From assembly GCA_947471905.1 (NCBI GenBank), contig CANIZT010000007.1, positions 1 through 34,063 of the forward strand: a stretch of DNA of 34,063 bases, written 5' to 3'. A program made the position numbers and the translations under genes. The notes under the pieces were generated by a model that saw nothing but the letters and a program-made list of their open reading frames with translations, was not told the DNA's origin and made no database searches. The DNA is from Verrucomicrobiaceae bacterium (GTDB lineage: Bacteria; Verrucomicrobiota; Verrucomicrobiia; Verrucomicrobiales; Verrucomicrobiaceae). Shown here piece by piece: positions 1 through 34,063 of the stretch (position 1 is the stretch's first letter; each line of letters opens with the position of its first letter).

Positions 1-641
1 CGCAGGCCGTGTTCAGCCTGCGCGGCAAGCCGCTCAACTGCTTCGGCCTCACGCGCAAGATCGTCTATGAAAACGAGGAGTTCTACCTCCTCGCCAACGC
101 CTTGCAGATCGAGGAAGACCTCGAAGAACTCCGCTTCAACCGCGTCGTGCTCGCCACCGATGCCGATGTCGATGGCATGCACATCCGCCTGCTCATGATC
201 ACCTTCTTCCTGCAGTTCTTCCCCGAACTCGTGCGCAAAGGCCATCTCTACATCCTGCAAACACCGCTGTTCCGCGTACGGAACAAAAAGGAGACCTTCT
301 ACTGCTACAGCGACGACGAACGCCAGCGCGCCATCCACCGCTGCGGCAAAACCGCCGAGATCACCCGCTTCAAGGGTCTCGGTGAAATCAGCCCCGACGA
401 GTTCAAGCACTTCATCGGCCCCTACATGCGCTTGGAGCCCGTCACCATCCGCGACCACGCCCTCGACGCCGACGGCAACCCCATCCCTTCCGAGCACAAG
501 AGCGTCAAGGAGATGCTCACCTTCTACATGGGCAAAAACACCCCCGAACGCCAGACCTACATCGTCGAGAACCTCCGCATCGAAGAGGAACTGGAATTCA
601 AGGATGCGGCCGAGCCAGCGGAACTGCCCGCAGCGGCTTAA
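1..641 (+). CDS. Type IIA DNA topoisomerase subunit B, C-terminal part (ParE/GyrB-like), 5'-truncated
   Basis: The reading frame is already open at the window edge (first full codon at position 3), so only about the last 213 residues are present. They cover the TOPRIM region, with the metal-binding DADVDG motif followed by HIRLL, and the end of the B subunit ([13 protein letters not shown]). This subunit supplies the ATPase and TOPRIM functions of gyrase or topoisomerase IV, which manage supercoiling and decatenation. The phrases [13 protein letters not shown] and [11 protein letters not shown] remind me more of the ParE-like branch of Bacteroidetes and PVC bacteria than of E. coli GyrB, so I leave the symbol open. 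The tail after the conserved part is short and Ala/Glu-rich. The TAA stop (639-641) lies inside the core site of an attC-like palindrome (636-725), which is unusual for a housekeeping gene. Confidence 0.93.
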
Positions 642-725
642 GGACTCGGATCAGGCGACGGCGAGGGGGGAAACGTCGATGACACGACTGATGCCATTCG
701 AGCCTCCTGCCTGCATCCGTTAGCC
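636..725 (-). other. attC-like integron recombination site 1 (array end, overlapping the topoisomerase stop)
   Basis: Read on the minus strand, the 90-bp element starts with GGCTAAC (719-725; 6 of 7 fit to RYYYAAC). It continues CGGATGCAGGC, a variable centre, then GCCTGATCCG, and ends CTTAAGC (636-642; 6 of 7 fit to GTTRRRY). The two inner arms are complementary except for one extra G in the left arm, the asymmetry typical of attC sites. It aligns closely with the copies at 2192-2412 and 2761-2847. It lacks the four-base spacer (TTTG on the plus strand) present in the other two. It lies just downstream of the BNR gene stop in that gene's reading direction. Confidence 0.65.
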
Positions 726-732
726 GTTGCGG

Positions 733-2157
733 TCATTTGGGAATGGGTGCCGTGGTGGCCTTCACCGGTTTGCTCAGCACGAGCAGGATTCGATGGTGTT
801 TCGGTTTGTCGCCATGGAAGCGATCCTTCTCGGGGAAAACGGTGTAAACAAGGTTTCCCGTTTCGTGCAGGTATTCCGGATTCGGATGATGCGGCTTGTA
901 GGGGAGAGCGAGTTTGGATACGTCCACCCGTACCGAACCATCGTCCTCATCCTCTTCGTTCGGCTTCGCTGTTTGATGACTTGTTGGAGAACTGGTACTC
1001 TTCCCCAGTTCGGTCCATTGGCCTTTTTCCAGGACAAGATGATGCCAGCCCGTCTTGTGATCCTCAGCCCCCACCACTGGCCGGCCTTTGTCGTCGATGT
1101 GGATCGTCGGATTGAGCCCCACCCACGGAAGCGGGCCGTCGTGTCGGGAGTAAACAACATCCGCCTGATGCGGGCCCGCCTCGGCGCGCATCGGTAATTG
1201 AATCTGCGAACCGTCTCCGCGGTGGAAGGTTTTGCCACCATCGTCGGAGTAGGCGTAAAGCACATCACTGCCAGTGTGCCTGCCTTTGGCCGACGGCGTA
1301 TTTTCGTTGAGAAGGCCAAACACCACATGCATCCGCTTGTTCTTATCCCACGCGATATGCGCGTGCGGCTGCGTGTAAGAGAAGTTGCCGCCCTCCCCAT
1401 TGTCCTCCCATGCCGTCAGCGGTTTGCCTTTGGTCTTCTTGTTTTCGCGTTTTGATTCCTTGAGGTCGCTGGCCGGCACATCGGCCCCGAGCATGGTCCA
1501 CGTCTGCGTTTTCACATCCAGCACACTGATGCCGACGCCCCAGACGGGGTCGGCACAGCGGATCGAATGGTAGAGCACGCCATCCGGACCGCGGAACAGG
1601 TGCGGATAAGTGACGTTGTATCCTTGAGGCCGCTTGTTCTCGCCATCGTCCGAGGTGAAAACGAACTCGGAGATGTCTTCCGGCTTCTTGGACACCCAGT
1701 GCTTCACATGCGCGGACGAGTGCATATCACCCACCACATGAATGTAACCCAGCGCATCCGCAGCGATGGTGTAAAACCGGTGCGGATCATCCCCCGTGAC
1801 GTGCCCTGGCATGAGCGGAAACATCTGCGCCTTGCCGCCGTCGAGCGGCACTTTGACAATGTGCGTCTTCAGCCCCGGCAACAGAACCCACACATAGACA
1901 TTGCCGTTGTAAACATGGGTCGTGACGCGGTCCATGAAGCGGTCTTCAATACAGCCGTCGAAATCCCAGAGGACTTTGGTCTCGCATTTCGTCTTTGAGG
2001 GATCTGATCCTGAAGGAGACGCTGGCTTCGCTTGTTGCTTTTTCTTTTCTGCCCAGGCGGGCAACGCGCTCCTAAGCAGCAGCGCCCCGGCAGGCAGAGC
2101 CAGGCTGCGGGCAAAATGGCGGCGAGTGATGGAGGAATCGATTTCCAGGTTGTTCAT
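733..2157 (-). CDS. Tat-exported BNR-repeat (BNR_4-like) protein, probable cassette gene
   Basis: This 474-aa protein has a twin-arginine signal (RRHFARSL at residues 12-19, a hydrophobic stretch, then ALPAWA), so it is probably exported folded. The mature part has several Asp-box/BNR-like strands (TSDDGEN, YSDDGGKTFHRGDG) and HAHIAWDKNKRMHVVFG. This resembles beta-propeller proteins of the BNR_4 type common in Verrucomicrobia and Planctomycetes, which are often near polysaccharide-degradation genes. Substrate and catalysis cannot be read; a sialidase active site is not evident. An Asp/Glu-rich linker (NEEDEDDGS) lies near the C-terminus. The gene lies between attC-like sites at 2192-2412 (upstream) and 636-725 (downstream), so it appears to be the third cassette, about 1.56 kb, long for a cassette. 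Confidence 0.8.
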   Translation of the reverse strand: MNNLEIDSSITRRHFARSLALPAGALLLRSALPAWAEKKKQQAKPASPSGSDPSKTKCETKVLWDFDGCIEDRFMDRVTTHVYNGNVYVWVLLPGLKTHIVKVPLDGGKAQMFPLMPGHVTGDDPHRFYTIAADALGYIHVVGDMHSSAHVKHWVSKKPEDISEFVFTSDDGENKRPQGYNVTYPHLFRGPDGVLYHSIRCADPVWGVGISVLDVKTQTWTMLGADVPASDLKESKRENKKTKGKPLTAWEDNGEGGNFSYTQPHAHIAWDKNKRMHVVFGLLNENTPSAKGRHTGSDVLYAYSDDGGKTFHRGDGSQIQLPMRAEAGPHQADVVYSRHDGPLPWVGLNPTIHIDDKGRPVVGAEDHKTGWHHLVLEKGQWTELGKSTSSPTSHQTAKPNEEDEDDGSVRVDVSKLALPYKPHHPNPEYLHETGNLVYTVFPEKDRFHGDKPKHHRILLVLSKPVKATTAPIPK

Positions 2158-2191
2158 ATTTTGGTCTCCGTCTTGGGTTGGGATGTGATTG

Positions 2192-2412
2192 CGCGAACGA
2201 CTCGGATCAGGCGACGGTGAGCGGGAATGGAGTGAATCGAGCGGAGCGAGATAAACAACCGAAGGTTGCCCGCAGGGGGCGAGCGGAAGCTCGCATCAAC
2301 CGACATAGCTTGCCGAAGGCAAACCGAAGGGCAGCGCCGGGGGGGCGCTGGCAACCGTCGTTGACACGACAGATTGCATACGAGCCTCCTGCCTGCATCC
2401 GTTTTGTTCGGC
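2192..2412 (-). other. attC-like integron recombination site 2 (long variant)
   Basis: On the minus strand it begins GCCGAAC (2406-2412; 6 of 7 fit to RYYYAAC), then AAAACGGATGCAGGC. It ends GCCTGATCCGAGTC followed by GTTCGCG (2192-2198), a degraded core. The arms match the copies at 636-725 and 2761-2847 base for base over long stretches, including the extra G in the left arm. The centre is enlarged by roughly 130 bp containing a string of small hairpins, giving 221 bp, longer than typical attC sites. It separates the lipoprotein gene (stop at 2442) from the BNR gene (start at 2157). Confidence 0.65.
2221..2352. repeat. Run of small GAA-loop hairpins inserted in attC-like site 2
   Basis: The extra DNA inside this palindrome is made of short perfect hairpins: CAACC-GAA-GGTTG (2256-2268), GAGC-GGAA-GCTC (2281-2292), TTGCC-GAA-GGCAA (2310-2322) and AGCGCC/GGCGCT (2333-2349). 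Neither sibling copy has this segment. It could be a small mobile repeat that entered the attC centre, or an expanded variable terminal structure. Confidence 0.55.
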
Positions 2413-2441
2413 TGATTCCATTGTGAGTTTATTTGCAGTCT

Positions 2442-2747
2442 TCAGTATGAAAAGAACCTCATCGGATAGCCCGCTTCATCGAAAACCACGAAGGCTCTAA
2501 ACCCACACTCGAAGCGAAAGATACCCTCGCGAATGCCATCGGCATCGTTGTGCAAATGGTGCGAGCATGATGCCTTCACCCATTCATCAAGGCGTGCTTT
2601 TCGATCAAAGAGCCCTTGTTCAGGGCCAGTAGTCAGAGCCAACCGCATATGTTCCACCTCCAATGGATCGGGGGCGTTTGGGCGCTTGTCAGTCGTTGTG
2701 CAACTGCCGAGCCAGAGCACGAGAAGAAATGTGATTGCACTGCGCAT
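2442..2747 (-). CDS. Small putative lipoprotein, probable cassette gene
   Basis: This 101-aa product starts with a lipoprotein signal: MRSAITFLLVLW, then LGSC with the acceptor Cys at residue 16, followed by a Thr-rich linker. It is probably membrane-anchored outside the cytoplasm. The rest (DEWVKASCSHHLHNDADGIREG, then FECGFRAFVVFDEAGYPMRFFSY) is not a family I recognise. I chose the ATG at 2745-2747 because the signal peptide begins there. A longer in-frame ORF runs back to 2909 but would read through the attC-like site and into the intron. The start lies only 13 bp beyond the recombination core (2761-2767), typical spacing for an integron cassette gene. The cassette would be about 569 bp. 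Confidence 0.7.
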   Translation of the reverse strand: MRSAITFLLVLWLGSCTTTDKRPNAPDPLEVEHMRLALTTGPEQGLFDRKARLDEWVKASCSHHLHNDADGIREGIFRFECGFRAFVVFDEAGYPMRFFSY

Positions 2748-3237
2748 GGATTGCTTCTTGGCCGAACGACTCGGATCAGGCGACGGCGAGCGCAAGACGT
2801 TGCTGACACGACAGATAGCCTTCGAGCCGTTGTCTGCATCCGTTTTGGTGTGCCCAGCATGGGCGCAGTCCTGATGGGGTTCAAGTCCCCTGTATGAAAA
2901 CCAACACATGACGAAAACATACTCATGAAAATTCCAGCCGAAGTCAAGGTTCAGCGAGTGATCGCTGGGCTGAAAGAAGAATAGGCAAGACCCGCGAGCC
3001 GATGAACAAGAACCTCATACAAGGCCGGTGCGACGAGGCGAGCTGGCCAAACACAGCGAAGCCATGTGGTTTAGTCGCGCAGGTAAATGAGGCGGCTGTG
3101 CGGGGGAGGACTGCGTTCTTACCTGGGGAGGTCTGCGCCGCGAGAGCGGTGCAGAAGTCAGCAGAGGTCATAGTAGCTCGTCACGAGCCGGGGGCCGCCA
3201 TGGCCCGTTTAAACTCGACACCGGAGGTCTTGAGACG

Positions 3238-4647
3238 ATGAAGGGCCGAACCAATCAGTTGCCAAGTGACCCCGCGCCGGGGAGCGAGTCCGCCAATGCC
3301 AGGGCGCACAGGACAAGCTCAACTCAGCGCGGTGGGAAGCATAGCGAGGCATCAGCAGAGACAGAGACGTGGCTGGAGCAGGTGCTCGACGCCACGAACA
3401 TGCAGCGCGCCTGGCAGAGAGTCAGGCGCAATCGCGGAGCGCCGGGCATGGATGGGATGACCATTGATGAGTTCCCGGCGTTTGCCCGCGAGCACTGGGA
3501 GCGCATCCGCTCCCAGCTCAAGGAAGGGACGTATCACCCAGCGCCCGTGCGCCGTGTTTACATCCCCAAACCCGATGGGTCGCAGCGGCCCCTCGGAGTT
3601 CCGACGGTGCTGGATCGAGTGATCCAGCAGGCCATCGCCCAGGTGCTCACACCGCTCTATGACGGCGAGTTCAGCGAACACAGTTACGGCTTTCGCGAGG
3701 GCCGCAATGCCCATGCGGCAGTGCGCCGAGTGCAAGCCGGCTGGGAGCTAGGACTTTGCCACGCGGTTGATTGCGACTTGAAGGCGTTCTTTGACACCGT
3801 GAACCATGATCGACTCCTGGGCGCACTACGCGAAAAGATCGGCAGCGGGCAACTGCTGCGCTTGATCGGACGCTACCTGCGCGCCGGAGTCGAGCTGCCC
3901 GACGGCACCCGCGAGGCCACCCCTCAAGGCGTGCCACAGGGCGGACCCTTGTCACCGTTGCTAGCCAACATCGTGCTTGATCCACTGGATAAAGAACTCG
4001 AACGCCGCAGGCATCACCATGCCCGCTACGCCGACGACTTCATCATCCTAGTGAGAAGCGCGAAAGCCGCGCAGCGCGTGATGCAGAGCGTGGCGAACTA
4101 TGTCGAAAACAAACTCAAGCTCAGCGTCAACCGCCTCAAGAGCAAAAGTGGCCCACTGAGCCAGAGCCAGTTCCTCGGCTTTCAAATCAACCGCCGAGGA
4201 CAGGTGAAGTGGACAGCAAAAGCGCTCACGAGGTTTAAGCTGAAGATCAAAGAGATCACCCGCCGCAATCGCGGCCACGCCGTGCAGGACGTCATCGACG
4301 AACTGCGCCGCTATGCCGTAGGCTGGATGAACTACTTTGGCATCAGCCACACCAGCCGTGGAGTGCTGGAGCTGGACGAATGGATCAGGCGGCGAGTGCG
4401 GCTCTACTATTGGAAACAATGGAAAAGGCCGCGCACCCGCAGGCGCAACCTCATCAAGCTGGGGATCAATCCCAGCGTGGTGTTCAAAGCCAGCCGAAGC
4501 CGCAAAGGGTACTGGCGCATGAGTCAGAACAGTCTGGTGCGCATTGCGCTGAACAACCGCGTGCTAAAGGAACGGGGAGTCCCCGAATTGAGAAGTATCT
4601 GGATCAAGCTGCATCACCGAGACCAGGCGCAAGCCAAAGCTCAGTGA
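3238..4647 (+). CDS. ltrA: Group II intron reverse transcriptase/maturase
   Basis: This 469-aa protein shows the reverse transcriptase blocks in order: GAPGMDGMTIDEF (RT0), YIPKPDGSQRPLGVPTVLDR (RT1), YGFREGRNAH, DCDLKAFFDTVNHD (first catalytic Asp at residue 180), TPQGVPQGGPLSPLLANI, RYADDF (YADD at residues 264-267) and FLGFQI. A maturase domain X follows (VGWMNYFGI, then a basic RRVRLYYWKQWKRPRTRRR). There is no C-terminal HNH endonuclease. It would help the intron RNA splice and reverse-transcribe it at new sites. The N-terminal 40 residues are Ser/Gly/Arg-rich and variable. All catalytic residues are present and the frame is unbroken. The ATG at 3238 starts about 390 bp into the intron, leaving room for the 5' part of domain I, and the stop is about 8 nt before domain V. 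Confidence 0.95.
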   Translation: MKGRTNQLPSDPAPGSESANARAHRTSSTQRGGKHSEASAETETWLEQVLDATNMQRAWQRVRRNRGAPGMDGMTIDEFPAFAREHWERIRSQLKEGTYHPAPVRRVYIPKPDGSQRPLGVPTVLDRVIQQAIAQVLTPLYDGEFSEHSYGFREGRNAHAAVRRVQAGWELGLCHAVDCDLKAFFDTVNHDRLLGALREKIGSGQLLRLIGRYLRAGVELPDGTREATPQGVPQGGPLSPLLANIVLDPLDKELERRRHHHARYADDFIILVRSAKAAQRVMQSVANYVENKLKLSVNRLKSKSGPLSQSQFLGFQINRRGQVKWTAKALTRFKLKIKEITRRNRGHAVQDVIDELRRYAVGWMNYFGISHTSRGVLELDEWIRRRVRLYYWKQWKRPRTRRRNLIKLGINPSVVFKASRSRKGYWRMSQNSLVRIALNNRVLKERGVPELRSIWIKLHHRDQAQAKAQ

Positions 4648-4655
4648 TCGGACTG

Positions 4656-4731
4656 GAACCGCCCGGTGCGGACCCGCACGCCGGGTGGTGTGGGAGGGGC
4701 GGCAGGCGCAATCCTGCCGCCTCGACCCGAT
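4656..4731 (+). ncRNA. Group II intron domains V and VI
   Basis: This is the catalytic core of the intron ribozyme. The domain V hairpin spans about 4656-4691, and domain VI has a 9-bp stem (4698-4706 with 4713-4721) closed by CGCAAT. The intron ends CGACCCGAT. It starts 8 nt after the maturase stop. Boundaries are by eye. Confidence 0.75.
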
Positions 4732-5169
4732 TTAGGCGTTGCGGGTGTTGTCATTCGGCGTCAAATCGGGTTCGTGCCATCCGTGCCGTGCAGCTACGGA
4801 AAAGAGACGCTCGCGTGAGTAGAACGATAAGGGCCAGTCCTTGTGTGCGAGTGGCGACTGCAACAGAAGCGCGAGTGAACTTGGCAACGATTCGTTGCTG
4901 TGGGCCAATATGTGTGCAGCGATGCCGCGCAGGAAAAGGCGAGTCAGAGTCTCGTGGTAGCCGCTGCTGTCGGTGTTGGCTGTTCCGACGGCTTCGTTGT
5001 AGGCGCGGATGCGCTGACGAATGTTGGAGAGCGCATCGTCCGGCGAATGATGGGTAAGATACCAAAGGCCAACGACGAGGTGAGCATGATGTGTCCAGCG
5101 CGGCTTGGGAAGACTGCGCGCCTCGAACTCGCGGATGTAGAATTCGATTTCCTGTGTGGTGGCAAACAT
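4732..5169 (-). CDS. Unrecognised 145-aa protein, first cassette gene
   Basis: This 145-aa soluble, helix-rich protein has no signal peptide. Its middle is WTHHAHLVVGLWYLTHHSPDDAL, then RIRAYNEAVGTANTDSSGYHETLTRLFLRG, a His-rich pattern (HHAHL and YHETLT) I associate with a widespread uncharacterised family but cannot name. The His cluster might bind a metal; this is inference. The ATG at 5167-5169 lies 30 bp inside a perfect GTTAGGC core (5200-5206) and the TAA (4732-4734) is inside the GCCTAAC end of attC-like site 3. Without the intron the cassette is about 555 bp. No Shine-Dalgarno sequence is visible. A longer overlapping minus-strand frame starting at 5329 looks like a shadow. Confidence 0.75.
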   Translation of the reverse strand: MFATTQEIEFYIREFEARSLPKPRWTHHAHLVVGLWYLTHHSPDDALSNIRQRIRAYNEAVGTANTDSSGYHETLTRLFLRGIAAHILAHSNESLPSSLALLLQSPLAHKDWPLSFYSRERLFSVAARHGWHEPDLTPNDNTRNA

Positions 5170-5199
5170 AGGCGTTCATTGGAGGGCGCGCGTAGTGAC

Positions 5200-5277
5200 G
5201 CCTAACTACTTGATGAGAAACAATTCTGTCGAGTACGTCAACAGCGTTATGGGCCACAGTTTTGTCGAGTACCAACG
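5200..5277 (-). other. Outer recombination core and candidate attI-like site
   Basis: On the minus strand GTTAGGC (5200-5206) is a perfect GTTRRRY core and marks the upstream boundary of the first cassette. Beyond it lie two copies of TGTCGAGTAC (plus-strand 5227-5236 and 5263-5272), 36 bp apart. They are embedded in longer similar flanks (AATTCTGTCGAGTACGTCAA and AGTTTTGTCGAGTACCAACG). attI sites carry integrase-binding direct repeats next to a single core, so this may be an attI or its remnant. No attC-like partner arm was found on the far side. No integrase gene is visible to the right. The assignment is inference. Confidence 0.4.
5213..5241 (-). promoter_or_regulatory. Possible sigma-70 promoter driving the cassette array
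   Basis: On the minus strand TTGACG (5236-5241) is followed after 17 bp by TCTCAT (5213-5218; 4 of 6 to TATAAT). It points into the first cassette gene and occupies the place of an integron cassette promoter. It overlaps one of the direct repeats. Confidence 0.3.
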
Positions 5278-5693
5278 GGGTTTCGGCTGCATAGGAGTCG
5301 ATTTTGACGCACCGGTGCGTGATGGGCAACCGATCTGTCGGTTTTCACTCAAATACGCGTCATATTTGACAGTGAAATATGACCGGACCTCCCGCCGGAG
5401 TTTGGGGGCTGCATTTTTATCCGCCTCATTCTCAATGCGTCCGGCATGCCTGCATTTTTTTGATCGACGACTGCCACGGCGGCATGATTTAATGCCACTA
5501 ATTCACGCGCCCACCCCCGCGTGAAGGGTGCGCAGATGATTCTCCAGGATCGCTCGTCCCCACAGGCAGGCTCACGCGCCACCTGGATGGAGAAGGCGTA
5601 TCGGGTGCCGGTGTTCCGCAGCGTGTGGTGGTGTGTTGTTGCGGCTGCACTCGATGACCTGACGGGCTTCTCAACGGACGAGGTCCCGCACCG
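5278..5693. other. Gene-poor stretch with an inverted repeat and degenerate repeat units
   Basis: I see no convincing gene here. A 9-bp perfect inverted repeat, GTCATATTT (5359-5367) and AAATATGAC (5375-5383) with a 7-nt loop, could be an operator or hairpin. The string GGCTGCAT recurs at 5285 and 5407, and GCGGCTGCA at 5641, all similar to the core of the 42-bp repeat that follows. At about 5636-5657 a degenerate copy of the repeat unit (CCGCTR in the same frame) ends in a TGA (5655-5657). The repeat-coding frame is open from 5502 to this TGA but has no good start. This looks like an eroded 5' part of the repeat gene, not an integrase. Confidence 0.4.
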
Positions 5694-5942
5694 GAATGCG
5701 GCGGCTGCAATGGGCCCATGGAGGCTCCGACAGCGGAATGCGGTGGCTGCATTCGGGCCACGGAGGTTCCGACCACGGAATGCGGTGGCTGCATTGGGGC
5801 CACGGAGGTTCCGACCACGGAATGCGGTGGCTGCATTCGGGCTACGGAGGCTGCGGCAACGGTTGGTGGCGGCTGCATCCGGGGCACGGAGGCTCCAACA
5901 ACGGAATGTAGCGGCTGCATTCGGGGCACGGATGCCACACCG
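5694..5942 (+). repeat. 42-bp tandem repeat, six units, encoding 14-aa CxxC units
   Basis: Units start at 5694, 5736, 5778, 5820, 5862 and 5904 (the last 39 bp). In the frame of the downstream gene the consensus is ECGGCIRATEVPTT, so most units carry a Cys-Gly-Gly-Cys pair; unit 5 loses the first Cys (VGGGC). Differences between units include many third-position changes in that frame (ggt/ggc, gcc/gct, tgc/tgt, att/atc, ccg/cca), which favours it as the coding frame. The other frames are also largely open, as expected for a period divisible by three. There are no spacers, so it is not CRISPR. Confidence 0.8.
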
Positions 5943-5975
5943 ATCGCTGTTGCCGGGAGGAGGCGGCCTGCGGCC

Positions 5976-7106
5976 ATGAAAGCGGTGACGTGGGACAGCG
6001 GGGTCCGCTGGGATGATCCCAACCTGCGCTGGGCAGATCCAAGCTACCTGCTTGAACCCGGAGATTTTGGCTATGTGAACACGGCACCGGCCACCGGTGC
6101 CAGCCAAGCGAAGAAAGGAATCAAAACTATGAATGAAACACCGGAAAATCAGAAGGTGCTCCTCGCGCTCGCCAAAAACATGCGGGCCGGGGCTGCCACG
6201 TTGCAGGACGTCATCGGCCTGCATCATCATCGGGACACGACGCTCAATGCCGCGATTCTCAAACTGGAAGGCGACCCCGCCGCCGCAGCGGGCAGCAACG
6301 CCAACAAGGGTAGCCAGCTCGTGTACAAAATGAGCGAGGACGCCGCGAATGACGCCCGCAGTGCCCGCAAAAACCTGAGCGACGGCGACGTGAAAACGCT
6401 GCTCGACGCCTACCGCGACTCGATGGAGGACGTCAATGGCCGCAAGCACAATGCGGGCTGGTCCGCCGCCGGTTTCACCGACGGCGTCTCGGTGCCGCGT
6501 GAGCACGCCAAGCGCCAGTCCCTACTGGCTATGATGCGCTCTTACCTGGCCGCCAATCCGAGCCATGAGACCAGCAAGCTCCAGCCCAGCGGCCCCCCGC
6601 TGGCAGTCACCGCCGCTGCCGCACAGGCGCTCGGGGTGACCTTCCAGGCCGCCTTTGATCTGCTGAACACGCTGGAAAGCGCGCAGGCGAACTGCAAGAC
6701 ACTGCGCGACGCGGACGAGGCGGCACTCGCCGATGAAGTCAGCGGCACGACGAACGAACTGCGCGATCTGCTAGCAGCGGATGATCCGCGCTGGGAGAGT
6801 TTTGGCCTGAACATTCCGGCCCATCCGAACCCGCCGGAGGCGGTGGCCAGCGTCACTCTCACCGCGCTGGGCAATGGTCGCGAAGCCCTGGCCTGGACGC
6901 CCGCCGTGCGTGCCGCTTACTACCGTATTTTCATCAAGATCGTGGGCGTGGACACCGACTTCCGCTTCCTGAAGCGCGACGACGACCTCGACCACACGCT
7001 CACCGGCCTGACGCCCGGCAGCACGATCTCCGCCTATGTCATCGCCGCCAATGCCGGTGGCGAGGCGGCGGCCTCACCGACAGTGACGAAGGTGGTGGGG
7101 GCATGA
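5976..7106 (+). CDS. Unrecognised protein with C-terminal FN3-like domain; upstream in-frame CxxC repeats
   Basis: From the ATG at 5976 this is 376 aa. It begins with a Trp-rich segment (WDSGVRWDDPNLRWADPSY, then LLEPGDFGYV), continues with a helical Ala/Leu-rich middle, and ends with an FN3-like beta domain (about the last 85 residues: PEAVASVTLTALGNG, LAWTP, YYRIFIKI, LTGLTPGSTISAYVIAAN). Start choice is uncertain. ATG 5976 follows GGGAGGAGG at 12 nt. ATG 6129 has a better Shine-Dalgarno (AAAGGAA, 8 nt) and would give a 325-aa protein. ATG 5718 would add five CxxC repeats. The frame is continuous throughout, so the Trp-rich segment may be a separate small gene fused here. No signal peptide is seen at any start. 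I do not recognise the family; FN3 is from fold-like pattern only. Confidence 0.65.
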   Translation: MKAVTWDSGVRWDDPNLRWADPSYLLEPGDFGYVNTAPATGASQAKKGIKTMNETPENQKVLLALAKNMRAGAATLQDVIGLHHHRDTTLNAAILKLEGDPAAAAGSNANKGSQLVYKMSEDAANDARSARKNLSDGDVKTLLDAYRDSMEDVNGRKHNAGWSAAGFTDGVSVPREHAKRQSLLAMMRSYLAANPSHETSKLQPSGPPLAVTAAAAQALGVTFQAAFDLLNTLESAQANCKTLRDADEAALADEVSGTTNELRDLLAADDPRWESFGLNIPAHPNPPEAVASVTLTALGNGREALAWTPAVRAAYYRIFIKIVGVDTDFRFLKRDDDLDHTLTGLTPGSTISAYVIAANAGGEAAASPTVTKVVGA

Positions 7107-7469
7107 AAAGCATTTCCCTGCCGTGAGGTCACGGCAGGGAAAACCAGGGGTGGTGCCCTGGGGGTTCGTGCGGGCAAAACAGCGGGGCGGTCTTGCGTTT
7201 GAGGCCGCCCCGCTCGTTGGAGCAGGGAGTCGTGGCAGAAACAGGCCGGTCCAAAAAGCGGTGCTCCAATTTCCCTAAATCTGGGAATGATTGCCCACGG
7301 AATACACGAAAGGCACGGAACATGAAAGCTTTGCCGGATTCTCACCACTCACCCAAAAGGTGAAGTGCACTTGGAGCCCCCCAAGCCTTATCATTCCGTG
7401 ACATCGGTGAGTTTCGTGGGCCCTATCTCCGTTTCTAGGTTTCCTCGCGTTGGACATCTTCCCCAGCCT
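7107..7469. other. Intergenic region with two strong hairpins
   Basis: It contains the 14-bp hairpin at 7113-7142 and a second 10-bp stem, AGCGGGGCGG (7181-7190) with CCGCCCCGCT (7205-7214) around a 14-nt loop. I see no convincing gene. The frame of the next gene is open back to 7365 but lacks coding character before 7470. Confidence 0.5.
7113..7142 (+). terminator. Perfect hairpin downstream of the FN3-like gene
   Basis: TTTCCCTGCCGTGA (7113-7126) pairs perfectly with TCACGGCAGGGAAA (7129-7142), starting 7 bp after the stop codon. No T-run follows on the plus strand, so intrinsic termination is uncertain. It could instead protect the 3' end of the mRNA. Confidence 0.5.
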
Positions 7470-9209
7470 ATGCTATCCGCACGGCCCATGTTTTCCGCCC
7501 GCACTCTCGTTTCTGTCCTAGCCCTTGCTCCCGCGTTTCTCGGCGCTGCGGAGAAGATTGATTTCAATACGCAGATCAAGCCGCTGCTCGAAGGGGCTTG
7601 CACGCATTGCCATGGTGAGAAGGAGGACAAGGGTGACTTCCGCATGCACACGCTGGAGGACATGAAGAAGGGCAATGAAAATGGCCCTGGTCTGACTCCC
7701 GGCGATCTGAAGAAGAGCTCCATCTACACGACGCTGCTGCTGGCTCCCGGGGAAGATACGGCGATGCCACCGAAGAAGGAAGGCCTGCTGGAAAAGAGTC
7801 AGATCGAGGTGATCAAGGCCTGGATCGAGCAAGGGGCGAACTGGCCTGCGGGCGTGGTGCTGGAGCAAACACCACGCATCAAGTTCGAGAAGCACATCCA
7901 ACCGATCCTGGAACAGAACTGCGTGTCCTGCCACAATCCGGATAAGGCGAAGGGCGACTGGATCCTCACGACGAAGAAGGAAGCCTTCAGCACGGGTGAG
8001 AACGCGCCGAACATTGTGGCCTTTGATTTGAAGAGCGCGATTTATCATGTGACGACGCTGGCGGCAGATGATGACGATTTGATGCCGCCGAAGAAGAGCG
8101 GCGGGCCGTTGAGCAAGGAAGATATCAATTTCCTCAAGCTATGGATTCAGCAAGGCGCACCGTGGCCGGATGATCTGAAACTGACCGCGAAGGAAAAGAA
8201 AGCCCCTGGCACGAACAATCCCGACACGCTGGAGCTGGTGAAGAAGATTCACGCGTTCATCGTGCAGACCTCGAAGGAGAAGAAGGAAGCGGAGATGAAG
8301 CCGTATGATTCAAAGATTCCGAAGACGGGCATTCCTTTCAGCATGGTGGCGATCAAGGGAGGCGATTTCCTGATGGGCAGCCCTGAGAGTGAGGCGAATC
8401 GTGGCGATGACGAAGGCCCGCAGGTGAAGAAAGCGATCAAGCCGTTCTGGATGGGCAAGTATGAAGTGACGTGGGATGAGTATGAGCCCTTCCAACTCAC
8501 GAACATGGGTCGTAACAAAGATGGTTCCCGCCAAGTATGGAAGCCAACGGACAAGCCCGAAGATCTGATCTCCCAGCCGACGCCGCCGTATCAGCCGATG
8601 GATTTCGGCATGGGCCGTGATCATATGCCCGCCATCTGCATGACGCAGCATGCGGCGAACAAGTACTGCCAGTGGCTCAGTGCCCAAACAGGACACTTTT
8701 ATCGCCTGCCAACGGAAGCGGAGTGGGAATACGCGGCTCGTGCCGGCACGAAGACGGCGTATTTCTTTGGCGACGATGCCGCACAACTCAAAGAGTATGC
8801 GTGGTACTTCGACAACGCGCCGAACTTCCAGTACTCGAAAGTGGGAGCCAAGAAGCCGAACCCGTGGGGCCTCTACGACATCTACGGCAACGTCTGCGAG
8901 TGGTGCCTGGACCAATACACTCCCACGATGCCAGCGGCAGCCATCCTCGGCAATTCGTGGGTCCCATCGAAGACGGCCTATCCGCACGTCGCCCGTGGTG
9001 GCACCTATGATGATGATCCCGAACTCTGCCGCAGTTCAGCGCGCAAAGCATCCGATGCGTTGTGGAAGCAGCAGGACCCCCAACTTCCGAAGAGCATCTG
9101 GTACCTGACCGATGCAACGTGGCTGGGCTTCCGCATCGTGCGTCCGCTGGAGATTCCGACGGTGGAAGAGATGTTCGCCGCTTGGAACAACGGTGTGGCG
9201 AAAGAATAG
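7470..9209 (+). CDS. FGE/SUMF1-like domain protein with two N-terminal c-type heme motifs
   Basis: This 579-aa secreted protein starts with a signal peptide ([19 protein letters not shown]). Two planctomycete-type cytochrome domains follow, each with a heme site: CTHCH at residues 44-48 and CVSCH at 151-155. Both have the IKPLLEG / IQPILEQ lead-in and the MPPKK motif typical of such domains. From about residue 289 ([22 protein letters not shown]) to about 560 (LGFRIVRP) lies a formylglycine-generating-enzyme-like domain ([18 protein letters not shown]). In true FGE two Cys near the C-terminus bind copper. Here the first position falls in RGGTYDDDP and is Asp-rich, and only Cys520 (ELCRSSAR) remains, so sulfatase activation is unlikely. 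A perfect terminator follows. I chose ATG 7470; ATG 7488 is an equally good start. Confidence 0.88.
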
Positions 9210-9230
9210 AATTTCTGACATTCAAAGCTC

Positions 9231-9265
9231 AAACAGGCCGCTGCGGTGCAGCGGCCTGTTTTTTT
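9231..9265 (+). terminator. Rho-independent terminator of the FGE-like gene
   Basis: ACAGGCCGCTGC (9233-9244) pairs with GCAGCGGCCTGT (9248-9259) around a GGT loop and is followed by a run of T (9259-9265). It lies 21 bp after the stop codon. Confidence 0.93.
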
Positions 9266-9324
9266 GCTCGCCTTCGACGAAGAACTAAGCTCAAGCTCCC
9301 GTTTGCTCCGACCACTTTTCCAAC

Positions 9325-10866
9325 ATGACCACACCCACCTCCTCTGCTCCCAAAGGCGCTGTCGCCGCCCTGATCGCCGCTTTCCTCGGCTGGCTCTTTG
9401 ATGGTTTTGAAATGGGCTTGTTCCCGCTGATCGGCAAACCGGCGTTGCAGGACTTGCTTCCGAACGCCCTGCCCAAGGCACATTTGGACTGGTTCACCGT
9501 GATCATCGCCGTGTTCCTTGTGGGCGCAGCGACGGGCGGCGTGCTCTTTGGGTGGTTGGGGGACAAACTCGGTCGCGTGAAGGCGATGACCCTGGCTATT
9601 TTCACTTACGCCATCTTCAGCGGCCTGTGTGCCTTTGTTACCGAAGCGTGGCACTTCGCCGGTTTGCGCTTCATTGCCTCTTTAGGCATGGGTGGAGAGT
9701 GGGCTCTCGGCGTGGCTTTGGTGAATGAAATTTGGGGTGGCAAGAATCGCGCTTGGATCGCCGGTATGATCGGTGCCGCTTCGAACATTGGCTTTCTGCT
9801 CACGGGTTTGATCAGTTGGAAGCTGAATGCCAGCTTGGATGTCGTCACCGGCTGGATTCACGCAGTTGGTCTGTCTCCTGAGAACACGGAATATCTTCTT
9901 CACAACCGTGCTTGGCGGTTCATTGCCGTCAGCAGCGCCCTTCCTGCATTGATCAACTTCTTCATCCTGATCTTTGTCCCCGAATCCCACAAGTGGGAGG
10001 CTGAGAAAAAGTCCGGCAGCACCTCGCATTGGGCCACCATGGATCTCGTGGGTGTGCTGATCGCCTGCATAGCGGCCTTGGGGATCATTTACATCTGGTC
10101 GCCTATGGCATCGGTGAGTGGCGCGGTAGCTGGTGTGGTGACGGTGGTGGGACTCGCCATCGCACTGTGGGGTTATTTGCATCCGATGCGGCAGTACATG
10201 TCCCGCTCAGTCGCCTCTGGCAGCACCCAGTCAGCCGATCGCACCACCATCATGCGCAACCTCCTCATCGGTGCCGGCTTGGCGGCGGTCGCCTTACTCG
10301 GCACGTGGGGTTCTGCGCAGCAGGCCGCTCGCTGGGCTTCTGATCTAGCACCGAAAGGCAGCGCGTTGCCTGTGATCGACTACGTCGTCATCGCCACGGC
10401 ATTGGGTGCCATCGTCGTGACTCTGATCACGCCATTTATTGCAGACAAACTTGGCAGACGTGTGACCTACACGCTCCTTTGCGCGGCCAGTCTTGCCGCC
10501 TCGCTCGGCTTCTTCCGCATCAACGTTCCGTTCGTGGAGGCAGTCGTGCCATCTTCGCTACTGATAAGCGCCTTCCTGCTCGGAGGTATTACCGCCTCCT
10601 TCTACGGCTTCTTCCCGCTCTACTTCCCGGAACTCTTTCCTACCAGCGTACGTGCCACGGGCCAGGGCTTCTGTTTTAACTTCGGCCGACTCATTGCTGC
10701 CATCGGCGCTCTTCAACTCGGCAACCTGATGAGCTTGTTCAAGGGCGCCAACATCACGGCATCGCAATCCGCTGCGAATGCCTACTCGGTTCTCTCTTGC
10801 ATCTACCTCGTGGGTATGGTGCTGGTCTGGTTCGCGCCAGAAACAAAGGGGCGCTCACTTCAGTAG
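9325..10866 (+). CDS. MFS transporter (sugar/organic-acid porter type)
   Basis: This 513-aa integral membrane protein has about 12 hydrophobic segments. MFS loop signatures are present: GWLGDKLGRVKAM between helices 2 and 3, a second-half counterpart ADKLGRRVT, the RFIASLGMGGEWALG segment of helices 4-5, and the terminal PETKGRSL typical of sugar-porter-like members. Together with FPTSVRATGQGFCFNFGR this points to the sugar / aromatic-acid / sialate symporter branch. The substrate cannot be read. An extra hydrophobic stretch with a basic loop (residues about 235-300) lies between the two halves. The gene stands alone between a strong terminator (9265) and an AT-rich gap leading to marR. That regulator could control it, but no operator was identified. 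Confidence 0.9.
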   Translation: MTTPTSSAPKGAVAALIAAFLGWLFDGFEMGLFPLIGKPALQDLLPNALPKAHLDWFTVIIAVFLVGAATGGVLFGWLGDKLGRVKAMTLAIFTYAIFSGLCAFVTEAWHFAGLRFIASLGMGGEWALGVALVNEIWGGKNRAWIAGMIGAASNIGFLLTGLISWKLNASLDVVTGWIHAVGLSPENTEYLLHNRAWRFIAVSSALPALINFFILIFVPESHKWEAEKKSGSTSHWATMDLVGVLIACIAALGIIYIWSPMASVSGAVAGVVTVVGLAIALWGYLHPMRQYMSRSVASGSTQSADRTTIMRNLLIGAGLAAVALLGTWGSAQQAARWASDLAPKGSALPVIDYVVIATALGAIVVTLITPFIADKLGRRVTYTLLCAASLAASLGFFRINVPFVEAVVPSSLLISAFLLGGITASFYGFFPLYFPELFPTSVRATGQGFCFNFGRLIAAIGALQLGNLMSLFKGANITASQSAANAYSVLSCIYLVGMVLVWFAPETKGRSLQ

Positions 10867-11008
10867 TAGCAGGCACCCACGACCACTCGAAAGAAACTTT
10901 TCTTGCCTTCCGGCTCTTTATGTATAATAATACACTCATATTAACCTCTCACAAATAAGAAGCTATTGAGTCAAAGATGTAATAAATTATGGAATGTATG
11001 ATTTTATC

Positions 11009-11037
11009 TTGATCCTGTCTTTGGAACTGATTATATT
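11009..11037 (+). promoter_or_regulatory. Sigma-70-type promoter of the marR gene
   Basis: TTGATC (11009-11014) and TATATT (11032-11037) are separated by 17 bp, 51 bp before the marR start. The surrounding gap (10867-11088) is far more AT-rich than the rest of the window and holds a second TATAAT at 10923-10928. Confidence 0.6.
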
Positions 11038-11088
11038 ACCTGCAATTCGAGATTTTACCCGAACCCATAGCTCTAAGGAAACAAATCC

Positions 11089-11535
11089 ATGACCAACGGC
11101 ACCAAAAACCCAGCCAAAGACCACGCTAAACTAGCAGATTTCATTCTGTTCAGTCAGCGTGAGTTCCTGCTGAACCTCTCCCGCGAGCTAAACCGAGACA
11201 ATATCTCCTTCGCGCAGTTCTTCCTTCTTGGTTACCTCGCCACGTCGAAGGAAATGACCATGACGGACATTGCTCGGAAAATGGGCCACTCGACAGCTGC
11301 CGCCACCGGCCTCGTGGATCGTCTTGAAAAACTTGGTTACATGGAACGCACCCATGCCGTGGATGACCGTCGCAAGGTACTTGTTCGCATCACTTCCCGT
11401 GGCATCGAACTCGTCAGCCGTCTGCGTGACGAACTGCAAAACCAGATCGCTGACGCTATGAGCGAAACTGCCTCCGAGGACGCCGCCAGTTTCATGTCTT
11501 CGTATCGCACGATGAGCACCGAAATGGCCCGGTAA
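11089..11535 (+). CDS. MarR-family transcriptional regulator
   Basis: This 148-aa protein has the MarR winged-helix layout. An N-terminal dimerisation helix is followed by a recognition region (MTMTDIARKMGHSTAAATGLVDRL) and the wing, with the family hallmark DDRRKVLVRITSRG at about residues 95-108; a C-terminal dimerisation helix ends it. Such proteins are dimeric repressors relieved by small phenolic or other ligands, often controlling adjacent efflux or catabolic genes. It has a proper Shine-Dalgarno (AAGGA, 10 nt before ATG) and a good promoter, and it ends in an intrinsic terminator, so it is monocistronic. The nearest candidate target is the MFS gene upstream. Confidence 0.93.
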   Translation: MTNGTKNPAKDHAKLADFILFSQREFLLNLSRELNRDNISFAQFFLLGYLATSKEMTMTDIARKMGHSTAAATGLVDRLEKLGYMERTHAVDDRRKVLVRITSRGIELVSRLRDELQNQIADAMSETASEDAASFMSSYRTMSTEMAR

Positions 11536-11562
11536 GCCCTTTCTAGATCCGAAGATTCTACG

Positions 11563-11597
11563 AAGGCGCACGGTTTAATCCGTGCGCCTTTTGATTT
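11563..11597 (+). terminator. Rho-independent terminator of marR
   Basis: AAGGCGCACGG (11563-11573) pairs with CCGTGCGCCTT (11580-11590) around TTTAAT, followed by TTGATTTTT. It lies 28 bp after the marR stop. Confidence 0.88.
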
Positions 11598-11616
11598 TTC
11601 ATGGCAGAACAGGGCT

Positions 11617-12279
11617 ATGGATGATGCCCTGTGGATGACTTTCCCCGCTCTCGAAGCCCTGCCAGATTTCGCACATCGATTCACGCTACGTCATCCTGAC
11701 GTTGATGTGAATGCGGAACGTGCAGTGGTTGTGGATCGCCTGTGGGACTGGCACCGTAGCCAAACGCAAGAACTCGGCTTTGAAAGCACCTCGCTCTGCA
11801 TTGCTGAACAGGTGCATGGCCGTGAAGTTGCAGTGATTGATTCTCCCCCAAAAGAGAGCGCAATCGGCGCGGACGGCCTGATTTCCAATTCGGCCGGGTT
11901 GGTTATCGGTATCTATGTCGCCGACTGCTGTGCCGTTTATTTCGCCGATCCGCGCACGGGGGCTTTCGGTGTGGTGCATTCCGGCAAAAAAGGCACCGAA
12001 CTCGGCATCACAACGCATGCGATTGAAAAAATGCAGGAGCACTTCGGCTCCCACGCAGCAGACATTCACGTTCAGCTCAGTCCCTGCATTCGTCCGCCCG
12101 CTTACGAGATCGATTTTGCCGCGCAAATTCGCCAACAAGCTCTAGATGCGGGCATTCCTGCCACGCAGGTTCACGATACCGGCCTCTGTACGTCTTTGGA
12201 TTTGCACCGCTTTTATTCCTACCGCATGGAAAAAGGCCGCACCGGGCGCATGCTGGCCCTACTGGGACGCCAAGCCTGA
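11617..12279 (+). CDS. pgeF: PgeF/YfiH-like protein (purine nucleoside phosphorylase / laccase-domain family)
   Basis: This 220-aa cytoplasmic protein belongs to the YfiH/PgeF/LACC1 family. Members bind zinc and act on purine nucleosides, and in E. coli PgeF also edits a peptidoglycan precursor. The metal ligands are visible as QVHGREV, ADCCAVYFAD and VVHSGKKGTE, giving the His-Cys-His set, and the C-terminal CTSLDLHRFYSYR with GRTGRMLALL is typical. The usual HAGWRGT motif reads HSGKKGTE here, so the Trp and Arg are replaced; substrate handling may differ. The stop is 6 bp before ispE, so the two are probably co-transcribed. No Shine-Dalgarno is visible; the ATG at 11617 is the first in frame after the marR terminator. 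Confidence 0.85.
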   Translation: MDDALWMTFPALEALPDFAHRFTLRHPDVDVNAERAVVVDRLWDWHRSQTQELGFESTSLCIAEQVHGREVAVIDSPPKESAIGADGLISNSAGLVIGIYVADCCAVYFADPRTGAFGVVHSGKKGTELGITTHAIEKMQEHFGSHAADIHVQLSPCIRPPAYEIDFAAQIRQQALDAGIPATQVHDTGLCTSLDLHRFYSYRMEKGRTGRMLALLGRQA

Positions 12280-12285
12280 TTAACC

Positions 12286-13125
12286 ATGACTTTCCATTCA
12301 CCTGCTAAAATCAATCTGTGGCTGCGCATCCTCGGCAAGCGTCTTGACGGCTTTCACGAGGTTCAAACCCGCCTCTGTCGCCTCGCTTTAGGAGACACTG
12401 TGGAACTCGAACACCTCGGCGACGGCACTCAAGTCTCCCTGACATGCTCCGATCCAACCGTTCCTCTCGATGAATCAAATCTAGCCATGCGTGCCCTGCG
12501 CGCTTTTGAAAACCGCACAGGGAAGCATTCCTCATGGCGCATTCACTTGGAGAAAAAAATCCCCGCTGGGGCAGGTCTCGGTGGTGGCAGTAGCAACGCT
12601 GCCACGGTATTGAGTGGAGCCAATCAACTCGCGGGTTCACCACTCTCGTTGGCCGCACTGATTGAATTGGCATCTCAAATCGGTTCAGATGTCCCCTGCT
12701 TCCTCCTCGACAGCCCGGCAGCCGATGGCGCTGGTCGCGGCGAACAAGTCACCCCCGCTGAATTTCCCTGGCATCTGCCGCTCGTGTTGATCAAGCCCCC
12801 CTTTCCGATCCCCACGCCCTGGGCCTACAAGCGCTGGGCAGACTCCAAAGAAATCCCTGGTATTCTCTACGCTCCACAGCTTTGCCCGTGGGGTGTGATG
12901 GTGAATGATCTTGAACGTCCGGTGTTCGAAAAATTCATTCTGCTGCCCACCATGAAAAGCTGGCTTCTCGAGCAGGGTGAAGTCCGTGCCGCCCTCATGT
13001 CCGGCTCCGGCAGCACGATGTTTGCCATCACTCATACTCCAGCCCAAGCGGCAGACCTAGCCACGAAAGCTCGCGAATGGTGTGGCGAAACCGCTTGGAT
13101 TCAGGCCACCACGACCGCCAATTAA
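12286..13125 (+). CDS. ispE: 4-diphosphocytidyl-2-C-methyl-D-erythritol kinase
   Basis: This 279-aa GHMP-kinase-fold enzyme phosphorylates the 2-hydroxyl of CDP-methylerythritol with ATP, the fourth step of the MEP route to isopentenyl diphosphate. The N-terminal SPAKINLWLRILGKRLDGFHE is the standard IspE opening. The glycine-rich ATP loop PAGAGLGGGSSNAA is at residues 93-106, SDVPCFL contains the catalytic Asp region, and the third GHMP motif is MSGSGSTMFAI. Length is normal. One oddity is that the stretch after SDVPCFLLDSPA (ADGAGRGEQVTP) is compact. It lies 6 bp after pgeF and is followed by two hairpins. Confidence 0.95.
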   Translation: MTFHSPAKINLWLRILGKRLDGFHEVQTRLCRLALGDTVELEHLGDGTQVSLTCSDPTVPLDESNLAMRALRAFENRTGKHSSWRIHLEKKIPAGAGLGGGSSNAATVLSGANQLAGSPLSLAALIELASQIGSDVPCFLLDSPAADGAGRGEQVTPAEFPWHLPLVLIKPPFPIPTPWAYKRWADSKEIPGILYAPQLCPWGVMVNDLERPVFEKFILLPTMKSWLLEQGEVRAALMSGSGSTMFAITHTPAQAADLATKAREWCGETAWIQATTTAN

Positions 13126-13153
13126 AGTATCGAGGTTCTTCGGCAAAAGTTTA

Positions 13154-13222
13154 GGGCCGGACGGCTCCCGATTCCGTCCGACCCCTGGTTTAATCAACCT
13201 CAACTAAGATCCTGCGTTGAGG
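13154..13222 (+). terminator. Two hairpins after ispE
   Basis: GGGCCGGACGG (13154-13164) pairs with CCGTCCGACCC (13174-13184) with one mismatch, followed by CTGGTTT, a weak T-tract. A second stem is CCTCAAC (13198-13204) with GTTGAGG (13216-13222). Probably the end of the pgeF-ispE unit. Nothing else is seen between 13126 and 13370. Confidence 0.45.
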
Positions 13223-13370
13223 CAGGGTTTCAGTGAATAACCAATCACTCTCAAGACCCAGTCAATGGAGGGCTGATCCTCACACAAACTGTTGATGGCT
13301 TTAGTGTGGCCTCCTTCAGGATCGTTGAAAAAAGTTCAGAAATATTTCCACCTGCGTTGAACTGCGGATA

Positions 13371-14147
13371 ATGACCGTTCGTTTGAATCCCATGCCACCG
13401 CCCGAACTCACCACCGAAGAACACGCCACTTATGAATGGCAGATGTGGGTGCCGGGTGTGGGCGAGGCGGGACAGCGCAAGCTCAAAGCCGCCTCCGTGC
13501 TGATCTCTCGCGTCGGCGGCTTGGGTGGTCTCGTTGCCTTGGAGCTGGCAGCCGCAGGCGTGGGAAAACTCGTGCTCGCGCATGGCGGCCCATTGCAGCC
13601 GTCCGACTTAAACCGTCAGTTGCTGCAAACCCATGATCACATCGGCAAGCCGCGCATCGAGTCCATTGTGCGGCGTTTGCGCGAGCTGAATCCGCGCTGC
13701 GAGATCATCGGTGTGCCTGAGAATGTGAGCGCGGCGAATGCAGACGCACTCGTCGCGCAGGCAGACATCGTGGTGGATGCCGCGCCGCTGTTTCAGGAGC
13801 GGCTGGCACTCAATGCGGCCGCAGTGCGAGCACGCAAGCCCATGGTCGAATGCGCCATGCACACACTGGAAGCGAGTGTGACGACCTTCGTGCCCGGCAA
13901 GACCGGCTGTCTGGCTTGCTACGTCCCCGAAGTGCCGCCTACATGGACTCGGCAGTTCCCCGTGTTCGGCGCCGTCTCAGGCACGGCTGCGTGCATCGGT
14001 GCCATGGAGGTGATCAAGCTCATCACCGGCATCGGCGACACACTGTGCGGTCAGATGCTCTCCATGGACCTCGCCACGATGCAGTTCCGCAAAGTGCGGC
14101 TACCTAAACGGGCAGAGTGCCCAGTGTGTCATGGCTTGGCCACATAA
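13371..14147 (+). CDS. ThiF/MoeB/HesA-family adenylyltransferase-like protein
   Basis: This 258-aa protein has the E1-like Rossmann fold. The nucleotide loop reads SRVGGLGGLVALELAAAGVG, the ribose/phosphate-binding DLNRQ follows, and KPRIESIVRRLRELNP matches the helix after it. At the end a zinc site is formed by CLAC (about residues 182-185) and CPVC (near the C-terminus). The family adenylates the C-terminal glycine of ubiquitin-like sulfur carriers (ThiS, MoaD) or related peptides. The first loop is usually GAGGLGS; here RVGGLGG replaces its start, as in some MoeB/HesA relatives. No sulfur-carrier gene is nearby, so the partner is unknown. The stop overlaps that of the convergent Dabb gene by 19 bp. 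Start ATG 13371 or 13392. Confidence 0.85.
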   Translation: MTVRLNPMPPPELTTEEHATYEWQMWVPGVGEAGQRKLKAASVLISRVGGLGGLVALELAAAGVGKLVLAHGGPLQPSDLNRQLLQTHDHIGKPRIESIVRRLRELNPRCEIIGVPENVSAANADALVAQADIVVDAAPLFQERLALNAAAVRARKPMVECAMHTLEASVTTFVPGKTGCLACYVPEVPPTWTRQFPVFGAVSGTAACIGAMEVIKLITGIGDTLCGQMLSMDLATMQFRKVRLPKRAECPVCHGLAT

Positions 14148-14503
14148 TCGAGCACGCAAACCTTATCCAACTGCGGTTTGAGCTTGGCGACGAAAGCCTG
14201 ATGCTCAGCATGCGGCAGATAAGCTTCGAGACCAGCTTTGTCCTTAAATGTGACGAAGAAGCAGTGCGTGAAGCCATCGTTGAGTCCTTCAGGACTTACA
14301 TTCGTGCCCCATTCATATCCAGCGACGGTGTCGATCTTTTTCACAAGTTCACCGAAGGCGATTTCAAGGCTATGCACCTGCTCAGACGTGGCACTGTCCT
14401 TAAACTTAAAAAGCACAACATGGCGGTAAGGAGCATCCGAGGCGGTGGCGAGTGTGGACATGGCGGTGAGGAGAAGTGTAAGGGTAAAAAGAACAAATTT
14501 CAT
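14129..14503 (-). CDS. Exported Dabb (stress-responsive alpha/beta-barrel) domain protein
   Basis: This 124-aa protein has a signal peptide (MKFVLFTLTLLLTAMSTLATA) followed by a single ferredoxin-like dimeric barrel domain: YRHVVLFKFKDSATSEQV, VAGYEWGTNVSPEGLNDGFTHCFFVTFKD and YLPHAEHQAFV. The pattern matches the Dabb family (PF07876). Functions range from plant stress proteins to small enzymes, and none can be assigned here. Exported versions are common in Verrucomicrobia and Planctomycetes. I chose ATG 14503; a TTG two codons upstream is possible. The 3' end overlaps the ThiF-like gene tail to tail (14129-14147), and the 5' end is divergent from pgi. Confidence 0.88.
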   Translation of the reverse strand: MKFVLFTLTLLLTAMSTLATASDAPYRHVVLFKFKDSATSEQVHSLEIAFGELVKKIDTVAGYEWGTNVSPEGLNDGFTHCFFVTFKDKAGLEAYLPHAEHQAFVAKLKPQLDKVCVLDYVAKP

Positions 14504-14591
14504 GGTCAACGAGACTGTCGCAGGTAGGAGTTTGCGTCAATGTTTCAAATAGGTTGCACCGTGGCACCGTGCATGCTCCTTAAGTGATCTT

Positions 14592-16154
14592 ATGAGTCAT
14601 TGGGACCGCTTTCAAAAATACTTCGTCCGTTACGCTAATCTTGGGTTTTCCATCGACATAAGCCACATGGGCTTCGAGGACAGTCTGTTCACAACACTGG
14701 CCGGACCGATGGATGGCGCGTTCAAGACCATGCGCGAACTCGAAGCCGGTGCCATCGCCAATCCCGATGAGCAGCGCATGGTGGGCCACTACTGGCTGCG
14801 TGATTCGAAGCTAGCTCCAACCGCCGCCTTGAAACAGGAAATCGACGAAACACTCGAAGCAACGCTGAAGTTCGCCGCCGATGTCCATGCAGGTGCGATC
14901 AAGGCCGCAAACGGCAAGAAATTCACACGGGTGTTGGTCGTCGGCATCGGTGGCTCGGCCCTGGGACCACAACTCGTCGCCCATGCGATCACTCCGGCCA
15001 ATCCGCCGCTGGCGATCGCGTTTTTTGACAACACGGATCCAGACGGCATGGACCGCGTGCTTGCCCAGATCGGCGATGAACTGGCCACGACGCTGACACT
15101 GGTCATTTCCAAATCCGGCGGCACGAAAGAGACGCGCAATGGCATGCTCGAAGCCGAAGCGGCCTACAAAAAGGCCGGGATCGACTTTGCGAAGCATGTC
15201 GTGGCGGTGACCGGTGACGGCAGCGAACTCGACAAGCATGCCAAGGCGCAGGGCTGGCTGGCTCGTTTCCCTATGTGGGACTGGGTGGGCGGACGCACGA
15301 GCATCATGAGTGCGGTGGGCACCATTGCCGCTGCCTTGCAAGGAGTGGATGTGCGCCAGTTCCTCGCCGGTGCTGCAGCCATGGATGCTGAGACGCGCCA
15401 ACGTCCTGCACGTGAGAATGCCGCGATGCTGCTAGCGCTGATGTGGCACCATGCCGGCAAGGGCAAAGGATTGAAGGACATGGTCGTGCTGCCTTACAAG
15501 GACCGGCTCGTATTGTTCAGCAAATACCTCCAGCAACTCGTCATGGAGAGCCTGGGCAAGGAACATGACCTTTCTGGTGCAGTCGTGAACCAGGGCATCG
15601 CTGTGTATGGCAACAAAGGCAGTACCGACCAACATGCCTATGTGCAGCAACTGCGCGACGGCGTGAACAACTTCTTCGCGACTTTCATCGAGGTGCGTAA
15701 GGCCCGTGACACTGTCCCATTCGAAGTCGAGCCCGGGTTCACCAGTGGTGACTACCTCCAGGGCTTCCTGCGCGGCACCCGCAAGGCGCTGGCAGAAAAG
15801 AAGCGTGAATCGATCACGCTCAGCATTGCCGAGATCAATGCCTTCAGCCTCGGCATGCTCATCGCGCTCTTTGAGCGTGCGGTCAGCTTTTATGCCAGCC
15901 TGGTGAACATCAACGCCTACCACCAGCCCGGCGTCGAGGCCGGCAAGAAGGCTGCCACGGAGTTCCTCAAGCAGCTCGCGCAAGTGCGCACAACGCTCAC
16001 CAGTACAGGCGTCACTGCTGTCGATCTGGCTGCCAAACTAGGCATTGATGCCGAAGACGCCTTCCACATGCTCACTCACCTAGAAGCCAACAGTCTGGCG
16101 AAAGTGGCTGCCCAAACCGGAAGTCCGGCGGCGGATCATTTCACAGCGTCCTGA
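14592..16154 (+). CDS. pgi: Glucose-6-phosphate isomerase
   Basis: This 520-aa cytoplasmic enzyme interconverts glucose 6-phosphate and fructose 6-phosphate in glycolysis and gluconeogenesis. The sugar-isomerase hallmarks are [14 protein letters not shown] (about residues 114-127), the phosphate-binding [20 protein letters not shown], the active-site region [19 protein letters not shown], and a C-terminal [14 protein letters not shown] with the expected Lys. Length and order fit the bacterial PGI family that has a C-terminal helical extension. The gene is isolated: the upstream 88 bp is shared with the divergent Dabb gene and contains a repeated CACCGTG, and no operon partner follows. Confidence 0.95.
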
Positions 16155-16157
16155 AAA

Positions 16158-16199
16158 ACGTCATTTGCACACGCAACCGCAGCATCCTATTAATGACGT
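16158..16199. repeat. Inverted repeat after pgi
   Basis: ACGTCATT (16158-16165) and AATGACGT (16192-16199) are exact complements separated by 26 bp. It may be an operator or a weak 3' stem; no T-run follows. Confidence 0.3.
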
Positions 16200-16230
16200 C
16201 TGCGATCACTCCTGATCCTGCGCAAGCCAC

Positions 16231-16581
16231 ATGCGTGAAATTCCCATCCAATACCAAATCGCCTGCGTCATCCTGACCGCCCTGTTCATCTGGTCGTTCA
16301 GCATTGCCCGTGAGCCACGTGGTTGGCGGCGGCTGTTCCAGTCCATGTTCTCCAAATCGGAGACTTTTTCGGTGAACAAGAATAAAGTCATCGACGAGGC
16401 CTTGAAGCGCTACGGCATCGGCATTGCGATGATCATTCTGGTTGTGGACGTTTCATGTTTTGTGCTTGGCGTCACCTACCCTTTCCGAGAGAAAATTCGA
16501 ACGTTATCTCCTGAACAACGGGATAACATGAATGAGATTAACAAAGTTAAAGGTAGTACAAATTCTTCTCCGCTGCCCTGA
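16231..16581 (+). CDS. Small two-helix membrane protein, unknown
   Basis: This 116-aa protein has two predicted transmembrane segments (about residues 9-27, and 63-84 with MIILVVDVSCFVLGVTY) separated by a basic loop (REPRGWRRLF). The C-terminal tail is polar (EQRDNMNEINKVKG). There is no recognisable domain. The TGA stop directly abuts the stop of the convergent RDD-family gene, with no spacer. No Shine-Dalgarno is visible. It could be a helper of the neighbouring membrane protein, but this is only from position. Confidence 0.6.
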   Translation: MREIPIQYQIACVILTALFIWSFSIAREPRGWRRLFQSMFSKSETFSVNKNKVIDEALKRYGIGIAMIILVVDVSCFVLGVTYPFREKIRTLSPEQRDNMNEINKVKGSTNSSPLP

Positions 16582-17316
16582 TTAGGTGTTTCGTTTGATC
16601 ACCATTGTATCGGCCACTAGGTCGTGCAAACAGCGCCGGTCACTACGGAAAATGAGCAGAATATCACCCAGCATCAGTGGTAGGCCGATGAACTGCATAC
16701 TGCTGATGACGGCAAACAAAAACCAGCGAAGCATCACGGCCTTTACAAATCCGGCTCGTGATTGATCTTGGGCACGAACAATCTGAATGCCGGTCAGCAG
16801 CTTGCCGATGGACTGGCCGCGCAGAGTCAAAAGCACAACATTGGCAACCATCAGGGCACTGATGACCCCATACATTGCCAGCACTGTCTGATTGCCCGCC
16901 TCAAGTGCCTGCGTGATTTGCGTCTTTAAGACCTCCATCATCGCTGTTGGATCTTCTCGCAAGGCTAGGATCTTCGCTTCGAAGGTGGCATCCATGATGG
17001 CAATAAGAAGCACATAGACCGGCAGCAGTAGTAGCAACCAGTCGATCATTTTGGCACCAAATCGCTGTCCCAGCGAAGCCAAAACCTTCGTTTGCACCTG
17101 ATCTTGACGGACCTCTTCTCGCAAGGCGGTGATGGCGGGTATTTCGGTCGCGCCGGACACATCTCGCATATGAGTTCCCAGTGCCTGCCATTCCGGCATA
17201 CCTACCGCCCAGCACAGGTCTGTGGCCAAAAAACGCCCTTCCCGCATTCCAGCGCTCACATCTAGGTCATTGAAGGTGCCGAGCTGTTCTTCGCCGCGTG
17301 CGAGGTGATATTTCAT
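16582..17316 (-). CDS. GYF_2-RDD family membrane protein
   Basis: This 244-aa protein begins with a GYF_2-like domain (about residues 1-55: YHLARGEEQLGTFNDLDV, MPEWQAL), a small module usually placed at the cytoplasmic N-terminus of bacterial membrane proteins. After a linker comes an RDD domain with four hydrophobic segments: FGAKMIDWLLLLLPVYVLL, GVISALMVANVVLL with RGQSIGKLLTGIQIV, and WFLFAVISSMQFIG. The end, RCLHDLVADTMVI, is the classic RDD C-terminus. The function of the family is poorly defined (transport has been proposed). The 75-bp gap upstream separates it from the divergent ABC exporter gene. The stop codon abuts the small membrane protein gene. Confidence 0.88.
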   Translation of the reverse strand: MKYHLARGEEQLGTFNDLDVSAGMREGRFLATDLCWAVGMPEWQALGTHMRDVSGATEIPAITALREEVRQDQVQTKVLASLGQRFGAKMIDWLLLLLPVYVLLIAIMDATFEAKILALREDPTAMMEVLKTQITQALEAGNQTVLAMYGVISALMVANVVLLTLRGQSIGKLLTGIQIVRAQDQSRAGFVKAVMLRWFLFAVISSMQFIGLPLMLGDILLIFRSDRRCLHDLVADTMVIKRNT

Positions 17317-17391
17317 GTGGGATGCAGGTTGCTGGAGTCTGGATGCTAGATAACTGCTGAAACGCCAGCATCAAGCTCCCAAACCTTCCGA

Positions 17392-19125
17392 TTGAAAACC
17401 ATTCTCCGCGTCTTCTCCTACCTGCGTCGCTATCCATTACTTGGCGCGGCTCAAATCTTCTGCGCCATCACCGGCACGCTGATGGTCATCGTATTTCCAT
17501 CCATCACTCGTGAAGTTATGGACGTCGTCGTTCCCCACAAACAGTGGGATCGCTTGACCATGCTTGCCCTGTGGGGACTCGCCGCCTATTTCGCACAGCA
17601 TTTCTTCAATTCCCTGCGCATTCAGCTCAACAACACATTCGAGCAGATGGTCATCTTCGATCTGCGTAGTGACATCTACCAGCGCCTGCAAACCTTGCCG
17701 CTGCGCTGGTTCGACAACCGCCCTTCCGGCGACATCATGACCACCGTCGCGGAAGACATTCCCGCTGTTGAACGGGTCCTCATCGACGGCATTGAGCAGG
17801 GGCTCGTCTCCGTGCTGCAAATCGCCGTGGTAGGCGTGTTTATGTTTCAAGCGGATCCAACGCTCACGCTCTATGCGCTCATTCCCCTGCCCTTTCTTGT
17901 TGCTGGTGCAATGACCTACACAAAGACATCCCGCGATCGTCATCGCAAGGTGCGCAAGGCCAGCAGCGCCATGAATTCTCTGCTCCAGGACAACGTCGCC
18001 GGCATGCGCCAGATCAAGGCCTACGCCATGGAAAGCGAGGAGCATGGCCGCTTCAACCGTACCAGCGACGCTCTGCGTCGTGCTACACTGCATGTCATGC
18101 GCGTGTGGGCCATTTACCGGCCTGGGATGCATTTTCTCACCAGCATCGGCATGGTCATCGTGCTGTGGGTCGGAGCCCGCCAGCTCATGGCAGGGAAAAT
18201 TCAAACAGGTGACCTCACCGCCTTCCTACTGCTGCTCAAATTCTTCTATGATCCCATCGAGAGCCTGCACCAGCTCAATCAAATCCTGCAAGCCGGTCGC
18301 GCCGCCGGTGAGCGCGTGTTTGACATTCTTGATGCCGAACCTGAGGCCGACACGACAGGTGGACGCGAACTTGCCAGTATAGCCGGCCACGTGCGTTATG
18401 AAAACGTCGGTTTCAGCTACGCCGGCAAAACGCCCACCGTCCACGGCGTCACGCTCGATGCACATCCGGGTCAAACCATCGCTCTCGTCGGCCCCACGGG
18501 AGCTGGCAAGTCCACGCTCATCAATCTTCTCACCCGCTTCTATGAATACGATGAAGGCTTGATCACCATCGACGGCGCTCCCGTTCATGAACTCAACAAA
18601 GCCTGGCTGCGTCGCCACATTGGCTACGTCACGCAGGAGAGTTTTTTGTTCAACGGCACCGTGCGCGAGAACCTCGTCATTGGCCGTCGCGATGCCACCG
18701 ATGAGCAACTGTGGGCCGCACTCGCCAGTGCCAATGCCGACGCCTTCGTTAAAAGGCTCCCCGACTTGCTCGATACGCACGTTGGCGAACGTGGCGTGAA
18801 ACTTAGCGTCGGTGAAAAACAGCGCATCAGCATAGCTCGAGCTCTATTGCGCAATCCACCGATCCTCTTGCTCGATGAAGCGACGGCTAGTGTTGATACG
18901 GAAACCGAACGGCAGATTCAGGAGGCGCTGGAGCACCTCATGGCGCACCGAACAAGCTTCGTCATTGCCCACCGCTTAAGCACCGTGCGCAACGCCGACC
19001 GCATCTACGTCCTCGACCATGGACGCATCATCGAGCAAGGCACGCACGATGAACTCATCGCGCAAGAAGGCATGTACGCCCGCCTATGCCGCACCTCCCT
19101 CATCGCCGCCGGCACCGCGCTATAG
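17392..19125 (+). CDS. ABC exporter, fused permease-ATPase (MsbA/LmrA type)
   Basis: This 577-aa half-transporter works as a homodimer. Residues about 1-310 form the six-helix exporter domain. The ATPase domain has Walker A GPTGAGKST at residues 367-375, Q-loop YVTQESFLFNGT, signature LSVGEKQRIS (a variant of LSGGQ), Walker B ILLLDEATASVD, and the H-loop His in VIAHRLSTV. Such proteins move lipids, drugs or peptides outward; the substrate is unknown. The start is a TTG (17392) with no Shine-Dalgarno; no ATG precedes it in frame and the first transmembrane helix would be lost with later starts. It converges on the ABC ATPase gene 33 bp away. Confidence 0.92.
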   Translation: MKTILRVFSYLRRYPLLGAAQIFCAITGTLMVIVFPSITREVMDVVVPHKQWDRLTMLALWGLAAYFAQHFFNSLRIQLNNTFEQMVIFDLRSDIYQRLQTLPLRWFDNRPSGDIMTTVAEDIPAVERVLIDGIEQGLVSVLQIAVVGVFMFQADPTLTLYALIPLPFLVAGAMTYTKTSRDRHRKVRKASSAMNSLLQDNVAGMRQIKAYAMESEEHGRFNRTSDALRRATLHVMRVWAIYRPGMHFLTSIGMVIVLWVGARQLMAGKIQTGDLTAFLLLLKFFYDPIESLHQLNQILQAGRAAGERVFDILDAEPEADTTGGRELASIAGHVRYENVGFSYAGKTPTVHGVTLDAHPGQTIALVGPTGAGKSTLINLLTRFYEYDEGLITIDGAPVHELNKAWLRRHIGYVTQESFLFNGTVRENLVIGRRDATDEQLWAALASANADAFVKRLPDLLDTHVGERGVKLSVGEKQRISIARALLRNPPILLLDEATASVDTETERQIQEALEHLMAHRTSFVIAHRLSTVRNADRIYVLDHGRIIEQGTHDELIAQEGMYARLCRTSLIAAGTAL

Positions 19126-19126
19126 C

Positions 19127-19141
19127 CTTATATACTATAAG
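19127..19141. terminator. Short palindrome between convergent ABC genes
   Basis: CTTATA-TAC-TATAAG fills the centre of the 33-bp gap between two convergent genes. The stem is only 6 bp and AU-rich, so termination is doubtful. Confidence 0.25.
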
Positions 19142-19158
19142 CGCGAGCACTGATAGCC

Positions 19159-19911
19159 TCAGGCCGCAGCTAATCCGTAATGCTCGCCGATGACTTTGCC
19201 ACGAAGGCGCTCAGCCTTGGCACCGGCCTCATCGCGCTCGATGACGCCGTCGCGCAGACGGATGATGCGGGTGCAGCGCTGGACCATGCGTTCGTCGTGA
19301 GTCACGAATACGAGCGTTTTGCCCTGGCTATTGAGGTCGTCGAAGAGATCGAGGATCTCTTGACCGGATTTGGAGTCGAGATTGCCAGTGGCCTCATCGG
19401 CGAGAATGACGAGCGGGTTGTTCGAGAGGGCACGGGCGATGGCGACACGCTGCTGCTGACCGCCAGAGAGTTCGTTGGGCTTATGATAGAGGCGATGCTC
19501 CAACCCGACCTGCGTAGCTAGACGGGTGCCGGTTTCGATCATGTCGGAGTCTTTCGCGCCTCCGTAGTACATGGGCACGGCGATGTTTTCGATGACACTG
19601 AGCTGCTGGATGAGGTTGTAGCTTTGGAAGATGAAACCAAGGTTGCGATTGCGGGCCTCGGAGAGGTCGTCGTCATCGAGATGGGCGACGTTCTGGCCGC
19701 CGAGGAAGTAATCACCGCTGGTGGGCTGATCGAGACAGCCGAGGACATTAAGCAACGTGGATTTGCCGCAGCCGGAGGGGCCCATGATGCAGACGTATTC
19801 GCCGGGATAGATGGAGAGGGAGACACCTTGAAGCACCTGCTGAAGCGTATCGCCCATCTGGTAGCTCCTGTGGATATCCACCAGCTTGATGATGGGATCG
19901 ACCGCAGACAT
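19159..19911 (-). CDS. ABC transporter ATP-binding protein (LolD/MacB type)
   Basis: This 250-aa stand-alone ATPase has Walker A GPSGCGKST, Q-loop FIFQSYNLIQQLSV, the family-typical signature LSGGQQQRVAIARAL, Walker B LVILADEATGNLDS, and FVTHD. The QSYNLI and ADEATGNLD phrases place it in the LolD/MacB/FtsE branch, which works with FtsX-like permeases to extract lipoproteins or drive tripartite efflux. The ATG overlaps the stop of the adaptor gene (TGATG), so translation is coupled; an in-frame GTG one codon earlier is also possible. No permease gene follows: the next gene is convergent. The C-terminal tail (AGAKAERLRGKVIGEHYGLAAA) is a small extension. Confidence 0.92.
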   Translation of the reverse strand: MSAVDPIIKLVDIHRSYQMGDTLQQVLQGVSLSIYPGEYVCIMGPSGCGKSTLLNVLGCLDQPTSGDYFLGGQNVAHLDDDDLSEARNRNLGFIFQSYNLIQQLSVIENIAVPMYYGGAKDSDMIETGTRLATQVGLEHRLYHKPNELSGGQQQRVAIARALSNNPLVILADEATGNLDSKSGQEILDLFDDLNSQGKTLVFVTHDERMVQRCTRIIRLRDGVIERDEAGAKAERLRGKVIGEHYGLAAA

Positions 19912-21719
19912 CACTGTTTGGTGGCGATGGCGACAGCTTTTTCCTTGGGCTTGGCTGGTTTGGCCTTGGGAACTTCACTGGCGGGTCCGGGCCGGGCCAT
20001 ATTGTTGAGTTCAACTTCGGATTTCTTCGGTAGCGAAAGCGCCACGGCCTCGCCGCCCTTCAACCCATCGCGCACTTCAATGAATTCGTCGTTGAAGAGC
20101 CCCGTGTTGATCTCGCGGCGTTCTAGAGTGCCACTGTTGCTGATGTAACAGAAGTGGTGGTCCTGCTCGACCTCAACCGATTGAACTGGCACGTAGATCA
20201 CATCCGCAAGCTGATCGACGATGATCTCAACCTTTGCGTTCATGCCAGGTTTCATCCAGGGGTGGTAGCCGTTGATGTGAACGATGCAGGGATAGACTTT
20301 CAAGTTCGGTGTGTAACGGCTGCTGCTGGAGTCTGGCAGAACGGCGAGTTCGGCGACACGACCATCGAGTTCCTTACCAGGTTCGGCATCGACACGTACT
20401 TTCACTGGCTGACCGATACGCACTTTTTTGATCTGGGACTCATGAACATTCACCTTCACGCCCATCTGACTCATGTCAGGAATGGTAAGCATCGTTTGGC
20501 GCAGGCGCACGGTGGATCCTTCCTCGATGGGATAGTTGGAGTTATAGCTCGATCCGGCATTCAAATCACCGTAGGCTACGAGGCCAAGCTGGGTGGCCTT
20601 GATGACGCAAGCTTTGAGTTGGCGCTCAAAGTCTTCGCGCTGGGTTACTTCCATCTCGTAGCGACGCTTGGCTGTGGAGAATTTCGTTTCCGCCTGTGCC
20701 ATGCGTGAGCGATTAGCGCGGATCGTGCGTTGCAGCTTGTTTAATGCCTCCCGGTAAGCAGCCACGAGCGTTGAACACTGTTTGCTGAATTCGTACTTCT
20801 TGAAGAGAGCTAGAGCTGTTTCAGCCGTTTTTACTGACAGTTCGACCTTCTCAAACGACACCTGATCGTTCTCGAGTTGGGCGCTGGTGATGAACTCCTT
20901 CTTTGCTAGACGCCCTGAAGATTCAACTTTTTGCTTCGCCACAGCGAGTTCCGAACGGTGCAGCAGTAGTTCGTCTTCAAGTTGACGCAACTTCTGCTGC
21001 GCTTCGCCGTCGCTGTTGGATTTTTGCTCCAGAAAGGGAGTGAAGTCGATGAGTTCACTTTCGGTATGCGCGACTGGCTTCTTCACTGTCGCCGGCTTGG
21101 TACTCGTGCCAGCCTTGGGTTTGAGCACATCTGCTGCAACCGGCGTATTGGCCTGCGTTTCTAGCACATCTGCAAATTTCTCAAAGGCATCCACGTCCTT
21201 CGGCAATCCGGCCGTTGCCAAAATGGCCGCAGTGACCTCACGTCCTAGATATTTTTCAAAATCCATCAGGGCAAAAATGGCCGTCTGTTTGGTATCACGC
21301 ACGAAGCTCTGGTTCTCGCTCTTCTGGATCTCACGGTTCTCGTCAGCATCGATATAGTTGGATACTGTTGTCTGAAAGTCGATCTCGTGGGTCTGAATCT
21401 TGGTTTTGAGGTCAGTATTATCGAGTTCGATGAGGACCTTGCCATCCTTCACATCCTCTTCGGTGATGAGATAACCCTCAGGAATGAGGCTGAGGATCTT
21501 GGTGGGAATCTCGATCTCGCTCTTTACCTCCGTGTTTTGCAAAGCGCGGATTTCGCCACCCTGAAGCACATTGATTTCCAGTGGGCCTCGTTGCACAACG
21601 AAAGTGGGGACTTTCTCGGTTTCCTCTGCGCCACGGGACATGAACCACCAGCCGACGACAGCGAGAACGCTGATGCCAGTTAAGATGGTGATTCCTTTGA
21701 TGGTCTTTCCCTGCTTCAT
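19911..21719 (-). CDS. Periplasmic adaptor (HlyD/MacA-type membrane fusion protein)
   Basis: This 602-aa protein has one N-terminal transmembrane helix (ITILTGISVLAVVGWWFM) and a long periplasmic part. The biotinyl-lipoyl halves are near VQRGPLEINVLQGGEIRAL and CVIKATQLGLVAYG, a coiled-coil hairpin lies between (ELLLHRSELAVAKQKVES onward), and the beta-barrel / membrane-proximal parts follow (QPVKVRVDAEPGKELDGRVAEL, GMNAKVEIIV, VPVQSVEVEQ). Usual MacA proteins are about 370 aa; the extra length is a helical and Lys/Pro/Thr-rich insert around residues 130-240. The C-terminus is Pro/Lys/Ala-rich. The ATG overlaps the upstream TolC-like stop (ATGA). It would join the inner-membrane pump to the outer-membrane channel. 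Confidence 0.9.
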   Translation of the reverse strand: MKQGKTIKGITILTGISVLAVVGWWFMSRGAEETEKVPTFVVQRGPLEINVLQGGEIRALQNTEVKSEIEIPTKILSLIPEGYLITEEDVKDGKVLIELDNTDLKTKIQTHEIDFQTTVSNYIDADENREIQKSENQSFVRDTKQTAIFALMDFEKYLGREVTAAILATAGLPKDVDAFEKFADVLETQANTPVAADVLKPKAGTSTKPATVKKPVAHTESELIDFTPFLEQKSNSDGEAQQKLRQLEDELLLHRSELAVAKQKVESSGRLAKKEFITSAQLENDQVSFEKVELSVKTAETALALFKKYEFSKQCSTLVAAYREALNKLQRTIRANRSRMAQAETKFSTAKRRYEMEVTQREDFERQLKACVIKATQLGLVAYGDLNAGSSYNSNYPIEEGSTVRLRQTMLTIPDMSQMGVKVNVHESQIKKVRIGQPVKVRVDAEPGKELDGRVAELAVLPDSSSSRYTPNLKVYPCIVHINGYHPWMKPGMNAKVEIIVDQLADVIYVPVQSVEVEQDHHFCYISNSGTLERREINTGLFNDEFIEVRDGLKGGEAVALSLPKKSEVELNNMARPGPASEVPKAKPAKPKEKAVAIATKQ

Positions 21720-23413
21720 TCGCCTTTGGCTTTCTCCTTGTTCAATACGTCCACCCACGACCCGTCTTTCTCGATGAAGAGCACGCCCATGTCACGCCAA
21801 AGCTGTAAACGCACCAGTGTGTGATTGATCGTAGTGGCGACCATAAGGTCACGCGTGGTGTTCATATCGCGCTGGGCGTCCACTAGGTTGATAGCGGTTC
21901 CTTGGCCCTCGGCATTGAATGCTTCCTCCACTTCCAGACGTGCCGTGCTGATCTCCATGCCACGCTTCGCCAGTTCATACTGAGTGCGCGCCAGTTGCAA
22001 GTCACGCCAACCGGTGCGCACCGCGCTGCGTACCTGATCCTCAGCTAGGTCCAATTCACGCCGCGCACGCTGCTCCGCGACCATGGCGGCACGCAGCGAG
22101 TTGCGCTCAGGTTTCTGGTTCAGATTTAGATCGGTGTTTAATCCCATCGTGTTACTACGATTGCGCGGCACGAGTTGGAAACCGTTGTTATCGGGGTTGT
22201 CGAGGATGTTGTAGTTGACCACAGCGTTCACCGTGGGCAGCACCTGCTGTTTGGCGACGAGCATACGGCGGCTCGTATCCTCGACTTGATCGCGTGAGTT
22301 CCACAGGTCTAGGCGTGATGTTAAGGCGGTGGTGATGGCATCATCTAGCGTCCCATCTGGGTCGATGACCTGCAGATCCTTCATGTCATCATAGTCTAAA
22401 ACGATGCGTTCGGTCACGGGAAGCCCGAGGAGAATTTTCATATCATCCAGCGCTTGCTCGTAATTGCGGATAGCCTGAAGCCAACTGCGATTGAACACGA
22501 GACGTTGTTGCGATAGACGAAACAGCGAAGACTTGGTGCTCGCGTTCTCCTTTTGCATCGCCGTTTCACGTTCCACCACGAAATTAAATGCTTTGAAGCC
22601 CAGATGGGCATTCTTAGCCGATTCGCGTGATTGGATGGTCCGGAAATACTGCGTGGCCACATCCACAGCGAAGGATTTACGATACTGCGCGAAGGAGCGA
22701 ATGGCGTAGAGCACGCTGCGTTCGCTCTGCGTCAGCACCTCAGAAGCGGAAAGATACCCGGCACCACTCAGTAACGGCTGTGTCAGCGAGAACCCGAGCT
22801 GAGAGATGCCTGAATCCGCACCGCCAGTAAAGAATCTCACAAAATTGGTGGTGAGGTTCGTGGCGATCAGTGCGCCCGTGCGTGTCAGCGCCGAAAAACC
22901 GAGGTTGCCGGTGTTCGTCAGTGTCGAGGTCCGCACCAGATTGTTCACACCCGTCTGCACCTTGGTGCTGGCCAGTGTCGAAGAACCGCCGCCTGACAAG
23001 ATCGGGCTGAACTGCTGGCGTGTGAGCGTGAGGTTAAGTGCCGCAAGATAGACCACTTCCTTTTGCAGGAGGTAGTTCCGGTTGCGATGCACGCTAAAGT
23101 TCAATGCATCGGCAAGACTCACCACTCGGGAGTTTTCCTCCAAAAATGCGCGTTCGCGAAGGAACTCCACCGTCTTCATGTTCTTGCGCAGTTCCTCCAT
23201 TTTCACCGGCGGCGGCGGCGTGATGTCTAGAAACGCCTGCCCGGAGTTCGGCACCTTGCTGGCCTTCTTGCGCAGTAGGCCAAAGACCTCGTTGTCCGCC
23301 CACTTCTTGTAAAACCCCGTCGTGCAGGCGCTCAAGCCCAAGGCCAGCAGCGTGAGAAACGCGGCGGCGGGCTGGAACAGGCGGAGTTTTGGCATGGGAA
23401 ATCTGACCGGCAT
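21716..23413 (-). CDS. TolC-family outer-membrane efflux lipoprotein
   Basis: This 565-aa protein has a lipoprotein signal with lipobox GLSAC (Cys30 from the start used). Two long helical halves of the outer-membrane efflux (OEP) family follow: SLADALNFSVHRNRNYLLQKE and LTRQQFSPILSGGG, then the second repeat ITTALTSRLDLWNSRDQVEDTSRRMLVAKQQVLPTVN region with ARTQYELAKRGMEISTARLEVEEAFNAEGQGT. It should form the trimeric outer-membrane channel of the tripartite system encoded with the downstream adaptor and ATPase. It is the first gene of the operon. Start is uncertain: ATG 23413 or 23395. A nine-C run lies about 30 bp upstream in its leader. Confidence 0.9.
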   Translation of the reverse strand: MPVRFPMPKLRLFQPAAAFLTLLALGLSACTTGFYKKWADNEVFGLLRKKASKVPNSGQAFLDITPPPPVKMEELRKNMKTVEFLRERAFLEENSRVVSLADALNFSVHRNRNYLLQKEVVYLAALNLTLTRQQFSPILSGGGSSTLASTKVQTGVNNLVRTSTLTNTGNLGFSALTRTGALIATNLTTNFVRFFTGGADSGISQLGFSLTQPLLSGAGYLSASEVLTQSERSVLYAIRSFAQYRKSFAVDVATQYFRTIQSRESAKNAHLGFKAFNFVVERETAMQKENASTKSSLFRLSQQRLVFNRSWLQAIRNYEQALDDMKILLGLPVTERIVLDYDDMKDLQVIDPDGTLDDAITTALTSRLDLWNSRDQVEDTSRRMLVAKQQVLPTVNAVVNYNILDNPDNNGFQLVPRNRSNTMGLNTDLNLNQKPERNSLRAAMVAEQRARRELDLAEDQVRSAVRTGWRDLQLARTQYELAKRGMEISTARLEVEEAFNAEGQGTAINLVDAQRDMNTTRDLMVATTINHTLVRLQLWRDMGVLFIEKDGSWVDVLNKEKAKGE

Positions 23414-23442
23414 TGGGGTGGTTGGCCGGGAGTGGTTTTTTA

Positions 23443-23451
23443 GGGGGGGGG
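23443..23451. repeat. Nine-G homopolymer between tolC-like operon and sigma factor gene
   Basis: G9 on the plus strand (C9 in the leader of the divergent tolC-like operon), flanked by TTTTTTA. Such tracts are slippage-prone and can give phase variation. A GCC trinucleotide run (about 23510-23525) lies in the same intergenic region. Confidence 0.6.
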
Positions 23452-23542
23452 CTTGCAATACGCCTTCCTGCTCAATGATCTATCGAAACGATGGCAAAAC
23501 CTCATTGCCACCGCCGCCGCCGCCGTTAGTATCATTTCTCGC

Positions 23543-24217
23543 ATGTCCGACCTCCCTAAAGTCGCTGAAACTGAAGAACTCCTCAAGCAGTCCTCCGGAT
23601 CGCCCCCGACCCGCAAGACGCTTATCGAGAAGTTGGACAATTGGGACGATTGGGCGAGTTGGGATGAATTCTACCGCACCTACTCCGGCTTCGTCTTCCA
23701 CGTCGCCCGCAAGACCGGTCTGAGCGATGACGAAGCGAACGACGTGGTGCAAGAAACCTTCATCGGTGTGGCTAAGAATCTGCAGAAGAAGAAATTCGAC
23801 ACCAGCCTCGGCTCCTTCAAATCCTTCCTCTTGAATCAGGCCCGCTGGCGCATCCTTGATCAGTTCCGCCGCCGCAAGAAGCAGCAGAGCCGCGAAGCCA
23901 ATCTTTACGCCGACGAAACCGAAGAGCGCCGCACCGCACCGATTGATCGCTGTGCCGATCCGAACGGCGTGGCTCTTGAAAAACTCTGGGAAAAGGAATG
24001 GCAGGACAAGGTGATGGACCTCGCCCTGCGTCGCGTGCGTGCACTCGTTTCGCCTCGCCAGTTTCAAATTTTCTCCTGCTACGTCATCAAAGGTTGGAGC
24101 CCGGAACGCGTGAAAAAAGAGCTCGGAGTCAATGCAGCTCAGGTTTATTTGGCAAAGCATCGCGTCGGTCGCATTTTAAAGCGTGAAGCAGCGAAACTCG
24201 CCGAAACTGAGCAGTGA
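23543..24217 (+). CDS. ECF-type RNA polymerase sigma factor
   Basis: This 224-aa protein has sigma region 2 (FYRTYSGFVFHVARKTGLSDDEANDVVQETFIGVAK, then SFKSFLLNQARWRILDQFRRR) and a region 4 helix-turn-helix (FQIFSCYVIKGWSPERVKKELGVNAAQVYLAKHRV). The extended, charged linker between them (about residues 110-155) is longer than in most ECF factors, as is common in planctomycete and verrucomicrobial lineages. It would redirect RNA polymerase to a specific regulon. No anti-sigma gene is adjacent: the next gene is an exported enzyme-like protein 51 bp away. I chose ATG 23543; a longer frame from a TTG at 23453 would start beside the G9 tract. Confidence 0.9.
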   Translation: MSDLPKVAETEELLKQSSGSPPTRKTLIEKLDNWDDWASWDEFYRTYSGFVFHVARKTGLSDDEANDVVQETFIGVAKNLQKKKFDTSLGSFKSFLLNQARWRILDQFRRRKKQQSREANLYADETEERRTAPIDRCADPNGVALEKLWEKEWQDKVMDLALRRVRALVSPRQFQIFSCYVIKGWSPERVKKELGVNAAQVYLAKHRVGRILKREAAKLAETEQ

Positions 24218-24268
24218 CCGAACCGATGTGGCATGAAAGCCACCGCATGCGGCACGCGTAGCCGTCTC

Positions 24269-25666
24269 ATGCGTCGAATCATCGCTCTCATTCTCGTCGT
24301 TTCGTCTCTTCACGCTGCTGACACTTTGCCGCTCTTTATTGAGGGTTATGCGGGCCAACGTAGCGTCGCCCAGGGTGAAGACATTCCGATTCACGTCAGT
24401 ACCACTGCGGCGAAGTTTGAAATCGAAGTCGCACGTCTTGGAGCAACGCGTGAGATCGTGTGGAAGAAATCCGACGTTCCCGGCGCGGCGCAGTCCGTGC
24501 CGGAAGATGCCAGCGCAATGGGATGCCGCTGGCCGGAAAGCGTAAGGGTGCCAGTTGGAGCGGATTGGAAGAGTGGCTACTACGAGGTTATATTCCGTGC
24601 TGCGGATGCTGGCGGCAAATGGACCCATCGCGGCAGCCGCACAGCTACCAGCAGTGCATGGTTCATCGTGCGGCAGGCCAAACCCGGCAGTACCTCAAAG
24701 ATACTTTTGCAGCTCTGCACCAATACCTACAATGCCTACAACAACTGGGGCGGCTTCTCTGTGTATGCCTACAACAGTCTCTCGAAAAATCAGGGCCATC
24801 GCGTGAGCTTTGAGCGGCCCGGCCCCTCGCAATTCAGTCGCTGGGAACTGCCCTTTGTCATTTGGGCGGAAAAAAACGGCTACACGCTCGAATTCGCTGC
24901 CAATGACGATCTCGAATTCCGTTCCGAGATGCTCGCCAACTACAAGCTCGTTCTCAGCGTCGGTCATGATGAATATTGGAGCACACCGATGCGCAACAAT
25001 CTCGAATCATGGATCGCTAAAGGAGGTAACGTAGCCTTTTTCAGTGGTAATACCTGCTGTTGGCAGGTGCGCACCGAGAGCGAAGGACGCGCTTTCACCT
25101 GCTGCAAGCAGAACTACCACCTCGATCCCATATTCGCCTCACGCGACTTCAAAACTCTCAGCACGCTATGGAGTCATCATCTCATCAATCGGCCCGAGAA
25201 CCAACTTACCGGCGTCGGTTTTCTATTCGGAGGATATCGCAAAAGCCATGGTCAGTTCATGGACGATCCAGCCGACTATGAGGTCCATCGCCCCGATCAC
25301 TGGGTCTTTGAAGGCACCGGTTTGAAGCGGGGAGATCGCTTTGGCACCAAGGACACCATCGTTGGCTACGAGTGCGACGGCTGCGAGCTTGAATGGCGCA
25401 ACGGACTTCCTTTTGCCACGCACAAGGATGGCACGCCAAAGACCTTCGAAGTTCTCAGCACCTGCCCTGTCCGCTGGCATCCCGACGATGCCGAATGGTA
25501 TGAAAAATGGGAAAAAGGCCGCACAGGTGATGCCTGTCTTGGCCTCTACACCAACAACGGCATCGTCTTCACCGCCGCCACCACCGACTGGGCACATGGC
25601 CTCCAAGGCAATGATCCTAGTGTCATGCGCATCACAAAGAACGTGCTAGAGCGGCTAAGTAAGTGA
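24269..25666 (+). CDS. Exported N,N-dimethylformamidase beta-subunit-like protein
   Basis: This 465-aa protein has a signal peptide (MRRIIALILVVSSLHA). The mature part resembles the C-terminal region of N,N-dimethylformamidase large subunits: an N-terminal beta-sandwich-like part, then NTYNAYNNWGGFSVYAYNS, RVSFERPGP, LEFAANDDLEF, VLSVGHDEYWS, GGNVAFFSGN and a C-terminal ATTDWAHGL. That region has a class I glutamine-amidotransferase-like fold. Whether this protein hydrolyses an amide is unknown. It is Cys-rich (TCCWQVR, FTCCKQ, ECDGCELEW), which may mean disulfides after export. An alternative start at 24233 lacks signal character. It lies 51 bp after the sigma factor gene and may share its transcript. 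Confidence 0.75.
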   Translation: MRRIIALILVVSSLHAADTLPLFIEGYAGQRSVAQGEDIPIHVSTTAAKFEIEVARLGATREIVWKKSDVPGAAQSVPEDASAMGCRWPESVRVPVGADWKSGYYEVIFRAADAGGKWTHRGSRTATSSAWFIVRQAKPGSTSKILLQLCTNTYNAYNNWGGFSVYAYNSLSKNQGHRVSFERPGPSQFSRWELPFVIWAEKNGYTLEFAANDDLEFRSEMLANYKLVLSVGHDEYWSTPMRNNLESWIAKGGNVAFFSGNTCCWQVRTESEGRAFTCCKQNYHLDPIFASRDFKTLSTLWSHHLINRPENQLTGVGFLFGGYRKSHGQFMDDPADYEVHRPDHWVFEGTGLKRGDRFGTKDTIVGYECDGCELEWRNGLPFATHKDGTPKTFEVLSTCPVRWHPDDAEWYEKWEKGRTGDACLGLYTNNGIVFTAATTDWAHGLQGNDPSVMRITKNVLERLSK

Positions 25667-25796
25667 GGTCTTGTCAGTTCTTTGCGCTACCAATTTTCCC
25701 ATGCCGTTTCTTTGATGTAATAAGACAGCAGGCTTGCGGAATTCGCAGCAAACATCCAGTCTCCGGCCCCGTATTGCCAAGCCTTCAATCCCAACC

Positions 25797-28700
25797 ATGA
25801 AACCACTGCTTTGTCTTTTTCTCGCCATTACCGCCACTTTGCCCGTCCGAGCGGATCTCGAGCTTAAGCAGGGAGATCATATCGCCATCGTCGGCAGTGG
25901 CGTGGCGGATCGCTCGCAGCATTTTGGATGGCTGGAGGCCATGATCACGGCGGCGAATGCGGATATAGACCTCACGTTTCGCAATCTGGCCTTTGCAGGG
26001 GATGAAGTCGGCACGTGGCACCGCATCGACGGCTTTGGTTCACGTGACGAATGGCTGAAGAAGGTGCAGGCGGACGTGATTTTCGCCTTCTACGGCTTTA
26101 ACGAGTCATTCAAAGGCTATGAAGGCATCGACGCCTTCAAAAAGAACCTCATCAAGTTCATTGAGGACACCAAGAAGCAAAACTACAGCGGCAAAGGAGC
26201 ACCGCGTATCGTACTGTTCTCCCCCATCGCATTGGAGAAGCTCGCTGATCCGAATTTGCCAGCCGTCGATGATAAGAATACGAATATCCAGAACTACACT
26301 GCCGCGATGAATGAAGTCGCTGCGGCGAATGGCGTGACCTTTGTCGATCTTTTTGCTCCGACGTCCAAGGGCTACGCTGGAAAGCCCGGCACACTCAATG
26401 GCCTCTTCCAAAATGATCATGGCGACCAAGTCATCGCCAGTGCGGCTTATGCGGCACTCACGGGCCAAAAATCACCCGATGTGAGCCCCAAACTGCTATC
26501 CGCGATCCAGGACAAGAACTGGGAGTGGTATCAGCGCTACCGCACTGTCGACGGCTACAACGTCTATGGTGGCCGCAGCGGACTTGCTTACACGGCGGGT
26601 GTGGGTGCTTTCAAACAGAACGAGCAGAACCCGGAGAAGCCTTATATCTCCAATTTCCAAACGATGAAGCAGGAAATGGCGCAGCGTGATCAGAAGACGG
26701 CCAATCGTGACCTCCGCGTGCATGCCGTGGCTAAAGGTGGCGATCTTGAAGTCAAAGACGACAACTTACCTCCGGTTGAGAAAGTTCCCTCCAACATGCC
26801 CAACCCCAAAGAGGGCAAGGATTTCAACAAGGTGCCGATGACGGGCATGAAGTTCACCGAAGACGGTCTTGTGGCCTTCCCGGATGCGAAGGAAGCGATG
26901 AAGGACATCACCGTGCACAGCGGCATGAAGCTCACCTTGTTTGCCGATGAAAAAGAGTTCCCGCAGCTCGTGAATCCCGTGCAGATGGCTTGGGATACCA
27001 AGGGCCGCCTGTGGGTCGCTGCTTGGCTGAACTACCCCGAACGCACACCGACCAGCAAGAATGGCGATAGCCTGCTCATCTTTGAAGACACCAACGGCGA
27101 TGGCCATGCGGATGTCTGCAAGACCTTCGTCGATGACCTGAACTGCCCCACCGGCTTCCAGATTTACAAGAACGGCGTGATCGTCATGCAAAGCCCGAGC
27201 CTTGTGTACATCGAGGACACCGATGGCGATGACAAGGGCGACAAGCGCACGCGCATCCTCACCGGCCTCTGCGCAGCGGATTCGCATCACGAAACTTGCT
27301 ACCTCGCCTATGACAATGGCGGCGCGATTTATCCGAGCGATGGCGTCTTCCATCGCACGCAAGTTGAAACGCCCTATGGCGTCGTGCGCAACACCAACGG
27401 CAGCATTTATCGCTACGACCTCAATGCCCAGAAGTTCGAGCGCTTCACCACGTATTCATGCACCAATCCGCACGGCAAAATCTGGGATCGCTGGGGCAAT
27501 GGTTACTTCACCGATGCCACTGGCAACGTGAACACGCTCTCCGAGCCGTCGAGTTGCTACATCCCCATGGAAGGTGGAGGCAGTGCGAAAATGGAAGAGT
27601 TCTGGAAGCGCCCTGCGCGTCCGTCTCCTGGCAGTGGCTTGCTGGTGAGTCGTCATTTCCCTGAGGAATTCCAAAACAACTTCCTCAACACCAACGTCAT
27701 CGGCTTCCAAGGCATCTGGCGCGTGAAGCTCTCTCAGGAAGGCTCTGGCATGAAAGGCGAGACGATGGAAGACCTCGTCAAAGCCGACCCCGCTGTGTAT
27801 CCGACCTTCCGACCTTCCTGCGTCAGCGTCGGCAGCGATGGCGCCCTTTACTTCTGTGATTGGGCCAATGCCATCATCGGTCACATGCAGCACCATTTGC
27901 GTGATCCGAACCGCGACCACGGCCACGGCCGCATTTACAAGATCACGTATGCAGGTCGCGATCTGCTCAAGCCTGCCAAAATCCACGGTCAGCCGCTACC
28001 AGCGTTGCTCGATCTTCTCAAAGAGTGGGAAGATGTCACTCGCCAGACCGCCAAGATCGAAATCGCCAAGCACAGCCGAGAAGACGTGCAGGCCGCTGTC
28101 GCCAAATGGGTCGCAGCACTCGACAAAAGCGACAAAGAGTATGAGCACCATCGTCTTGAGGCCCTGTGGACGCTGCAATGGAACGGCATCGTCGATAGCG
28201 CTCTGCTTCAGGCCGTTTTAAAATCTACCGAGCCACGTGCACGTGCCGCTGCCACGCGAGTTCTCTGCTATCAGAAAGACAGCATGCCCAATGCACTCGA
28301 ATTGCTCAAAGTCGCCGTAAATGACCCCGGCATGGCCGTGCGCATGCAAGCCGTCCGAGCCCTCAGCTTTTACCAGCCCACTGATAAAGCTCAGCAGGCA
28401 CTCGAAATCGCCTATGACGTGCTCAAGCATCCAACCGACTACTACATTGACCACGTCTTCTCTGAATGCAGCAAAGGCCTGCAATCCGTGCTGAAATCCA
28501 AAGTGCTGCCAAAAGATCCGCAAGCGCTCGCCGAGTTCATCGCCAAGACCACCGATGCCGATCTCAAAGGCATGCCTGATCTTGAACCCGTGCTCGTCGA
28601 AAAACTCACGCGGCCCAAACTCACCGCCGATGTCCGTGTGAAGGCCCTCGAAGAACTCGCCAAAATCACCGGCAACGACACCCCCATCGTCCTCATCGAC

Positions 28701-29753
28701 ATGCTCAAGCGCATCGAGGCCGCTGGCGGTAAACTCAACTCCAGCGCCGACGACTTGGGCAAGCTCCTCGTTGCGCAAAACGTCAATCTGCTCGCCCGCC
28801 ACGGCAAACTGATCAAAGCACTCGCGCAAGAAGCCAAACAAGCCCCCGTGAAGCGCGCCAGCTATGCCGCCTACATCATCGGCAACAAAACACCCGACAA
28901 CCTCTGGACCGCCACCACCGACGGCGGCGAGCGCGGCTACATCATTGAGTCCATCGCCATCATCCCCTCCAACGAGGCCGCCTTGCGTGCCAAATTTCAG
29001 CCGCACCTCAGCGCGTTGCTCACCGATGGCAAAACCAACGGCGGACGCCTTCGCGCGGTGCTCACCGCACTGCCACTCATGGGCGCTGAAAACGCCGCCG
29101 CTAACTTCAAAATCGTCGCGCAACACCTCATCGACGGCAAAGAGCGCAACACCGCTGCCAAAGCCATCATGAAGTTCCCCAAAGCCAACTGGGACGCCGC
29201 ATTCGCCAAACCCATCACCGACTCCGTGCTCGCCTACGGCAAAACCGTGAAGCCGCAGGATCGCAGCAAGCCCGACTACGTCGAAATCATCGCCGCCACC
29301 AAAGAAATGGCCACACTGCAAGGCGACGCTGGTAAGGCTATCCTCGCCGAATTGAAGACCATCAGCGTCGATGTCTTCATCGTCCACACCGTCCATGAGC
29401 AACTCCGCTTCGACACCACCAAACTCGAAGTTCAGGCTGGTAAGAACTTCGAAATCATCTTCGATAACGACGACGTCATGCCGCACAACCTCGTCATCGT
29501 CCAACCCGGCAAACACATGGAAATCGGCACCGCCGCCATGACCATGACCCCCGACAAGCTCGACAAACAAGGCCGCGCTTTCATCCCCTCCGCCTGGGAC
29601 AAACAAATCCTCGCCGCTACCAAACTCCTCGAGCCCGGCCAAAGCGAAACCATCAAACTCAAAGCCCCAAGCCAACCCGGCGAATATGAATTCGTCTGCA
29701 CCTTCCCAGGTCATGCTGTCTTGATGTGGGGGACGCTGAGTGTGACGAAGTAA
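25797..29753 (+). CDS. Giant PVC fusion: SGNH hydrolase, membrane-dehydrogenase propeller, HEAT repeats, azurin-like domain
   Basis: This 1,318-aa exported protein starts with a signal peptide (MKPLLCLFLAITATLPVRA). Domains in order: an SGNH/GDSL-hydrolase-like domain (about 20-235; IVGSGVADRS, NLAFAGDEVGTW, FYGFNESF, NDHGDQVIA); a beta-propeller of the PVC putative membrane-bound dehydrogenase type (about 385-740; VQMAWDTKGRLWVAAW, FEDTNGDGHADVCKTF, DTDGDDKGDK, RPSCVSVGSDGALYFCDW); HEAT-like repeats (about 770-1190; AAATRVL, GMAVRMQAVRAL); and a type I copper domain with His1230 (MPHN), Cys1301, His1306 and Met1310. The Cys-x4-His-x3-Met spacing equals that of azurin, so it probably transfers electrons. 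No CxxCH heme site is seen. Substrate is unknown. ATG 25797 is chosen for the signal peptide. Confidence 0.88.
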   Translation: MKPLLCLFLAITATLPVRADLELKQGDHIAIVGSGVADRSQHFGWLEAMITAANADIDLTFRNLAFAGDEVGTWHRIDGFGSRDEWLKKVQADVIFAFYGFNESFKGYEGIDAFKKNLIKFIEDTKKQNYSGKGAPRIVLFSPIALEKLADPNLPAVDDKNTNIQNYTAAMNEVAAANGVTFVDLFAPTSKGYAGKPGTLNGLFQNDHGDQVIASAAYAALTGQKSPDVSPKLLSAIQDKNWEWYQRYRTVDGYNVYGGRSGLAYTAGVGAFKQNEQNPEKPYISNFQTMKQEMAQRDQKTANRDLRVHAVAKGGDLEVKDDNLPPVEKVPSNMPNPKEGKDFNKVPMTGMKFTEDGLVAFPDAKEAMKDITVHSGMKLTLFADEKEFPQLVNPVQMAWDTKGRLWVAAWLNYPERTPTSKNGDSLLIFEDTNGDGHADVCKTFVDDLNCPTGFQIYKNGVIVMQSPSLVYIEDTDGDDKGDKRTRILTGLCAADSHHETCYLAYDNGGAIYPSDGVFHRTQVETPYGVVRNTNGSIYRYDLNAQKFERFTTYSCTNPHGKIWDRWGNGYFTDATGNVNTLSEPSSCYIPMEGGGSAKMEEFWKRPARPSPGSGLLVSRHFPEEFQNNFLNTNVIGFQGIWRVKLSQEGSGMKGETMEDLVKADPAVYPTFRPSCVSVGSDGALYFCDWANAIIGHMQHHLRDPNRDHGHGRIYKITYAGRDLLKPAKIHGQPLPALLDLLKEWEDVTRQTAKIEIAKHSREDVQAAVAKWVAALDKSDKEYEHHRLEALWTLQWNGIVDSALLQAVLKSTEPRARAAATRVLCYQKDSMPNALELLKVAVNDPGMAVRMQAVRALSFYQPTDKAQQALEIAYDVLKHPTDYYIDHVFSECSKGLQSVLKSKVLPKDPQALAEFIAKTTDADLKGMPDLEPVLVEKLTRPKLTADVRVKALEELAKITGNDTPIVLIDMLKRIEAAGGKLNSSADDLGKLLVAQNVNLLARHGKLIKALAQEAKQAPVKRASYAAYIIGNKTPDNLWTATTDGGERGYIIESIAIIPSNEAALRAKFQPHLSALLTDGKTNGGRLRAVLTALPLMGAENAAANFKIVAQHLIDGKERNTAAKAIMKFPKANWDAAFAKPITDSVLAYGKTVKPQDRSKPDYVEIIAATKEMATLQGDAGKAILAELKTISVDVFIVHTVHEQLRFDTTKLEVQAGKNFEIIFDNDDVMPHNLVIVQPGKHMEIGTAAMTMTPDKLDKQGRAFIPSAWDKQILAATKLLEPGQSETIKLKAPSQPGEYEFVCTFPGHAVLMWGTLSVTK

Positions 29754-29857
29754 ATCTGTTCACATAAAGGAAGAACAGGCTGAAAATCTGCCAGTTTTTA
29801 AGAGCGATGCATCGACGTTTGTAGCATTCCGCCGGAGAGCGCGTTATCTGACTACTC

Positions 29858-32173
29858 ATGCCCCGCATTCTCTGGCAAAACATGAACATCACCTGGCTCG
29901 CTGCCGTGGTGGTGGTTTTTGTCATCGCGCTGCTCTGGCTTGGCTATCGGCGTTCGCCATTGCGTGGCTGGAGACGGTTGGCGGCCATGCTGTGCAAGCT
30001 CATGGCTCTCGCGTTGCTCGCGCTCTGCCTGCTTGATCCGCTGTGGACGCGGCAGCAGCCGAAGAAGGGCGAGAACGAAGTCATCGTGCTGATGGATACG
30101 AGCGCTTCGCTCGATACCGCAGAGAAAGCGGGGGAACCGACACGCGCAGCACAAGTCACCGTTGCTGTGACGTCTGGCGATGAAGATGCGGCATGGATCA
30201 AGGCACTGAGCGAAGATTTCCGGCTGCGTTTGATGACCTTCGGATCGCAGACCCAAAGCGTGCCGCACTTCCGGGCGCTAAAATTCGACGGCTCCCGTTC
30301 CGATCTCTGCCGCACGCTCATGACCTTGCGCAGCGGCGGGTCCAATCTCGCGGCGGTGGTGGTCATCAGCGACGGCAATGCTACCGATGTCTCGGCTTGG
30401 AAGGCGGAGGCGAAAGGCGCGCCCATTTTTACCGTGCTGGCCGGCAAAAATGCTCCGACGCCTGATCTGGCTCTGCTGGATGCCACTGTGGCAACGAGTC
30501 CGTTTGAAGATGCGCCGATTACCATCACGTCACGTGTTGTCGCGCATGGTTTGAATGGCAAACAGGCCACGCTTTCCGCGCTCGATGAACAGGGCAAGGC
30601 CATCGTGACCGAGAAAGTCACCTTCAATGGCGACTCGCCACAGACCGTGCGCCTGCGCATACCGGTGGCGAAACCAGGCGTTTCGTTTCACAAGCTCGAA
30701 CTCAAGACGGAAGGGGTCAAAGAAGCCACTCTGGCCAATAATACGCGTCTCTTGGAAGCGGATCGTGGTTCGGGCCCCTATCGCGTTCTATATGTCGCGG
30801 GCCGACCGAACTGGGAGTATAAATTTCTGCGCCGTGCCATTGCGGGTGATGACGACATTCAGATGCCGAGCCTCGTGCGTATCGCCAAACGCGAGCCCAA
30901 GTTCGAATGGCGCGGCCATGCCGGTGAAAGCGCCAATCCGCTGTTTCGTGGCTTTGGTGCGAAGGAGGGTGAGGAATCCCAGCGCTACGACCAGCCCGTG
31001 TTGATTCGGCTCGGCACTCGCGATGGCAAGGAACTCAGCGACGGCTTTCCGAAGTCCGCCGAAGATCTGTTCAGCGAGTATCGCGCGATCATCATCGACG
31101 ATCTCGAAGCCTCCTTCTTCACGCAGGAGCAGATGCATCTCATCGAGCGATTCGTCAGCGAGCGCGGTGGTGCGCTGCTAATGCTCGGCGGACAGGAATG
31201 CTTCCAGGCGGGCGGCTATGATCACACCCCGATCGGGCGCATGCTGCCGGTTTACATGGATCGCACGACCAACGCAGGACCGATGCTCGATGCGCGCTTC
31301 AATTTGACCCGCGAAGGCTGGCTGGAGTCGTGGATGCGGCTGCGCACCGACCGCGAGGACGATGAGAAGCGCCTGAGCGCGATGCCCGCGTTCCATTCGA
31401 TTAATCAAACGTTCTCGATCAAGCCCGGTGCCAGCATTCTGGCGACGGTGTCGGATGCTTCTCAGACCGCGGTACCAGCGATCGTGTCCCAGCGCTTCGG
31501 CGAAGGACGCGTGGGGAGCGTGCTGGTGGCCGATCTGTGGCGCTGGGGCATGAACGATGCGGATTCACGCAAGGACATGGAGCGTGCGTGGCGGCAGCTC
31601 ATGCGCTGGCTCGTCGTCGATGTGGCCGACAGCATCACCTTCAATGTGGAAGCCGATCCCGCCGACATTGAGCGCGTGAAGTTGTCCGTGCGAGTGCGTG
31701 ATCGTGCCTTCAAAGCTCATGGCGATGCGCTGGTGAAGATCGAAGTCACGCAGCCAGATGGCAAGAAATCACAGCTCTTCGCCGAACCCAGCCTCAAAGA
31801 AGCCGGACTGTTTGAAACCGAGTTCTTCTCCGCGAACTCCGGCAACTACCGCGCCATCGCGAGTGTGGAAGACATGGAGAAACGCACACCACTTGGCACC
31901 AAGACCACCGGTTGGGCCTACGGACCGCAGGCTGAGGAATTCAGCCGTCTGGAACCAGACAAAACCTTCCTGCAACGCATCGCCAAGGAAACGAACGGTC
32001 AGATGATCGCGCTCGATGAGATCACCAAGCTGCCGGAGATGCTGAAGAACATCCGTGTGCCGATTGAGGTCACTCTTTCCACACCGCTGTGGCATTCACC
32101 GTGGGTGTTTGTGATTTTGCTGCTGCTGCTCGGTGCCGAGTGGTTTTTGCGCAGGAAGGGAGGCATGGCATGA
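29858..32173 (+). CDS. Membrane-anchored VWA / glutamine-amidotransferase-like protein
   Basis: This 771-aa protein has two N-terminal transmembrane helices (WLAAVVVVFVIALLWL and LCKLMALALLALCLL) and one near the C-terminus (WVFVILLLLLGAEWFL, then RRK). A VWA-like domain with MIDAS motif DTSAS (Asp80-Ser82-Ser84) and VVVISDGNATD follows the first pair. Then come beta-rich repeats and a region like class I glutamine amidotransferases (YRVLYVAGRPNWEYKFLRRA, FVSERGGALLMLGG, VSQRFGEGRVGSVL). Proteins of this build often occur with MoxR ATPase and DUF58/BatA-type genes in PVC bacteria; no MoxR gene is in this window. The ATG of the caspase-like gene overlaps its stop (ATGA), so the two are coupled. 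Start ATG 29858, or 29882 for a shorter N-terminus. Confidence 0.82.
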   Translation: MPRILWQNMNITWLAAVVVVFVIALLWLGYRRSPLRGWRRLAAMLCKLMALALLALCLLDPLWTRQQPKKGENEVIVLMDTSASLDTAEKAGEPTRAAQVTVAVTSGDEDAAWIKALSEDFRLRLMTFGSQTQSVPHFRALKFDGSRSDLCRTLMTLRSGGSNLAAVVVISDGNATDVSAWKAEAKGAPIFTVLAGKNAPTPDLALLDATVATSPFEDAPITITSRVVAHGLNGKQATLSALDEQGKAIVTEKVTFNGDSPQTVRLRIPVAKPGVSFHKLELKTEGVKEATLANNTRLLEADRGSGPYRVLYVAGRPNWEYKFLRRAIAGDDDIQMPSLVRIAKREPKFEWRGHAGESANPLFRGFGAKEGEESQRYDQPVLIRLGTRDGKELSDGFPKSAEDLFSEYRAIIIDDLEASFFTQEQMHLIERFVSERGGALLMLGGQECFQAGGYDHTPIGRMLPVYMDRTTNAGPMLDARFNLTREGWLESWMRLRTDREDDEKRLSAMPAFHSINQTFSIKPGASILATVSDASQTAVPAIVSQRFGEGRVGSVLVADLWRWGMNDADSRKDMERAWRQLMRWLVVDVADSITFNVEADPADIERVKLSVRVRDRAFKAHGDALVKIEVTQPDGKKSQLFAEPSLKEAGLFETEFFSANSGNYRAIASVEDMEKRTPLGTKTTGWAYGPQAEEFSRLEPDKTFLQRIAKETNGQMIALDEITKLPEMLKNIRVPIEVTLSTPLWHSPWVFVILLLLLGAEWFLRRKGGMA

Positions 32174-33072
32174 AGCATCTGTTGTTCATCCTTCTTGCCA
32201 GCACACTGCATGCCGCGCCGCGTGCGCTTGATGTCGTGATCGTCGTCGGCGCTCCTGGCGCCGAGGAATACGGTAAAAAATTCACGGCGCAGGTGAATGC
32301 ATGGACAACGGCCTGTACCAAAGCGGGGATCGCTCCGGAAATCTATAGTGGAGAGAAAACAACCGCAGAACTCGAACAGCGTCTCTCCAGGTCCAAGCCC
32401 GATCGTTCGCTGTGGCTCGTGCTCATCGGTCACGGCACGTTTGATGGTCGTGAGGCCAAGTTCAGCGCGGAAGGGCCGGATTTCGATGTGAAGCAGTTCT
32501 CCGACTGGATCAAACCGCTCAAGCAGGAAGTCGCGATCATTCATACCGCCTCCGCCAGCGGCGGCTTTTTGAAATCGTTGTCGGGAAAGTCACGAATCGT
32601 CATCACCTCGACGAAAAGTCCCGATGAAGTGTTCTATGCGCGTTTTGGCGAGCACTTCGCGGAAGCCATTGGCGGCTTGGCGGAAGCGGATCTCGATCAG
32701 GACAAACAGGTGTCACTGTTGGAAGCTTTCCGCCATGCCAGTAAGGCCGCGGCGACGTATTACGAGAACGAAGGCCGACTGGCGACGGAGCATGCGCTCA
32801 TCGACGACAACGGCGATGGTGTCGGCACGCGCTATGAAATGATCGAGGGCGCAGCGGATGGGGATCGTGCGTCACAGCTCGTGCTGGTGCTCAGTGAGGA
32901 AGAGCAAAAGCTCACGGATGCGCAGCGGAGCACACGTAATGGACTCGAGCGTGATTTGAAGTCGCTCAAGGAGCAGCGCACGAAGCTGAGTGACGACGAG
33001 TATTACACCAAGCTCGAAGCACTGATGAGGAAGCTGGGCGAGGTTTACGGATCATCCCGCCCCACCACGTAA
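32170..33072 (+). CDS. Exported caspase-fold (C13-like) protein with substituted nucleophile and two EF-hand-like loops
   Basis: This 300-aa protein has a signal peptide (MKHLLFILLASTLHAAP). The core is a caspase/legumain-like fold: VVIVVGAPGAEEY, WLVLIGHGTFDG with the catalytic-type His88, then IIHTASASGGFLKSL and RIVITSTKSPDEVFYARFGEHFAEAI. In active members a Cys-x-Ser-Gly motif follows the second strand; here it reads Ser128-Ala-Ser-Gly, so the Cys nucleophile is missing and the protein is probably a non-peptidase. Two Ca-binding-like loops follow: DLDQDKQVSLLE (174-185) and DDNGDGVGTRYE (212-223). The C-terminus is a charged coiled coil. It is translationally coupled to the VWA protein and may act with it. 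Confidence 0.8.
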   Translation: MKHLLFILLASTLHAAPRALDVVIVVGAPGAEEYGKKFTAQVNAWTTACTKAGIAPEIYSGEKTTAELEQRLSRSKPDRSLWLVLIGHGTFDGREAKFSAEGPDFDVKQFSDWIKPLKQEVAIIHTASASGGFLKSLSGKSRIVITSTKSPDEVFYARFGEHFAEAIGGLAEADLDQDKQVSLLEAFRHASKAAATYYENEGRLATEHALIDDNGDGVGTRYEMIEGAADGDRASQLVLVLSEEEQKLTDAQRSTRNGLERDLKSLKEQRTKLSDDEYYTKLEALMRKLGEVYGSSRPTT

Positions 33073-33893
33073 TTCCGAAACGCCTGAGCCACGCGTTGGG
33101 TAACAGGACCGTCTGCGCCGGGCATGATGCGCAGGTCGATTTGCGCCAAAGGATGAACATCACGCGTGCTGGAAGTCAGAAACGCTTCCTCGCAGGTTTG
33201 CAGGATCGCGATGGGCAACGCGGTTTCTTCAACGGTGATGCTAGCAGCCTGACAAGCTTCGAGCGTTAGCGCACGGGTGACACCCGCGAGACAGCCGGAA
33301 CTGAGCGGCGGTGTTTGCACGCGGCCATTGGCGACGATGAAGATGTTTGTGCCAGTGCCTTCGCAGAGTTCATCGCGCGTATTGGCGAACAAGGCCTCCC
33401 CTGCCCGTTGAGCATGCGCCAGGGCCAGGGCGCGGACATTTTCGGCATACGAGGTCGATTTAATGCCGACGAGCGCACTGCGCTCGTTGCGCCGCCATGG
33501 GATGACCGCAGCGGTCTCGGTTGGCGGCCACGGATTGAGCACGGTGACGGCTGCGGTCATCGTGGCGGGTGAATCGCCGCGATCCGATCCGAGAGGACCA
33601 TCGCCGCTGGTCAGCGTGACACGAACGCGGGCATCTTGCAGATCGTTGGCACGCATGACTTCATGGATTGCACTCAAATAGTTTTCGAAAGCAGGTGGCG
33701 TGATGCCCATGGAATTGCACGAAGCGACGAGCCGATGCCAATGTCGCGTGGGCGTGAACGGCTTGCCATTGCGGGCGACGAGTGTCTCGAAAACGCCATC
33801 GCCCACGAGAAACCCGTGGTCGAAGGGAGAGATGCGCGCTTCGGCAGTGCTGATGATATGCCCATTAAGCCAAATGAATGATGGAAGATTCAC
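33045..33893 (-). CDS. Class IV pyridoxal-phosphate aminotransferase (branched-chain / D-amino-acid / ADC-lyase type)
   Basis: This 282-aa protein matches fold-type IV PLP enzymes. The N-terminal LNGHIISTAEARISPFDHGFLVGDGVFETL is the family opening, Arg and His residues follow (RHWHRLVAS), the PLP Lys lies in GIKSTSYAENVRAL, and DELCEGTGTNIFIV holds the conserved Glu. Phosphate-binding GVTRALTLE and FLTSSTRDVHPL close the site. The family covers branched-chain aminotransferase, D-amino-acid transaminase and aminodeoxychorismate lyase, and I cannot choose among them. The start is a GTG at 33893; a TTG at 33917 is possible. Its 3' end overlaps the convergent caspase-like gene by 28 bp. Confidence 0.9.
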   Translation of the reverse strand: MNLPSFIWLNGHIISTAEARISPFDHGFLVGDGVFETLVARNGKPFTPTRHWHRLVASCNSMGITPPAFENYLSAIHEVMRANDLQDARVRVTLTSGDGPLGSDRGDSPATMTAAVTVLNPWPPTETAAVIPWRRNERSALVGIKSTSYAENVRALALAHAQRAGEALFANTRDELCEGTGTNIFIVANGRVQTPPLSSGCLAGVTRALTLEACQAASITVEETALPIAILQTCEEAFLTSSTRDVHPLAQIDLRIMPGADGPVTQRVAQAFRNYVVGRDDP

Positions 33894-33988
33894 ACGGGCA
33901 TCATGCCTTGAACCCAATCATTCTCAACCAGCGCAACTTTGCACTTGCACGGAAAGCAGCTTGAGCCAATATCCGGCCCGCAAGTTTT

Positions 33989-34063
33989 GCGGGTGTAGCT
34001 CAGTGGTAGAGCATCTCCTTGCCAAGGAGAATGTCGCGCGTTCGAATCGCGTCACCCGCTCCA
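33989..34063 (+). tRNA. tRNA-Gly (anticodon GCC), CCA encoded
   Basis: Acceptor GCGGGTG pairs perfectly with CACCCGC. D-loop GCTCAGTGGTAGAGC, anticodon stem TCTCC/GGAGA with loop TTGCCAA (anticodon GCC), short variable loop ATGTC, T-arm GCGCG-TTCGAAT-CGCGT. The discriminator T (34060) is followed by CCA, which ends the window. Confidence 0.97.

Follow-up and report, generated by a model that had tools for sequence, protein, structure and literature searches.

A legumain-fold protein family without the catalytic cysteine, paired with a split-VWA membrane protein and linked to Bat/MoxR-type operons

The window, i.e., the whole stretch of DNA analysed here, comprises 34,063 nucleotides of contig CANIZT010000007.1 from a Verrucomicrobiaceae bacterium (assembly GCA_947471905.1). 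Two genes on its forward strand are the subject of this report. Gene 1 runs from an ATG at 29858 to a stop ending at 32173 and encodes a membrane protein of 771 amino acids; gene 2 (32170 to 33072) encodes a predicted-secreted, legumain-fold protein of 300 amino acids without the catalytic cysteine of that fold. The two are coupled by an ATGA overlap at 32170-32173, in which the start codon of gene 2 lies within the stop of gene 1. An initial annotation had described both reading frames, their coordinates and the overlap, together with a histidine (His88) and a Ser128-Ala-Ser-Gly motif in the second protein, and a re-reading of the sequence recovered every one of these as claimed. The dN/dS ratios of the two genes, 0.07-0.11, indicate purifying selection on both, so the pair is not a chance product.

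The caspase-like fold that the initial annotation had proposed for gene 2 is upheld by structural comparison. An AlphaFold2 model made from 40 homologues has a mean pLDDT of 93.3, and its best solved match by VIA-align is legumain 4nol (Z 19.4, 2.2 A, 183 residues), followed by metacaspases, the catalytic subunit of the GPI transamidase (8imx_K, Z 16.4) and then caspases, while Foldseek returned caspases, MALT1 and legumain-type ligases at E values of 1e-7 to 1e-5. Comparison at the level of the fold was needed because sequence searches of the solved structures, with the single sequence and with a profile, gave chance matches only. In Pfam, gene 2 scores 20.9 bits against Peptidase_C13 (PF01650), narrowly below the cut-off of 22.8, and has no match to Peptidase_C14. 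From the model we assign gene 2 with confidence to the legumain (C13) fold. The protein resembles legumain and its C13 relatives (4nol and PIGK of the GPI transamidase) in fold, in the histidine of a GHG motif and in an x-S-G motif at the end of strand 4, but its family is without the catalytic cysteine throughout, adds calcium-type loops and a C-terminal helical hairpin, and stays under the Pfam cut-off. Its first 16 residues (MKHLLFILLASTLHAA, 32170-32217, forward strand) read as a Sec signal peptide and a hydrophobic N-terminal segment is found in 34 of the 40 homologues, which makes secretion plausible.

At the active site, His88, in the GHG motif at the position of the catalytic histidine of C13 peptidases and caspases (32431-32433, forward strand), is invariant. 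The register of the other catalytic position was fixed by a profile-profile alignment against 20 C13-type domains that do bear the cysteine and come from the same phylum; with a probability of 97% and an E value of 4e-11, it places HTASASGG opposite DCCESGSF. Ser128 (32551-32553) therefore occupies the site of the catalytic cysteine, and Ser130 (32557-32559), which starts a helix spanning residues 130-137, corresponds to the S of C-x-S-G, both on the forward strand. Position 128 was read in a set of 67 homologues and later in sets of 70, 14 and 21 (the last from Planctomycetota), which overlap and together hold about 100 distinct proteins from the Verrucomicrobiota, Planctomycetota and Acidobacteriota. 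The residue is mostly Ser, otherwise Ala, Pro or Thr, and Cys in none, whereas Ser130 is nearly invariant across these sets (Gly in one relative) and most of the GHGTFDGREAKF segment is strongly conserved. The claim that the cysteine is missing and the histidine kept thus stands, and the alignment of homologues that the initial annotation had proposed turned up a variable position 128 with no cysteine in any close relative.

Judged from these homologues, the loss of the catalytic cysteine is old and fixed in the gene 2 family. A recent mutation or an assembly error, by which a working protease would appear without its cysteine in one lineage or contig, might be suspected in a draft genome of 465 contigs that is 78% complete, but the same state in about 100 relatives from three phyla excludes it, the low dN/dS also speaks against it, and we give this explanation next to no weight. 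The initial annotation had also raised a Ser-based activity, and gene 2 might on that basis be an active hydrolase in which Ser128 or Ser130 acts with His88. The retention of His88, Ser130 and most of GHGTFDGREAKF in essentially all relatives would fit such an enzyme; Ser128, however, gives way to Ala, Pro or Thr in relatives whose other features are all intact, and because the position itself varies we have rejected Ser128 as the nucleophile. Nor does the conservation of Ser130 need catalysis to explain it, since this residue begins a helix, is Ser or Ala also in Cys-bearing C13 proteins and is Gly in the one relative already mentioned; a structural role would suffice. Taken together, an active hydrolase is improbable; the strong conservation of His88, Ser130 and GHGTFDGREAKF may nonetheless leave room for some other chemistry at the site.

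The two EF-hand-like loops that had been noted in gene 2 are real and recur in all relatives. The first (DLDQDKQVSLLE, residues 174-185, 32689-32724, forward strand) presents D174, D176, D178, S182 and E185 in a DxDxD...S..E pattern that is found in essentially all family members; the second (residues 212-223, starting D212-DNGDG, 32803-32838, forward strand) carries D213 and D216, which are invariant in the DDNGDG motif of essentially all members. In many planctomycete proteins the loop reads DLDKDGQVSLLE, a canonical EF-loop pattern, and Pfam EF-hand_5 gives weak matches to 7 of 40 family members. That gene 2 binds calcium through these two loops is a good prediction from the conserved side chains.

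Gene 1 has a more intricate architecture than had been described. The initial annotation rightly placed a MIDAS-bearing VWA domain in a membrane protein but missed an insertion of about 500 residues that splits this domain and holds a PF07090 domain. The first part of the VWA domain (residues 69-195, 30062-30442, forward strand) carries the MIDAS residues D80-x-S82-x-S84, S148 and D172, of which D80, S82 and D172 are invariant in the gene 1 family, position 84 is S or G and position 148 is S or T; the last part (residues ~700-738, 31955-32071, forward strand) comes directly before the C-terminal transmembrane helix. That the domain is split follows from the VIA-align matches to VWA structures, which cover residues 68-737 of the model yet align only ~146-150 residues (for 4fx5, Z 15.7 over 149 residues, drawn from model residues 69-735). 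The insertion contains beta-sandwich domains and a glutamine-amidotransferase-like (GATase1-like) domain, PF07090 (residues 306-589, 30773-31624, forward strand), which was located by Pfam and VIA-align and scores 28.4 bits against a cut-off of 27; all 34 of the 34 family members match it at E <= 0.01. This middle domain resembles the PF07090 GATase1-like proteins 3soz (Z 22.5) and 3rht of Planctomyces limnophilus (Z 22.4), but differs from them in that it sits inside a VWA domain, within a membrane protein, and has mostly Ser at the nucleophile position. That position is residue 448, in the loop that we take to be the one expected to bear the nucleophile of class I amidotransferases; it is Ser in 28 of 34 family members and Cys in 5, the window protein being among the latter, and since Ser prevails, we doubt that the domain is a conserved amidotransferase. 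Foldseek searches with the whole protein were headed by GH2 glycosidases (TM ~0.12), which we set aside as multi-domain noise in favour of the VIA-align results. VIA-align also listed OST48/Wbp1 (residues 306-696, rmsd ~12 A), a match on which no weight is placed.

Hydrophobic segments at residues ~9-31, 38-58 and 748-767 of gene 1, all helical in the model by DSSP, together with a basic stretch between the first two, lead us to infer that residues ~62-745 would lie outside the cytoplasm. Both proteins are thus predicted to be extracytoplasmic in their main parts.

Gene 1 and gene 2 travel together. Among 56 related genomes, 40 have both genes, 15 have neither and a single discordant one (G034) has gene 2 alone, at a contig end (Fisher p ~1e-12, a value that ignores kinship); the co-occurrence on which the initial annotation had staked its pairing is therefore nearly perfect. 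Clustering in the named genome collection found gene 1 directly upstream of gene 2 in 51 of 55 loci. As for the four others, two lie at contig ends (L051 and L078), one has a gene 1 that is present by BLAST and was missed by the clustering (L065), and one has gene 1 elsewhere in the same genome (L056). In two phylum samples gene 1 adjoins gene 2 in 40 of 40 strong matches, and in 37 loci the stop of gene 1 is overlapped by an in-frame ATG or GTG. Pairwise distances for the two proteins are correlated (r = 0.91), which mostly reflects species descent.

A search for MoxR and DUF58 genes near homologues, which had been suggested together with the original claim, found them in distant relatives. 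In four loci (L090 to L093), the order is MoxR (AAA_3), DUF58, BatA-type VWA, DUF4175, gene 1, gene 2; the operons of two of these, from Singulisphaera acidiphila (L090) and Verrucomicrobium (L091), were scanned with Pfam, and in the latter a TPR protein precedes the MoxR-type operon. The gene that immediately precedes gene 1 encodes DUF4175 in 22 loci, and in 3 others DUF4175 is there in part. Within the genus of the window, the two genes stand apart from the Bat/MoxR operon, beside unrelated genes, and the DUF4175 homologue of the window genome is on another contig (C157); the pair has moved away from the operon as a unit in this genus.

This separation would suit a signalling or conflict module that stands by itself, with no tie to the envelope operon; caspase-like effectors are known from MoxR-vWA conflict systems, which occur in some of these phyla (PMC7159879). 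Set against such a module are the predicted extracytoplasmic location of both proteins, the ancestral Bat-like neighbourhood with DUF4175, and a set of partners that is constant rather than varied; a PADLOC search for anti-phage defence systems also gave no match. We regard a conflict module as highly improbable.

The neighbourhood of the pair recalls the Bat and MoxR-DUF58-VWA operons of Bacteroides (BatI), Leptospira (bat) and Rhizobium (RL3499-RL3502), as MoxR, DUF58 and a BatA-type VWA protein lie beside the pair in the distant relatives. It differs from them in that DUF4175 and VWA/GATase genes adjoin gene 2 and in that a legumain-fold subunit is absent from the accessible portions of the published descriptions of those operons. 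MoxR-VWA pairs are seen as chaperone-like factors that help protein complexes to mature, and in Rhizobium the MoxR protein RL3499 has effects on both membrane integrity and cell morphology (PMC3893208); deletion of the Leptospira bat genes, on the other hand, gave no clear phenotype (PMC3557215). By analogy with these systems, the gene pair would have a role in envelope assembly.

A second branch in the Planctomycetota bears on what the operon slot might require. There, the same slot, downstream of BatA, DUF4175 and a gene 1 homologue, is filled by weaker relatives of gene 2 (~105-150 bits). Three of these (L189, L190 and L191) have Cys128 as well as the GHG motif; in L192 and L193, which are sisters of the three, position 128 is Ser. 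One of the three Cys128 members is above the Pfam cut-offs for both C13 and C14, the latter by a small margin. All three also share Cys137, and a Cys128-Cys137 disulphide instead of a catalytic cysteine is possible from the paired residues. Cys128 and the two calcium-type loops are also combined in one further relative, L188, whose neighbours are different. In a tree of C13-like proteins, which is too deep and gappy to root either loss or regain of the cysteine, the mixed Cys/Ser state falls within this second subfamily with support of 97/85. The slot thus accepts proteins with and without the nucleophile, which suits a subunit that binds more than one that has to cleave.

Binding could also take the form of a decoy or inhibitor, in which the C13 cleft of gene 2 would hold peptides without cutting them, e.g., in order to control an active peptidase. 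The cleft region and His88 are retained with the cysteine gone, Cys-bearing C13-type proteins occur in the phylum, and pseudo-caspases such as cFLIP, which work in this manner, provide a precedent (PMC6426788). The pair, however, is mostly single-copy per genome and goes with an envelope operon, and C13 matches were found in only 20 of 388 genomes of a phylum sample, so that no widespread active target is apparent; a decoy of this kind seems to us unlikely.

The reading that we favour, with moderate confidence, is that gene 2, paired with gene 1, supplies a Bat/MoxR-type envelope complex with an extracytoplasmic subunit that is stabilised by calcium and does not act as a protease. Gene 2 would be a pseudopeptidase, i.e., a legumain-fold domain that has lost its nucleophile and acts by binding, and calcium in the two EF-type loops would stabilise it. 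Gene 1 would be its partner in the inner membrane, whose MIDAS-type VWA and amidotransferase-like domains would face away from the cytoplasm, and the two proteins might be in direct contact, possibly through the MIDAS. Together they would form the extracytoplasmic end of a complex with the MoxR ATPase, DUF58, the BatA-type VWA protein and DUF4175. The initial annotation had considered a calcium-responsive, non-proteolytic signalling or scaffold pair. A scaffold pair loaded with calcium fits the absence of Cys128, the near-invariant loops and the co-occurrence of the genes; signalling, or a response to calcium rather than structural calcium, would be a further possibility, and the Ser-based alternative is improbable. 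A bolder version, which we hold only tentatively and consider doubtful as it stands, is that Bat/MoxR-type machines throughout the PVC group and the Acidobacteria carry a calcium-gated pseudolegumain that docks on the MIDAS of its partner, with the nucleophile lost or regained within the slot.

Pseudo-caspase-fold proteins as such are already known. Among bacterial orthocaspases, 8.6% are without the catalytic dyad, Tyr-Ser being the commonest replacement, and 90% of these pseudo-orthocaspases are from Alphaproteobacteria or Cyanobacteria (PMC6426788). They share with the gene 2 family a caspase fold and a loss of the dyad that is fixed in lineages, but they are of the C14 p20 type, whereas the gene 2 family is C13-like, keeps its histidine, is predicted to be secreted, belongs with an envelope operon and comes from other phyla. 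Searches with partial coverage of the literature returned neither a description of a pseudo-variant of C13 type that is predicted to be secreted and encoded in a Bat-like operon nor any paper on bacterial or inactive legumains.

Widespread as Bat/MoxR operons are, what they do has been an open question for decades. Gene 1 and gene 2 name testable extracytoplasmic subunits for operons of this type, and the gene 2 family adds a C13-type branch to the bacterial pseudo-caspases, which have been described mainly as C14 proteins of Cyanobacteria and Alphaproteobacteria. A constant partner with an inactivated peptidase fold, along with versions of the same slot that bear a cysteine, offers a handle for separating binding from cleavage and, if the bolder version of our reading is true, the operon slot would show a protease that has become a structural or sensor subunit.

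The VWA domain of gene 1, the membrane protein gene that precedes the pseudolegumain gene (gene 2), spans window positions 30062-32071 and appears to be interrupted by an insertion of ~500 residues, which contains the GATase-like domain and beta-sandwiches, with the final VWA strand and helix adjoining the C-terminal transmembrane helix. Two further paralogues of gene 1 are encoded in the window's own genome (G000), at C10:28051-30180 and C156:4227-6440, and no partner resembling gene 2 was found at either of them. Larger genomes contain up to about a dozen places that match gene 1.

Elsewhere in the window, a group II intron occupies positions 2952-4647: Rfam's group-II-D1D4 model hits 2952-3118 and 3119-3195, and the ORF for a reverse transcriptase/maturase comes after them, at 3238-4647. 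Other coding regions specify a fusion of Planctomycete cytochrome c (PSCyt1) and FGE-sulfatase-type domains (7365-9209) and a 1339-aa protein with GDSL-like lipase, DUF7133, HEAT and C-terminal cupredoxin domains (25734-29753).

Further legumain-like relatives from Verrucomicrobiota (loci L122 to L130) likewise lack Cys at position 128, and several form the N-terminal portion of larger proteins. The 455-aa relative at L188 (7684-9048, minus strand) carries Cys128 (CHSGG) together with both calcium-type loops and is possibly an active, calcium-dependent C13-type peptidase; the BatA-DUF4175-gene1 operon neighbours are absent around it. The slot that gene 2 holds in that operon is occupied by a second C13-like subfamily in the Planctomycetota loci L189-L193. 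Cys128 and Cys137 are both present in L189 (9297-10388), L190 (8766-10043) and L191 (2132-3376), whereas their sisters L192 and L193 have Ser128, which makes the two sets a natural pair for comparing active with inactive forms.
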